From positions 11,186,501 to 11,250,500 of the forward strand of contig OZ038530.1 in NCBI GenBank assembly GCA_964036665.1: DNA of 64,000 bases. The letters are read 5' to 3'. Each line of letters starts with the position of its first letter. The stretch's first letter is position 1. The DNA comes from Gordius sp. MW1. Taxonomy: Eukaryota > Nematomorpha > Gordioida > Gordea > Gordiidae. The notes under the pieces are model-generated. The model saw only the letters and a list, made by a program, of their open reading frames with translations. It was not told where the DNA came from and ran no database searches. Positions 1 through 64,000 of this stretch are shown in pieces. The position numbers and the translations under genes were made by a program.

Positions 1-280
1 AAGCCAAGTAAATGTGGTTCAAATTGTAAAAAGTAGCTCATCACTGGAAATAGTGCTTGAATCATATTTTAAATTGTCTGATCCAATTTTAAAATTTTGC
101 AAGCGCATCAAAATTGAGCAAGTCTACTAATAAAAACTGAACAATTAATCGATTTTTTGTTTAAATCTTTTACGAAAGAGGCAAAACTTATCTTTATTAT
201 GGTATTGATATTCGTTTAATGAGCTTAAAATGATGCTATGTTGTCAGTCAGGTCATCATTATTTATTATAATACTTTTAG

Positions 281-377
281 GGGTAGAATAAAGCATCTGG
301 ACGTTATCAATTTGCTACGCAAAATACCGCCACCTCTTGGGTTTGGTATACTGTGTCCACATAGACTAGCTTGCAAG
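281..377 (+). CDS. Cav1 exon: end of EF-hand 1
   Basis: Acceptor acttttag and donor gtaaaa bound this exon. It encodes [20 protein letters not shown] and then [12 protein letters not shown]. It enters after the first base of a codon boundary (one leading base) and leaves in phase 0, so the next exon must start in phase 0 and each of the three candidate copies does. Confidence 0.9.
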
Positions 378-3300
378 GTAAAATATAACATACACTGCTC
401 TCTAAAATATTTATATACCATTTAATATTGAGCTTTATGAGTTTAAGTTTAAGAGCTTAAGTAAAAAAAGAGCTTATTCGATTATAAACCAATATCTTTT
501 TAGCATCTTTTGTTCAGTATATTATTAAGATACGAGCGAATTACCACTTTTTTAACAAGGTTTTTTGTTTTAGTTTGTGTAGCGGGGATAGATTTAATTT
601 TATGTGGACGCTATCCTTTGAAATCGCAATAAGCATGCCACCTTAGTAGTGTTGGAAAAACGGCTGGGTTTTGTTTAGTCGACCTTTGGCTTTAGTCGAC
701 TAAATATAAACAGATCAAAAATTTTTTGGTCTGTTTTTTTAAGTCGATCTCTAGGCTTCGTCGTAATTTGAGAAACGGATCAGAAGCGACCGTTAGTTTT
801 AGTTGAACTAAAGGTCGACCTAACAAAACCCGGCCGTTTTTACAACACTACACCCTAGCCTTTTTTTAGAAAGAATCTTTGTTTAAAACACTGAAATGCG
901 ATATGGGTAAAACGTTCTCGTGTCTTCGCTATTTGAACCATTTTTTTACTTGCAAAAATGTAATTCAGCTTTCAAATATTGGTAACTTTAATATACTTTG
1001 TAAAGGCTAATTCGTGAAAAGCTTGAATTTAAATTTTTTACAAGAGTCTAATGGCTGCTTATTTTAATGAACTTAGATGCGAGATTAAATTTTTATTTTA
1101 CCCAGCTCGTAATTAATTGATTGTAATTATCTCGCTTAGCGTCAAACCTTAAATTATGTAGTTATACCGCATCAATGAGTTAATATTTCGGAGGTTCTGA
1201 TATTTTTATTTCAAAACAAACATTTCTGTCAGGAGAACGGAATATTTGTGAAGATAATAAATAAAAATGTTTTCCTTATAAATAAATGACACAGCGTAAC
1301 TTAGATTATTTTACAAAGATTTTGTTATCGCTAATTAGAAGCTTATATCTTTATTATGTACGAGTTTGGGATTGCCGTGGTGTATTTGCTGATTTTAAGT
1401 GCTTTGTGAAACGATTTTTGAATGATTTGATTTTAGAGGGAAAGGCTATTTTGAACGCAAATTTTATGGCTTTCAATTTGGTTTTTTTATTGAGTTTGAA
1501 TTGGTTGCTTGAGTGTGCGCTTAATTTAACACCATTTTTTAAACTTAATGGGAATCAACGGTCTGCAGATGTCATAATACAAGGGCCCATGGTCTAATAA
1601 ATCCTTTTTAAAAAATTAAATCTATAGGATGTACTCTACTTTTAAAGCAAATCCGGTAAAATCTCGATCATATGTTCTAAATAGCACCCTAAGATCTTTA
1701 AAAATCCTGTTTTTTAGATTTATAATCCCCCACATGTCAATATTTTCTTTTACCCATCACTGCTTAAGGATATATATACGTCGATAATTCTGACAACCCA
1801 AATTTATTCAAACCTTTACTAGTTACACCTTTTATTGTTGTTGTTTATCTCTCGTGCAATTTGACACGTCCCAGAAAATGGTGTGTATGAATATGTGCCT
1901 AAACAGCGACGGGACGGTCTCTTTTAGCCCAACCCTTTTTTCACTTATTCGCGCCAACCTCCGTATATATATGGATTTTGGAGCGTGTGGTAAGACGTTG
2001 TTCCACCAATTCTAACCTCACTAACCTTTCAACTAATTTACAACCGTTTACGCTAGTGTTGTAAAAAGGGCTGGGGTTTGTTTGGTCGATCTTTGGTACC
2101 AAAGATCGACCAAACAAAACCCAGCCCTTTTTACAACGCTAGTTCACACCACCTTTTCTCTCTCTCTCCTAGCTAAAAGTTTTTTTAATTATTCGACCTG
2201 GCCCCGTTTTATCACGGTGGAACCCTCTTTTTTGAGTTTAGCCAAAGACCAACCAACCCACCACAACACGGTTGCACCTCCCATCTTTAGTTAGCTTGTT
2301 AGGGTAATCCAGCGTTTTTGTGTGCCGCCGATAGTACTAGTAATAGCAGTAGTGGTATGGTTACAGTATGTGCGAGCAGCAGCAGCAGCAGCAGCTAGCT
2401 TTTAACACGGCGTCATACAAAACACCATCCCGGGGGGGCATGTGTTTTTGTATATGACGCGCCCCAGCCTACCATCCAAAACACCTTTTAGCCTATTATA
2501 ATAAGCACACGCTAATGCTAGCTAACGCATCAGCCTAGCTAGGCTAGCCTTCCCTTTTTTAAAACAACGCCGTAGTAGTTGATGAAATTTAATGTGTTAT
2601 ATGCATTCATTAATCTCGGAACCGTGCACAGAATTTGGTGAAGATGAATATGCCTCTCAACAGCGACGGGACTGTTATGTTTAATGCCACCCTGTTTGCG
2701 TTAGTACGCTCCAACTTAGGCATTTACATGGATGGTAAGGAGGCACACACCCACTTTGACCAATCTAATATATATATCGCATCATGTCGTCATCGATCGT
2801 AGACTTGATAAACCGCCTAACCGCACTTTTTAAACGGCATTCCTTAATTTTCTTCAATTAATGTATTTCTTAAAAAAATTGAATAGAAAAAAGGCTTTAT
2901 AGCCGTTTAAAGTAAACTATAAATCTTTTTAGGGGTAGATTTAAAATTTACTTAATAAATTATAATTTGTAAAAATTTGCGATTTGTATAGTTTAAATAA
3001 TTATTATTTTTGGTTACAAGTAACTTCCCTTGGTTAAGCGGTCTGTCTAGTCTACGTACATATATCATACCTATCAATACTCTAAAACTCAATCATCTTA
3101 GCTATGTTAATGTACGGCTCCTCCTACACTATACTCTAGCTCTCGTTTTGTCAGCTGCTTGCAAAAGAACTGATATTAATTGTGCCCGCATCCTTTGTGC
3201 ACCAGGCTCGTCCCCTCTATCGCAAAGCATGCCGTTTGCCTCGTAAATTTGAGGGATATTAGCAACAATATTGAGGCTTTAAACTTCGCGACCGCAATTA

Positions 3301-6300
3301 TCATTGACTTTAGCTTCTTTAAATAGCATCGTCGCTTGAAGCATGCCTGCCCACATATAATATTACCATCAGTGCATGTGCTCGAACAAATTTAGCCTTA
3401 TAATTGAACCACACCATACTTCCAATTTTGGATTTTGCGATATTTTTTAACTAATTTGCCCGTGCAAAGCGCAGCCCAGTTGAGGCTTAATAATCGAACA
3501 CAGAGCTTTTTTCGTTATTTACCCATCATTAATATATATACTACTGATTAAACGTGATGGTTTGTTTGTTTTAATCTCGCACCTCACTCAACGCCCCTAA
3601 TAAATGTGTAGAAAATGATGGCTATGAATATGCCGCTTTGTAAGGACGGATCAGTTACATTTCGGGGAACCTTGTTTGCGCTTATACGCGTTTCCCACCA
3701 ACTCAATATGGAAGGTAGATGTCGTCCTCCGTGTCATGTTCCGTGTGCCTGTTTGTCGTGTTTTGTGTGTGTGCGTTTGCTAGTTCTATGTGTGCATTCA
3801 TTTATGAAATACATATTTTTTCCCCACACTCCCCCTTTCTACCTAGAAAACGAATTTAATTTGGTTTTAAAATCCCTCCGACCCCCCTGTCTGTTTTTTT
3901 CTTCCTTAGATTGGTTTGCTTTTATCGTTCTAAGAAAGTCAACATTTACTTAAGGATGCCCTTTTGATGCCTGCCTTTTACTTAAGCCTCTACTTTCGGA
4001 TTTCAGCTTTTTCCACCAATTTTTAAGATCATCTCGATTGGAAAAACTGATGGAAACAGCTAAAATTAATGTGCCCTTAGTAGGATATTACGTACTATTA
4101 TTTTTTCTCTTATTCAACACTAAACTAATTCCTTTGCATTCTGATAGTTTCTAACTTTTCGTTCGAGCCCTGACGTTAATTATACTTTTTACTAATATTA
4201 ATGATGTGTGTTCGTATTAATTCTATTGCTTTTACTGTCATATATTTGCTTTTACTCGTTCTATTATCTATCCTTACTAATTTTAACATTTTTAAATTTG
4301 TTTTCTATCAATTAAATTAATAAAAATTTCAAATATTAACCATTGTAACCTAAATGATGTTTATATTTATTCCCCTTTAATAACAGGTAATATTGATCAG
4401 GCCAATGAAGAACTAAGGGCTGTTATTAAAAAAATTTGGAAGCGTACGAGTCAAAAGCTTCTCGACCAGATTGTACCCCCGGCGGGACGTACGTTTCAAT
4501 AAAATACATTACCTCAAAGATTGCTATGCAGTTTAAATCTATTCATTCAAACACTAGTTAAATGTTATAAAAAACAAAAAAGTAATGTTGGTCACGAATT
4601 CCCTAAAAATAATTTTCTATACGCTTAACTTGATAATTTAAAAAAAAATTTATGAATATAAAAGTTTTTTTTGTAGAGATAGTATTCATAAATTCTTTAA
4701 AATTTGATTAAAATTTTATAAAATTGTAATTTTGTCCCTCCCTTCATGACAGTAGTTAAACAGTTTATGGAATTTATGTTTAACCAGCCATGAGCTAAAT
4801 ACGTTTTATACGTTTATTAAGTTTTTTTTTAACATAAAATAAAAATACATTTTGTCGATACTATTTAGACGACGATGTGACCGTGGGGAAGTTTTATGCG
4901 ACCTTCTTGATTCAGGATTACTTTAGGAGATTTAAACGGCGAAAAGAGTTGGAAAAGAATCCACACATGGATAAGGACAAAGTTACAGCCGGTAACATAT
5001 TGCAAGTAAATAACTTGGTGTGTTATTTTTATCCCTAATTTCTTTTAAGAATACAATTTATCTATTTTAAAGTCATTATAAAAATACATGCCAAAATATA
5101 TTATATAAATGAGCGGGTATAGGGGTCATAGATCAAATTGTATAGGATAAATTTTTATAGTGATTTCTGCTTAATATTAAAAATTTCTAAGTGGTCGTCG
5201 GTAGTGAATTTTGATATTTGTTTACGAAATTGTCTACCTCGGGTTTTAAATTACGGAGGTCATCGTCGGGACGAAAATGAAATGATTCAAGATTTTATAT
5301 TTTTCCACTTTCCTTCTCTCCAAACGACAGATTAGGTCGGGTGGGGGGGAGTTGTTAGATTTAGCAAAGTTATCATTCACCTTAGTAAAGTCCATCAAGC
5401 GTTTATATTCATCAATAAAAATTGCGTTGAAACTCTGGCATGGCATACTTTAATTGCTATGTTTAGTCTTTTGAGCGTTGAAAACTGCCCTCATTCGTAT
5501 ATATAGTTATCGCTAGGTTGGCTAATATTCAGAAGTTTCAATAAAATATTTTACCGTATAATTGAAAATCTATATAGCCTAAAGCTTCAGATTTAATGAA
5601 ATTCTTATTTGAGCATACAGAAGCAATTACATCGTCAATTTTTATGTTGTAAGGTATTGCTAACAATTTGTGAAACATTTTTAGGCCGGTCTAAGAGCCA
5701 TACAAGATACGGGACCCGAAATAAGACGCACCATATCGGGAACTCTCGAAGGTGGAGATAACAGTCACGAACCAATGCATCGCGTAAATAAACTACCTCA
5801 ACCCGCAATACATATAAATTATATTTTACTCTTCGCTTACACACTACAAATATTTGACTTTAGGTTTTATTTGCAGTATTTTATATTGTTGCGAAATATG
5901 TTCATCGTCTCCCTTATAAATGGTGAGTCTATTTTGAACATTAGAATCCTTAAAGTAGATTAACAAATCTAAAAAACCCATTTAATCACAGTATACTTAT
6001 AGAGTGAAGGTTTGTTCTAACAAGCTTGAAGGTAAAATTTGGGGGAAAATTGAAATTTTGTACCAACCATCCGACGCTAGTAAATAAATTCAATTCAATA
6101 AATGAGATCGATTGCTATGGATAAGGCCTAAAAATTATTACTATTTTATTGAGCCCTTTTTAAAGTGAATTTTTTTACGATAGAGAAATCATTCGTTATT
6201 CGGTAACATTGTGTCAGCCGTGCAGCATAAAATCTCAGGGGCTACACACACCGTTGCGGGTGGTATTTCAGGCGGAAATCTGCCCTCTCTCCCCGTCCCC

Positions 6301-9300
6301 GTTCCAGGAATGTTAATGGGAATCGATACCGAAGGTACTGTAAAATTTTAACTTGTTTACGAAATATTAACTATACATATTGGATTTTTACCAACATATA
6401 TTTTCTCCTAATTAACATTTCAATTTAGTATTTTTTATCTTAAAAATATGATAAGTGCGTTTAAAAAATGGTCGAGTAATGTACAATTTGGGTTTTTAAC
6501 ATTTGGTGGATCAATGCAGTTATTGAATTATAATAATAAACACAATTTAAAATCATAGTTTAAAAATGACAAAAAAGGTTATTTAATTAATTAAATTTTA
6601 TATGCCTTGTTTCATAAATTTTTAAGAATCTCCTAGCAACTGATGTATCTAAAGATGTAAACATCAGTGCATTTTTATTCTTAATCTATCGTTTGCGTTG
6701 TCCTTATCTGGGTACAAAACGGAATGAATACTTTTTTCAACAATTTTATTAACCAGGTCACATGATTTAGCATATAAGGCAACTGACAAAATTACATAGC
6801 CACCTTACAAAGCTCGGTTTTGCAGTTTAAATATCTATTTTCCCTTTTATACTCTCCGGGATTATTTAATAGTTGTAAAGTTTTACTTAATAGTTTAACT
6901 ATTACTCATTATGAGCCCTAATGATAACCAAAAGTCTTGTCTTTTTCCCCATTCTAAATATATATAGTAAATAATATGGATAACTATGCATTTGGTTTAG
7001 ATGACAGCATGGGCGTTGCCAAGTGGGGCCATGGAGAGGCGGCTGCCCCCCTCTAAAGCTTAAAATTTGTTAAAATATTAAAATTATAACTAACATTTCG
7101 AAAAATGATCATTTTGCCCCTTCTTAAATCATTATTGCCCCCCTTTAATCGCAATGCTTGCTACGCCCATGCGTGGCTGGCCTTATATAATATATGTTAA
7201 GGCCATAGGCGTAGTCAGGGAGTGAAGGGGCGGCTGCCCCCTTCCCAAATCTACATATTCTTTTAAAAATCTATAAATTATGGCTAAAATTGGCTAACAA
7301 TTATCATTTTGCCCCTCCTTAAATCATTATTGCCCCCCTCTTAATCCAATCCTGGCTGCCATGGTTAAGGCAACTGCATTATTGAAACCTAGTTAGTACA
7401 CAAATGTATAATATAAATTTTTTAAATAACAAGCACTCATAAACTAAATCTTTTTTTAATAACAAATCTAGTGTCTCCAGATGTTAAACGGCGTAGGAGC
7501 GGTGCGGGCTCGTTCATAGCTCGTAAGATTGGAAGTAGTTTTAGGCGAAAGAAAGAATCTGTAACTAGCGGGGCATCTACGGGTAAAGTTTGGGTTCCGA
7601 TACCCGAAGAAGAACCTTATTATCGCGGGGATGAGGTGGCGCTTAATGGGAAATTTTATCAGAGCGAACCTCCTTCAGACATGTTACCGGCGGCTCAAGA
7701 TATGAATTTGGATTACGAAAGGCAAAGGGGTGCCCATTATGGGCGTGGGCCGACTATAGCAGTTGGCAGACACAGAGATGGCAGGTTAGTTTGGGTTTTT
7801 ATGAGTATATTTTTTTCCTATTTCATTCCAAAATTATTCTTAAAAGGATTAGTGATCTACCCTTATACATGGAATTTGTGAATTAGTATATTGGCGTTTA
7901 CTTTTTTGCAGGTGATTTCACTAATTTTTCAATGCTTTTAGATTACGTCTTTAGCTATCATATTTTATGAAAATCTGTGTTTTCGATTTTATGACATATG
8001 TTAAATAGAAAAAATATCAAAATTTTTAAACATTATGTCACTGTTTTTGGTGATTTGCTCATGGGGATTTGATTAATTTAATTTTATGGACTTTTATAAT
8101 TTGGATTTAATTTGTCAAGGCCGTACGAACAAATCGGATTGCAATCTCAGCCACCCACAATGCGTTCACCTTTGCAAAGACAATACTATACGGAAAGGTG
8201 GTTATAATATTCATCTATGTTTAATTGTATTGGTTGTAAAATATTTATTGAAATTCTCCGAAAACTAGGAGTATTGTTGGTTAATAATTTTAGGCATAGA
8301 ATGCGTTTTTTAACATACGATATTGGGGATTTTTACATATAATTCAAACTTGTTATATAAAGATGCTAAAAACAATCATTAATTTCAACTTTAAAGTAGT
8401 ATCAAAAGTAGCGACCCGGGCTAAATAGATAAATATATCTATCAAATCGATCGTTTAGCTGACTAATTTTAATTCTAAATTTACAAGTTTTCTAATATTT
8501 TAATAAAGAGTTTATTGACGTCATCCATAAAAATAAGTGATAAAGCAATAAGTATGAATAATTGTCGAAAATGTGTCTTTTCTACACTATCTTTTTTCTT
8601 CATGCACAATTCCGACACGCAGTCGTCATTATCAGTCCTCGTGTCTTTAGCTTGTCAGCGCCCTGATTAGTTCTCAGGCCTCTTTGTTCTTCGCTTGTCA
8701 TCCTGCCTTAAGGCCTTTGTTCGTCACCATTTGGGGACATAAATATTGATTGTTAAAATTTTAAAAATAATTCATGAACCGTGGTTCCTAGTTAAACTTT
8801 TTGCAAATAAGTTAACTCCGAACGCCAGATGGCAGGCTTACAAATTCCTTTTTACACTAATTTAATAGTCCGTACGAAATGGCCCAACCTTCGGTACCCG
8901 ACGTAGAAACGCCATGGGCTGAAGTTGCACCAGATGATGAGAGGATGCTGGCCGAAGACATTGCCTACGATTACAGGGCCCGGGGTTCTCCCCCACCATC
9001 CTACTTTAATTATTACGGTCGACAATATCCACCCATAGCTCCCTCGGCCCGTCCCCTAACCCGGTATTCGCCGTCTCGGCAAAAGCCGTTAACTTTTACC
9101 CACGATATGGGGATTAAAACACCTCTCATAACCGATACAAGCTTAGAAGAGGATGCACCTAGTTTGCAACAAGAACAGTACCCCACGCACCATCGTAGAT
9201 CTTTGGGTAAGGATTTAACTGTATATATAGCAAGTTAGTAATTTTTTTAAACTTATACGCACTCATGGGCATAGTCAGGTTTTGCATTTGGGGGGGGGGG

Positions 9301-12300
9301 GGGGGGGGGGAGGGGGGCAAAACGTTCAAAAGTTCAATTAGAGGGGGGGGGGGGCAAAACAGATTTTTTTTTTAATTTTTAAGGCTTTTTGCATTAAAAA
9401 AAAAATTCGCCATTTAGCGGGCCCCCCCCCCCGGCTACGCCCATGTACGCACTAGTGTTGTAAAAATGGCTGGGTTTTGTTTGATCGACCTTTGGTTAAT
9501 CGATTAGATACAAACAAACCAAATCAAAGATTTTTTGTAAAGGTCGATCAAACAAAATCCAGCCGTTTTAACAACACTAATACGCACTTACGTTTTTCAT
9601 ATGGGTTAATGTCAAAACTTATTACTTTTAACGTTTCAGGCGGTCAACTCTCATTTAGAGTATCTGATTATCTACATCAGTTGTATTTAAAATATTAGAT
9701 GCAATTTCATTTTCGTCTATTTACCGCTAAATTGGCACCAAAGCTTATAATAATGTTTAAATGTTTTACTTTAAAATCATCGTCTGTTAACGTTTTTTAA
9801 TACATGAATCTCTAAAGGGCGTCAGCCTTGGACTAGAGCTGTTTTTTAAGTCATATTTCTAGGTTCTCCTATACTTCTTAGGGATGTGGTATATCATTTT
9901 GCGGAGCAAATCAAGGGGGGGGGGGTGGCAGCTATAAGTGTTAAAAAGTATCTAACTTACTCAAGGGATATAAAAACTATTGTGAAATTTGTGCGTCTTC
10001 CTCTTATGATCTTCAAATTAGATATTATATTGCAATATTTTATGACTGGCACGAATCTTTAAAATTACCCAGTTATATCTATGGAAAACATGTATTAATT
10101 CATCTAATATTTAAATATATGTAAAGGGAGGGGAACGTAGTAGGACAGGGCAGAACATTTTTGTCCAGGAACAAGGTAGTGTAAGAATTGTGTAGCAATT
10201 AGCAAAAAAAATTTAGGACGTGATCTAGGATATTTAAAGATCTTTTCAAAACGCCACTTTATTACCAATTTTTCAGAGTAGTGAAAATTTGAACTAGCTA
10301 ATGAAGTAAAAATGTCTCCTATGCCCTAAAAATTGGCAAGCTATTTGTTATCTCTACATGGGCGCAGCCAGCATTGGATTTAGAGGCGGGGGGCAATAAT
10401 GATTTAGGAAGGGCATAGTCATGCGGAAAAACCGAGAAAAATCTCGGTCTCGTCTCGTCTCGTCTCGAAAAACCGAGACGAGACGAGACGAGAATTTGAA
10501 AAATGGAGTCGAGATCGAGACGAGAATTTTGAGGTCGAGACGAGACGATACGAGATTTTCTCGGCGAGATCACGACTTTTTATTGATCGTTAGACTTTTG
10601 TAAATTATTGTGTATTTTAATTTACATTTAAGGCATTAAGTGTAAATCAATATGTATGGAATAAACTCGAGCCTTCGGCCCTCGTGGGAAGGGGGAGAAG
10701 GGAAGGGAAGAGGGGAAGGGAAGGGGGGACGACTCATTTGTACTTCGTATAAATGTATTATATTTGCTATGCAATTTATGGGCGAGAAATGTGGGAAGGG
10801 GCGAGAATGCCTATATGGGGGTATTAAATGCCTAATGATTAATTAATTATTTATACAAATTTTCCATTTATAGACAAAATGTAATATAGGCAAGGGTTAG
10901 GGTTAGATTTAGTATTTGCTAGTTGCGTATTACATTAGTTTTTATGGCCTTTAGTGATTATGGGTCTAACAAACATTATATTATAAAACATCACAATGTT
11001 AAGAATTTGCAGAATTGTTGAGAGAAATTTTTTGTTGAATTTGAACAATTTGTAATTAAAAAAATCAAAAATTTGGCCAGTGGTCATTTTTCCTCCATTG
11101 GTCAGTACCAACAGATACTCTATAAGTCGATGATAGCCAAAAAAACGGAAAAAAAAAATTTTGATGCTCACTTTGGCCAATGGTCATTTTTTTTCATTGG
11201 TTAGCAGCCAGCACACGGTAAAAGTGGATATAAATTCATAAAAGTAAAAAAAACAAAAAAAAAAATTTCGAATCACATTTTGGCCAATGGTCATTTTTTC
11301 CACTGGTCAGCAGCCAGGACACGGTAAAAGTGGATATAAATTCATAATAGTCGAAAAAAAACGAAAAAAAAGTTTTCGAATCACATTTTGGCCAGTGGTC
11401 ATTTTATTCCATTGGTCAGCAGCCAGCGGACGGCCAAAAAGTCATAATAGCAATGGTAGGAACAGGAACAATCAAAATAGTCGAAAAAAACGAAAAAAAT
11501 AATTTCGATTCACATTCTGGCCAATGGTCATTTTTTCCATCTGTCAGGGGCCAGCGGACGGTTTAAAAGTCATAATAGCAATGGTAGTAACAGGAACAAT
11601 CATAATAGTCTAAAAAACGAAAAAATAAACTCGGATTCACATTTTGGCCAATGGTCATTGTTATCATTGGTCAGCAGCCAGCGGACGGCCAAAAAGTCTT
11701 ATTATTAATGATAGTAACAAGAACAATCATAAGAGTCAAAAAAAACTCCGGGATTCTAACCCAAAAACTAGTTAAATTGCTTAGCAATTAAAAGTAAACA
11801 ACTTTTATTTATGTGTATTATATAATAAAATGAAACAATAATAGAACAAGCGGACGGCCAAAAAGTCATATTATCAATGGTAGTAACAAGAAAAATATAT
11901 TAATTTAATTTAAAAAATAAAAAAATAAATTTGCCCTCTCCGGGAATCGAACCAGCAATTCAGAACGTTCGCCGGGGTTCGAACCCACATTAATAGAGGC
12001 ATAGGCTTTTGTAGGGGCACAGGGATCCATATCAGTAGAGGCATAGGCCCTTGTAGTGGAGGGCATAGGGTAATTATAGCAATTAATATCAATGTTACCC
12101 AATTCAAAACGAATAGATATACTTATGCATTAATTAATTGCTATGCAATTTATGGGCTCGTTTTTTGGTGTCCGTTGTCCGATGTCTGTCCGTTACCCTC
12201 CCTATCTATTTGCATTTGGTATATTAGGTTATCGCTTTTTTAAATTAATGCATGAGAAAGAGGTGCCCCACCCCTCATCTCTATCTCCCTCGCTGTGTTA

Positions 12301-15300
12301 TTTTTAATTGCTATGCATAAGAGGTGCCCCACCCCTCATCTCTATCTCCCTCGCTGTGTTATATATAAGATTTGTGAAATTATCTATTATATAAACATAG
12401 ATAAAAGTTGTTTACTTTTAATGCTATGCAATTTAACTAGTTATATAATAAACATAAATAAAAGTTGTTTACTTTTTAATTGCTATGCAATTTAACTAGT
12501 TTTGGGGTTAGAATCCCGGAGTTTTTTTTGACTCTTATGATTGTTCTTGTTACTATCATTGATAATAAGAATTTTTGGCCGTCCGCTGGCTGCTGACCAA
12601 TGAAAAAAATGACCATTGGCCAAAATGTGAATCGAAATTATTTTTTTCGTTTTTTTTTGACTATTATGATTGTTCCTGTTTCTACCATCGCTATTATGAC
12701 TTTTTGGCCGTCCGCTGGCTGCTGACCAATGTTATATAATAAACATAAATAAAAGATGTTTACTTTTAATTGCTATGCAATTTAACTAGTTTTTGGGTTA
12801 GAATCCCGGAGTTTTTTTGACTCTTATGATTGTTCTTGTTACTATCATTGATAATAAGACTTTTTGGCCGTCCGTTGGCTGCTGACCAATGAAAAAAATC
12901 ACCATTGGCCAAAATGTGAATCCGAGTTTATTTTTTCGTTTTTTTTTGACTATTATGATTGTTCCTGTTACTACCATTGCTATTATGATTTTCTGGCCGT
13001 CCGCTGGCTCCTGACCGATGGAAAAAATGACCATTGGCCAAAATGTGAATCGAAATTATTTTTTTCGTTTTTTTTTACTATAATGATTGTTTCTGTTCCT
13101 ACCATTGCTATTATGACTTTTTGGCCGTCCGCTGGCTGCTGACCAATGGAATAAAATGACCATTGGCCAAAATGTGATTCAAAATTTTTCCTTTTTTTGA
13201 CTATTATGAATTTATATCCGCTTTTACCGTGTCCTGGCTGCTGACCAATGGAAAAAAATGACCATTGGCCAAAATGTGATTCGAAATTTTTTTTTTCGTT
13301 TTTTTTACTTTTATGACTTTATATCCACTTTTACCGTGTGCTGGCTGCTGACCAATGGAAAAAAATGACCATTGGCCGAAGTGAGCATCAAAATTTTTTT
13401 TTCCGTTTTTTTGGCTATCATTGACTTATAGAGTATCTGTGGGTACTGACCAATAGAGAAAAAGTGACCATTGGGCAAATTTTTGATTTTTTTAATTAAA
13501 AATTGTTCAAATTCAACAAAAAATTTCTCCCAACAATTCTGCAAATTCTTAACATTGTGTTGTTTTATAATATAATGTTTGTTAGACCCATAATCACTAA
13601 AGGCCATAAAAACTAATGTAATACGCAACTAGATGCAAACACTAAATCTAACCCTTGCCTATATTACATTTTGCCGTTATTACATTTTGCCTATAATGGA
13701 AAATTTGTATAAATAATTTATTAATCATTAGGCATTTAATACCCCCCTATAGGCATTCTCGCCCCTTCCCACCTTTCTCGCCCATAAATTGCATAGCAAA
13801 TATGATACATTTATACGAAGTACAGATGAGTCGTCCCCCCTTCCCTTCCCCTCTTCCCTTCCCCTCTTCCCTTCCCTTCTCCCCCTTCCCACGAGGGCCG
13901 AAAGCCCGAGTTTTTTAACGTAGCAATTAAAACCCGACCCCGCCCGAAAGCGAGGGAGATAGAGATGAGGGGTGGGGCACCTCTTATGCATTAATTTAAA
14001 AAATAACACAGCGAGGGAGATAGTGATGAGGGGTGGGGCACCTCTTTCTCATGCATTAATTTAAAAAATCGATAACCTAATATACCCAATGCAAATAACT
14101 AGGAGGGTAACGGACGGACAACGGACGGACGGACGGACAGACGGACAACAAAAAACGAGCCCATAAATTGCATAGCAATTAAAATTTGATATTAAAAAAA
14201 ATCCCAAGTGTAGTTAATATTATATATTTTTGCAAAAAAATTAAAATTTGGCAATCATTTACCTAAGTATGGTTGATTTTTGTCATACATTACAATACGT
14301 ACTCATTAATTTAAAGTTTAAACCTTATGTTCTTAATTCTATAATAACGCTGCTTTTATTGTTGTTTTTACAACGTTTTAATTTGTGCAACTAGTTATCA
14401 ATTCTGTAAATAATAATAATATCATTAAATGTCACTCGCACTTTGTGGTTTATAGCGCTATAGTAAACATGCAATAAACACTATGGGCTATTATTAATGA
14501 TGGTTATATTAATGGACTTAAACATTTGCCTTAAATATGTTAAGGTCTACTTTGAAGCATTAGCAAAGGTTAATAAAGGGTCTCATTTTGCTCAATTATG
14601 CAACTAAATCAACTATAAGCGAACTTATAATTTTCGAAGTCCATTTATAGTTGACAGACACAGTGAATTTAATGCAAATATTATAATTTGCTAGAACAAT
14701 AAAATTTAATTTTTTATATTTCAAATTTATTTATAGTTTTTTTAGTCTGCACTTTTTATAGAAAATGTTATCTTTATGATTTAATTCATATCTTTATATT
14801 GTCAATGAGATGTCGTGTCCCGCTAAATCTTAAAAAGTTTGTGTATTAAAGTTTTTCTAAAAATATAAAATTTGCCATTTGGATTTTTGAACACTCATTT
14901 ATATTTTTAATAAAACAGGAGAAATTTTTATTCCGAATATATTTTTATTTAAAAGTCGAGACGAGACGAGACCGAGATTTTTCTAAACCGAGACGAGATC
15001 GAGATTTTCTTAATCGCTCCCGAGACGAGACGAGATTTTGTTTTCGAGACCGAGACGAGACGAGATCGAAACACTAGAAGGGCAAAATGATAATTTTTAG
15101 AAAATTTAGCCATAGTTTTGATAAATGTCAACAAATTTTTTGGATTTAGAGGGGGGCAGCTGCCCCTCCATGCCCCCCTGGCTACGCCAATGTATCTCTA
15201 GCAAAAAATTAAACGACATATTTCTCCCTCTTAAGGCTTTCCCTCCAGCTTGTTCAATTTCAACAACAACAATGCCTCGACCCATACCTTTCAACACCGT

Positions 15301-16970
15301 CCCCTTCGATTACCCTTCGCCCCGGCTACTTTACCCAAATTTTCGCTCCTCGCCCCACTCGAACCCACTACTAAACAATCGTGGTCGTCTAGGAAACGTA
15401 GACTCTTACCCAACGTACCACCCCTGTCTACGTGGACAACGCCATCTTTAAATGTATTTCCCTATCGTAGCCCCGCGGACGGGGACAGTAGTAGCTTGCT
15501 GAGACGGAGGCGTAGGCTGTTACCCAATCCTGGTTATACCTCTTACGAAGACAGCACCGGTGCTGTACCTCACGATACAAGCTATTATGAGCGAGGTCCT
15601 TTGGGTTTTGGTCCTGGGCCCGCTATTCTAACCCCAGACTCGGCTCCACTCTTTAGAAGCGGCGAGCGAGGTTTTAGTTGTTTCTTTTTGCAATGTCGTT
15701 CTAATACTCTTAAGGGCTTGTCTTAATATCGAATCGTGCTGCGCAGATCGTCATATGAGTTATTACATAGCCCTGTCTTAACTTCGAATTCACGGCAGAT
15801 TTACATTTCAGGCGCATAACATAACAGCGATTTTGTAAGATGCAAAATTTTCCTGCGCTTAAATGTTGTATGTTTTTAAATTTTTATGTATCAGCAAAGT
15901 TTGGATTTAGTCTGAAGAGTTGAAATAAACAAAAAACGTTTTAACTATCAAAAAATACTAATAATTTAAACCGAGTTTGATCAATGTAATTAAATCGGAT
16001 ATTTAGACAAAGATTAATTCGCGCGATTTGAATCTGAATCCGATATTAAGACAAGCCCTAAGATCGACATTGAGGATCTAATGACATTAATTATTTCCTA
16101 GTGTCCAAAAATATTAATATGATAAAAGGGAATTTTGTATTTATATAACTCCGAGTCTAATCTCTCCCCTTTGGGAATTTATGAGTGTTAAATATTAAAT
16201 TGAACGTTTAAAGGGGGAAACTAGCTACTTTGAAATAAATTTGATTAGTTTTTTTAGATGACTTAAAATATGATTACCCATGTTAATATATATGTATATC
16301 AGATGCCTCGCCTGGAAGGCACAAAGCGCCGTCGATGTCGGATTTACATATGTCAGCGGGCATTTATTACCCCGACCAGGAGGATCAGAACAGTCTTCTG
16401 CCAAACGAACCCTCATTTTTCCAAGATGCCAACTCTACTTTTGAGGCCACTGAATCCACGCCCCCCACCCTAAGAGATCCTTATTTTATAACGGTAGTTT
16501 TATCAATTATTTTATCAGTTACTAGTCAATTTTACACTTTTGTGATCGGGTGGTGTTTTCAGTTTTTAGTAATACAATGTGTAAATACTTCATCTTAATA
16601 CAAAAATTGCTATTTGATTATTATTTTTTCATTTAATAATGGGAGGATTAGTCCCTCATAGACCCAACTTGTGTTATTTAATCTGTGATCTACATAACGT
16701 TTTATTGGAAAACTTTTTCATAATGAGTTTGAGCTATGGGTCGGTCCTGGCAGACATCTTGAAGCTAGAATTTCGCCCGTATTTGATGAATAAAATTTTA
16801 TTAAATGCTATGCAATTAAAGGGCTCTTCTTAATATAGCCTCAATATCCACGCAATAACGAATCCATATTCTTACCAATGTCGTATGAGGATCAGTCTTC
16901 GAATTCGAGGCGTTCTAATCAGGACAGTCCCCCTCACTCCTCCGACCCTAATGAACAACCCGAATCTTGA
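281..16970 (+). CDS. Cav1-type (L-type) voltage-gated calcium channel alpha-1 subunit, C-terminal part, multi-exon
   Basis: Pore-forming subunit of a plasma-membrane L-type calcium channel; only the cytoplasmic C-terminal region lies in the window and the 5' part is off the left edge. Exons that join with consistent phases: 281-377, one of 1875-1989 / 2632-2734 / 3612-3714, 4387-4488, 4869-5005, 5685-5783, 6226-6334, 7472-7784, 8869-9206, about 15249-15670, 16303-16493, 16839-16970. The order is family-typical: the end of EF-hand 1 ([15 protein letters not shown]), a second EF-like segment ([13 protein letters not shown]), pre-IQ ([16 protein letters not shown]), IQ ([14 protein letters not shown]), then [15 protein letters not shown] and a Pro/Tyr/Ser/Arg-rich tail ending NEQPES. 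The assignment to Cav1 rather than Cav2/Cav3 rests on the near-identity of the EF, pre-IQ and IQ segments to Cav1 sequences. The join 9206 to 15249 is the weak point (frame conflict). Confidence 0.93.
639..858. mobile_element. MITE-A copy 1 (hAT-type), in a Cav1 intron
   Basis: Element 647-850 with terminal inverted repeats TAGTGTTG...CAACACTA and long internal arms (GGCTGGGTTTTGTTTAGTCG versus its complement). Flanked by CACCTTAG (639-646) and CACCCTAG (851-858), a 7-of-8 target duplication. No coding capacity. It lies between the EF-hand exon and alternative exon copy 1. Confidence 0.85.
1875..1989 (+). CDS. Cav1 alternative exon copy 1 (second EF-hand-like segment)
   Basis: Acceptor cccag, donor gtaag. 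Encodes [20 protein letters not shown], continuing [19 protein letters not shown]. It is 115 nt, 12 nt longer than the other two copies because of four extra residues (FGAC) before the shared final glycine. Enters phase 0 and leaves phase 1, like the other two copies. The core AACAGCGACGGGAC is identical to copy 2, suggesting these two separated more recently than copy 3. The usual Pro after MNM is Cys here. Confidence 0.82.
2046..2149. mobile_element. MITE-A copy 2: near-perfect 88-bp palindrome between alternative exons
   Basis: Element 2054-2141 is an inverted repeat with no spacer, centred on GGTACC at 2095-2100; arms of about 44 nt differ at only two positions. Ends match copy 1. Flanks GTTTACGC / GTTCACAC agree at 6 of 8 positions, an eroded target duplication. 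It starts 64 nt after the donor-side end of alternative exon copy 1. Confidence 0.85.
2632..2734 (+). CDS. Cav1 alternative exon copy 2 (canonical-looking)
   Basis: Acceptor gcacag, donor gtaagg. 103 nt, phase 0 to 1. Encodes [20 protein letters not shown] then [15 protein letters not shown], the copy closest to the conserved Cav1 sequence, so probably the ancestral one. It fits directly onto LACK upstream and [10 protein letters not shown] downstream. Confidence 0.9.
3612..3714 (+). CDS. Cav1 alternative exon copy 3 (diverged)
   Basis: Acceptor tgtgtag, donor gtagat. 103 nt, phase 0 to 1. Encodes [20 protein letters not shown] then [15 protein letters not shown]. The EF-like loop reads LCKDGSVTF instead of LNSDGTVMF, and the helix after it differs at most positions, so this copy would change the calmodulin-regulatory region most. 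No stop or frameshift is present. Confidence 0.85.
4387..4488 (+). CDS. Cav1 exon: pre-IQ region
   Basis: Acceptor ttaataacag; encodes [20 protein letters not shown] and then [13 protein letters not shown]. Donor gtacgt after a single base of the next codon. This segment is the pre-IQ helix that binds calmodulin in Cav1 channels. Confidence 0.92.
4869..5005 (+). CDS. Cav1 exon: IQ motif
   Basis: Acceptor ctatttag, donor gtaaat. Encodes [20 protein letters not shown] followed by [12 protein letters not shown] and ending GNILQ. It contains the isoleucine-glutamine calmodulin-binding motif responsible for calcium-dependent inactivation in the family. I chose the donor at 5006, not the earlier GT at 4992, because only this one joins in frame to [12 protein letters not shown] and reproduces the family junction LQ-AGLR. 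Confidence 0.92.
5685..6334 (+). CDS. Cav1 exons 5685-5783 and 6226-6334: post-IQ region
   Basis: The first exon (acceptor tttttag, donor gtaaat, 99 nt, phase 0 to 0) encodes [20 protein letters not shown] and [13 protein letters not shown]. The second (acceptor gtgcag, donor gtactg, 109 nt, phase 0 to 1) encodes [20 protein letters not shown] and [16 protein letters not shown]. The first is strongly family-like; the second is low-complexity and is supported mainly by phase and splice sites. Confidence 0.82.
7008..7171. mobile_element. MITE-B copy in a Cav1 intron
   Basis: Terminal inverted repeats CATGGGCGT...CTACGCCCATG and the family interior (cggctgcccccctctaa ... cattattgcccccc). No convincing target duplication on this copy. 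Confidence 0.75.
7196..7371. mobile_element. MITE-B copy with perfect 8-bp target duplication
   Basis: Element 7204-7363 has eroded ends (CATAGGCGTAGTCAGG ... TGGCTGCCATG) but is flanked by GTTAAGGC on both sides (7196-7203 and 7364-7371). Interior matches the other copies. Confidence 0.88.
7472..7784 (+). CDS. Cav1 exon: C-terminal tail
   Basis: Acceptor caaatctag, donor gttagt; 313 nt entering phase 1 and leaving phase 2. Encodes a basic/tyrosine-rich segment beginning [20 protein letters not shown] and including [20 protein letters not shown]. Composition fits a disordered cytoplasmic tail. The reading frame seems to begin with GTG at 7471, but that base pair spans the splice junction and is not a start codon. 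Confidence 0.8.
8869..9206 (+). CDS. Cav1 exon: C-terminal tail
   Basis: Acceptor tttaatag, donor gtaagg; 338 nt entering phase 2 and leaving phase 1. Contains [20 protein letters not shown] and [20 protein letters not shown], rich in Pro, Tyr and acidic residues. It joins in frame with the exon ending at 7784. Confidence 0.8.
9256..9453. mobile_element. MITE-B variant with long poly-G core
   Basis: Element 9264-9445 (CATGGGCATAGTCAGG ... CCGGCTACGCCCATG) flanked by TACGCACT on both sides. The interior has G-runs exceeding 20 nt and a C-run. A similar poly-G variant is at 33245-33424 with flanks TATTCGCA / CATTCGCA, and a truncated one is at about 24943-25085. Confidence 0.85.
9445..9587. 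mobile_element. MITE-A copy 3 (hAT-type)
   Basis: Element 9453-9579 with the same ends TAGTGTTG...CAACACTA; flanks GTACGCAC (9445-9452) and ATACGCAC (9580-9587) agree at 7 of 8 positions. It inserted at the right edge of the MITE-B copy 9264-9445, so it is the younger of the two. Confidence 0.85.
10667..12127 (+). repeat. Repeat family R1 unit, forward copy
   Basis: Begins CGAGCCTTCGGCCCTCGTGG, then a purine-rich tract, a GGGTTAGGGTTAG patch, and a tandem array (about 11060-11760) of roughly 65-130-bp repeats built on TTTTGGCCAATGGTCATTTT, GGTCAGCAGCCAG and AGCAATGGTAGTAACAGG. The end (11930-12110) has GGTTCGAACCC, which resembles a tRNA B-box and may be tRNA-derived. Reading frames here are repeat translations, not genes. 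Confidence 0.8.
12128..14182 (-). repeat. Repeat family R1 unit, inverted copy
   Basis: Starts TTGCTATGCAATTTATGGGC at 12132 and runs in the opposite direction to 10667-12127, through the tandem array (12530-13480) and the purine/pyrimidine tract to CACGAGGGCCGAAAGCCCGA near 13890-13910. It closes with the complementary terminus ending CATAAATTGCATAGCAATT near 14178. With the forward copy it makes a 3.5-kb foldback. Confidence 0.8.
15249..15670 (+). CDS. Cav1 exon(s): Arg-rich tail, reading frame partly uncertain
   Basis: A good acceptor (ctttccctccag) and a donor gttttag bound this block. From about 15385 the likely frame is the one with two copies of an Arg-rich motif (SRKRRLLPN and RRRRRLLPN, about 40 residues apart), then [10 protein letters not shown] and LFRSGER, leaving in phase 1 to match the next exon. 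The phase delivered by the exon ending at 9206 would select a different frame at 15249 ([17 protein letters not shown]), which stops at 15451. Either a small exon in the large intron, an internal intron, or a 1-base error is missing from this model. Confidence 0.62.
16303..16970 (+). CDS. Cav1 terminal exons 16303-16493 and 16839-16970
   Basis: The penultimate exon (acceptor atatcag, donor gtagtt) encodes [20 protein letters not shown] and ends DPYFIT in phase 0. The last exon (acceptor taatatag) encodes [20 protein letters not shown] and ends EQPES with TGA at 16968-16970. A copy of the genome-wide repeat motif GCTATGCAATT lies in the intron just upstream at 16808. Confidence 0.8.
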
Positions 16971-17485
16971 TGATAGACCATCACTCAGCGCCTCCCCCAC
17001 CCCCATCATTTAATAATTATTTTTTGTATACTAATATTTTTTTTTACAAAAACACAAAACGTTTAAAAGTTGTATGATTTAGTATCCTATTTGCGACACT
17101 GACATATCTCTCTCGCCCTTTAGAATACATTTAAATTTTTGCCAAATTCTACCCAATTATCCATAAGCCAAAGACACTCCACTGCACAAAGTTGCCAAAA
17201 GTATTTGTGATTTTATACTCTCCGATACATTTATGTAATATCGTCGTGTACATAAACATATTTGTCACTTCACATTGATTTATTGATGATCCGCGAACTC
17301 GCACTGATTCGATATTTTTAATAATTACATAACACACACCTTACCCCAATCACACGGCATTTAACACGCTTCTATTCAAACGATCAAAACTTGGACCTTC
17401 CCCCCCCCCCAGGTCTTGCTAGATAATTATTGTGCGCCTAATTTTTGTATACCACTATGCTGCCCCTGGAAAGTCGAGCCTTTTA

Positions 17486-17491
17486 AATAAA
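17486..17491 (+). promoter_or_regulatory. Poly(A) signal of the Cav1 gene
   Basis: AATAAA about 515 nt after the stop codon, followed within 30 nt by a GT/T-rich stretch (gggtgtggttttttattt). This implies a 3' UTR of roughly 16971-17510 with no coding content. Confidence 0.6.
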
Positions 17492-17510
17492 ATAATAATC
17501 CATACTAATA

Positions 17511-18400
17511 CGGGTGTGGTTTTTTATTTGTATAGATATTTTTTTAAAGTGTTTTGACGCTATTAACCTTGAACTTAGGTTTGTTTGCCAAAATTGTGCA
17601 AGGTTAATTTGGTCGTTTTAAAAGGTTGAGACTTGAGAGCCGATTTGATTTTGTTTATGCCAAGTTTTGAAAAGTCGTTGTTTTGTCGCTGACGGATTGG
17701 TTGGAAATATTTTGGCCATAGAATTTAATTTTAAGTTGCCATCGTCGTATTAATAATTTCCATCTTTTACGTCATTCTTATATCTTACAGAGGGTCGAGA
17801 CCTCAATTAATTTTGGGGTGGGGGAAGGGGGGGGGGGGTAAGCTCCTTCCTTGGCTGCGCGCATACTTGGTAGAACTACAACTTTGCCTCTAAAATTTAC
17901 TTTGTATCATATATAGCATGGAAAATTTTTTTTTTTTAATAATTAGCTAAATAAGTCTTGTGTAGAGTGCGTCTGCTTTATGCTAGGAACATATTTAAGG
18001 TTTGAATCAATTAACACATACGAAACATAAACATTCATAAAATGCATATATTGTTTAGTAACGCCTTGGTAAATGGCTACCTTTAAGAACACTCGATTTA
18101 GTATCGTATGACTCTTCTAAGCTGTTAATAACTAGTTGCCATTTATATAGATAGAGTGTGTGCAGTGCAGTGGCTTAGGCAAGATTGCTTAAAAGGGGCA
18201 TTGCTAATTTATGTAATAAAACTTAGATTAAACAAAAACTAATTAAAATTATATACTTTCAATATCTACGATAAAATTTTGATATATTGCTAAGTTAAAA
18301 TATTTAATTTTATGACCCGATTCCTCCTGTGGTTTTTCATTCAAGGACTCAATCTGCAATGAGCTCTTTTCAAATTTTTCTGAATATGCCAACTAGGGCC
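17511..18400. other. Intergenic, nothing recognised
   Basis: AT-rich sequence after the Cav1 poly(A) site with a short G-run at about 17830. No open frame with coding character, no RNA gene and no clear repeat ends. Confidence 0.5.
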
Positions 18401-18413
18401 ATAGCTAGAACTA

Positions 18414-19612
18414 AAGATATGCACGGGCCTTTTAGGCTTAATTGGCCCACCAGTACAAAATTAAAACCTGGGCTTAGCCCGAGCCCATTAAGATCAAATT
18501 AGAGGCCCCAGCCGGGCCCACTAAATTTTTTCAAACGGACTTAGTTCTGACCCTTCCAAAAAGAATCGTTAATTTTGCTGCTTTTTAAATGAAAATTTTT
18601 GTAAACAATCATTTAAATATATGTTAAAAATGTTCACTATAATCATGATATAAAATCATAAATCTCAAACTTTTATGTATTCCAAAAATCGATTCACCGT
18701 TTCACTTTCACTCGTAGCATTTGTAGCTGCATAAAATTATTTATCTCAAACATAAATGGAAGTTATTTTTATTTAAAAATAATTACCTAATTTTGTTAAT
18801 TTTCAACCATATTAAAAAGTTAAAACTTTTGGGATTCACTCATTTAAAAATCAGAAGTTCTATAATAAATGGTGAGGAAAAATTAATAGTGAAAAAATCA
18901 TTATCTTAAATACAAATAATTATGACATTTGGAAAACGTAATTAAAAACATACCGTTTCTTATCAAATAATTTTAAAAAACCTCATGAAATAACACACCT
19001 TTTCTTTTACATAAAAATACCAGAAAACATTAATTAATTAAATAATTTATTGACCGGAGACAGGCCTACTTATATCTAGAGCCGGTCCGAGCCCGTTTAG
19101 TAAAGCCCGTACAAGCCTGGCTCGTATTATTTTTTAACAAATTTCCTCCATGCCCCGCACGTTTATAGGCAATCCCCAGCAGAGGCCAGATATGTCAGAA
19201 ATTGTCTGCCCGAACCCGGCCCGATTTTATAATTGATCTGCCCCCCGAGCCCGCCTGAACCCTTCTATGTGTCCGCTCGGCCATGCTCGAATTATAAAAG
19301 CTGCCCGAACTGCCCGGCCCGAAATGGTGCTTTTTAAAATTTAGCACTAATATTGTTATATTTTTTACACAATTTTATCTTATTTTTGATATTTTATAGA
19401 AACTAGGATTAACAAACATTATATTATCAAATTAAAAATTGACTAATTATACACAAAAACAATATAATACAATATTTTAAAACAACATTGAGCCCGAATC
19501 ATTGTATGGTGCCCGCCCAGCCCGAAAGTCAAAATTTACGATAGTTGCCCGGCGTGTGGGCCAAGTGGTAGGTTTTGGCAGCGGGCCGGGCCGGGCATTT
19601 TTGGTCTCTGAT
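18414..19612. mobile_element. GGGC-rich non-autonomous hAT-like element
   Basis: Subterminal clusters of GGGCC/GCCCG repeats (gcacgggccttttaggct at the left; gcgggccgggccgggca at the right) flank a long AT-rich core, with TATGCACGGGC near the left end and GGTCTCTGA near the right. The same architecture at 27249-27794 and 55811-56995 has 8-bp duplications, so this is assigned to that family. Boundaries here are approximate. Confidence 0.6.
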
Positions 19613-20194
19613 CCCCAGACCGGAATTGTTTAACTTTGGACACGCCAACTAAATTTGCTTTAAAAGTTGACTATAGCATGATCATCTATAAGTAGATTTT
19701 AAAAATGAATTTACTAAACCATGAGGATTATTAATTCTCAATTGAATTTGATAATCACTTTCTACAGGGAAGTAGCACACTAAGCTTTTATATAAAGATA
19801 TTTTAGAGTATAGGTTAAAAAATATAGCATGCATGAATGAAGAGTGCATCTCGCCTTATTTGTATCTTTTACTTTGAATTTTAATTATTTGTATTTTATT
19901 AATTATGCTCGCAATTTTGAAATAAAAGTAATTTGTATTAAACTTAAATATACATTGAAATGTTTGAAAAAATTATACTATTAATTATCTTTATTACAAT
20001 AATTTGGCTTGTATTTGCATCTTCCTCTCCTATTTTAGGAGTAGAGATAGTTTTTTTTAATAACAAATTAAGAATTAAATTTCTTTTCCTTTTAAAACAT
20101 GCACCATAGCCGGAAATTTATATAATTTTAGATTTTATTTAAAATTAATTAATAAATTGCGGGTCTAATTATTTGTAAAAAGATAAGAAAAAAC

Positions 20195-20345
20195 CTTTTA
20201 GGAGTGCCGCAATTAAAATAAAAGTACCCTTTAATTAGTGCCATCTATAGGCAATTTTAATTAGAGACTAATTTGACTATATATATCCCTATCTTTAACA
20301 TGTGACTAGAGGGTCCTTTTAATTTCATTGCGGCACTCCTAAAAG
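20195..20345. mobile_element. MITE-C (151 bp)
   Basis: Terminal inverted repeats CTTTTAGGAGTGCCGCAAT and its complement ATTGCGGCACTCCTAAAAG, separated by about 110 bp of AT-rich DNA. No second copy was seen in the window; the target duplication is unclear. Confidence 0.7.
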
Positions 20346-20530
20346 AGGTTATTATTATCTTCTTAAAAATTTTAGATTTCATCGATTTATATCTAAAATT
20401 ATTTAAGGTAATCAATAATTTCTATCTCCGCAACACTAACTAGATTTCTAATAATATCATTGAGTTTTTCCATATAATTCGGAAAAAATTAAATATTTTT
20501 GTCCGTAGGAAGTTCAGATTTGAGACCCCT

Positions 20531-20788
20531 TTCCCTACACCGGCACCCGGTCAAAGTAGCAGAAAAATAGCAGCCAAATTGGTCAGAACTGATCAAGATT
20601 GGTCAGGACTTAACATATTCAGGAGGGTTAGGGTTAGTGTTTTAGGTTGGCGTTTTAGGTTAGGGTTAGGGTTATTTGCACATCAAATTCCCTCCCATTT
20701 GACATTTAATCCTAATATATTGATAATCTAAAAAAATATTTTTCTGCTACTTTTTCATCATTCTGCTACTTTGACCCCGATTCCCTAC
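20531..20788. mobile_element. MITE-D copy 1 with TTAGGG-like core
   Basis: Element 20539-20780 is flanked by TTCCCTAC on both sides (20531-20538 and 20781-20788). Inverted ends share GGTCAAAGTAGCAGAA. The interior has tandem GATCAGTTCTGACC-type repeats and a GGGTTAGGGTTAG patch. A second copy in opposite orientation is at about 31225-31502. Confidence 0.82.
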
Positions 20789-21724
20789 GCCACTGGGCGT
20801 GTGATAAATCTAGCCCAAAAGAAACATTTATTGTTGATAATCTTCAAATTCCCTGGATTTTTTTAATAGGTGTCAACGCCTAGATTATTTACATTTATGA
20901 GGTTTAACATTGATCAAGCATTTTTTAATCATGAGAATCATGAATGTTTTGCCATTAAGTTTTTACATTATAACTCAAACCCTCGTTCCAATCATATTTT
21001 ACCTCTATTTTATGTTTTAGACAATTGTATAAATATAATTTTGAAATTCACATATTGTATTATCTTATTTTCAAATATGTTATTAATTTTAATTAATTCT
21101 GGAATTTTTTCGCAAATATAGTAGAATAACGAACCTTTAAAGCATCCTAACGCTTTTAACTAATATGACAACACACAATAAAAGGATTCGTCCTTTATAT
21201 GTACGTACGGGAACTCACATCCCATCACCAAAGTCAAACAATAGAGGGTCCTTTATTGTTCCCACCAAAAGCTTAGAAATGGCTAAGCATTTAAATTTTA
21301 TGTTATAACGTTTTATGATTTACCATCGTATTACACGTTGTGAATGGGACTTAACCCGGCGAGCCAGATACCGAAAGTCAAGGGTTTGCAAAATTACAGA
21401 TTGGGACATCTTTTTTGGCTGCATCCTAAGTTTTCAAGTTACCCTACTCCTCTATTTCCTCTACAACCAAACATTCATGCCAAAAGAGGGGTAGAAATTT
21501 CATTCGAGTTATTTCTGATATTTATCTTTTGCAAAATCTTTTCAAGTTTTTTAACTTTAAAGGATCTGCATTTGGCTTTAAAGGATATGAAATCTAAAAT
21601 GAAAAAATATATTTCATAGTTGCTCTCTTGCGAATTTATAAATACAATCCACCACCGTGTTTTTTCTTTGACACTAATTTCAAAATATAATTTATCAAAG
21701 TTTTATTATCTTGTATACAACTAG

Positions 21725-23204
21725 GTTCAAGGATGATATAAGAGCAAATTACGACCACACCACTACCCAACCTGGAAACACGATTGCCCCCTTGTCACAT
21801 TCGACTCAAGGCAAAAATCCTTTTGGTATCATTTTCATAAAAACCCATAAAACTGGAAGTTCCATCATGCAAAATATTCTTATGCGTTATGGACAAAGAC
21901 ACCATTACAATTTCATACTCCCCCAAAGCTCAGAAGATATTTATATTAACATCGATGATCACGACCGGCAAAATCATAAGCCCACCTCTTTCCCCTTCCT
22001 CATGTGCCATCATACGATAAATTTTAAAACTCCGAGAATTTTAAGTTCAAAGCTGTTGGGTGATTTAACCCCTGAAAATAAGGAAATGTTGCCTGGTATC
22101 AACTACGTTTCTATTATTAGACGACCTGGTCTAGTGTTTGAATCGAATTACAATTACCACAACCTCATATTTCAAACGAATCAAAGGATTGATCATTTTC
22201 TCTTTGACCCCATACCTTTTTGGGTTGACTCCGAAATTGGTAATGGCACAGCCATTAAGGGTTATTTAAGAGATCCCATGCTGCATGACTTAGGATTAAA
22301 TATATTAGCTGAAGACGATAATCCTGCGGTTCAATGGTTTAAAGAACTTTTACAAAATTATGATTCTCATAATCTTAAATACAACTCAAGCCGCGAAATT
22401 CTACTCCTAACTAAATTGAACGACATCTACCATAGCGCGATCGCTGCGAAACTAAAGGAAATCGAGCGCGACTACGCTCTTATCATGGTGGCTGAGTTAA
22501 TGGAGGAAAGTGTTGTATTATTGAAAGACTTACTAGACGACAAAAGGGAAAATATCGATAGGTTACTAGCATTCAATCGATACGACGATTGGGTCTATTT
22601 GCCCTTAAACGCTCGAAAATTGAGCGAAAAATTTGAACCGCTCCATCATACTCTACCAACTCCGCGTGCAAGGGGAAGAACTGAGAGTGAAGATTTAAGC
22701 GGGCAACGACAGCATTTATGGCATCGAATTGAGAGCTGGAATTTTGGGGACGTCCTGTTGTATGACAATTTGCGAGGTATATTGATGGAAAAGATTGAAC
22801 GATACGGAATCCTGAGAATGAGAAAAGAAGTGGAAAGGTTGAAAATAAGGTGCAGGCAATGGCTCCATATCTGCATCAGTGATCTTGCGTCCAAAGAAGA
22901 GGATGATAGTTATGTTAAAAGTGATAAAAGGACCATGGTGTTTCATAAGCGAGCCAAACGCTCTACCCCGAAGACCACTTTTTACGCCCCTTGGTCAGTT
23001 CAAGTTTGGGGTTACCGAATAAAACAACACTTTTTCTCGTCTATTTACACCGTGGATATGTTCGTCCGAGATATGGTAGAACCGAGGAATAAAAAACTTA
23101 TGGGAGGTGGCGTAGATATAGAATCAGAGGTTAGGAGATTTTGTGAAAAGCTTGTTAAAGATGAATATGCATTTACTGCCGATTTACTTAAAGTCCAAAC
23201 CTAG
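21725..23204 (+). CDS. Galactose 3-O-sulfotransferase family (Gal3ST), main exon
   Basis: Gal3ST enzymes move sulfate from PAPS to the 3-OH of galactose on glycolipids or glycoproteins in the Golgi, as type II membrane proteins. The exon encodes about 493 residues. IIFIKTHKTGSS near its start is the family 5'-phosphosulfate loop; YVSIIRRPGLVFESNYNY about 90 residues later is the 3'-phosphate region, with RRP where many members have RDP. The basic C-terminal third is longer than I expect for the family. There is no in-frame ATG before the PAPS loop, while ACTAG at 21720-21724 is a plausible acceptor, so the membrane anchor must be in an upstream exon I could not find. Stop at 23202-23204; poly(A) signal at 23250. 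Confidence 0.87.
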
Positions 23205-23249
23205 ATGTTTACATTTGACGTGCTTTGAAATACATTATTAATATGTGGA

Positions 23250-23255
23250 AATAAA
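23250..23255 (+). promoter_or_regulatory. Poly(A) signal of the Gal3ST gene
   Basis: AATAAA 46 nt after the stop codon, followed by T/G-rich sequence. Confidence 0.5.
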
Positions 23256-24940
23256 TTTGTTTAGGTTGCTATACAACATATTTAATATGAACAGCAATTT
23301 TATTATAAATAGTTTGCAGTCTTAGATGAATAAATTAACATTTGACTTTGGTGAATAAAATTTCTAGGTCTCCCGCGGTAAAATATATTAAAATTTCTTG
23401 CCACAATTATTAGAACATTAAATATAAAAACTTGAACATGACCCGACACTTCTATAATATGATTTTTCTGAATTAAATTAAGACTTTAAATGCTATTTGG
23501 GCTGATTAGTTTTAGAGCTAAAAATATGTAAGTGACATCTATTTATGGAGGAATCTTTTAAAAAAATAAAGCCAGTAATTTGATATGGGGCTATTAGTGT
23601 TTATGAATTACAAATATTTTACTATTTATTCCAAAAAGAAGATTTGGTAAATTAAGATTATTGGAAAACAATTTTTGGACAGAATTGGCTCTTTAACATT
23701 ATTTCCACTTAAAAAATAATTGTTTACAGCTTTTTTTTTAATACACCACCTCACGATAACCTGTGGTGTGACCTGCACCAAGGTCAATAGATATAATTTC
23801 ACGCGCTCTTTGAAGATTACTAGTTTGCATCATCTCGGATTAATAACTTTTAATCATTTATTTATTTCCAGGGTCGTTCTCCGCCATTGATTTAAAGGAA
23901 AACAATCTAACATAACAGAGCTAGAAGTGTATCTAATTTAAATAGTTAATATAAAGAAAGTAACTATACTTCATAACAATACATAAAAGTCAATACCACA
24001 GTGGTTATTTATTTGACCTTTGAGAGATTAACGACTCTTTTTATATGCTCTACGCTTAAAATTGTCCATAGCTACAGTACTGATTTTAATTATTATCTCT
24101 CTTTTCGTTTGTAAATAATATTCGTATCTCGTTATTACTAAATGACAGAAATTAAAATTAAAAATTTTGGATGTATAAACAATAATATTATCGGTAGTCA
24201 AAGGTAAAAAGAACCTTGCGGTAAATTTATTGCAAAAAAACTCTCTCTCCCGCAGCTAATTAAAATGATCGAATGTCAATCGATTGTAAGGATAATTTTC
24301 GTTGTCCGTTATAAATTATGGTTGCCTATGCTGAAAGATATTATATTCAAACTCTTGCCTATATATCAATACTATCAATAATCAAAGGTAATTTAGTTAA
24401 AATATTGTGGAAAAAAAATTTTAAATCTCAATTTTATAGCCTCTTAATAATTAATTGATATTTATCTAATAATTGACAATTTCCTCTTAAATAAATGAGA
24501 TAAATTATATTTTCCAGCTTTATTTCACACCTAAGCGTAATATTTCAAATCCTATTTTGTCTAAAGATTTTTTTTACTAAATTTTATTTTAGACAGGGGG
24601 ACCCAATCTCAAGGCATTGCCAATACACAAGACGAAATATTTTCGTAAAAATCTATTTTATATCAATTTAAACTATGAGTGATATTCGATAATCCGTAAC
24701 CCTTTGTGAGTCATGGAGATAGATAAGGAGCTTTTAGTAATGTGATTTTAAAATTATTGGAAATTATTGAATTTAATCTTTACAAAAATGTATGTCATTT
24801 ATTTAATTTCATCATTTTTCTTGGAAATTTAAAGGCGTTAATAAGAAATTATAATTACTATAACTTGTTTTCTTCAAATATAAAGACATTTTTCCTGAAG
24901 TTTCTTCAATTAACAAATTAAATTTCTTCCTATTGTAATT
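23256..24940. other. Intergenic, nothing recognised
   Basis: AT-rich sequence (mostly A/T runs) without coding character. Short imperfect inverted repeats only. A truncated MITE-B follows at 24943-25085, then more featureless sequence to about 26180. Confidence 0.5.
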
Positions 24941-26179
24941 GACATGGGCATAGCCAGGGGGGGGGCAGGGGGCCTCCCCTCTGAATGACAAAAAAAAATG
25001 AATGCAAAAATCCTTAAAAATTAAAAAAACATGTTTTGCCCCTCCCTGATTGAACCTTTAAACGTTTTGCCCCCCCCCCTAAGGAAATAGTAATTCACTT
25101 GTTTATGCTAACATTAAATTTATAATTACTATAATATTAGAAAATATAAAAATAATAAGAAATGAGAAGAATATTGACGGCCGAGGAGACCAGCTTATAA
25201 AGTAAAACAAAACTATATAGAATACAATTATATAATAAGTTAGTGTCAAAATAAATTTGCAAAATTTTAACCAACCTAAATTTTAATTAATAAGCGATTG
25301 GCAATAAAAAATATACATCTCATTCAAAACCGGTTTAGCATTTTATTTAAAGCGAAAATAAATCGGATTTGTTTTGAGCATTAATATTATATTTTATTAT
25401 AAGCCTTTTAAAAATCGCAGGTCATTCTTAAAAACTACAAAGCTAGAAAGATTTTAAGAACGAAATCTGCATCAACTATATTTATTAAAAATTTATAATG
25501 TTATGCTTTAAAAAGACTCAAAATTGTATATACGATTTAATCTTGCATATTTAAAATTCATGTCTTGACGGATATATATGTTTAAAGGGTCTAGAAAAAA
25601 TAAGGTATATTTTAATGATTTTAATTCCCTTTGTTCCGTCATTAAAATCTCTAAATAACTTTTTCAGATAAATGTCCGAAAAGTGAGTTTTTTGGCTTCG
25701 TTAAAAGATTTATTTTTTTATTAAGCAAACATCTCGTTACTTTGTAATATGTCTTTTAATTATGTTTAATTTGTGAATCTACTTGGTAATTAAAAATGTC
25801 TACCAAATTAATCAAACGCTACGGATAAATTAGTTGGTAGGGACGTATACAGAATTACACTATGGTTTGTCGAGGGAGACGAAGACAGAAATATTAATGG
25901 TCAAAAAGGTTTCATTCTCGCGCTTTATAATTTTAGCTTAGAACATAATTAACTCATAGTCGTTAGAACTAGGATTCTTAAAACTATTTTTTTCTCGAGG
26001 GAGTAAAAATTTGTAAAAGTATGTATAATTCTACAAAACAAGAGCTTTATAGAGTCTAAAAGAAAATTTAACTAAGAGCCATTTATAGTTTAATCTATAA
26101 CTTTAACAGGACATTAATTACAAAATTTAAATTGCGTTAGAACGACATTTGAGAACACATAACACATTTGGGTTGAAAT

Positions 26180-26870
26180 TGAATTACACCAAGAATCTGC
26201 TCTAAGTCCCTTTTTATCCAATATAATTATGGACACGATAAGGAGAGAAATTCAAATGACCTATGACATGGGCGTAGCCAATGGGGGGCAGGGAGGAGCG
26301 GCTGTCCCCCTCTAAATCCAAAAATTTGTTGAAATTTATTACAACTATGGCTAAAATTTCTAAAAATTATCATTTTGCCCCTCCCTAAATAAGTATTGCC
26401 CAATATTGCCCCCCTCTAATCCCAATGCTGGCTACGCCCATGATCTATGATATAGTACTATCCGAAGAGACAACGAAGAATGTATCCGAAGCGGCCGAAA
26501 TGTTGTCAACGCGCTGAAATGGATATGGTTTAATGGTCAACGATCGAAAAACAGTATACATGGAGATGAATGTTACAGAGACCCCATCGCTAGATGGACA
26601 TCTAGATTATCCAAAAAACGGGTTTATATACCACGGCTGGATGCTACACCTAGAGGGAGGTCGAGCAAAAAAATTCAGTCGACTTATTCAAAAACATGGC
26701 TTAAATGGCGAAGTATATCCTGTGTAATGTTGGACAAGAAGATGCGCCTATATGGTTGAGAAGCTTACAAATCCATTTAACGCCCGGTGTTACTCCTCTA
26801 TCCATGTTAAACAGGGGCATTAAACGCCAGGGAAGATATGTTATTACAGGTGGAGATCGGGGTTAAGCTG
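26180..26870 (+). pseudogene. RTE-like LINE reverse transcriptase remnant, split by MITE-B
   Basis: Before the MITE: LHQESALSPFLSNIIMDTIR, resembling the LHQGSALSP...MD block of RTE-type reverse transcriptases. After it: DIVLSEETTKNVSEAAEMLS, a stop, then GLMVNDRKTVYMEM, matching the ADDIVL and LKVN..KTEYM blocks, and further C-terminal-looking sequence to about 26870. The stretch between the two blocks is shorter than normal and stops occur, so the element is dead. Confidence 0.72.
26259..26450. mobile_element. MITE-B copy inside the LINE remnant
   Basis: Element 26267-26442, CATGGGCGTAGCCA...TGGCTACGCCCATG, with flanks ACCTATGA (26259-26266) and ATCTATGA (26443-26450), 7 of 8 matching. Another copy, without a visible duplication, lies at 26896-27063. 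Confidence 0.88.
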
Positions 26871-27240
26871 GACCATATGACAAATGACTGTTGGCCATGG
26901 GCGTAAGCAAGGGGAGGGGGCAGGGAGGGGCGGCTGCCCTTCTCTAAATCCAAAAATTTGTTAAAATTTATTAAAATTATAGCTAAAATTTCAAAAAATG
27001 TCCATTTTGCCTCTCCCTAAATCATTATTGCCCCCCTCTAATTCCAATGCTGGCTACGCCCATAATTGAGAGCGTTGCAAATAAGGGGGGGGGTACCATA
27101 TTCTATTATCATTACCTTAAATACCAATCATATTTATTCACATTATATAGCGTAATAATTTTTTTTATCATAAAGTCTCTTACATATGAGCTCTATTTTA
27201 TCGTTAATATCCTAATATTACGTATGAATTATTTCTCTGA

Positions 27241-27802
27241 TTGAGGACTATAGGTCTGCATGAGCCGGACCAGCCCGTGGCGCAAAGGCCCAAGCCCGGC
27301 CAGCTGGGTAAAATAGGACTGTTAATAAAATGGGGGCCGGGCATGGGCTTATATAAGTAAAACAGTTACGATTTTATTTTGCTCACTTTCAAATTATGAA
27401 TATAAAAACTGAATGTAGTATTTTAAGGAAAATAAAGTATGGTATAGAAATTTAAATTATAATAAAGTCAGTAATTTATAGAGAATTGTGATTTAGTTAG
27501 GTAAGTAGTCTCATAAAGATAAAAGGACCAAATTAGCCCTAATAAAATAAAAGTCTTTTATTTTTAAACGACAAATTTAAATTGTAAATCTTGTTTGTGC
27601 CTTACATTATATAGTAACTTTATACGCAACGTTTTTAGGACACAAATAGAAATTTTTGAAACAATGTGGGCCTGTTCTTATTTAATGCGGGCCTGGGGCC
27701 ATGATATCTGCTGGATAAGTGTGGGGCAAAAATATAAATTTGAGTGGATGTGGGCTGGGCCTCAACTCGATATTTCGGCCCATGCAGATCTCTATTCAGG
27801 AC
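27241..27802. mobile_element. GGGC-rich non-autonomous hAT-like element with 8-bp duplication
   Basis: Element 27249-27794 begins TATAGGTCTGCATGAGCC and ends GGCCCATGCAGATCTCTA, flanked by TTGAGGAC and TTCAGGAC (7 of 8). No transposase. The reading frame at 27595-27897 lies inside it and is not a gene. Confidence 0.8.
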
Positions 27803-28252
27803 TATGCCAAAGCAACGCTTGGCCGGGCACAGCTAGTTATATATATTTTTTTCTCGCTCCAAGTGGAGCATTCAGGCTCCTAGTCCTATTATATTAAATA
27901 AATAACGAGTTGAAATTTCATATAGCGCTTAATGAATCCATTTCTATTTAAAATTTAAGAAAATTTTTAGAATCATATTTTAATAGTAGTGTCAAAGCAA
28001 TCGTTTTTTTAGTTAAATTATTTCATATAATCCCCTATCATAGATTCTGGGTCCATATAGGCTCATAGTTTAGTAGTGACTTTTTATTTTAAAAGCTAAC
28101 GGCTCATGATAAATCAAAATATGAAAATAACTTTTTCCCCATATTAGTTTTTTAAATTTTCTCGCATATTTTGGCCCTAGGTTCTTCACTCACAACGGGT
28201 TAAAATAATATGAATTAACGTTTTGTTTTCAAATTAATAATTTATATTTTAG

Positions 28253-29134
28253 GAATATGTTTAAATGTTTGACTCAGCAAACCCTCAATTTTCATCCTGT
28301 AACCGGGGAAAAAATCCTAGGCAATACTCTCTATGCTTACTTCGGAAACTATGGGTGTCATTGTTTTTCACGTGCAGCTAATCCCTTGAAAAAAATAGCG
28401 GACGAGGCTGATCAGTTATTTTCAAATTATGATGATTCTCAATAATTTAAAACTAGTATTGTTGTGAGTTGTGACTTTTAAAATTGGATGTCTAATACCA
28501 AACTTTCTATTAAAAAGATTAAACTGAGCATTCAACTAAAAAATCTTGGCAAACATTTTGATCTTTTTAAATTTATTTTGTTTTATTTAAAATAAAGATG
28601 CTGTCGTTCGCGTAAAATATGCCTACAAAATATGATAATGCAAACCCCGAGATGCAGCCAACTCCTAGACAATGCCATGATAGCTCCCGAAAAATGGAGA
28701 TGTGTAGTTCATGAGTCACTTAAACCGACCATCGTTCCTCGATACAATGTAAATTGCGGTAAATACGATTTATTGATTTATTTTATACCATATTTTTTTG
28801 AAGTATTTTTAAAAAATATCTATCTTTGAATATGCTCTCGTTTTCAAATATGTAGTGTGAGTTTTTTGCAATTCTACATCACCTTTAAAATTTTTATAAA
28901 GTTTGAAGAGGAACAAATCTTATTAAATAAATTTTATCAGTGAATTATTTATGATATGAATGGTACTTTGCTAGTTAAAACATGCAATATAAATTTTATT
29001 TAGATAAGGCTGGAAATCATCAATGTGCCCAGCGACGTTGTCAGTGCAATAAAATAGCTGCCGATTGCCTTTCTAATTATTTATCCAAATCAGATGCCTC
29101 TGGGTTATTATTTTACAAAAGAACTTGTGTTTAA
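28253..29134 (+). CDS. Secreted phospholipase A2-like protein lacking the catalytic dyad, partial
   Basis: Exons 28253-28414, 28598-28758 and 29004-29134 join with phases 2 and 1 across GT-AG introns of 183 and 245 nt. The cysteine scaffold is that of secreted PLA2: MFKC near the start, YGCHC in place of YGCYC, CCRSRKIC in place of CCxxHDxC, YNVNC, and CQCNKIAADC in place of CxCDRxAAxC, ending RTCV and TAA. The active-site His reads Arg, the calcium-binding Asp reads Lys, and the glycine-rich calcium loop reads FSRAAN, so hydrolysis is not expected. The signal-peptide exon lies upstream and was not identified. Poly(A) signal at 29191. A binding or structural role is inference only. Confidence 0.8.
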
Positions 29135-29190
29135 TTGACGAATTTTGTTTGTATGTTTCAAAGTTTTTTATATGAACACTACGCGAAACG

Positions 29191-29196
29191 AATAAA
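29191..29196 (+). promoter_or_regulatory. Poly(A) signal of the PLA2-like gene
   Basis: AATAAA 57 nt after the stop codon. Confidence 0.5.
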
Positions 29197-29619
29197 TTGA
29201 AATCAATTTTGCCAATCAACTTTTTCCATTAAAAATAATTATTTTCAAATAGCTTATTCTCTTTACTCGAAGATCTCATTCCTGATCAATAAAGGGTTGA
29301 ATGCAATTTATAAGCATTTTGGACTATGTTTTAATATTTTTGCACATAATTAAAAAGAATCATTAGATAAATTGTAATTCATAAATTAATACAAAAATTA
29401 AGTTTTAGTACTATAATCTAAACATTTATTTGAAAGGTTATTATAATTAATTATAATATATAGTGGCGTAGCCAGGATTCAAAATGGGGGAAATAATTAA
29501 CAATGTATTAAGACATAAATGGTTATGGATGGTTTTCATTAGTTTAAGACAAAACTATATAAATTTTTGGTATGGTTAACAAACAATGCATCACCCATTT
29601 AGTTTGGTTATCCTTGATT

Positions 29620-30258
29620 TTAATAGCCGGCTGAAGAAGCTTCTAAGAAACCGCTTTTAAGCGTTTGTGCCATGAAAAGGAATAACTTATTCCAAGCCGA
29701 TCTAACCTCCGAAGTGAATCCATCGGATCCCAATTCTTCTTGCCATTGCGCTAAGAGGCATGCCTTGAAGCAATCCCAATACTCGGGCTCGAATGCACGA
29801 AATTGGCTGTGTACTTTACCCAACACGAACAGCGACGTTTGAGTAACTTCTACGTCATTTAAATTACTGAGTAGGGTTGCGAAAGCGAAATAAAACCTTT
29901 GCGAATGAGCCTTGAATCTGGGATCTGCAAACAAGGCATCCGCATCCGATATTGTTCTGAATGGGAACATAGCCTTTATCGCGGCTGACTCTTCAAATAG
30001 GCGCATAAATACTTTTTGGACCAAGAAAAGGCCGGACCGCTTAGGCTGACCCGGGGTACTGTATGTCATCATTTTCCACGATCTTAATATGATAGCTCTA
30101 TCTTTTGCTGATAGTTTGGCCGGCACCGAATCATCTGGTAGTTCTGGCCGTTTTTTTAATATGAAGGACGATGAAAATTTGAGACGACTTATCCAGCTGA
30201 CATCCTTTGTTTTGTAATTGGACTTAGATTTGGCTCCTAAATTTCCCATTTCTCTCAT
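29620..30258 (-). CDS. Globin with N-myristoylation-like start, intronless
   Basis: A 212-residue single-exon frame. The globin fold starts at about residue 49 (LSAKDRAIILRSW, with the conserved A-helix Trp at 61), MFPF at 97-100 covers the CD1 Phe region, His118 in RFKAHSQRF is the distal E7 position and His150 in LGKVHSQF is the proximal F8 haem ligand; FTSEVRSAWNKLF is the H helix. The roughly 48-residue N-terminal extension is basic. The fourth codon is a second Met giving MGNLGAKSKS, which fits an N-myristoylation signal as known for membrane-linked globins such as globin X; either Met could start. The absence of the usual globin introns is notable. It is convergent with the PLA2-like gene (486 bp apart). 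Confidence 0.9.
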   Translation of the reverse strand: MREMGNLGAKSKSNYKTKDVSWISRLKFSSSFILKKRPELPDDSVPAKLSAKDRAIILRSWKMMTYSTPGQPKRSGLFLVQKVFMRLFEESAAIKAMFPFRTISDADALFADPRFKAHSQRFYFAFATLLSNLNDVEVTQTSLFVLGKVHSQFRAFEPEYWDCFKACLLAQWQEELGSDGFTSEVRSAWNKLFLFMAQTLKSGFLEASSAGY

Positions 30259-31210
30259 CCACTCTGTTTTACAAAGGTAGGTTTTACAGGGTACAGAACA
30301 AAGAATTGTTTGGATTTTTTGATTAATAGGGTTAAAAAGGTATAATGGGATGGATTAATGCCTTTTTGAGATAATTTGTCATAATTAATCACCGATATAC
30401 AAAAATGTGGGCGTTTCTTTATTATTTGGCGCTACAAATGTGAAGAAGATGGAAGTTCTAAATTAATTTTTTTGGCTGCATTTGTCTATCCCCTTAATTT
30501 AATTATCGACGGGCGCTATTAAGGATAATTAATTACGACGATTCAGATTACTCTATTCACTAATTGTAACAAAGCCTTTTATAACTAAAAATACTGCATA
30601 GAAATTCAATATTTAGAATAATTTATTATTAATAGCTGAGGGGCAAATTTTTCTGAGTTAATACATAAATCACAACTTCGCATTACTTAATAAACTAAAA
30701 TTTAAAGATCTAGTAAATATGTTTACGGCAAGACACCACTTAATAAATGTATTTTCAGAGTCTAGATATTAATTAAGTTATATTTCAGCAATATTGTTTA
30801 TGATTATTTTGGCTACGATTTCCTATCCTTATCAATAATTAATGACGTACTTTTATTATTTATTAATAAATTTTTTGGCAATTTTATTGAAATCTTAATT
30901 AATGTAATGGTGATGCTAAAAGACGAATGGTATCCAAAAGCCTACCCAAGTGCCATGATAAAAACTAGAAATTTTTAGTTAAGTGCTCGCCATGAACCTT
31001 TTATTTAATTAATTAATTAATTAATTAAAAATGAGTAATTTATTTTGTGAAATACTCAATATTAATATCCATAACCTTGAGAATTAAATTTAAACTCTGT
31101 TTATTCAAAAGTATGATTAAATATACAGAAGTTTTTTATAATAATATTTTAAATTCGAAATTCGCTTATAAAAAGATTTAATTTATACCAATGATTCTAA
31201 AGTAAAATAA
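30259..31210. other. Upstream region of the globin gene, nothing firm
   Basis: AT-rich, containing a (TTAA)n tract at about 31004-31026. Any globin promoter lies here, but I see no motif that I can call. Confidence 0.4.
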
Positions 31211-31224
31211 CGATACAATCATAC

Positions 31225-31502
31225 GAATCGGGGTCAAAGTAGCAGAATGATGAAAAAGTAGCAGAAAAATATTTTTTTAGATTATCAATATATTAGAATT
31301 AAATCTCAAATGAGGAGGGAATTTGATGTGCAAATAACCCTAACCCTAACCTAAAACGCCAACCTAAAACACTAACCCTAACCCTCCTGAATATGTTAAG
31401 TCCTGACCAATCTTGATCAGTTCTGACCAATCTTGATCAGTTCTAAATCTTGATCAGTTCTGACCAATTTGGCTGCTATTTTTCTGCTATTTTGACCGGG
31501 TG
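31225..31502. mobile_element. MITE-D copy 2, opposite orientation to copy 1
   Basis: Starts CGGGGTCAAAGTAGCAGAAT and ends TTCTGCTATTTTGACCGGGT, the reverse complement of the element at 20539-20780. Interior has CCCTAACCCTAACC and repeated TTGATCAGTTCTGACCAAT blocks. Flanks AATCATAC / AATCATAT are a possible eroded duplication. Confidence 0.78.
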
Positions 31503-31554
31503 CCAATCATATATTAAGTGAGAAAACGACTTGAAGAACTGCAAATCACTTTAT

Positions 31555-31640
31555 TTCTTTATTTTTTTAACATGCTTTATTAAAGAAGAGTATTAAATAT
31601 ATAATGGAATTTATAAAAAGATACAAGAAACCTGACCCGA
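31555..31640 (-). mobile_element. LINE 3'-end fragment, same family as 62171-63488
   Basis: AACATGCTTTATTAAAG followed by AGTATTAAATATA and a diverged ...AAAGATACAAGAA segment matches 62232-62297, the 3' UTR of the RLE-type LINE. Only the tail is left. Confidence 0.6.
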
Positions 31641-32052
31641 CTCAAAAGCTATTTAAAATTTTCCAAACGAACTCGACCCAAAAGAGTCTAAATTTTTTTA
31701 ACTGAATCCCTCCCGAACGCCTTAATTTTGGTATCCAAGTACGAAAAACTGCGGTGTGTAAAATTTAATCGTCAAATTAAAGTGCGATTTATGAATCTAA
31801 TTAACACCACAGATTTTAATTACTAAATTTTTTTGACCCAACACCCCGCCACCCCCTCCCCCCCCCCCTACCAGGTAACTTGTCACTTCCAATAAAACAT
31901 TCTCTCTAGTTTGTATTCTATTTTTTTTTAATTTATTTTATTTTTTTATTTTTTTTGATGATGTCCTTTATAAGGACCAAATATTATAATAATTATAATT
32001 TGTTTTAACACTCTCTAACATTCCCGATAATAAATCTATGAAGAAGAAAATT

Positions 32053-33075
32053 TAAGCTTATTAAGTGCTATGCCATTTATGGGCTCGCTTTTGGTTGTCT
32101 GCCGTGTTCTGTCCTGTTCAACTCGAATTTTTTGCATAATTGCCGTGGAAACTTGTAAGAGTTTTTAATGGCTGTGGACATCTGCATTTTGCTTTCGCAA
32201 ATAGACTAGCCTATGACCGCTGGTAGTTGGCTTTAATTTTTTGACCTCGTCCCAGCCCATTTTCATTATTGTTTATGGGCCCAACCAACTGATTAGCTTT
32301 AAACATAAATTTCTTTTTGAAACTTGTCTAGGTTGTTGCTATCTATCTGATACTTGCTAAACTGGCTAAGTAATTCCAGGCAAATGAATGATGACCATTG
32401 CTTAATTAGACTTTATCGGCCCCGGCCAAAGGGCGAAATTCTGGTTAATAGCTGTTTATATTTGCTGTTTTGTGAATTTTATTTGACAATTTGTATAGGT
32501 TGTTGCATTAATGTTTTCGAAATTGGCTATATAATTCCCTGCAAATAATGATGACCGTTGCTTACTTCAACTTTATCTGACCTCGGTCAAAGGCCAAATT
32601 ATTAATTTGGTTAATTGCTATTTTAATTGTATATTTACCAATAAATAAAATGACCACTGGCCAAAGTGTGAATCGAATTTTTTTTCTATATTATAATTAT
32701 AGGCCACTTGGCCATCTGCTGACCATTAGAAAAAATGACCACTGGCCAAAGTGTAATTTGAATTTTTTTATATATTATAATATAGGCTATTTGGCTGTCT
32801 GCTGGTTACTGACCAATGAAAAAAATAACCACTGGCTAAAGTTTAATTGGAAAATTTTTTCGTTTTTTAATATTTGGCCCTTTTGTATTTATACGATTTT
32901 TGACCATCTGCTGACCAAAGAAAAAAATAACCATTGGCCAAAGTGTGAATCAAATTTTTTTTCTATATTTTGCCCTTATATAATTATAGGTTATTTGGCC
33001 GTCTGATAACCAATAGAAAAAATGATCATGACCAAAGTGTGAATCGATTTTTTTCAGCTATATTTTCCCCTTATA
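32053..33075. repeat. R1-related repeat (variant b)
   Basis: Starts GTGCTATGCCATTTATGGGC, continues with a segment shared with 57083-57470 (GCTTTCGCAAATA, GTGGAAACTT), then four diverged tandem units built on AAAATGACCACTGGCCAAAG and TCTGCTGACCA. Frames at 32650-33236 are repeat translations. Confidence 0.65.
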
Positions 33076-33244
33076 TTATTTCTTTCCCACGTCTCACCGC
33101 ACCCCACACCCCTTACAAGGGTCTTTTTATATATAGTTTTACAAATGAGGTTACCCCGTTCCTTTTTGCTTCTAAAACCGCTCTACCTGACCCTAAATAT
33201 ATTGCAAAATTGTCATTCATTTACCATCTCAACTAATATTCGCA

Positions 33245-33424
33245 CATGGGCGTACGCAGGGGGAGCAGGGGGGGGGCGGCTGCCCCCCCCCTAATTTATG
33301 AAAAAAAAATTTCAATGCAAAAACATTGAAAAATTAAAAAAAATTATGTTTTGCCCCCCTCTAAATGAACTTTTGAACGTTTTGCCCCCCCCCCCCCCTA
33401 ATTCAAAACCTGCGTACGCCCATG
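33245..33424. mobile_element. MITE-B poly-G variant
   Basis: CATGGGCGTACGCAGG ... CCTGCGTACGCCCATG, flanks TATTCGCA / CATTCGCA (7 of 8). The sequence before 34027 holds nothing else I recognise. Confidence 0.82.
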
Positions 33425-34026
33425 CATTCGCACCATAATCCATTTTTTAATCAATATATTAAATAAAATGTTTCCATTTTATTATAGTTTTGTTGTTTAT
33501 ACTATACATATGAGCATTTGAATAGAGTCTATAGTCATATTTAAATTATAGGTCGCTTACTCCAAAATGGTTTACATATGATTAATAAAGTATTAAAATA
33601 ATTATTTAAACTGTATATTATGTTAAAGAAATCCGCCTTAACTCTCAATTTAATGTTGTACGTTTTGGAAGGATGACTATTGGCTTTTCGGTCATCCCTA
33701 TTTGCTTTCCCTTTGCCATAAATAATATTTTTTATTAATTTAATTTGATATAGGCAATGATAATGTAGGTTATATAAAGAATGAATAAACCTATTCCTCA
33801 AAATAAAGTATAGAATGCAAAACGATAACTTAGTTTTTTTGTATAAAAATATCTAAAACGCTAAATTTTTGTATAATAACTATAAAACATTTCCTTTTAT
33901 TAAGCATATTTCGTTAAGCTAATAGCCTAGGGCTAGGTTTGATTTTTTAGATTTTGTTATTTAAACCTCCTTACCGTTAACTGTCCCTTATCCTAAATAA
34001 CGTTAGATCTTAATTAGAGAATTGCA

Positions 34027-34893
34027 GATTGACATTTTTAATCCATTGGTTAGCAGCCAGGACACGGTAAAAGTGGATATAAATTAATAAGAGTCAAAAA
34101 AAACGAAAAAAAAATTTCGATTCACATTTTGGCCAATGAACATTTTTTTCTCTTGGTCAGCAGCCAGGACACAGAAAAAGTGGATATAAATTTATAAGAG
34201 TCAAAAAAAACGAAAAAAAATTTCGTTTCACATTTTGGCCAATGGTCATTTTTTCCCATTGGTCAGTACCAAGTGACAGTCCATTAATACATAAGAGTCA
34301 AAAAAAAAGAAAAAAAAATTTTGATTCACATTTTGGCCAATGGTCATTTTTTTCAATTGGTCAGCAGCCAGCGGACGGCCAAAAGCCAAATTATCAATGG
34401 TAATAACAAGAACAATATATTAATTTTTTAAAAAAAAATAACAAAAAAAATTTGGCCCTCTCCGGGTATCGAACCAGCAATTAAGAATTTGCCCTCGCTG
34501 GGATTCGAACCCACATCAGTAGAGGCATAGGCTTTTGTAAGGGGGGGGCACAGGGACCCATATCAGTAGAGGCATAGGGTCTTGTAGGGGGGGCACAGGG
34601 TAATTTTCAATGTTAGTCAAAAAAACAAAATTTCGATAACTTTGGCCAATGACCATTTTTTACATTGGTCAGCAGCCAGCGGACGGCCAAAAAGTCATAT
34701 TATCAATGGTATTAACAGGAACAATATATTAATTTGAATTTAAAAAAAAATTTGTCCTCTCCGGCCACATCTGGAGAGTATAAAACCTGTGTGAGATGCG
34801 GAGGCGGACATGACGGTGCGTGACAAGTTCGGTGCGCGTTCAGCGTGACTTCGGAAAATGGAAAGTGAGCCCATAAATTGCATAGCAATTAAT
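34027..34893 (+). repeat. R1 partial copy
   Basis: Tandem units with GGCCAATGGTCATTTT and GGTCAGCAGCCAG, the B-box-like segments GGGATTCGAACCC (near 34500), and the terminus GAGCCCATAAATTGCATAGC at 34867. It ends directly in the possible exon at 34897. Confidence 0.72.
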
Positions 34894-34896
34894 ATC

Positions 34897-35339
34897 ACCT
34901 AACTCGAGTCCTTGGGATCGATTTTTCAAAGCGGATATGAGTGATGTGTGTTCCCTCATGTATGAATCTAATGTAGATTTTGCAGATAGGCAAGCATTTA
35001 ATAAAGAATCCGACCAGAAAGAAGTATTTTTGAATTCGCCCAATAACAGATCGGGTCTTACAGTAATAGCCGATAAGAGTTTAATATTTATAAGACTTTT
35101 AGAAAGTTCTGAAGCAGCGTTATCAGATGCAAATGAAACGTCATGCTATTATAGTTGAAACCTATTAAAGTAGTCAGGGCTTTGGCACAAGTGTCCTTAT
35201 TTTGGTTAGGCTGGATATATCAAGTATCCCTTTGGGTAACGTCTCTTTAAGTTTAAACCCCTTCCTAACGACCGTTTTATAGAAGATGTATTAAAATTTT
35301 CCTTTTTAACCATTGAGTAGAATTCGCGGGAAACCATTT
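34897..35339 (-). CDS. Possible truncated gene, unrecognised (two open blocks)
   Basis: On the minus strand a block from about 35148 to 34897 stays open in one frame (HDVSFASDNAASELSKSLIN, later FWSDSLLNACLSAKS and SLISALKNRSQGLELGD), preceded by the acceptor-like CTATAATAG. A further open block starts with ATG at about 35339 (MVSREFYSMVKKENFNTSSI). The downstream end runs straight into an R1 terminus, as if the gene was cut by that insertion. I recognise no family; composition is protein-like but the evidence is weak. Confidence 0.3.
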
Positions 35340-36100
35340 TGAGACAAGTAAATTGTGAATGTTTTTAAATCTTTGTTCTGCTGACACTGGAAGCACAATG
35401 ACAGACACTAATTCTAAATTATAATAATAATTTTTTTATATTATTGACAAAATTAACACAAATAATATTAAGCTTATAACATGGGACATTAATAATTGAA
35501 AATTTTAAGGGTTTTTAAAGAACATTACCTTCATTTTCTGTTGGTTCGTATTGGGTAACAGATGGCTTCAGGCAAACAAAAATTATTACAGCTATATATT
35601 TGAAAACCATGATATGAATTTTTATAAGCCTAAGTTCATTTAAATAGATTTATAAGGTACACTTAAAAGTTTATTAAACTCACTTAAATTTATAAGTGAA
35701 ATCTTTAAACATTTTGATGTTCCGGGTTATTGACTAGTTGTTTATTATGAAAACATCTAATTCTTTACATGTTTTCATAGATGAAAATAATAATAAATAT
35801 TTTTGAACTTGTAAAAATTGAAAACAAAAGTACATTCCTATTTATAATGAGATATGGACATTAATATAGTCACGTAGTGGCGTAGCCAGCATTTTTCCCT
35901 TGAGGGAGACTTAAATTTTACACCAGTGGGGAGAGGTTAATGGCAAAAAAAAATTTCCATCGCCATTTATCAAACTAAATAATTAACTATCTTTGAACTC
36001 GTACCTTTTTAAGTCCATATCATTATTATATTCCCAAATTTTAGATCTTCCGTCTTTCGTTTTTTTCGAATTACATATGAACATGCATAATTAGAGGCAT
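35340..36100. other. Intergenic, nothing recognised
   Basis: AT-rich. A hAT-like terminus GTAGTGGCGTAGCCAGC occurs at 35875, matching others at 29461 and (reverse) 44527, but I could not find its partner. Confidence 0.4.
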
Positions 36101-36104
36101 GCAA

Positions 36105-37870
36105 CCAGCCTCTGTAGGTCAGTCAGCCCGCCCGTTTATAAATTTATAAACCCTGGGTCGGATCCGGGCCCATTAAAATAATAAATGAAATCCCAAGCCG
36201 AGCCCGTATATTAAACCTTTTATTTTGCATCTTTAATATTAGATTGTCATTTTTATTGAATAAACCATGTATATATGCTACAGATGTTAATAATAATTAT
36301 GTAAAATTTTATACTTAATTAAAAATTAAATTCGCTTACTCTAAAGTTTAGAGAAAAATATATAATTTTATTTATATAATCTAGAATTGTAAATCTGTTT
36401 ATATGAATATTGTTGTATAAAAACGGTGGATTTAAATTGATAACGTGAGTAGAGGGAAATGGAACGCAATATTTTGCCAGATTTGGACAACCCGACTGTC
36501 CTTTAAAGAGCACGACACAACAAAGAATGAACTTCGTACAAAGAGTTTCTGATCGACCGCCGCAAGCCCAAAAAACTAACAAACAAAAGCAACGACTATC
36601 CTATCCAATTTTATAACCACAAGCACAAACACCCACACATATATATACAATTTACTATTTCTACCTACCCTTTTATTACACTATACTAATATTTGTTAAA
36701 CACAGTTATTCTATTTATATATAAAAACCTGAGTTTCTTTTTCTTTCTCTTTTTTCGCTTATTATTTAGCTACTTCTTTTAGCACATTCCCCCTAGTTTC
36801 GCTATTGTTAATTTCTCGTTATAACCAGTTTTTGCTTTTTTTATTGTTTTTATTTCTACATAATCGTGTTTATACTCACTTTACTTCATTTTTATCCTTT
36901 TATTTTAATTTTTTGCCTGAAGATGGGCAAATTCCAAAATATTGCGTTCCATTTCCCTCTACTCACGTTATAAATCCAAACTCACCGTTTTTATACAATA
37001 ATATTAATAATTTTACCTTCATTATTAATTTAATAAATCCAAAATAAATTTAAATTTATATAAAACAACACAAAAACACACTTTCGTTTATACTGTATAA
37101 TGCACAAAAAAATCTATAGGACTTTGTAACGAACTCAGCGGGCCTTACTTATATCTATGCACGACCCGAGCCCGCTTGGTTGTATTATAGCCTGTTCCAG
37201 ACCCCTTTTTCATTTAAAGCAAAAGCTTGCGGGTAATTTTGCCGCAAAGGTTTCTAAGCGAAATTACCCCCATAATATTTATTTACTTTGAAAATGCATC
37301 TAAATAAACAACAATGAACCTATTTAGTCAAAATAGTCATATTAAGGCTATATAAAATTATAAGGCCTGTAGTGGTATTGAGTTTGTTCAAATTAATTAA
37401 TATAACCTAAATGGAATGGGTCTATTAACAAGAAAATGTTAATACTTGTAAAATTTCATTAATAAAACTATAACAAAGGTCACATTTGTTAAAATCTTCT
37501 GCCCGAACCCGGCCAGCCGCCGATAAGTGTCCTCCCGGCAATGCTAGAGTTATTAAAGTGCCCGAACTCCTTGGTCGGAAATGATTTTTCCAAATAATTT
37601 TAGAACTAAAATCGTTATCTTCGTAAAATATTTTTGTTTAGTTTCGATTTTTTTTGGATAAAAACTAGGATTATCAGATTAAAAAATTAATGTTTGAAAA
37701 CAGAAATATACTTTATTTAAAAATATCATTGAGCTCGTTTTGCCCAAATCTTATTATGGTGCTTGCCCGGGTTGGCCAAAAATTTATCACAGTTGCTCAA
37801 CCGGACCCATGGGCTGGGCGAGCAGGTTTGGGCAACGAGCCGGGCCGACATTTCTGGTCTCTGAACTATA
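36105..37870. mobile_element. GGGC-rich hAT-like element with inner inverted repeat
   Basis: CAGCCCGCCCG and related GC-rich repeats at the left, GGGCTGGGCGAGCAGG and CGGGCCGACATTTCTGGTCT at the right, same architecture as 18414-19612. Inside, arms at about 36412-36477 and 36926-36998 are inverted copies sharing CGTGAGTAGAGGGAAATGGA and its complement. Boundaries approximate. Confidence 0.55.
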
Positions 37871-37936
37871 TAGCGACTATTTTTATAACAATTTGGTGTA
37901 GCCCCAGTCCCAAATAATATATCATACTGTCGCGGT

Positions 37937-38014
37937 TGCGCATGCGCAGGATCATGCGCAGCCAAGCCTCCTATGCGCAGGCTACCATGCGCAGGCTACC
38001 ATGCGCAGGCTACC
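37937..38014. repeat. TGCGCATGCGCA palindrome plus ATGCGCAG tandem repeat
   Basis: 37937-37948 is TGCGCATGCGCA, identical to the palindromic NRF-1 consensus; ATGCGCAG half-sites follow at 37954, and a 14-bp unit ATGCGCAGGCTACC is repeated three times at 37973-38014. It lies about 300 bp before the LTR element. Whether it is a promoter or part of a repeat is not decidable here. Confidence 0.55.
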
Positions 38015-38320
38015 ATGCTCGTCTCCCCTCTCACCCCTCTCTCCCCCTCGCTTTGTTATACGCGTGCTAATGCCAGCTGCGCTGGCTAGTCATGCTTAAA
38101 TTAATAAGATCATTGTACATTAATTTAATTTTTTCGCTCGCGTTCGTTTCGAACATTTTTTTCGCTTGAATATAATACAATGGATATCTTCGCGCATATT
38201 CTGATTTTGGGCATAATTGAAATTAAATAAGTTAAGAATAAAATGATTGAAATTCACACACATTTGTAATTTAGATTATTGATTAAATAGTAACATATTT
38301 CGTGTTTTGTATTTTCTTTA

Positions 38321-38488
38321 TGTATAATCTTATTTAATGTATTATCTTTATTCGTATTGAAGTTACTTACGTATAAATATAATTCCGGAATATTAAAAAA
38401 GGTACCAAGATAAGTTAAAATATAAGTGTATATATGTGAGAGAGTGTAAGCGGATCCGTGTGTGGGAACAATTATAATAATAAACAAC

Positions 38489-38522
<34 letters not shown>

Positions 38523-38572
38523 CAACAACCGCGTAAGATACAAAGGGGTGGGGAGAAAGGAGGTACAGGACA
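38321..38572 (-). repeat. 3' LTR
   Basis: 252 bp; on the minus strand it starts TGTCCTGTACC and ends TATACA. Contains a (GA)n tract at about 38490-38520. Compared with the other LTR it shows a longer GA run, a small indel (cgtattgaag versus cgtataatgaag) and point changes, so the insertion is not brand new. A purine-rich stretch AAAAAGGATGG directly precedes it in the coding direction (polypurine-tract-like). Confidence 0.92.
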
Positions 38573-38719
38573 CCATCCTTTTTAAAATAACTCCCTCCGG
38601 GGGAACAGACCGATGAGATAGCGCAACCGGGCAGCACGACCTCTTGATTGAATAGAAATCGAAAGCTCCTCGGACGACGTAGTTGGGCTCGATGTCTTTC
38701 CCCCATTCTCCCGTCTTGC

Positions 38720-39486
38720 CTACCGTTCCCCCCGCTGATCCCGATTCACGGACCGGCGTATTACGTTCGACTCGACTGTCGAATCCAGTGGAGCCCTCGT
38801 TACAGGAGAACGCAATAAAGTTTCTTCTTCCTGTAACGACAACGTTTCCACCTGACCGACAATCGTTGCCTCACCTGGCGTTACCAAACTCTGTTGTGAG
38901 GTTACCACGAACGACCGTACCAAGGTACTGTCATCATGTAGCGCCACCGTCTCAACAACGTTCGTGTCCGCCACTATTTCCGCCGCGTCCATCGCCTCAA
39001 TGACACGCTCTACCACTGTTGTGCCTACGGCATTACCACTTTCCGGCGGTACCTGTGGGTTACATCTCAGCCCACGATGCCGACGATGACACACATGGCA
39101 CCACCTCCGGGTAACCCGACGTCGCCTACTGCCACTCGCCGCCGGTGGGGCAGCTTCCGCACCCCTCCGTACCTGGTGCGCAATAGCTACGCTGCGTTGC
39201 GGATTCTCTTAAATCCTCGCAATCGGGATCCTTGCTATCGGGATCCCCCTATCGGGGCGACGTTACGAACCGCTCCGTCCCGTCGACCCATATTCACAAA
39301 TCTTTCACCCCCGGGCCGGATCTCTCTCCTCGCCTGAGGGTAGACTTGTTCTTGGAAATTGACCATGTGGGGCACACCGTCTGCACCCACCACAAACGAC
39401 ACGTGTAAATTGCTTGGTGCGTACAGTGGTGGATCGATCGCCTGAACCACCACTCGCACTCGGCACCATGAAGCAATTATATCCAT
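38720..39486 (-). pseudogene. Extra 3' open region after integrase, broken
   Basis: Two minus-strand blocks, 39486-39235 and 39094-38720, in different frames, occupy the position where some Ty3/gypsy elements carry env or an accessory gene. The first begins MDIIASWCRVRVVVQAIDPP; the second is rich in Val, Glu and Thr (ERVIEAMDAAEIVADTNVVE). No signal peptide, transmembrane or known domain is apparent. GC content is clearly higher than in the surroundings. Confidence 0.5.
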
Positions 39487-39539
39487 CTAATATTTATATA
39501 AAAAAACGTTAGACATTAACACATATCTCGATTAATATT

Positions 39540-42500
39540 TTATTCGAAACGCGGCCGCAATTGCTCTTCATGCCTCATAGCATGGTTATTTGCAGCCGTA
39601 AACTCCACGTCATAAGCTTTAGAGCCCACGCGGGATTTAACTACCGCTTCAAGCCATTTTTCCGACCCGCCATAACCCCGGGCCCACACTGCATCGTTAA
39701 CCCGGAACCGGCTAATGTCAGATACCCGAGACGGCAACTCGCTATCTACGAACACATCCATCGGTATGCGCGGTATCCTATTTAAAAAAACCTTACTAAC
39801 CGGCGCGCGACATGAGAAACGAGGGGAAGCATTGTGCAACAACCTGTACATCCAAATGCCTTCCTCCTCAACCTTCTCGTTTTTTAACCATCGTTTCACG
39901 ATCGCCACATGCCGCTCAGCCAGCCCGTTGGAACTAGGATGATAGGGAGGCGTTAATACATGACGTATGCCCCATCTATCGCAAAACGCTTTAAACTCGG
40001 CACTAGTAAACGCGGTACCGTTATCTGACACCACGCACTTCGGTATGCCAAAAGCGCCCATTAATTTTTCCAAAAAAACAATTACGCTCTTGGTAGATAG
40101 TTTCGACAACCGCTCGAATTCAACCCAACTCGATGTCGCATCCACCAACAAAAGGTATTGCTTAGAATCAAAATCAAAAAAATCAAGGTGCACTCTATCC
40201 CACACATTATGTGCCTGAGGCCACCTCGCCTTTCTATCATGTCTGAACATACTCGCATTCTTGTTACATGCAACACACTTACGCCCATACATGCTTATAT
40301 CTTTTCCCATTTTAGGCCACCAAACATATCTACGCGCCAAAACATTCATTTTAGCCGTCCCAATATGTCCAGCATGCAATAACTTTAGAACCTGATGACG
40401 TAACACTCGTGGAATCACTATGCGTTCACCCCGTAGAATGATACTGTTCTCAATACAGAGTTCGTTTCTCACCCCGCGGTAACCTACAGGAATCTCCTCG
40501 AGCGTCTCGCCGTCAATCAGGCATCTTGTAACTCGACTCAACTCCTCATCTATACTAACCTCCTCTTTAAGGTTAACCGATGGGAAAGTCTCCGTTACAA
40601 TATTGACCAAAAAATTATCACCCTCTAATTCCTCCTCAGGTAAGGTACCATTATCCTCACCTAAGCGCGACAACGTATCAGGTAGATAATTCGTTGCCCC
40701 CTTTTTATACTCTAAGGTTATGTTAAAATTCCCCAAAAACAACAACCATTTCTGTAACCTAGGGCTAAGCAACAAACTACTGTTACACTTCGCGAACAGA
40801 GGAATTAGCGGTTTATGATCCGTAAAAACTTTAAAAACTCGACCAATAAGATACTCCCGGCACTTTATTAACGCAAAAACCACAGCAAGAGCCTCCTTCT
40901 CAATAACTGAATAATTAAGCTCCGCCGCCGTTAACTTACGCGAGAAAAATAGTATTGGCCCCCTACACCGCTATTTGATGCGTCTACCGCTAGACCTATT
41001 GGCAGGTCACGATTAAAACACACCAAAACCGGATCGCTTCCTAACAAGTTTTTAACTTATCGAAAGCTAACTGCTCCTTCTCTGTCCAAACAAAACGCAC
41101 ATTACTCTGCGTCAGCCTATGCAAGGGAGTCGCTACCTCCGAACAATGAGGTATGAACTTGCGATAATAATTAAACGACCCCATGAAAGCCAAAACCTCT
41201 TTTTTACTAACAGGGGCCCGTATATTCTTAATCGCAGCCACCTTACTAACCAGAGGTCTAATTCTCCCACAGGCAATAACATGCCCTAAAAAAGTAACTT
41301 CGGTAACCCCAATCATGCACTTTTTCATGGTTAAACGTAGTCCTCTTTCCTGGACGCGGTTCAGTACCGATTCTAGACGCAAATCAGCTCTTGCATAGAC
41401 GCGCCCACAATTAGCACATCATCCAGGTAAAATAACACGCCATTCAAACCCTGAAAAACCGAGGCCATCGTCATTTGGAAAACTGACGCCGAAATACTCA
41501 AACCAAACGGCAAACGATTAAACGTAAACAACCCCAAAGGAGTATTTATCGTCATTAACCGCGCCGATCGAGCATTTAATTTGATCTGCAAATGAGCCGA
41601 TGAATTAAGTTTTGAAAAATAACATGCGTTACTCAGGTTAGCTAAAATCTCCTCAACCCGCGGAATTGGGTACTTAATTTCCACCAACCTCGGATTAAGT
41701 GTAACCCGGAAATCTACACACAGACGAAGCGAACCGTCGCTCTTTTTAACCGGGACCAGGGGAGTCGCCCACTCACTATAATCAACGGGCGAAACAATTC
41801 CCTGATCCACCCAGTCCCGAAGCACGGCATTAACTTCGTCCCGCCAAATAAACGGAATACGCCTACTCGGGCAAAACTTAGGACAGGCACCTCGTTTAAG
41901 CAGCACGTCGTACTCATACCCTTTTAAACATCCTAAACCTTCCGAAAAAACGGCGTAGCGTGTCACTAACCTACGCAAATTAGATTGCCATTGACCCAGG
42001 TCGCCCAAACACTCACGTTCACCCGAAGGTGTCACACCTGCAGCACCAAAAGGTGTCAAGCCTGCAGGCGTCCCGATGTTTATCATCGCACACGACTTAG
42101 CCGCTTGTTTGGTACTCGGAGGCTCAATATTACATATCATCGCACTCCCCCCTGGGCTTACTTTACGACTACGCTTTAACACTAACTCCGGGGTAGGTAC
42201 CTCTAACGTGTCACATAATCCAAACCACCTAACACGAGGGCCTATTATCTGCAACCAATCCCAGCCCATTAAAGGGGCGATATTAGCTGCCGTAATAAAA
42301 ATAGGTAAATTACCCTTCGCACCGCCAGCCACCACTTCCACGTAGGCCTTCCCTACTAATTGAACAGGCGCACCATCCAACTGGCGCGCATTAAAAAGGG
42401 AATGGGACATCTTTTTAGAGGGCCAAAATAATTTAAAATGCTTTAATGAAATTAAACTAACACAAGCGCCAGAATCGAGTATAAAATTAATTAACGTACC

Positions 42501-42566
42501 TTCCACCCACACTTTTGATTTGGGCAGTTGAGTACCAAATAATAAACGGGGCAAAGCGCTTGTCAA
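39540..42566 (-). pseudogene. pol: protease, reverse transcriptase, RNase H, integrase (frameshifted)
   Basis: Three open blocks. 42566-41373: aspartic protease with DSGA, then the start of reverse transcriptase up to the catalytic FYLDDVLI. 41382-41041: the rest of the RT thumb/connection region in another frame (overlap of about 10 nt at the break). 40883-39540: RNase H (FTDHKPL, DTLSRL), integrase zinc finger (His pair then CVAC), catalytic core with SDNGT and YHPSSNGLAERH, and a C-terminal domain. Between 41041 and 40883 the RNase H start is broken. Described only; not reconstructed. Confidence 0.92.
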
Positions 42567-42614
42567 TTTAAATGTTACAATTGAGTTGAATAAATTAGGT
42601 ACGCTGATATCTAG

Positions 42615-43173
42615 TCAACGCACCCCCGCTCCACTAGCAGTCTGCGCGGAAGGTTGACTAAACCCGCATGAAGCTGAAACATTCTTATTAAAATTATTTC
42701 CCCTTTCACTATCCCTGTTTATATCGCCATCAAAACAAACATTCTGAGAGGGATGCGAAACATAATTACCCGGATAATTTTTAAAACCACCCCTAGCATC
42801 ATTAAAATTATCCCTATAACCATCTTGCAGTGTCCTAATTATCAAAATTTGAACCACTAGAAATGCCACGGAAACCATCTGGGAGTGGCCTAGAGAAATT
42901 ACCATCTCTGCAATTATTCCTATTATTAAAATTCTGCCTAATTCTGCCTTTGAACAACCCTGCCGCCTTCCTATTACAATACCTAACCATATGTGGTCCT
43001 CCACAGTGAAAACATCTTACTGCTTGGTGTACCACATTCACCCTAAAGCTTAAACACCATAACTTCCACAAAGCAGCTAATAAAACAATTAATAAAACCA
43101 GCACTAACCAGTTCGTTCTAATAATATCCACATATACGTCCACCTTCTGTGTGGTTTTAAAAGGCGATAACAT
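42615..43173 (-). pseudogene. gag remnant with zinc knuckle
   Basis: A frame at 43173-42835 contains the zinc knuckle CFHCGGPHMVRYC (CX2CX3HX4C, one residue shorter than the usual CX4H spacing), followed by basic, Asn-rich sequence that continues in another frame to 42615. Before the knuckle there is a hydrophobic, membrane-like segment (LVLVLLIVLLAALW) where capsid would be expected; the 850 bp between it and the 5' LTR (43174-44020) is AT-rich and has no usable frame. Capsid is therefore missing or unrecognisable. Confidence 0.7.
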
Positions 43174-44020
43174 ATCTTAATACAATACAAGCAATTAAAC
43201 CTTGAGTAAAATAAAATTAAAAACTATGGCAAACACAAAATAATTTAATTAAACGCGTCTTACTTAAATGCTCCTATTCCACAAGATTCCCCAAAACAAA
43301 AATAAAAGAACCTTGATCTATTCAAAATATTACTCTGGAAATTAATTAATGCACGCGCAATATTTAAAACAATGTAAAATATACGATAACTTTATTAGAA
43401 TTTGGTTAACTATTCAAAACTTATACTGTTACGTTACAAATATCAAATTACCTCAAAATTAATATACAACCAGAAAAAAAAACGTATAAACTAATTTGAG
43501 ACCAAAAATATTGCACAAGTTAATCAAATAGCAAAATAGTATGTAACACTAAAATTAAATTGCAACTCAAAAAATTGCCAAGTTAAATCGCATAATAAAA
43601 TTGCAAATGGTAATTAAATTAAATCTAAGCCGAAATATTAAAAAAATTCAAACTAATGGCAAAATTAATAAATGTTAATCAACTTCTCAAAGCTAAAAAT
43701 ATTGCAAACCTAAATATACAGCAAAGTAAACTAATTCAAAGATAAAATTATTCCAATACTAAATATGTTTTTATTTATTAATCCACTTGAAGTAAAATAT
43801 ATATCAGCGTGCTCTAAAATTAATTTGAATCAAGTAAATAGCATAATAAAATTCTTATAATAAACAGCCTGAAAAATTTAATTGTCACGATAAAGTAAAT
43901 TATCAATAATATTAAATCAATAGAGTACAATTATGCATATAAATATTTTCCTTTACTGAAAGAATAAAATATCCCAAGAGTATCAAAATAAACTTTAAAC
44001 CCAAAAAAAGCTATCACCAA

Positions 44021-44266
44021 TGTATAATCTTATTTAATGTATTATCTTTATTCGTATAATGAAGTTACTTACGTATAAATATAATTCCGGAATATTAAAA
44101 AAGGTACCAAGATAAGTTAAAATATAAGTGTATATATGTGAGAGAGTGTAAGCGGATACGTGTGTGGGAACAATAATAATAATAAACAACGAGAGAGAGA
44201 GAGAGAGCGAGAGAGACAACAACCGCGTAAGATACAAAGGGGTGGGGAGAAAGGAGGTACAGGACA
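44021..44266 (-). repeat. 5' LTR
   Basis: 246 bp, same ends as the other LTR. Immediately inside it (minus strand) TGGTGATAGC follows one base after the LTR, a candidate primer-binding site complementary to a tRNA 3' end finishing in GCTATCACCA. Confidence 0.92.
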
Positions 44267-44927
44267 CTTTACATATAAATTTATTTTAAAATGTTGTTTG
44301 AAGCTTTTAAAAATAAGTTAGGGTATAATTTCCCGCCTTTTTTATTGCTTTATAATAGATAACCAAGTTGAAATTTAATATAAAAAGGTCACTTATATCA
44401 ATTAATAGATTTACTTATTTGAAAACTAATCAAAGATATATTCGGGGGGGGGGGCAAAGCCGTCAGGATTCTTACCATGGGAGACCAAAAGAGCCTGAAT
44501 TTTGTTCTTGGGGATCTTACCTCAACCATAGCTACGCCACTGCTTTTATTTATTAGTAACCCCTCTGCATGCATTTATAGATGTTACTAATATGCTTAAA
44601 ATAGCTAAGGTTCGATATTATACTAATCAAAATAACTAAATTTAATAGCTATGGTCCATTTGTAGCAAGTTGAGGGCTTCTATAAATTTTAAAATTTTTC
44701 ATATGTGTACGTGAATTTACATAAAGCTACCAACAACTGGAGATAAAAAGAGAATCAGTTTGTTAATTCTCTCAAATACAGTTTAATTATCAATATATTC
44801 TTAGTAATAATTATTTAAGAGAGTTATTGATTAAAACTTATTATATATATCTCTATACTCTTAAACCTTATTTAAATTTTTTTGTTTATTCACTAATCTT
44901 AATAATGCTATTAGCTCAAAAATAATA

Positions 44928-46544
44928 ATGGAAGCAATAATAACTGAAACTTATAAATATGAACCAAAAAGTGTTATTAAATTTAAGCCAAAAGTGACTA
45001 ACAAAGCTTCCAATGCATACTTTGTACATTACCTTTCAAGCTCATATGCTAATCCTGGACTAACTCTTTTACAAAGATTTCAAGGAACCTTTACCTCACT
45101 CTTTTTACCTAAAGGCTACCCCAATACTGTGAGTGCTGATTATCTAACCTACCAAATATGGGATAGTTTACAAGCATTCAGTAGTTCAATTTGTGGAGCT
45201 CTTGCTACTCGATCCGTAATGACTGGCTTAGGGGTTGGTGATACTCAAGCTACAGCATTGGGTGCAACGCTTAGTTGGGTTTTCAAAAGTGGAGCTGGTA
45301 TGATAGGTGGCATAGCTTTTGCTTTCTACATCGGAGATCGTTTGGATGTAGATCTTAAACAATGGAGATTAGCGGCTGATCTTATGAATGATGCTGCTTT
45401 AGCACTTGAACTTGCATCTCCCACTCTCGCTGACACATACACTACAACACCAGCATCCCGAGCCCTATTTTTACTCCTCATATTTTGCCTGGCCAGCATA
45501 GCTAAGGCTTGTGTGGGGGTAGCTGGTGGAGCTACACGAGCTGCTCTCATAAATCATCAATCTCGTGCCAATAATTCTGCCGACGTAGCTGCCAAAGATG
45601 GGAGTCAAGAAACGTTGGTCAACCTCATAGCTTTAATAACGGTCATGCTCTTACTACCCACAATAGCCAATTCAGGTCCTCTCTGCATCTCCATAACTTT
45701 TTCAATCCTAGTAGCCTTTCACCTATTGGCAAATTATCAGGCGGTTAAAGCGATTCGCGTTAATCGCGTAAATCATGGGCGGTACCACTTATTGGTAGAG
45801 GCCTATTTAAGTTCGCACTCGTCGTCGCTTTCTAATTCGCTGGTTTGTGACGGCGACTCGCATCTAGCTGACACCATGTCGGTGCACAGTGTAAATCGAT
45901 GCGAGAGTTTGATACCATTTTCTAACTGGCTCGGGGCTAGCCCTGTCCCGGACGTTAAAATGGGAATTCGTTTTTCCGAAGCCTTAAAACACGCGCCTCA
46001 AGATACTTCTCATTGGTTGGCTGAGCTATCTTCTCAATCATATTTTTTAATACCCGTGGTCAAAACTTGTGGTCTTAAATCTAGGTTAAGGTCTTTGCTA
46101 ACATCCGAGCCCTTTGTTCCCCCGTCTTTTACTTTTGAAGTAGCGTTGAATCGCGTTGCTAAGCCTTTCGACGAGTTACGTGCCTTATTTCAAATCGAAT
46201 GTTTTATCCATTTAGCCGATGACCCTTTTAAAAGTACCGAGTTGAATGCAACATTTTTGCCAAATACTTGTAACGGGTTTGGTGATCAACTTGATAAAAA
46301 TCGTTTTGAACAAATTGGTAAAGATGATGATTTAAAAAGGAGACTAACGGCTGATCAGAAAGATCGAATTCTTCCTTATGATAATTGCAATAGTGATGTG
46401 TCGGTGTGTCAACTTTTGTCACAGAGTGAAGCCATGTGCAAAAAATATTTTCAAGATTTTTACGATTTGTGCACCCAAAAATGTTTTTGGGATTTTTCTT
46501 CTACCATGTTCATTAAAGATGATTGGAGATTTGATTGCAAATAA
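44928..46544 (+). CDS. RUS1 family protein (DUF647), intronless
   Basis: A 538-residue uninterrupted frame. Residues about 60-160 hold the family core: LPKGYPNTVSADYLTYQIWD, QAFSSSICGALA, GVGDTQATALGATLSW, GAGMIGGIAFAF, and WRLAADLMNDAALALEL. Hydrophobic segments follow at about 180-200 and 230-275 (FLLLIFCLASIAK; LIALITVMLLLPTIA), consistent with membrane association, then a hydrophilic C-terminal half. RUS proteins are known from plant UV-B/root development; the animal role is poorly defined. The typical KDG..GR motif reads KSGAGMIGG here. ATG at 44928 is preceded by A-rich sequence and stops. The lack of introns next to intron-bearing genes may suggest retroposition, but no poly(A) scar is obvious. 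Confidence 0.92.
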   Translation: MEAIITETYKYEPKSVIKFKPKVTNKASNAYFVHYLSSSYANPGLTLLQRFQGTFTSLFLPKGYPNTVSADYLTYQIWDSLQAFSSSICGALATRSVMTGLGVGDTQATALGATLSWVFKSGAGMIGGIAFAFYIGDRLDVDLKQWRLAADLMNDAALALELASPTLADTYTTTPASRALFLLLIFCLASIAKACVGVAGGATRAALINHQSRANNSADVAAKDGSQETLVNLIALITVMLLLPTIANSGPLCISITFSILVAFHLLANYQAVKAIRVNRVNHGRYHLLVEAYLSSHSSSLSNSLVCDGDSHLADTMSVHSVNRCESLIPFSNWLGASPVPDVKMGIRFSEALKHAPQDTSHWLAELSSQSYFLIPVVKTCGLKSRLRSLLTSEPFVPPSFTFEVALNRVAKPFDELRALFQIECFIHLADDPFKSTELNATFLPNTCNGFGDQLDKNRFEQIGKDDDLKRRLTADQKDRILPYDNCNSDVSVCQLLSQSEAMCKKYFQDFYDLCTQKCFWDFSSTMFIKDDWRFDCK

Positions 46545-48246
46545 TTTACGAATATTTTTATCCCATTCAAAATTGAATAATATATATCCACAAAGCATCA
46601 TAATTCTCATTTTTACAAAATTCACCCATTACTTTGAGCTTTTAATAATTTACCAGTGTCAATATATATTTTTCGTTAAAAATTATAGTTGTTAAATTAT
46701 TGTTACAATTTTTGTATAAAAAATATGATATAGTTCTTTATTTAAAAAAAAAAGTCATCAATAGGATTACATTTTAAATTTTTTTCTTTACTCTGTGTAG
46801 TTAGAATTCATGCTTGCAATTTTTATATAAAACCTATTAATATTATATTACTTTTTTCGAAAAGGTATTTCAAAAGGATCGCGATCGGACAACAATTTTA
46901 TCTGTCACTAATTGATGGGAATATTTAAATTTGTTCTATAAACAATTTTGAAATTGGAAAGATACAATAATTATCATTATTTAATTAAATATAGTGACCA
47001 CGTCATCGCATAAAAGGGGGTTTCCTATTTCTCGGAGTTTTGGTTTCCCGATAGTTTTTAAACATTTAATTAATAAATTTTTGCAAAACATCAGTAGTCG
47101 ATATATCCTAAAATCTCTATTTTAGTTTAATTATGAAATCCATGGGCGTAGCCAGGTTTTGGATTAGGGAGGAGAATCAGAGGTTTGTTAGGAATTTTAT
47201 GCCCGAACCCGGTTCAATTTTTTAACTTCATTGCCCGCCCGAAACATTAAAGCTGCCCGAAATATTAAATTTGCCCGTTAGGCCCGAAATTATGCGATCT
47301 TAAATTCTATCAACCACATTTGGCCAGATAGCACTGGCGAAACCGCTTTAGGTCACAATATTTTAATAAGTTAATTGATAATGCATTAAGGGACAAACAT
47401 GTTGGAACATTTAAAAATCATATAATAGCAAACTATTAATTTAATGCAACCGATGTCCATGAAAATATTTATGTAGCAATTTTTTTAATTAATTTTAAAG
47501 TTAACATATTTAATAAATATTTTTACAATAAACAAAATTATACTCCCCTTTTAAGTTAACCCGTTTGCCCTACCCATAAATAAACTTCTTTGAATAAAAT
47601 AGTTCAATTAGTCAATCTGTGCTCTGTTAAAACTTACTTTTTTGATAAAAAGACAATAATTTATTAATAGAATTTAAATGCAATTTAAAAAAAGAAAGGT
47701 ATAGAATTTTTTTATCAAAAAATAGTAACTTAGCGAAAGCGACGAATGATAAGGGAATAAAGGCTAATTGAACTTTGTGAAAATAGTGTTATTTCGTTAC
47801 TTTTTATTTAATTGCATATGAAATTGCTAAAAAAGTTAAGAAACTTGATTTCGATCTCATTAAGCCCGAATTGCCCGAACCTTATCTTCAACATGCCCGC
47901 CCGGGCCCGCCCGAAAACAAAAATGTAAGACAGTTGCCCGGCCCACGGGCCGGGCCTGTTCGGGCAGCGGGCTGGGCAATCTGGTCTCTAGGGGGAATAC
48001 ATTAATTTTCTCAATTTTCAAGGGGTTTTTGTATTGAAATTTTTTTCTTGTCATTTAGGGGGGGGGGGCGACCGCTCTCCTGCAAATACAGCAAACAATA
48101 TCTCCGTATGCTAAAATCAAACGATACAAATAAACCGGTATAATCTCGAATCAAAATATAACTTCAATACAGGTAAATTTATAAATATTACAATTAATAA
48201 AAATAACACTATGACGCATCTGCAAAGAGTTGAATGATTGTTGTGG
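46545..48246. other. Intergenic with a GGGC-rich hAT-like element
   Basis: 46545-47140 shows nothing. 47142-47160 is a MITE-B-like end (CATGGGCGTAGCCAGG). About 47195-47990 has ATGCCCGAACCCGG at the left and GCCCGGCCCACGGGCCGGGC ... CTGGTCTCTA at the right, the GGGC-rich family seen elsewhere. The rest to 48246 is the 3' flank of the SNAPC3 gene. Confidence 0.55.
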
Positions 48247-50515
48247 TTATATAGTACATAAGGTGGGCACTTTTTTACCACAAACCCTATTCCTATCATA
48301 AAATGGGTAAGCCTTAAAAGTTCCCTTCTTTTTGCCTTCTTCGTCGTAGTGCAATAGCATGAAGCATTCGTTACAAAAGAGGGAAGGGTCGTCTGGAACG
48401 TGGCTATCATTGAAGGTTATGAAACTATTCCAGAAAATAGAATATAACATTAAACATTTTTTATTACTTTTCTGCAATTACGTATTTATTATTGAATGAT
48501 GAAAATTATTATCTAAATATTCCCTATGACAAAACCATAGAAAACTCTATCAATTTAATTTTAAATTTTTTTGTATGTGGTCTAGCTAAAGATTTGATTG
48601 TTTGATGCCCGAGACCAAAGACTAAATACCCTAGACAAGTTGCATATTAGATTTAATCTAAAAAATTAGAAGATTAATCATTAAAACTCAGCACAGGGCT
48701 AGTAATATTGAATAGCTGCCCTAGCAATAAAATAGACAATCAACTTAAATTAATTGATACTTGTTAGTTTAATAATTTGCAAATCTAAAATTTATTCACC
48801 AAAATGTAACTAATAATTTATTCTTTTGTCAAAGTTTAAAAATTTGTGGCTATTGAGAATGTTAATTTTTACGTAAGTATGTCATTATTTAAATCTCAGT
48901 GGTCTGATAAAACAATTGATTGTTTAACCACTCCATAAAAACTTGCAAACAAATCCTGAACAAATGTATAATTTAAAAATACCTAACAGGGTTGAGGCCA
49001 CAAACATAACAAAACCTTTGCCTCTCTCGTGAGATGTAAGTTCTTAGTGGGTATAAACCTGAACTTTGAGGGTCATCTCCATTAACTAACCTATAAAATA
49101 AATTATTTTATAAATAAGCTTAAAAAGTTATTATAAAAAGCTTTACCTTAAGTCAGAAAAGATAAATAAATGTTGACAATCACCTTGATGAAGGTAGAGA
49201 TATGGTTTTCCCAACTTAATTTCCAAATTCATAAATAATGCATCTTCCATCTTTGTGCTTTTATAGGGCCCCAAACCCCTCGAAGGGTCCTGGGACCACT
49301 TATGCATTACACTATAATATGTTTTTGAGTTTAATAAATTGACACCTTTATATAACTTATCTCACAATACAATACTTCTAAAAGTGTTAGTGAAAAGGGA
49401 TAAAGATCGAATATTATAATAAGAAATTATATACATAAAAATCACACTTAGCAATAATAAATCAATTTGAAATGTAAAACTTTTATAAATAAATTTTTAA
49501 AACTCTAAAGAGTGACATTTGCATAAGACAATTATAATTTCATGCCAAAGTATAAGTAATTAAATTTTTAACTAATCTGTAGTAAATAAAAAAATAGATA
49601 CATAGTGGCAATACATATTGCAATACTAAATCTAATTTACTCAGAATAATCACTGTTCGATGACTGTCTCATATCATTATAAAATGTATTTTCAATTAAG
49701 AAACATCCAGATTTAAATATATCCTGTAATAATAGTGTATATTGACAAAATTATTATACCTTTGTAAAATAAGATACAGGTTTTTTGGGGTTCTCACTAA
49801 TGTCCTCACATATTCCAAAGTCATTATTACAAAATACTTTATCTTTTAATGCAGCTAATGAAGTATGGCTAAGAACATCAAAACTCTGATCAACATGTGC
49901 TGTCTAATATAGATTATGATAAAAAATCAAAAAGTACCATTTGTGAGGCAAATAAAAATGTGTTTTTTGAGTATATTTGATGGGGATGATAAAAATTAAT
50001 AGTAAGTAGAATTTCTGGATGTTGAATTAGATATTCTGAGGCATTTTTTAAATTATTTAAATGCTCAATCTAATTAAATAAAGTAAACATTTGAAATCAA
50101 TTACTAATGAATAATCTTTAATGTGTTTGAGTTTTCCAGTATCTTTATATTTTTGCTGCATAGTTTTTCTTTTCTGTATCATTTTCTTTTGATGCCTAAA
50201 TCATTAGATTTTGTGTATAATAAATACTCTAATGAAGTCAGATTGGTATTTTCAGGTATAAAATTGTCTCTAATTTCACAATAGAAAGGATCAAATATAT
50301 GTGGGCTATATATAAATAAGTTAATTATAATTTTTAATAACTTACCAACACTTTTTTTCAATTTCATTAAAAACTTTAAGAGATATATTGATTAGTCTTT
50401 CAAATGAATTTTGGCCACTTAGTTTGTCTATTGCTATAGGCAATTTAGATTTTGCCACTCGAACATCATCTAAAAATGTTTTCACAAGAAACTTAGAATT
50501 ATCTTTCTCTTCCAT
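48247..50515 (-). CDS. SNAPC3: SNAPC3: snRNA-activating protein complex subunit 3 (SNAP50 type), seven exons
   Basis: SNAPC3 is a DNA-contacting subunit of the complex that binds the proximal sequence element of snRNA promoters. Exons (minus): 50515-50346, 50305-50105, 49903-49760, 49723-49641, 49311-49147, 49090-48983, 48424-48247. All internal phases agree (2,0,0,2,2,2) except that exon 2 is one base short. Diagnostic segments: SLAALKDKVFC, DIFKSGCFLIENTFYNDMR, RGLGPYKSTKMEDALF, LGKPYLYLHQGDCQHLFIFS, RFCYVCGLNP, DDPSLFCNECF, LHYDEEGKKKGTFKAYPF. The CxxC pairs form the family's zinc-binding C-terminal region. Predicted length about 349 residues, a little shorter than human. ATG at 50515 is the first after an in-frame stop. 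Confidence 0.93.
50105..50305 (-). CDS. SNAPC3: SNAPC3 exon 2 with probable 1-base deletion
   Basis: Acceptor TATATAG and donor GTAATT are clear. The frame reads FDPFYCEIRDNFIPENTNLT and LGIKRK, then hits TGA in the A-rich run AAAAGAAAATGA. One extra A would open the frame to the donor and give exactly the phase that exon 3 needs. Either a homopolymer sequencing/assembly error or a real recent mutation. Confidence 0.75.
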
Positions 50516-50598
50516 GCTTATCAACGGCCTAAGTTACACGATCCAAATTTTTAAATTGAATAAGCAATCTCCATCCTCAATTTCGGTGGCCCGTCAAC

Positions 50599-50803
50599 TT
50601 GCCGAAACCATCTTGCCGAATTGAATGTCCCAATGTTAAAAAATGTCCCTCAATTAGAAAATGTCCCTCCAAAAACAAGCATATTAATCATTCATTTTCG
50701 GATTAAAGTTAAAATTTAGGTGTTTTTTTTAAATAAATTGATAATTATTTTAAAAGGTATTGTTAATGTCCCAAGGTGAATTCGGCAAGATGGTTTTCGG
50801 CGA
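50599..50803. mobile_element. MITE-E just upstream of SNAPC3
   Basis: Inverted arms GCCGAAACCATCTTGCCGAA (50601) and TTCGGCAAGATGGTTTTCGG (50781), interior with AATGTCCC repeats on both sides. It lies 84 bp upstream of the SNAPC3 start codon, hence in or next to the promoter. Confidence 0.8.
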
Positions 50804-51940
50804 TTTGATAGGCACCCTCAATTCCTTATTCAGTCCAAAAAATAACAAAGTGGTTATTTGTTTTTTTCCTAGTCGAGAAATGACAAATTCAGTAACAATA
50901 AAAAAAATTATGCGCAATTGTTTCCCCTACGTTCGACATACTTACCTTTTTATACACAATTGCAAGATTTTATAAAATATTTTATGCAACTTGTCAATAA
51001 GCCACTCAAAGGTAAGATTTTGTTATGCCAAGGCTATTATTAAAATACAATTTAAAGGCATTTTGCAGGTTTTATATTTTTAGGCGGATATTTTAAGAAA
51101 CACTTTTAAATTGTGGGATGGAATGATAGAGGCTAAGGAAAAATATGAGAATTTGAGATATATCGCGTGACTTGTCAGCGGAGTAAAAAGGATTTGTAAA
51201 TTGTAATTGTGATTCATTCTTCTCAAATAAATAAATTGTCATTCCTCCTCAACAAGAATAATATATATTAAACAATCACCTGCAAAACAAAATGGCTTGT
51301 AAAAATTGAACCGGGAGACTTTGCTATATTTAGAAATTTATTGGGAAAATAAACTGTGCTAGAGGGAAAAAGCTTTGAAAGTTTCTCAAAAAGGATTATA
51401 TTTTTAAAAATTAAATAAAACCAGATCCTTATTTACTAAGAGGGCATAACATCAAGTAGCTTAAAATATTTCTATCAATTCTACATTTTCTTTAAGATCT
51501 TAACAAGTACTAATGCCACCAATACTTAGTCGTGGATATGGCATGACCTAACAACTTAAAGGCAATTAATTGGGCCAATAAAAAAGACATAAATTTAGAT
51601 TTGCTCAAGAGCCCTACAATATAATAGAATGTAGGCGAAATAAAAGTAAACAATATATAAATTTATGGACCGAAGAGGTTCTCAGCCAGCAGTAAATGGT
51701 TAAGTTTTTAAAAAATTTTGTATTAACAGCTTTATGAAGAAAATATACTAGTCAGTCTAAAAAAAATCAACATAAATTTTGCTAAACTATTTTTTTTATT
51801 ATATAACATAATACAATAAACATTTTATTTAAAAATATACATGTAAAATAAGGGATAAATATTTTAATAATATGATAATAATCACAGTTATAAATATCTT
51901 ATACCTAGCGAAGCAATTTAGAGAGATTATAATTACTTTC
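50804..51940. other. Intergenic, nothing recognised
   Basis: AT-rich sequence with no coding character or clear repeat ends. Confidence 0.4.
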
Positions 51941-51943
51941 ATT

Positions 51944-52423
51944 CAGTGGCGTACCTAGGGGGGCCCGGGGAGCCCTCCCCCCCCAAGAGCAAAAACCGGG
52001 CCCCATGGACCCCCCCCCCCCAAGCGAAAAATCTTGGGCCCCTCCTGGGCCCCTTAAGCCATTTTTCTATCTTAGTTAAGAAACAATATAAAGATTATTA
52101 TTATTGTTTCTGAATAAAAGTTTTAATTATAATATTACAAATAAAAATAAAGATGCTGAGACAATAAAGGGTGGAACATTTTATTTTTTTATTATATTAA
52201 AGTAATTTTAACTATCCCAATAACTTCATGTTCATGCGAAAGATCGTTCTCATTGCTAAAACGGATTAAAACTTATCTTCGTCCCACAATTGGACAAGAT
52301 AGGTTATCGTCCTTAGTTTTATTGAGCTTAGAACATGACTTTATATGTTATTCCCCCGGATGATATTATAAATTCGTTTGCAACATCGAGTAAAAGGCGT
52401 AATGAACTACTATTAAAAGACTA
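51944..52423 (+). pseudogene. hAT transposase C-terminal remnant (ZMYM1-like type)
   Basis: The left end CAGTGGCGTACCTAGG plus G/C-rich sequence (51944-52070) is typical of hAT termini. At 52209-52369 the frame reads TIPITSCSCERSFSLLKRIK and TYLRPTIGQDRLSSL then LLSLEHDF, the hAT dimerisation domain. A run of Cs at about 52352 breaks the frame; PDDIINSFATSSKRRNELLL follows in another frame to TAA near 52423. Most of the transposase is deleted and no right terminus is visible. Confidence 0.82.
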
Positions 52424-52671
52424 ATTTTAATATTTAATGAAAAATTATCAGGGCTTTTAAACTTGTTTTAAACTTTTTAACACTTTCAAAATATATTAAA
52501 ATAATATTAAATTTACGAAATTCCGTCCTGGATTCAATTTTTGTCCATCTCACATGCTTATTATTTAATATCGTGCATATTTTATGTATCACATGCACAT
52601 ATAAAGCCAATGATTTTCAAAAAATAAACCATTTTTCCCCTTATCATAAGTTTGATAAGTTAATAATAACT

Positions 52672-54397
52672 CGGGCCTTCGGCCCTCGTGGGAAGGGGGA
52701 GAAGGGAAGGGAAGAGGGGAAGAGAAGGGGGGACGACTCATCTGTACTCCGTATAAATGTATCATATTTGCTATGCAATTTATGGGCGAGAAAGGTGGGA
52801 AGGGACGAGAATGCCTGTAGGGGGGTATTAAATGCCTAATGATTAATTAATTATTTATACAAATTTTCCATTATAGGCAAAATGTAATAAAGGCAAAATG
52901 TAATATAGGCAAGGGTTAGGGTTAGATTTAGTGTTTGCATCTAGTTGCGTGTTACATTAGTTTTTATGGCCTTTAGTGATTATGGGTCTAACAAACATTA
53001 TATTATAAAACAACACAATGTTAAGAATTTGCAGAATTGTTGGGAGAAATTTTTTGTTGAATTTGAACAATTTTTAATTAAAAAAATCAAAAATTTGGCT
53101 AATGGTCACTTTTTCTCTATTGGTCAGTACCAACAGATACTCTATAAGTCAATGATAGCCAAAAAAACGGAAAAAAAAATTTTGATGCTCACTTTGGCCA
53201 ATGGTCATTTTTTTCCATTGGTCAGCAGCCAGCACACGGTAAAAGTGGATATAAATTCATAAGAGTAAAAAAAACGAAAAAAAAATTTTCGAATCACATT
53301 TTGGCCAATGGTCATTTTTTTCCATTGGTCAGCAGCCAGGAGACGGTAAAAGTGGATATAAATTCATAATAGTCAAAAAAAAACGAAAAAAAAGTTTTCG
53401 AATCACATTTTGGCCAATGGTCATTTTATTGCATTGGTCAGCAGCCAGCGGACGGCCAAAAAGTCATAATAGAAATGGTAGGAACAGGAACAATCATAAT
53501 AGTCAAAAAAAACAAAAAAAATAATTTCGATTCACATTTTGGCCAATGGTCATTTTTTCCATCGGTCAGGAGCCAGCGGACGGCCAAAAAGTCATAATAG
53601 CAATGGTAGTAACAGGAACAATCATAATAGTCAAAAAAAAAACGAAAATAAGAGTCAAAAAAACTCCGGGATTCTAACCCAAAAACTAGTTTGCATAGCA
53701 ATTAGAAGTAAACAACTTTTTTTATGTTTATTATATAACATTGGTCAGCAGCCAGCGGACGGCCAAAAAGTCATAATAGCAATGGTAGAAACAGGAACAA
53801 TCATAATAGTCAAAAAAAAACGAAAAAAATAATTTCGATTCACATTTTGGCCAATGGTCATTTTTTTCATTGGTCAGCAGCCAGCGGACGGCCAAAAATT
53901 CTTAATATCAATGATAGTAACAAGAACAATCATAAGAGTCAAAAAAACTCCGGGATTCTAACCCCAAAACTAGTTAAATTGCATAGCAATTAAAAAGTAA
54001 ACAACTTTTATTTATGTTTATTATATAACTAGTTAAATTGCATAGCATTAAAAGTAAACAACTTTTATCTATGTTTATTATATAACAAAAACTAGTTAAA
54101 TTGCATAGCAATTAAAAGTAAACAACTTTTATTTATGTTTATTATATAATAGATAATTTAACAAATCTTATATATAACACACCGAGGGAGATAGAGATGA
54201 GGGGTGGGGCACCTCTTATGCATTAATTTAAAAAATAACACAGCGAGGGAGATAGAGATGAGGGATGGGGCACCTCTTTCTCATGCATTAATTTAAAAAA
54301 TCGATAACTTAATATACCCAATGCAAATAGATAGGAGGGTAACGGACGGACGACGGACAACCAAAAAACGAGCTCATAAATTGCATAGCAATTAATA
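52672..54397 (+). repeat. R1 unit, near-complete single copy
   Basis: The best stand-alone copy: starts GGGCCTTCGGCCCTCGTGGG, then the purine tract, GGGTTAGGGTTAG (52915), tandem array 53090-53950 on both TTGGCCAATGGTCATTTT and GGTCAGCAGCCAGCGGACGG motifs, several GTTAAATTGCATAGCAATTA blocks (53960-54120), two AGCGAGGGAGATAGAGATGA blocks, and the terminus CATAAATTGCATAGCAATTA. About 1.73 kb. No protein domain. Confidence 0.8.
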
Positions 54398-55800
54398 ACC
54401 AATTCCTAAATTTTATATAATTGTTAACGCATCAAAACTTTAAACTGATAAAAATCCTAAAAATATTCATTATGTTTGTCTTTAAACGCTAAGTTGTTAT
54501 GTGCATCTCACATCTCTAATTTGATCTAAAATTATTAATAAAATTTTAATTCATTTAATTTTGACAGAATATTTTTAAGGTTTATTTAGCCGTTAAATTT
54601 ATTAGTTCATTTTAATTTTTAGGTGGTGTAAAGGGGGGGGGGGGGGGGGGTTGTGCAAATATATCTATAATATCAAGGGGCAATAACTTCTAAATACTAA
54701 TTTTAATTTCATAAATAATTTTTTTATAATTTATGTTATATTTGCGCCTTTTGAGGATCTAACCTAAAAAGGCTTTTAAATGTTCTCATTGTTTTCCTGA
54801 TATAAATGCTGCCTGAAAATGCTGCCAATATTGCGTATATAGAATTATAATTTTTTTATATGGCCAAGATTATTGGGGTTGTGGCAATAAAATTTTTATA
54901 AATACTTTGTTGTATAGTTTTTTTTAACTATTTGCATTATTTTTTAAAATGTCAAAGATTTCTTGTCAATATCCCCGTTCCACTTTGTACCCTTACAATT
55001 CATTTATACAAAACTTATTATACCATGTGAAATTTTCTATATTGTTTCAACTACAATAGACGATAGAGCAACAGAGGCAATCGTGAGCGTGCCTAGGTAA
55101 TGTACGGTCTCTTTTTTTAATAATCTTCCCCTAAGGTGGAAATCTTAAATAAACGGAGAGCGGACGTTGTGGTGGTTCTCATTCTACCGTCACGTGTTCC
55201 CTATTTTTTTTAAACTAAACCCAACCTAAAGATTTTCAGCATTTCACATTATTAGTACACGGTTTATATACCCAGATATATGATGGCTTATTACTCCCTT
55301 AACATAGAGAAACTGTGATTGGTTATAGACCGAGGGTCACATGCATTTTTGTAATTATTAAAAAATAAATTAAATGAAGTCATAAAAAATGGATAAAAAA
55401 ATTATAAAGGAGCCACGATTAATGTTCGCGTGATTCTAGCTAAATGGCTATTTTTAATTTATATTGTTTTAAGATATTATCTAATCTGCACTCTATATGA
55501 TCATATTTTCCATGGCTATATAAAACTAATTCACCGGAATTCCCTTAAAAGTAAAAAAAGTTTTTGAAGATCAGTTTATAAATTGGTGGAAGACCTTATA
55601 AATTATAATTATATAAATACTAACGTATTTATTTAATTATACTTCCCGAATCATTAAATGAAGCAATCTCGAGGTCCTTCTCGTCTTCTTCACATTTTCT
55701 CATATTTATATTTATTTACGATCCCTTCTAATTTTAATAGTTGCGACTTATAAAAATCTATTCCAATAATTTTATGGTGTGGGAGGGAGGGTAGGTTGTA
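54398..55800. other. Intergenic, nothing recognised
   Basis: AT-rich with an 18-nt G-run at about 54632-54650. I see no gene, RNA or paired repeat ends. Confidence 0.4.
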
Positions 55801-55802
55801 TA

Positions 55803-57003
55803 GTTGTAAATAGAGATCTGCACGGGCAGGCCTGGCCCGCGGACGGGCCTAAAAGCCCGGCCCGTGGGCGGGTACGGACGGGCTTTGTATCATAAAAATT
55901 TTAACGGGCTGAATTCGGACGGGCCTAACAATTAATGGAACGGGTTTAGGCGGGCCTAAGATTTTTTAACGGACTTGAACGGGCATGACGTTTTATAAAC
56001 GGGTTTAAATGAGCCAGAGATTATATAAACGGTTATGGAATTAAGTCCAAAAGTCCTTAAAAGTTAGACAAATGTATCATTTATTCCTTTTTCAAGCGCT
56101 AAATTTGACTTTAAAACATTTTTATTCTATTTGCTATAGATTTTCGTTTACATAATCTAAGATTATAGCTTCGTATATTCTTTTATAAGTAAGTTCAATT
56201 ACTTAGTTACAATGCACAAAAATTTTTGTGTTTAATTTTATCACAAATTTTACTGGTATAATTATTATTAGGGCCATATAATTTAATAAACATTTTTGTT
56301 CTAATCTAAAACTTAGGTGTATAACTTGTATAAATTAATAAAATCAATGTAAACTGCTTAGTGAAAGTTGAATATCCTCATGTAATTTTATTAAATTATT
56401 TTAATTAATACGGAATTCTAACTTCTTAGGTGTATTAATAAATTAAACAAATTAAAGTAATTGTTGAAAGTGGAATATTCTCATATAATTTTTTATAGTA
56501 ATTTAATGGTATTACTATATTGAAATTTTTAGGTGTAGTAACTGCAGAAATAATTGATGATTTATTATTTTTACAAGATAGTTATCGCCCCCAAGTTTAT
56601 AACACACCGAGGGAGATAGAGATGAGGGGTGGGGCACCTCTTATGCATTAATTTAAAAAATAACACAGCGAGGGAGATAGAGATGAGGGGTGGGGCACCT
56701 CTTTCTCATGCATTAATTTAAAAAATCGATAACCTAATATACCCAATGCAAATAGATAGGGAGGGTAGACGGACAACGGACAACGGACAACGGACAACCA
56801 AAAACGAGCCCATAAATTGCATAGCAATTAATAAAAAAATATTTTGTGAAATTTTTGATGGGGCCGGGCGCGGAGTTTTGTTAAAAAACTTTAACGGGCT
56901 TGGGCGGGCCTGACGTTTTTTTAAACGGGTACGAACGGGCCTTAAAATATTACGGACGGGCTCGGACGGGTCTAAAGTGTTGAGACAGAACTCTAGTTGA
57001 AAA
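55803..57003. mobile_element. GGGC-rich hAT-like element with R1 fragment nested inside
   Basis: Element 55811-56995 starts TAGAGATCTGCACGGGC and ends AACTCTA, with flanks GTTGTAAA and GTTGAAAA (7 of 8). Clusters of CGGGC/GGACGGG repeats sit at both ends. At 56596-56834 it carries an R1 terminal fragment (CACCGAGGGAGATAGAGATG ... CATAAATTGCATAGCAATTA), which inserted later. Confidence 0.82.
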
Positions 57004-57082
57004 GATTAATATACGCCTTATCCTCTTTCTATTTGTCTCTAGTAAGATTACTCTCCTTCCCACCTCTCCACTTTTTCCTCTT

Positions 57083-57470
57083 ATTGCAATTAAAAGCTAT
57101 GCAATTTATGGGCTCGCTTTTGGTTATCCTGTCCTGTTGTTCCTGTCCTACCCAATCCAACTTGTAATTTTTGCAAAATTGCTGTGGAAACTTATAAGGG
57201 TCTTAATTTTTGCTTTCGCAAATACACTGGTTATGACCGATGGTTGGCTTTAATTTTTTGACCTCGCCCGAGCCCAAATTCCATTAATGTTTATGAGTCC
57301 GACTAATAGCTTTATACAAAAAAAAATATTTTTTTTACTTTATCTGTCCGCGGCCAAAGGCCGAGGTTCTGGTTAATAGCTATTTATATTTGCTGTTTTG
57401 TGAATTTTATTTGACAATTCTAGGTTGTTGCTATATAACGGATGATTGCGAAACTGTATATTAAACCCGC
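57083..57470 (+). repeat. R1-related repeat (variant b), partial
   Basis: Starts AAGCTATGCAATTTATGGGC and shares GCTTTCGCAAATA, TTTGACCTCGCCC and GGCCAAAGGCCGA segments with 32053-32640. No array follows. Confidence 0.6.
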
Positions 57471-57675
57471 AAAATTAATGAAGACCATAGCCTACATCTA
57501 CTTCTTAAAGGCTATGTTTTAATTTTAAAATTTTGAACTAAGCTTAGGCAGAGAGCAATGCTATAACATTTGACCCTCTTTAATAAAAAATAAATAAACA
57601 GTATTTAATTAAAAAATGGAGGGAGATTAGATGTCTAACTCGATTTTTGTAAAAATATAACACAACAAATTATTT

Positions 57676-59347
57676 GCTAAGTATTTTTTTTCAAATTATT
57701 AAGTATTTTTAGCGTCATTGCTAAGTAATTTAATCATTTGATAAGTATTTAATTCGTTTGCTAAGTTTTTAATTAATTCTAAGTTTTAAATTAAAATGCT
57801 AAGTATTTTATTCATTTGTAAGTATTTAAATAAATTTTGCTAAGTATTTTATGTTTTGCTAAATATTTTATTTATTTGCTATGTATTTTAATGTTTTGCT
57901 AAGTATTTAAATAATTTTTGGTACGTATTTTATGTTTTGCTAAGTATTTTATTTATTTGCTAAGTATTTTAATGTTTTGCTAAGTATTTAAATAATTTTT
58001 GGTACGTATTTTATGTTTTGCTAAGTATTTTATTTATTTGCTAAGTATTTTAATGTTTTGATAAGTATTTAAATTATGTGCTAAGTATTTAAATATATTA
58101 TGCTAAGTAAGTAAATTTTTACTAATTATTTAAATAAACTGTGCCAAGTATTAAAAAAATTATGCTAGGTATTTAAATTATATTTATAAATAAATTATGC
58201 TAAATATTCAAAAGATTTTATAAATTTTAAAACAAATTAAGCTGTCTGTTTTTTATATAACATTTAATATAACATTGTAACCGGACAATAACTGGCGTTC
58301 TTTAGCGCCAAGATCACACACCAATTTGACATATATTTATTTATAAATTGTTTAATTATGGAAGTCTAACAAATCTCGCCTTATTTATCAGACGGAGATG
58401 AAGAAGCAGGGAGGTCAGGAGTTGAAATTTATCGCAGGCGGTTGTCCAGATCGATTGAATGAGTAAAAAAAGCAACATATGATAATGAGTGTGAGGCAAA
58501 AAGGGTTTTAAAGTCGAAAATATATGGGGCTTTCGGTACCGAAATGAAACTGAAGTAGGCATTAAGGTGTATTACAGGTAATGTTATTTTAAAAGGTATT
58601 TAAATAGACGTAATCAAGTAAATTTTCGTGGAGTGCAATGCGAGGCGCAACGTTTTTTTATTATCCAATTAGCTATTTAGATTATTTTATATGTGTAGCC
58701 ATTATAGAACATAAAGAGTATTTCTTCTATAAATAAATCTCATGTTTTTTATTCAAATCTAAAATAAATTATTTTTTATATTATAACAATATAAAATTGA
58801 AATATTACAATATTCAACTATAAATTTTGGTAGTTTAAAATAATTCCCATTAAAACTTTTACCATCAAATTTTCAAAACTTTTTTGTGATAAATAAAACG
58901 TTGAAATAAATAAACACAGCATTTTAAAGTAATAACTTATTTTAAAAAACCTAGCATATTAAAATTAAAAACATAGCGTTTTTAAAAATTAAGCCTTTTA
59001 TTAGAAATTATTACCATTAAAAATTTGCTCTTTTTAGCTTTAAAACAATATTATCTTATTTGTTTTAATGCTCAGCATTTTGATTATAATTAATAGCTTA
59101 AATTTTTTTAAATAAAATACTTAGCAATTTATTAAAAAAAACTTAGCATATCAAAATAAAGACTTAGCAATTTAATAAAAAAAACTTAGCATTTAAAAAT
59201 AAAAAACTTAGCATTTCCTTTAAAATACTTAGCATTTAGATTATAATACTTAGCATAAAATACTTAGCATTTTTTAATAAAATACTTAGCACTTTAATTA
59301 AAATACTTAGCATAAATTACTTAGCAATTTGTAATTTTTTACTTAGC
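57676..59347. mobile_element. Foldback element with inverted arrays of a short repeat
   Basis: 57676-58210 carries about two dozen copies of TTTGCTAAGTATTTTA-like units spaced 15-25 bp apart; 58949-59347 carries the reverse complement (AAATACTTAGCA) in a similar array. The arms enclose a less repetitive centre (58211-58948) with one short minus-strand frame (58562-58356) that I do not recognise. Inverted arrays of short direct repeats around a core resemble FB-type foldback transposons; the class is inferred. Confidence 0.65.
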
Positions 59348-60490
59348 AGTTAAATAACACCCAAAATATAAGGGCCCAGTTAATTTCTATTATAGATCAA
59401 AGCTAATTAAAATAGAGAGAAATTCTTTTTACGTTTTAAAAGTAATTTATTGATGGTTTATTTTTGATTTTGATCGATTTGTTTTCGCAATATACATCTT
59501 CAAAAGGCGGGGAAAACGATAATAAACTTTAAACCCAAATTTCAAAAATCTGACTTACAGAGAAAAACGAAAAATATATTCATGTTCATCATAAAAAAAC
59601 TACATTAAAATGTGTTAACCGTTTCCCGGTTGTTTTTATAATATGATTTTTTATTTTATATTGTAAGTATAGCGGTTTTAAGGTTGAGATTAAAGTTTTA
59701 TGGCAACACAGAAATTGGGTTATTGTGCTAAGTATTTTTGCGAACTTTATCTGTAAAGTTGATCAACTTATATTCACTAATTGCATCAGGCAAAGTCATT
59801 TTGGGACTTATCTAGAATTACACTTAAAATGTCAAAGGTCTTATTCTAATCCAACTGAGTGGCATATTTAAGATCCAAAATAAACCGTCAGACCCGGGTT
59901 TTTTATCGACGCAGAGGTTAGTAGTATACCTCTCATAAGCGTTTGAGCCTTGGTTATATTAAACTTCACGCACCAACTCCACCTTTATTTAAACCTTTTA
60001 CCCATGTTATATTTGCAAAGATTTTTGTTGAATTTTTATTTTGACAGAGTATAAACACCTTTTATAGGCGCGTATTTCGTACCATATTAGTTTCATGAGG
60101 AAACGTTTATTAAATACTCGAATTTTGTTTACATCTCCCTGCAAGATGCCATATTTTCAAACCGTACATGTTTACCATACGACATAAATGTTTGATTTAA
60201 TGAGAGACAATTTTATGAAAATAATAAAAGTAAATCTATTATATTATAGATATCTTTAATTCTTAGATTAAGATTTATTGGAATTATTTCCCCCCATTCA
60301 CACTTCATTTCATAAATTAAATTAGATGCTTAATAAACCAAGGCACAGTCATTTTACCTCATCTTTAAATTAACACTAATGGGGATAAAAATAGCATCAA
60401 CACATTTTGGTGTCTAGAATATGATGATATTCTTGAAATAAAAAATATTACACGATCATTCCAGATGTGAAACTAACGGGTTTTATTAAT
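59348..60490. other. Intergenic, nothing recognised
   Basis: AT-rich; one more isolated TGCTAAGTATTTTTG occurs at 59728. No gene seen. Confidence 0.4.
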
Positions 60491-60591
60491 GGTCTAGTGC
60501 AGTGATTCTTAACCTAGGGGAAGTTTGCCGGGGGGCCGTCAAATTTTTTTAGAATAAAATAAAAATATTCAGAAAAGCTTTAGAAAAAAAA

Positions 60592-60672
60592 ATTCACCAG
60601 TGGATTCGAACTCGTTGCCTTCTGTTTGTTTACATTTACAAGACGTTCGCTATAACCACTCACACCCTGCTG
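60592..60672 (-). other. tRNA-like segment inside the hAT element
   Basis: On the minus strand GTGAGTGGTTATAGCGAACG resembles a D-arm/A-box and AACGAGTTCGAATCCACTGG resembles a T-arm/B-box, spaced about as in a tRNA. I could not pair all stems, so a functional tRNA is not claimed; a tRNA-derived insertion is possible. Confidence 0.35.
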
Positions 60673-60931
60673 CTATTAAAATAAGCTGTGAAACATATTA
60701 TTTATAATGAAAATAATTTTTTGAATGGCAGATTTTTTTTGCTGTTTCATAATTTATTCATTTTTTAATCTTTAAAATAATTATCTTCATTTAATTTAAT
60801 TCAACAAATTTAACTTCTAAAATTTAAAAATAAAGCGAACTTCTCGTTCTCACCACCGAATTTGGATCGCAAAATAGTGCATTATTTCTTATATTGTTTG
60901 TTTATTTTAAATAGTTATTATATTCCATATT

Positions 60932-61195
60932 ATGAGCAAAAAGCAGAAAGAAACAATGGAAAAATTTTTTAATCTAAATAATCGCGGACCAGGAACTTCA
61001 AATATTAGTGAAAGTTCCGATGATGATACAGTGAAAAATGAAACGGAAAAAACCAATAGTCTTAAAACTAAAGGTATAAAATCAAGTAACAATAAAATTA
61101 GAAAATACTATCGTGATTATATTAAATATGGGTTTGTAAGCATAGAAGTTCGAGAAACTACAAAACCACAATGTGTTATATGTGGTGTAATATAA
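60932..61195 (+). pseudogene. hAT transposase N-terminal fragment (87 residues)
   Basis: MSKKQKETMEKFFN opens an acidic/Ser-rich stretch, then IRKYYRDYIKYGFVSIEV and PQCVICGVI, which matches the N-terminal zinc-finger start of ZBED/SCAND3-like hAT transposases (KPQCVIC). A stop follows right after the first CxxC, and the rest of the zinc finger and the catalytic core are absent. Confidence 0.75.
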
Positions 61196-61290
61196 ATTAT
61201 TATGAAAAAAATGGGGGGCCGCAAACAAATTATAAAATATTTGGGGGGGGGGCCGCGTGTATAAAAAGGTGAAGAACCACTGGTCTAGTG

Positions 61291-61930
61291 GGATTGAGAA
61301 AAAGGTGGGAGGAAAGGGGCTCTTATATTTCGATCCGCTTGTGACCATTATCAAGGAAATAAAGGGGTATAGTTCCATCATACACTCTGTTTTTTTAAAC
61401 AAGTTTACGCTATTATTGTTTTCCTCTTGTGATATCCGGTCCCATTGAACTTTTTATTCCCGAAATTATAAAAATAATCTTTACTAGGTTAAAAATTTTA
61501 AGCACATTGAATTTTACAATTGTTTGGCTTTTTGTTTTGACATTTTACCACTCTTACATTTAGATCGCTAATGTTACCCCTCTTCTGCTTTAATATATTT
61601 TATAGTATTAAATACTGTCTCTTATATGTCTGTATTATTTAACCTCCACTCATTTTAACTTCATTTTGCTATCATTTCATTCTGAATTATTTTTAATATT
61701 TTTATTTTGATGTTAATGATAAGGCATCATGGTCGCAAATGCTCTAAATATGAATCATTTACATACATCCCATTTGATCCTTTAAGGATTTTATGTATAT
61801 AACACTCACATATTCTAAATGTAATCGAGACCTTAAAGGTTTGAACAGTTTGCCTTCAATTTTATTAGATTAGAAAAGATAAGAATTAGTTTTAACATTG
61901 AATTTTCATTTTAGTAGGCTCAAAAATATA
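61291..61930. other. Intergenic, nothing recognised
   Basis: AT-rich sequence without a coding frame of interest. Confidence 0.4.
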
Positions 61931-61934
61931 TAAA

Positions 61935-62168
61935 TCTATATATATAAAAATCTAAGTCCCTTTTTTTTGAACGCTAATAACTTTTAGAGTTCTCAACCGA
62001 TTGCCACCAAATTTGTCCAGATTATTGCCTTAACATTGTAGATGGTTTATAAATACTTTTTATCAACCTGCGACAGCTGGAACCCTGTTTTTTGGTAGTC
62101 TATACCGCCATCTAGCGGATTATTTATACTACGTTTTTTATACTTATTTATTGATATATGGTGCTACT

Positions 62169-62170
<2 letters not shown>
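61935..62170 (+). mobile_element. Helitron-like 5' terminus, interrupted
   Basis: TCTATATATATAAAAATCTA followed by AACTTTTAGAGTTCTCAACC and GATTGCCACCAAATTTG resembles the AT-rich TC-start and the ACCGATT..C/G..AAATTTG segment of many invertebrate Helitrons. The 3' end is not seen; the LINE tail begins right after. Tentative. Confidence 0.4.
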
Positions 62171-62232
<62 letters not shown>

Positions 62233-63488
62233 AATTGACATGCTTTATTAAAAAAAAGTATTAAATATAAAGTGGATTTAATACAAAGATACAAGAACGA
62301 AAATATTTATAAAAAGAATGATTAAAACACATTATCCGTTTCTTCATCTTTAAGAATGGGCATTGAATCCATCAAAGAATAAAAATTGGATTTAGCAATC
62401 GCAATGGCAATTGATTGTCTTAGTAAGAAACTATTCGATATTTTAGAAGGGGGCGAGCGTTTATTGAGTTCTTTAAAAAAATTTAATGCGCTCTTTCCGA
62501 ACGTCCCTGAGCACGACGAGACGATAGGAATAAAAACGGAGGATTCCGATAAAGCTGAGTATTTTAAGGATTTGCGATGCTCTGCCGATCCTAGGGGGTC
62601 GTGAGTATCGTTGGAGGGGGCAAACAGGTCAATACAGGTGTAGTCCCATTTTAAGAAAAGGCCTTTGTCCCATGGGATAAGTGATGAACCGTCAGGACGC
62701 ATCCGCCCTTCGAGAGAGGGATCTGACGGTTCAAGGATGGAAGGAACTTTTGCCCGTTTGAGGGCAGCTTGAAGCAGTGTATTTATTTTTTGGTGCCTAC
62801 TATACCGGCTTTTGTTAAATTTACAATGCAGAGGGTGACGCGCTTCCTCATCTACAAGTGAATTACAAAGCCGGCAGGGGTATGGGGACGTGTATTTACA
62901 GCCCAAGCGGAGGGCTATGTTGAAGGACAGGGTAGGATTCTCTAAAAACATTCCCGAAAACTTACTAGGGTAAGCTTCAAGCCATTCATGACCAGATTGG
63001 TCGAAAGCCAATGACCTAAGATTGCAATGCTGTTTGGCGTCGCATGTCGAGAGAAGGTAAGCAACGGACCGCGACACCAAACTTGCATCCAAATCTTTTT
63101 GGGCATATGATTGTGGAATGTCAACTCCTAAATTGACATTCTCATTCCATAGAGATAAGGCTTGATTGATAGAGGGGTTGAGTGAGAAAGGGACAAGGTC
63201 GTTAATAGATTGTTTAAAAGAAAGGGAGGAGGAAATAAAGGCGGCTAAGGAAATCGCGGTTGGGGAACGAATACCTAGACCGCCAGATTTTGTGGGAAGA
63301 GTGGCTTGAAGCCAAGTATTCGTGTTAAAAGAAATATTTAAAATTAATTCAAGTGTGGATTTAAAAAAGTGTTCATAATTGTATAAGACATCTTTAAATA
63401 AAAAAGCTTGCGTGGAGCGGAAGCAGAATAAAATTTTGCTAATGTTGTAATAATTTTTTATAATGTAAAAGGAATGATGAGAGGGCAT
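62171..63488 (-). mobile_element. 5'-truncated RLE-type non-LTR retrotransposon (LINE) with 61-nt A tail
   Basis: On the minus strand a 388-residue frame ends at 62322, followed by a short 3' UTR with AATAAA (62244-62249 on the plus strand as TTTATT) and 61 A (plus strand T, 62171-62231). The frame starts within the post-RT region (LPTKSGGLGIRSP), has a CCHC finger (C205, C208, H218, C222), then RPDG at 264-267 and WDYT at 281-284, the PD...D arrangement of a restriction-like endonuclease. RT itself is missing; upstream of the first Met (63488) an in-frame stop follows DKASWKKV. Frame intact over 1.17 kb and a long clean A tail suggest a young insertion. Confidence 0.85.
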
Positions 63489-64000
63489 AGATTTAAAGAT
63501 GTCACCTTAAACCTTTTTCCACGATGCTTTGTCATTTGTGTCTCAATTTTTTACTCAACTACGCCCGTTTTTTTACAACCTATAAAGCTGTAACAAATAA
63601 ATATTCTCGATACCGTAAAACATCACCATTTTCTAAATAAAATTAGCATTTAAGATAGCATTGCATTGCTATGAATATTTAATTATATTAAATATATGGA
63701 TTTTAAATATGATGAACTTTCCTAAACTAATTTTTTTCTTATTCATAAATATTTCGCTTCTCATTATACTCGCGGAAATTTGTATAATTTATAATTATTT
63801 CTCATTTCAACCAAATATTATAAAAGCCTTCATTTAACCAAATAGATTTTAGGCTATGACATTACATTACTATAAACGCTGTACTAAACTATTTCTATAC
63901 ATTGTCGAACATTATAACCAACTTTTATACACCAGTGCAGTGGTTTATAAATTTTTGTTACCCAACTCTGCATATTATCGTTACATCGCACTTTTCAACA
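63489..64000. other. Right edge, nothing recognised
   Basis: AT-rich; the first 100 bases may still be LINE sequence in broken frame. No gene seen. Confidence 0.4.

Follow-up and report, generated by a model that had tools for sequence, protein, structure and literature searches.

A probable three-member set of mutually exclusive exons in the C-terminal region of a Cav1 calcium channel gene of the hairworm Gordius

The window, the whole stretch of 64,000 nucleotides of Gordius sp. MW1 DNA that was analysed, contains the 3' portion of an alpha-1 gene of the Cav1 (L-type) class. The features that concern us here are as follows (positions are those of the window):

1..7, + strand: last bases of the IVS6/first EF-hand exon, whose start lies 121 bases before window base 1; 43 residues identical to Gordionus; donor aa/GTAAAT
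281..377, + strand: EF-hand exon, 97 nt, constitutive upstream neighbour; spliced alignment to the Gordionus protein
1875..1989, + strand: copy 1 of the EF2/preIQ-A exon, 115 nt, 38 residues; from translation and frame; donor g/GTAAGA, weak acceptor
2632..2734, + strand: copy 2, canonical version, 103 nt, 34 residues; from translation; 26/34 to the animal consensus
3612..3714, + strand: copy 3, 103 nt, 34 residues; from translation; orthologue in Gordionus isoform X4 (28/34) with the same edges
3715..3814, + strand: GU-rich tract, possible target of a CELF-type splicing factor, directly 3' of the copy 3 donor
4387..4488, + strand: pre-IQ exon, constitutive downstream neighbour; 97% identical to Gordionus, splice edges fit
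4869..5005, + strand: IQ exon; spliced alignment, PF08763 match over cut-off
5685..5783, + strand: next C-terminal exon; Gordionus alignment, 3' edge placed by eye from CGC/GTAAAT

A sequence-only reading of this DNA had assigned the gene to Cav1, which is borne out by its IQ domain, by structural matches and by its closest relative. The Ca_chan_IQ domain (PF08763) follows the EF-hand and pre-IQ segments, its match to the pre-IQ and IQ exons exceeding the cut-off; full-length PDB entries placed the gene nearer to Cav1 (chains at 1e-30 to 4e-28) than to Cav2 (1e-7 to 3e-7); and the best protein match was to the horsehair worm Gordionus (87%), with the rest at or below 79% among the matches listed. 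Repeats I–IV form a colinear chain to the Gordionus protein, and Cav2 is a separate gene, on C5 of the same genome. Judged by sequence, the gene probably encodes a Cav1 alpha-1 subunit, a class also marked by dihydropyridine sensitivity.

Three tandem, open and homologous copies of one exon separate the EF-hand exon from the pre-IQ exon; all run from phase 0 to phase 1 and are bounded by GT–AG sites. Their coordinates, translations, phases, lengths and individual splice sites were all correct as first read, and spliced alignment to Gordionus placed the end of the upstream exon at 377 and the start of the downstream exon at 4387, as had been proposed. The copies had also been described as the second EF-hand-like segment of the channel, a description that fits the first part of the exon; its second half corresponds to preIQ-A, which binds calmodulin. 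Each exon length (115, 103 and 103) equals 1 modulo 3. When the eight possible combinations were spliced in silico, the frame stayed open through the exons tested in the three that contain exactly one copy, upholding the claim that only single inclusion keeps the frame, and the other five (no copy, the three pairs and all three) ran into a premature stop, with the nearest downstream junction 50–72 nt away. Joint inclusion or skipping would be unproductive, since the frame is lost unless exactly one copy is spliced in. We envisage that a single copy joins the EF-hand exon to the pre-IQ exon, and that frame-shifted products would probably be degraded. Copies 1 and 2 are presumably expressed and exclusion in vivo is presumably strict; taken together, we consider it likely that at least copies 2 and 3 serve as alternatives.

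The set appears to be complete at three. Whole-genome searches revealed no further copy at E ≤ 10: their matches (6, 4 and 4, with the best candidates scored) were the three copies, the pre-IQ neighbour and the Cav2 counterparts, Cav2 having a single counterpart of the exon. A whole-genome query with the canonical exon plus pre-IQ recovered copy 2 at E = 2.9e-16, copy 1 at 3.9e-7 and copy 3 at 0.0035. A profile built from 77 exon peptides, the three copies themselves included, recovered these copies from 50 kb of both strands at E = 9e-23, 8e-21 and 2e-19, with the next match at 0.24. Elsewhere in the gene region no other duplicated coding exons were found, and self-comparison of that region gave no second copy of the EF-hand exon at 281–377.

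The copies have diverged, sharing 23, 16 and 17 of 34 residues pair by pair. Synonymous change exceeds amino-acid change in all three pairs (pS/pN 0.69/0.22, 0.66/0.36 and 0.62/0.31; Fisher p = 8e-5, 0.011 and 0.0097), a drift test that loses strength if branches are short, most of all for copy 3; pN/pS is lowest for copy 1 versus copy 2. Compared with 73 other distinct peptides, copy 2 breaks one of 21 near-invariant columns, copy 1 breaks five and copy 3 eight, and by its sequence copy 2 is the ancestral-type, canonical animal exon. Copy 1 has a pair of unusual cysteines, and its end, longer by 12 nt, adds four residues with the phase kept. Alignable similarity among the copies ends at the exon edges and the intron flanks do not align; the duplications are therefore not recent. 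Copies 1 and 3 would date from old duplications, some constraint on the protein having acted as they diverged.

A search of the same exon in related species had been suggested, and it located an orthologue of copy 3. The Cav1 protein of Gordionus, in NCBI isoform X4 (predicted; its Gordionus Cav1 cluster has 13 sequences), carries it between the EF and pre-IQ segments, with 28 of 34 residues identical to copy 3 and 14 common residues that depart from the animal consensus. The best colinear chain placed this segment on 3612–3716, and the exon edges fit. Since Gordionus has an orthologue of copy 3, this copy predates the split of the two genera. For copy 1, no candidate among proteins of about 124–395 residues shared three 5-residue words, and a C-terminal query of 277 residues that included copy 1 was judged on the best 120 of 922 matches. 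No second hairworm protein was found, the hairworm EF-exon signature occurring only in the Gordionus protein among 240 proteins listed.

We compared the splice sites of the copies with 29 others from the same gene, and by score the copies do not stand out. The donors of copies 1, 2 and 3 outscored 6, 8 and 4 of these, and the acceptors 0, 5 and 0. Within 378–4386 the donors ranked 12th, 9th and 24th among 216 GT dinucleotides and the acceptors 106th, 58th and 99th among 169 AG dinucleotides. An exon scan based on splice scores retained copy 2 together with a higher-scoring spurious exon at 3155–3242 and dropped copies 1 and 3. Low pyrimidine content does not account for the weak acceptors, as its fraction in the last 40 bases is 0.55–0.675 for the copies versus 0.525–0.6 for three constitutive neighbours.

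As to how one copy might be chosen, the GU-rich tract next to copy 3 contains 14 UGUG/GUGU motifs, the highest count among 998 intronic 100-nt windows (7 in the best window elsewhere), for a motif picked after sight of the sequence. For a Dscam-type docking-site/selector switch, where a single intronic site would pair with a selector at every copy, docking sites in introns 1, 2 and 4 were equalled by 7, 9 and 10 of 33 shuffles; a docking site in intron 3 (near 3461–3490) was equalled by 0 of 33, with four places tried and shuffles that ignore local composition. Steric exclusion was rejected, the introns between copies measuring 642 and 877 nt, when introns inferred for this gene can be as short as 61 nt. 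Long inverted repeats at 646–851 and 2053–2142 flank copy 1 and could pair together; as a device for exon choice they were also rejected, because their family is dispersed (at least 83 matches; 40 scored of 1,145 first-look candidates).

By PDB match the exon corresponds to human alpha-1C residues 1542–1575. In the portion of the Cav1.2 literature cited here, there is still dispute over models in which calmodulin acts at the EF-hand/preIQ/IQ region to close the channel, mutagenesis identifies TLF and IKTE(G), both within this exon, as determinants of calcium-dependent inactivation, and loss of TLF or L24 abolished or reduced inactivation; L1565 and the calmodulin contacts R1601/E1605 (rabbit) also fall in the exon (PMC10094977). 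All three Gordius copies keep TLF and L24 and all three replace IKTE, and the calmodulin-facing end (R1601, IKTE) is altered among them. With the TLF anchor kept and the calmodulin-facing end changed, exon choice would therefore most likely act on inactivation. Each copy would provide its own version of a stretch that begins with the second EF-like loop and ends with preIQ-A, and the choice would most likely alter how strong or how fast calcium-dependent inactivation is from one cell to another. On the basis of mammalian Cav1.2 mutants, we give such an effect roughly an even chance.

Overall, we consider it probable that the Gordius Cav1 alpha-1 gene contains a three-member tandem set of mutually exclusive exons, with copies 1 and 3 as old duplicates and a choice that may shift inactivation. 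An assembly artefact or a very recent functionless tandem duplication would likewise give a tandem layout, and two vertebrate records that hold the segment twice show that doubling does occur in public records; however, the divergence of the copies, the non-aligning intron flanks and the orthologue of copy 3 in another genus make this explanation barely credible. An improbable alternative is that only copies 2 and 3 alternate while copy 1 is decaying or unused. Its acceptor is the lowest of the three and below all 29 reference acceptors, its cysteines and extension are unusual and it had no match in the protein search (proteins of about 124–395 residues), but it is open, keeps its phase, TLF and L24, and belongs to the pair with the lowest pN/pS; moreover, the equally weak acceptor of copy 3 belongs to a copy with an orthologue. 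It is also possible, although we think it rather unlikely, that the copies alternate with inactivation unaffected, the difference bearing on trafficking, the III–IV linker or an auxiliary partner, or being nearly neutral. Retention of TLF and L24 in all copies suggests that the core mechanism may be unchanged, whereas changes fall at IKTE(G) and R1601, among other positions, which the portion cited gives as inactivation determinants or calmodulin contacts (PMC10094977).

If the three copies do act on inactivation, the worm may select how its Cav1 shuts off in response to calcium. One gene carries diverged versions of the segment that the disputed models concern, with TLF kept and IKTE changed, and its three versions of 34–38 residues would offer a natural, direct test, in a standard Cav1.2, of which residues carry the signal. 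Only tentatively do we propose a three-position hairworm switch, in which each exon gives its own calmodulin coupling by way of preIQ-A, the TLF latch is kept and a CELF-type factor on the GU-rich tract picks copy 3 in one tissue; the set would then be a departure, peculiar to hairworms, from a segment that hardly varies in the animals sampled.

Exon 37 of the vertebrate Cav2 genes presumably corresponds to the exon preceding the triplicated one (here 281–377). Like the proposed Gordius set, e37a/e37b of vertebrate Cav2.2/Cav2.1 are mutually exclusive exons of the Cav C-terminus that alter channel regulation; in the part of that report cited here, e37a has a tyrosine in the EF-hand F helix, Y1747, on which Src-type inhibition depends, and e37b lacks it (PMC5818475). 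They form a pair, in Cav2, in the EF-hand F helix, whereas Gordius has three copies, in Cav1, of the next segment through preIQ-A, and its EF-hand exon is single in the gene region searched. Tandem mutually exclusive exons are also described, in the sections cited, for human CACNA1C/D and fly Ca-alpha1D, Ca-alpha1T and cacophony, ten independent events at ten different exons of human and fly Cav genes (PMC9741552); for CACNA1C the exons are 8/8a, 21/22 and 31/32 (PMC5748662). The events named there each involve two exons, most of them for membrane segments or linkers, and this exon is not among them; to what those sections cover of human and fly Cav splicing, Gordius adds a three-member set at an exon position not named. 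A three-member mutually exclusive set is known from C. elegans unc-32 (4a–4c), an unrelated gene (V-ATPase a subunit) whose sets 4a–4c and 7a–7b are tissue-regulated, and where the choice of exon 7a needs an intronic UUGUUGUGUUGU bound by the CELF protein UNC-75, according to the part cited (PMC3585155). The Gordius tract at copy 3 is GU-rich but without TTGTTGTG, which is absent from 378–4386.

Three tandem versions of one Cav1 exon, at 1875–1989 (copy 1), 2632–2734 (copy 2) and 3612–3714 (copy 3), had been proposed from sequence alone to be used one at a time. Their translations match those first given, and in-silico joining bears out that exactly one copy is needed: the EF exon (281–377), any single copy and the exons from 4387–4488 onward form an open frame, and the other five copy combinations lead to early stops. 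An exon profile of 77 peptides, the three copies among them, recovered these copies over 50 kb and nothing more below E = 0.2, and whole-genome searches added only the Cav2 counterpart. Self-comparison of the gene region found no further tandem duplicated coding exon; its other hits reflect repeats, low-complexity stretches or the usual resemblance between repeats III and IV.

The window starts inside this Cav1 alpha-1 gene (+ strand; contig C4, 11186501–11250500; genome of 211.8 Mb in 12 contigs). We built the exon chain using first the Cav2 gene of the same genome, on contig C5, and afterwards the best-matching protein as the guide. The colinear chain covers some 22 kb ahead of the window and roughly the first 6 kb of it, a weak piece lying at 8.1 kb, and splice fitting to the protein match gave 34 inferred introns. 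Among the best 120 of 7,941 matches, the top one by identity over the C-terminal query region (87%) comes from the nematomorph Gordionus sp. m RMFG-2023: P0005, annotated as ‘muscle calcium channel subunit alpha-1-like isoform X4’; the remainder reach at most 79%. By score it is outranked by P0004, a bird record containing the stretch twice. These matches make a gordioid hairworm of a genus other than Gordionus the very likely source of the DNA. In the domain IV S3–S4 linker, Gordionus has LAEVRNIE and our splice model joins LY to PG over a 1748-nt intron (contig C4 of genome G000, from 3440 to 1693 bases before the window); the model may lack a small or alternative exon there. Other frames in the window are as follows.

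21678–23204, + strand: frame with a galactose-3-O-sulfotransferase domain, 508 residues, uninterrupted (PF06990, E 8.9e-32)
29620–30354, − strand: globin-domain frame, 244 residues (PF00042, E 6.6e-19)
39540–42614, − strand: retroelement frames with protease, reverse transcriptase, RNase H and integrase domains
44865–46544, + strand: UVB-sensitive/vitamin B6 (RUS) family frame, 559 residues, uninterrupted (PF04884, E 4.7e-80)
62322–63506, − strand: 394-residue frame, no Pfam match at E ≤ 0.001

For divergence from other animals, we sampled 240 homologues, many unnamed (the best 120 of 7,941 and the best 120 of 922 matches). All 241 alignments obtained from them were kept and comprise 74 distinct 34-residue peptides, namely Gordionus and 73 others; a 51-residue insert of P0006 was skipped. 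Of two vertebrate Cav1 records, P0006 (Acipenser sinensis) carries the exon twice and P0004 (Lonchura striata) the whole surrounding block twice, likely a doubling of the records rather than alternative exons. In 21 columns, conservation across these 73 peptides is 95% or higher. Copy 2 breaks one of them, copy 1 five, and copy 3 and Gordionus eight each; identity to the consensus is 26/34, 19/34, 17/34 and 15/34, respectively, against a minimum of 25/34 among the 73, which are higher-ranked matches only.

The copies share 23/34 (1–2), 16/34 (2–3) and 17/34 (1–3) residues, with pS/pN of 0.69/0.22, 0.66/0.36 and 0.62/0.31 (Fisher p = 8e-5, 0.011 and 0.0097), tests that average over both lineages; dS is 1.3–1.9, close to saturation. 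In neutral simulations started from copy 2 (4,000 runs; branch lengths 0.2, 0.3, 0.4 and 0.6), the identity level of copy 1 was reached without a stop in fractions of 0.23, 0.02, 0.0008 and 0, and that of copy 3 in 0.55, 0.34, 0.14 and 0.008. Copies 1 and 3 would both look constrained if dS splits equally per branch (0.78–0.95); for short branches the simulation has little power, copy 3 being the most affected.

As sequence evidence for a probable function, the Gordionus orthologue is stronger than this drift simulation. Between its EF and pre-IQ segments, P0005 has a peptide identical to copy 3 at 28/34 residues and to copy 2 at 15/34; fourteen residues common to P0005 and copy 3 differ from the animal consensus. 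The best chain places this peptide on 3612–3716, and the splice edges agree. Because P0005 carries this orthologue, copy 3 predates the split of the two genera. The orthologue is present in a predicted isoform, a prediction that presumably rests on RNA; P0005 represents a cluster of 13 sequences, and therefore further isoforms may be hidden.

We scored splice sites with matrices from 29 donors and 29 acceptors elsewhere in the gene, four poorly fitting introns being excluded. The donors of copies 1, 2 and 3 outscore 6, 8 and 4 of the 29 reference donors, and their acceptors 0, 5 and 0 of the reference acceptors. Within 378–4386, the donors rank 12, 9 and 24 among 216 GTs, and the acceptors 106, 58 and 99 among 169 AGs. 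A scan on splice score alone retained copy 2 and a spurious exon (3155–3242) that scored above it. Since weak acceptors fit regulated exons and decay equally, they are not evidence of use. The 100 bases 3′ of the copy 3 donor hold 14 UGUG/GUGU, the top of 998 intronic windows for a motif picked after sequence inspection; outside this GU-rich tract the maximum is 7 per window. The choice of unc-32 exon 7a in C. elegans is made through a UUGUUGUGUUGU element bound by UNC-75, a CELF protein (excerpt of PMC3585155). The hairworm interval 378–4386 has the GU-rich tract after copy 3 but lacks TTGTTGTG. Foldback (inverted-repeat) elements lie at 646–851 and 2053–2142 in the introns flanking copy 1; their arms can cross-pair (86–88% over 43–44 nt), and the family is scattered across the genome.

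By alignment to PDB chain 8hlp_A, the exon corresponds to human alpha-1C residues 1542–1575. Passages of the review PMC10094977 report that a TLF mutation abolished calcium-dependent inactivation, that T1561A and L1565A lowered it, that IKTEG 1572–76 is important for it, and that calmodulin contacts include rabbit R1601 and E1605; an excerpt of a second review, PMC8699282, links the TLF triple mutant to a lost III–IV linker contact. T, L, F and the L of L1565 are retained in all three copies and Gordionus. At the rabbit R1601 position, counted along the sequence, copy 1 has R, copy 2 G, copy 3 Q and Gordionus H; IKTE is replaced by IYMD plus FGAC in copy 1, IYMD in copy 2, and LNME in copy 3 and Gordionus. 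Because the latch is retained while the calmodulin-facing end varies, we favour the reading that the choice of copy would tune calcium-dependent inactivation.

The e37 position of vertebrate Cav2 is presumably the exon preceding the triplicated one; on that placement, e37a/e37b and the hairworm set differ in gene (Cav2 versus Cav1) and in exon, the hairworm set occupying the one after. The part of PMC5818475 consulted states that vertebrate Cav2 e37a/e37b changes the EF-hand F helix. Elsewhere, ten events of tandem exons are described for human and fly Cav genes, each at a different exon (excerpt of PMC9741552), and in fly Ca-alpha1D the exons numbered 15/16 in PMC4174434 (excerpt) form a mutually exclusive pair. 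The open-access titles and abstract openings of the 10–20 top-ranked matches per literature search describe no three-exon set at this Cav1 exon.
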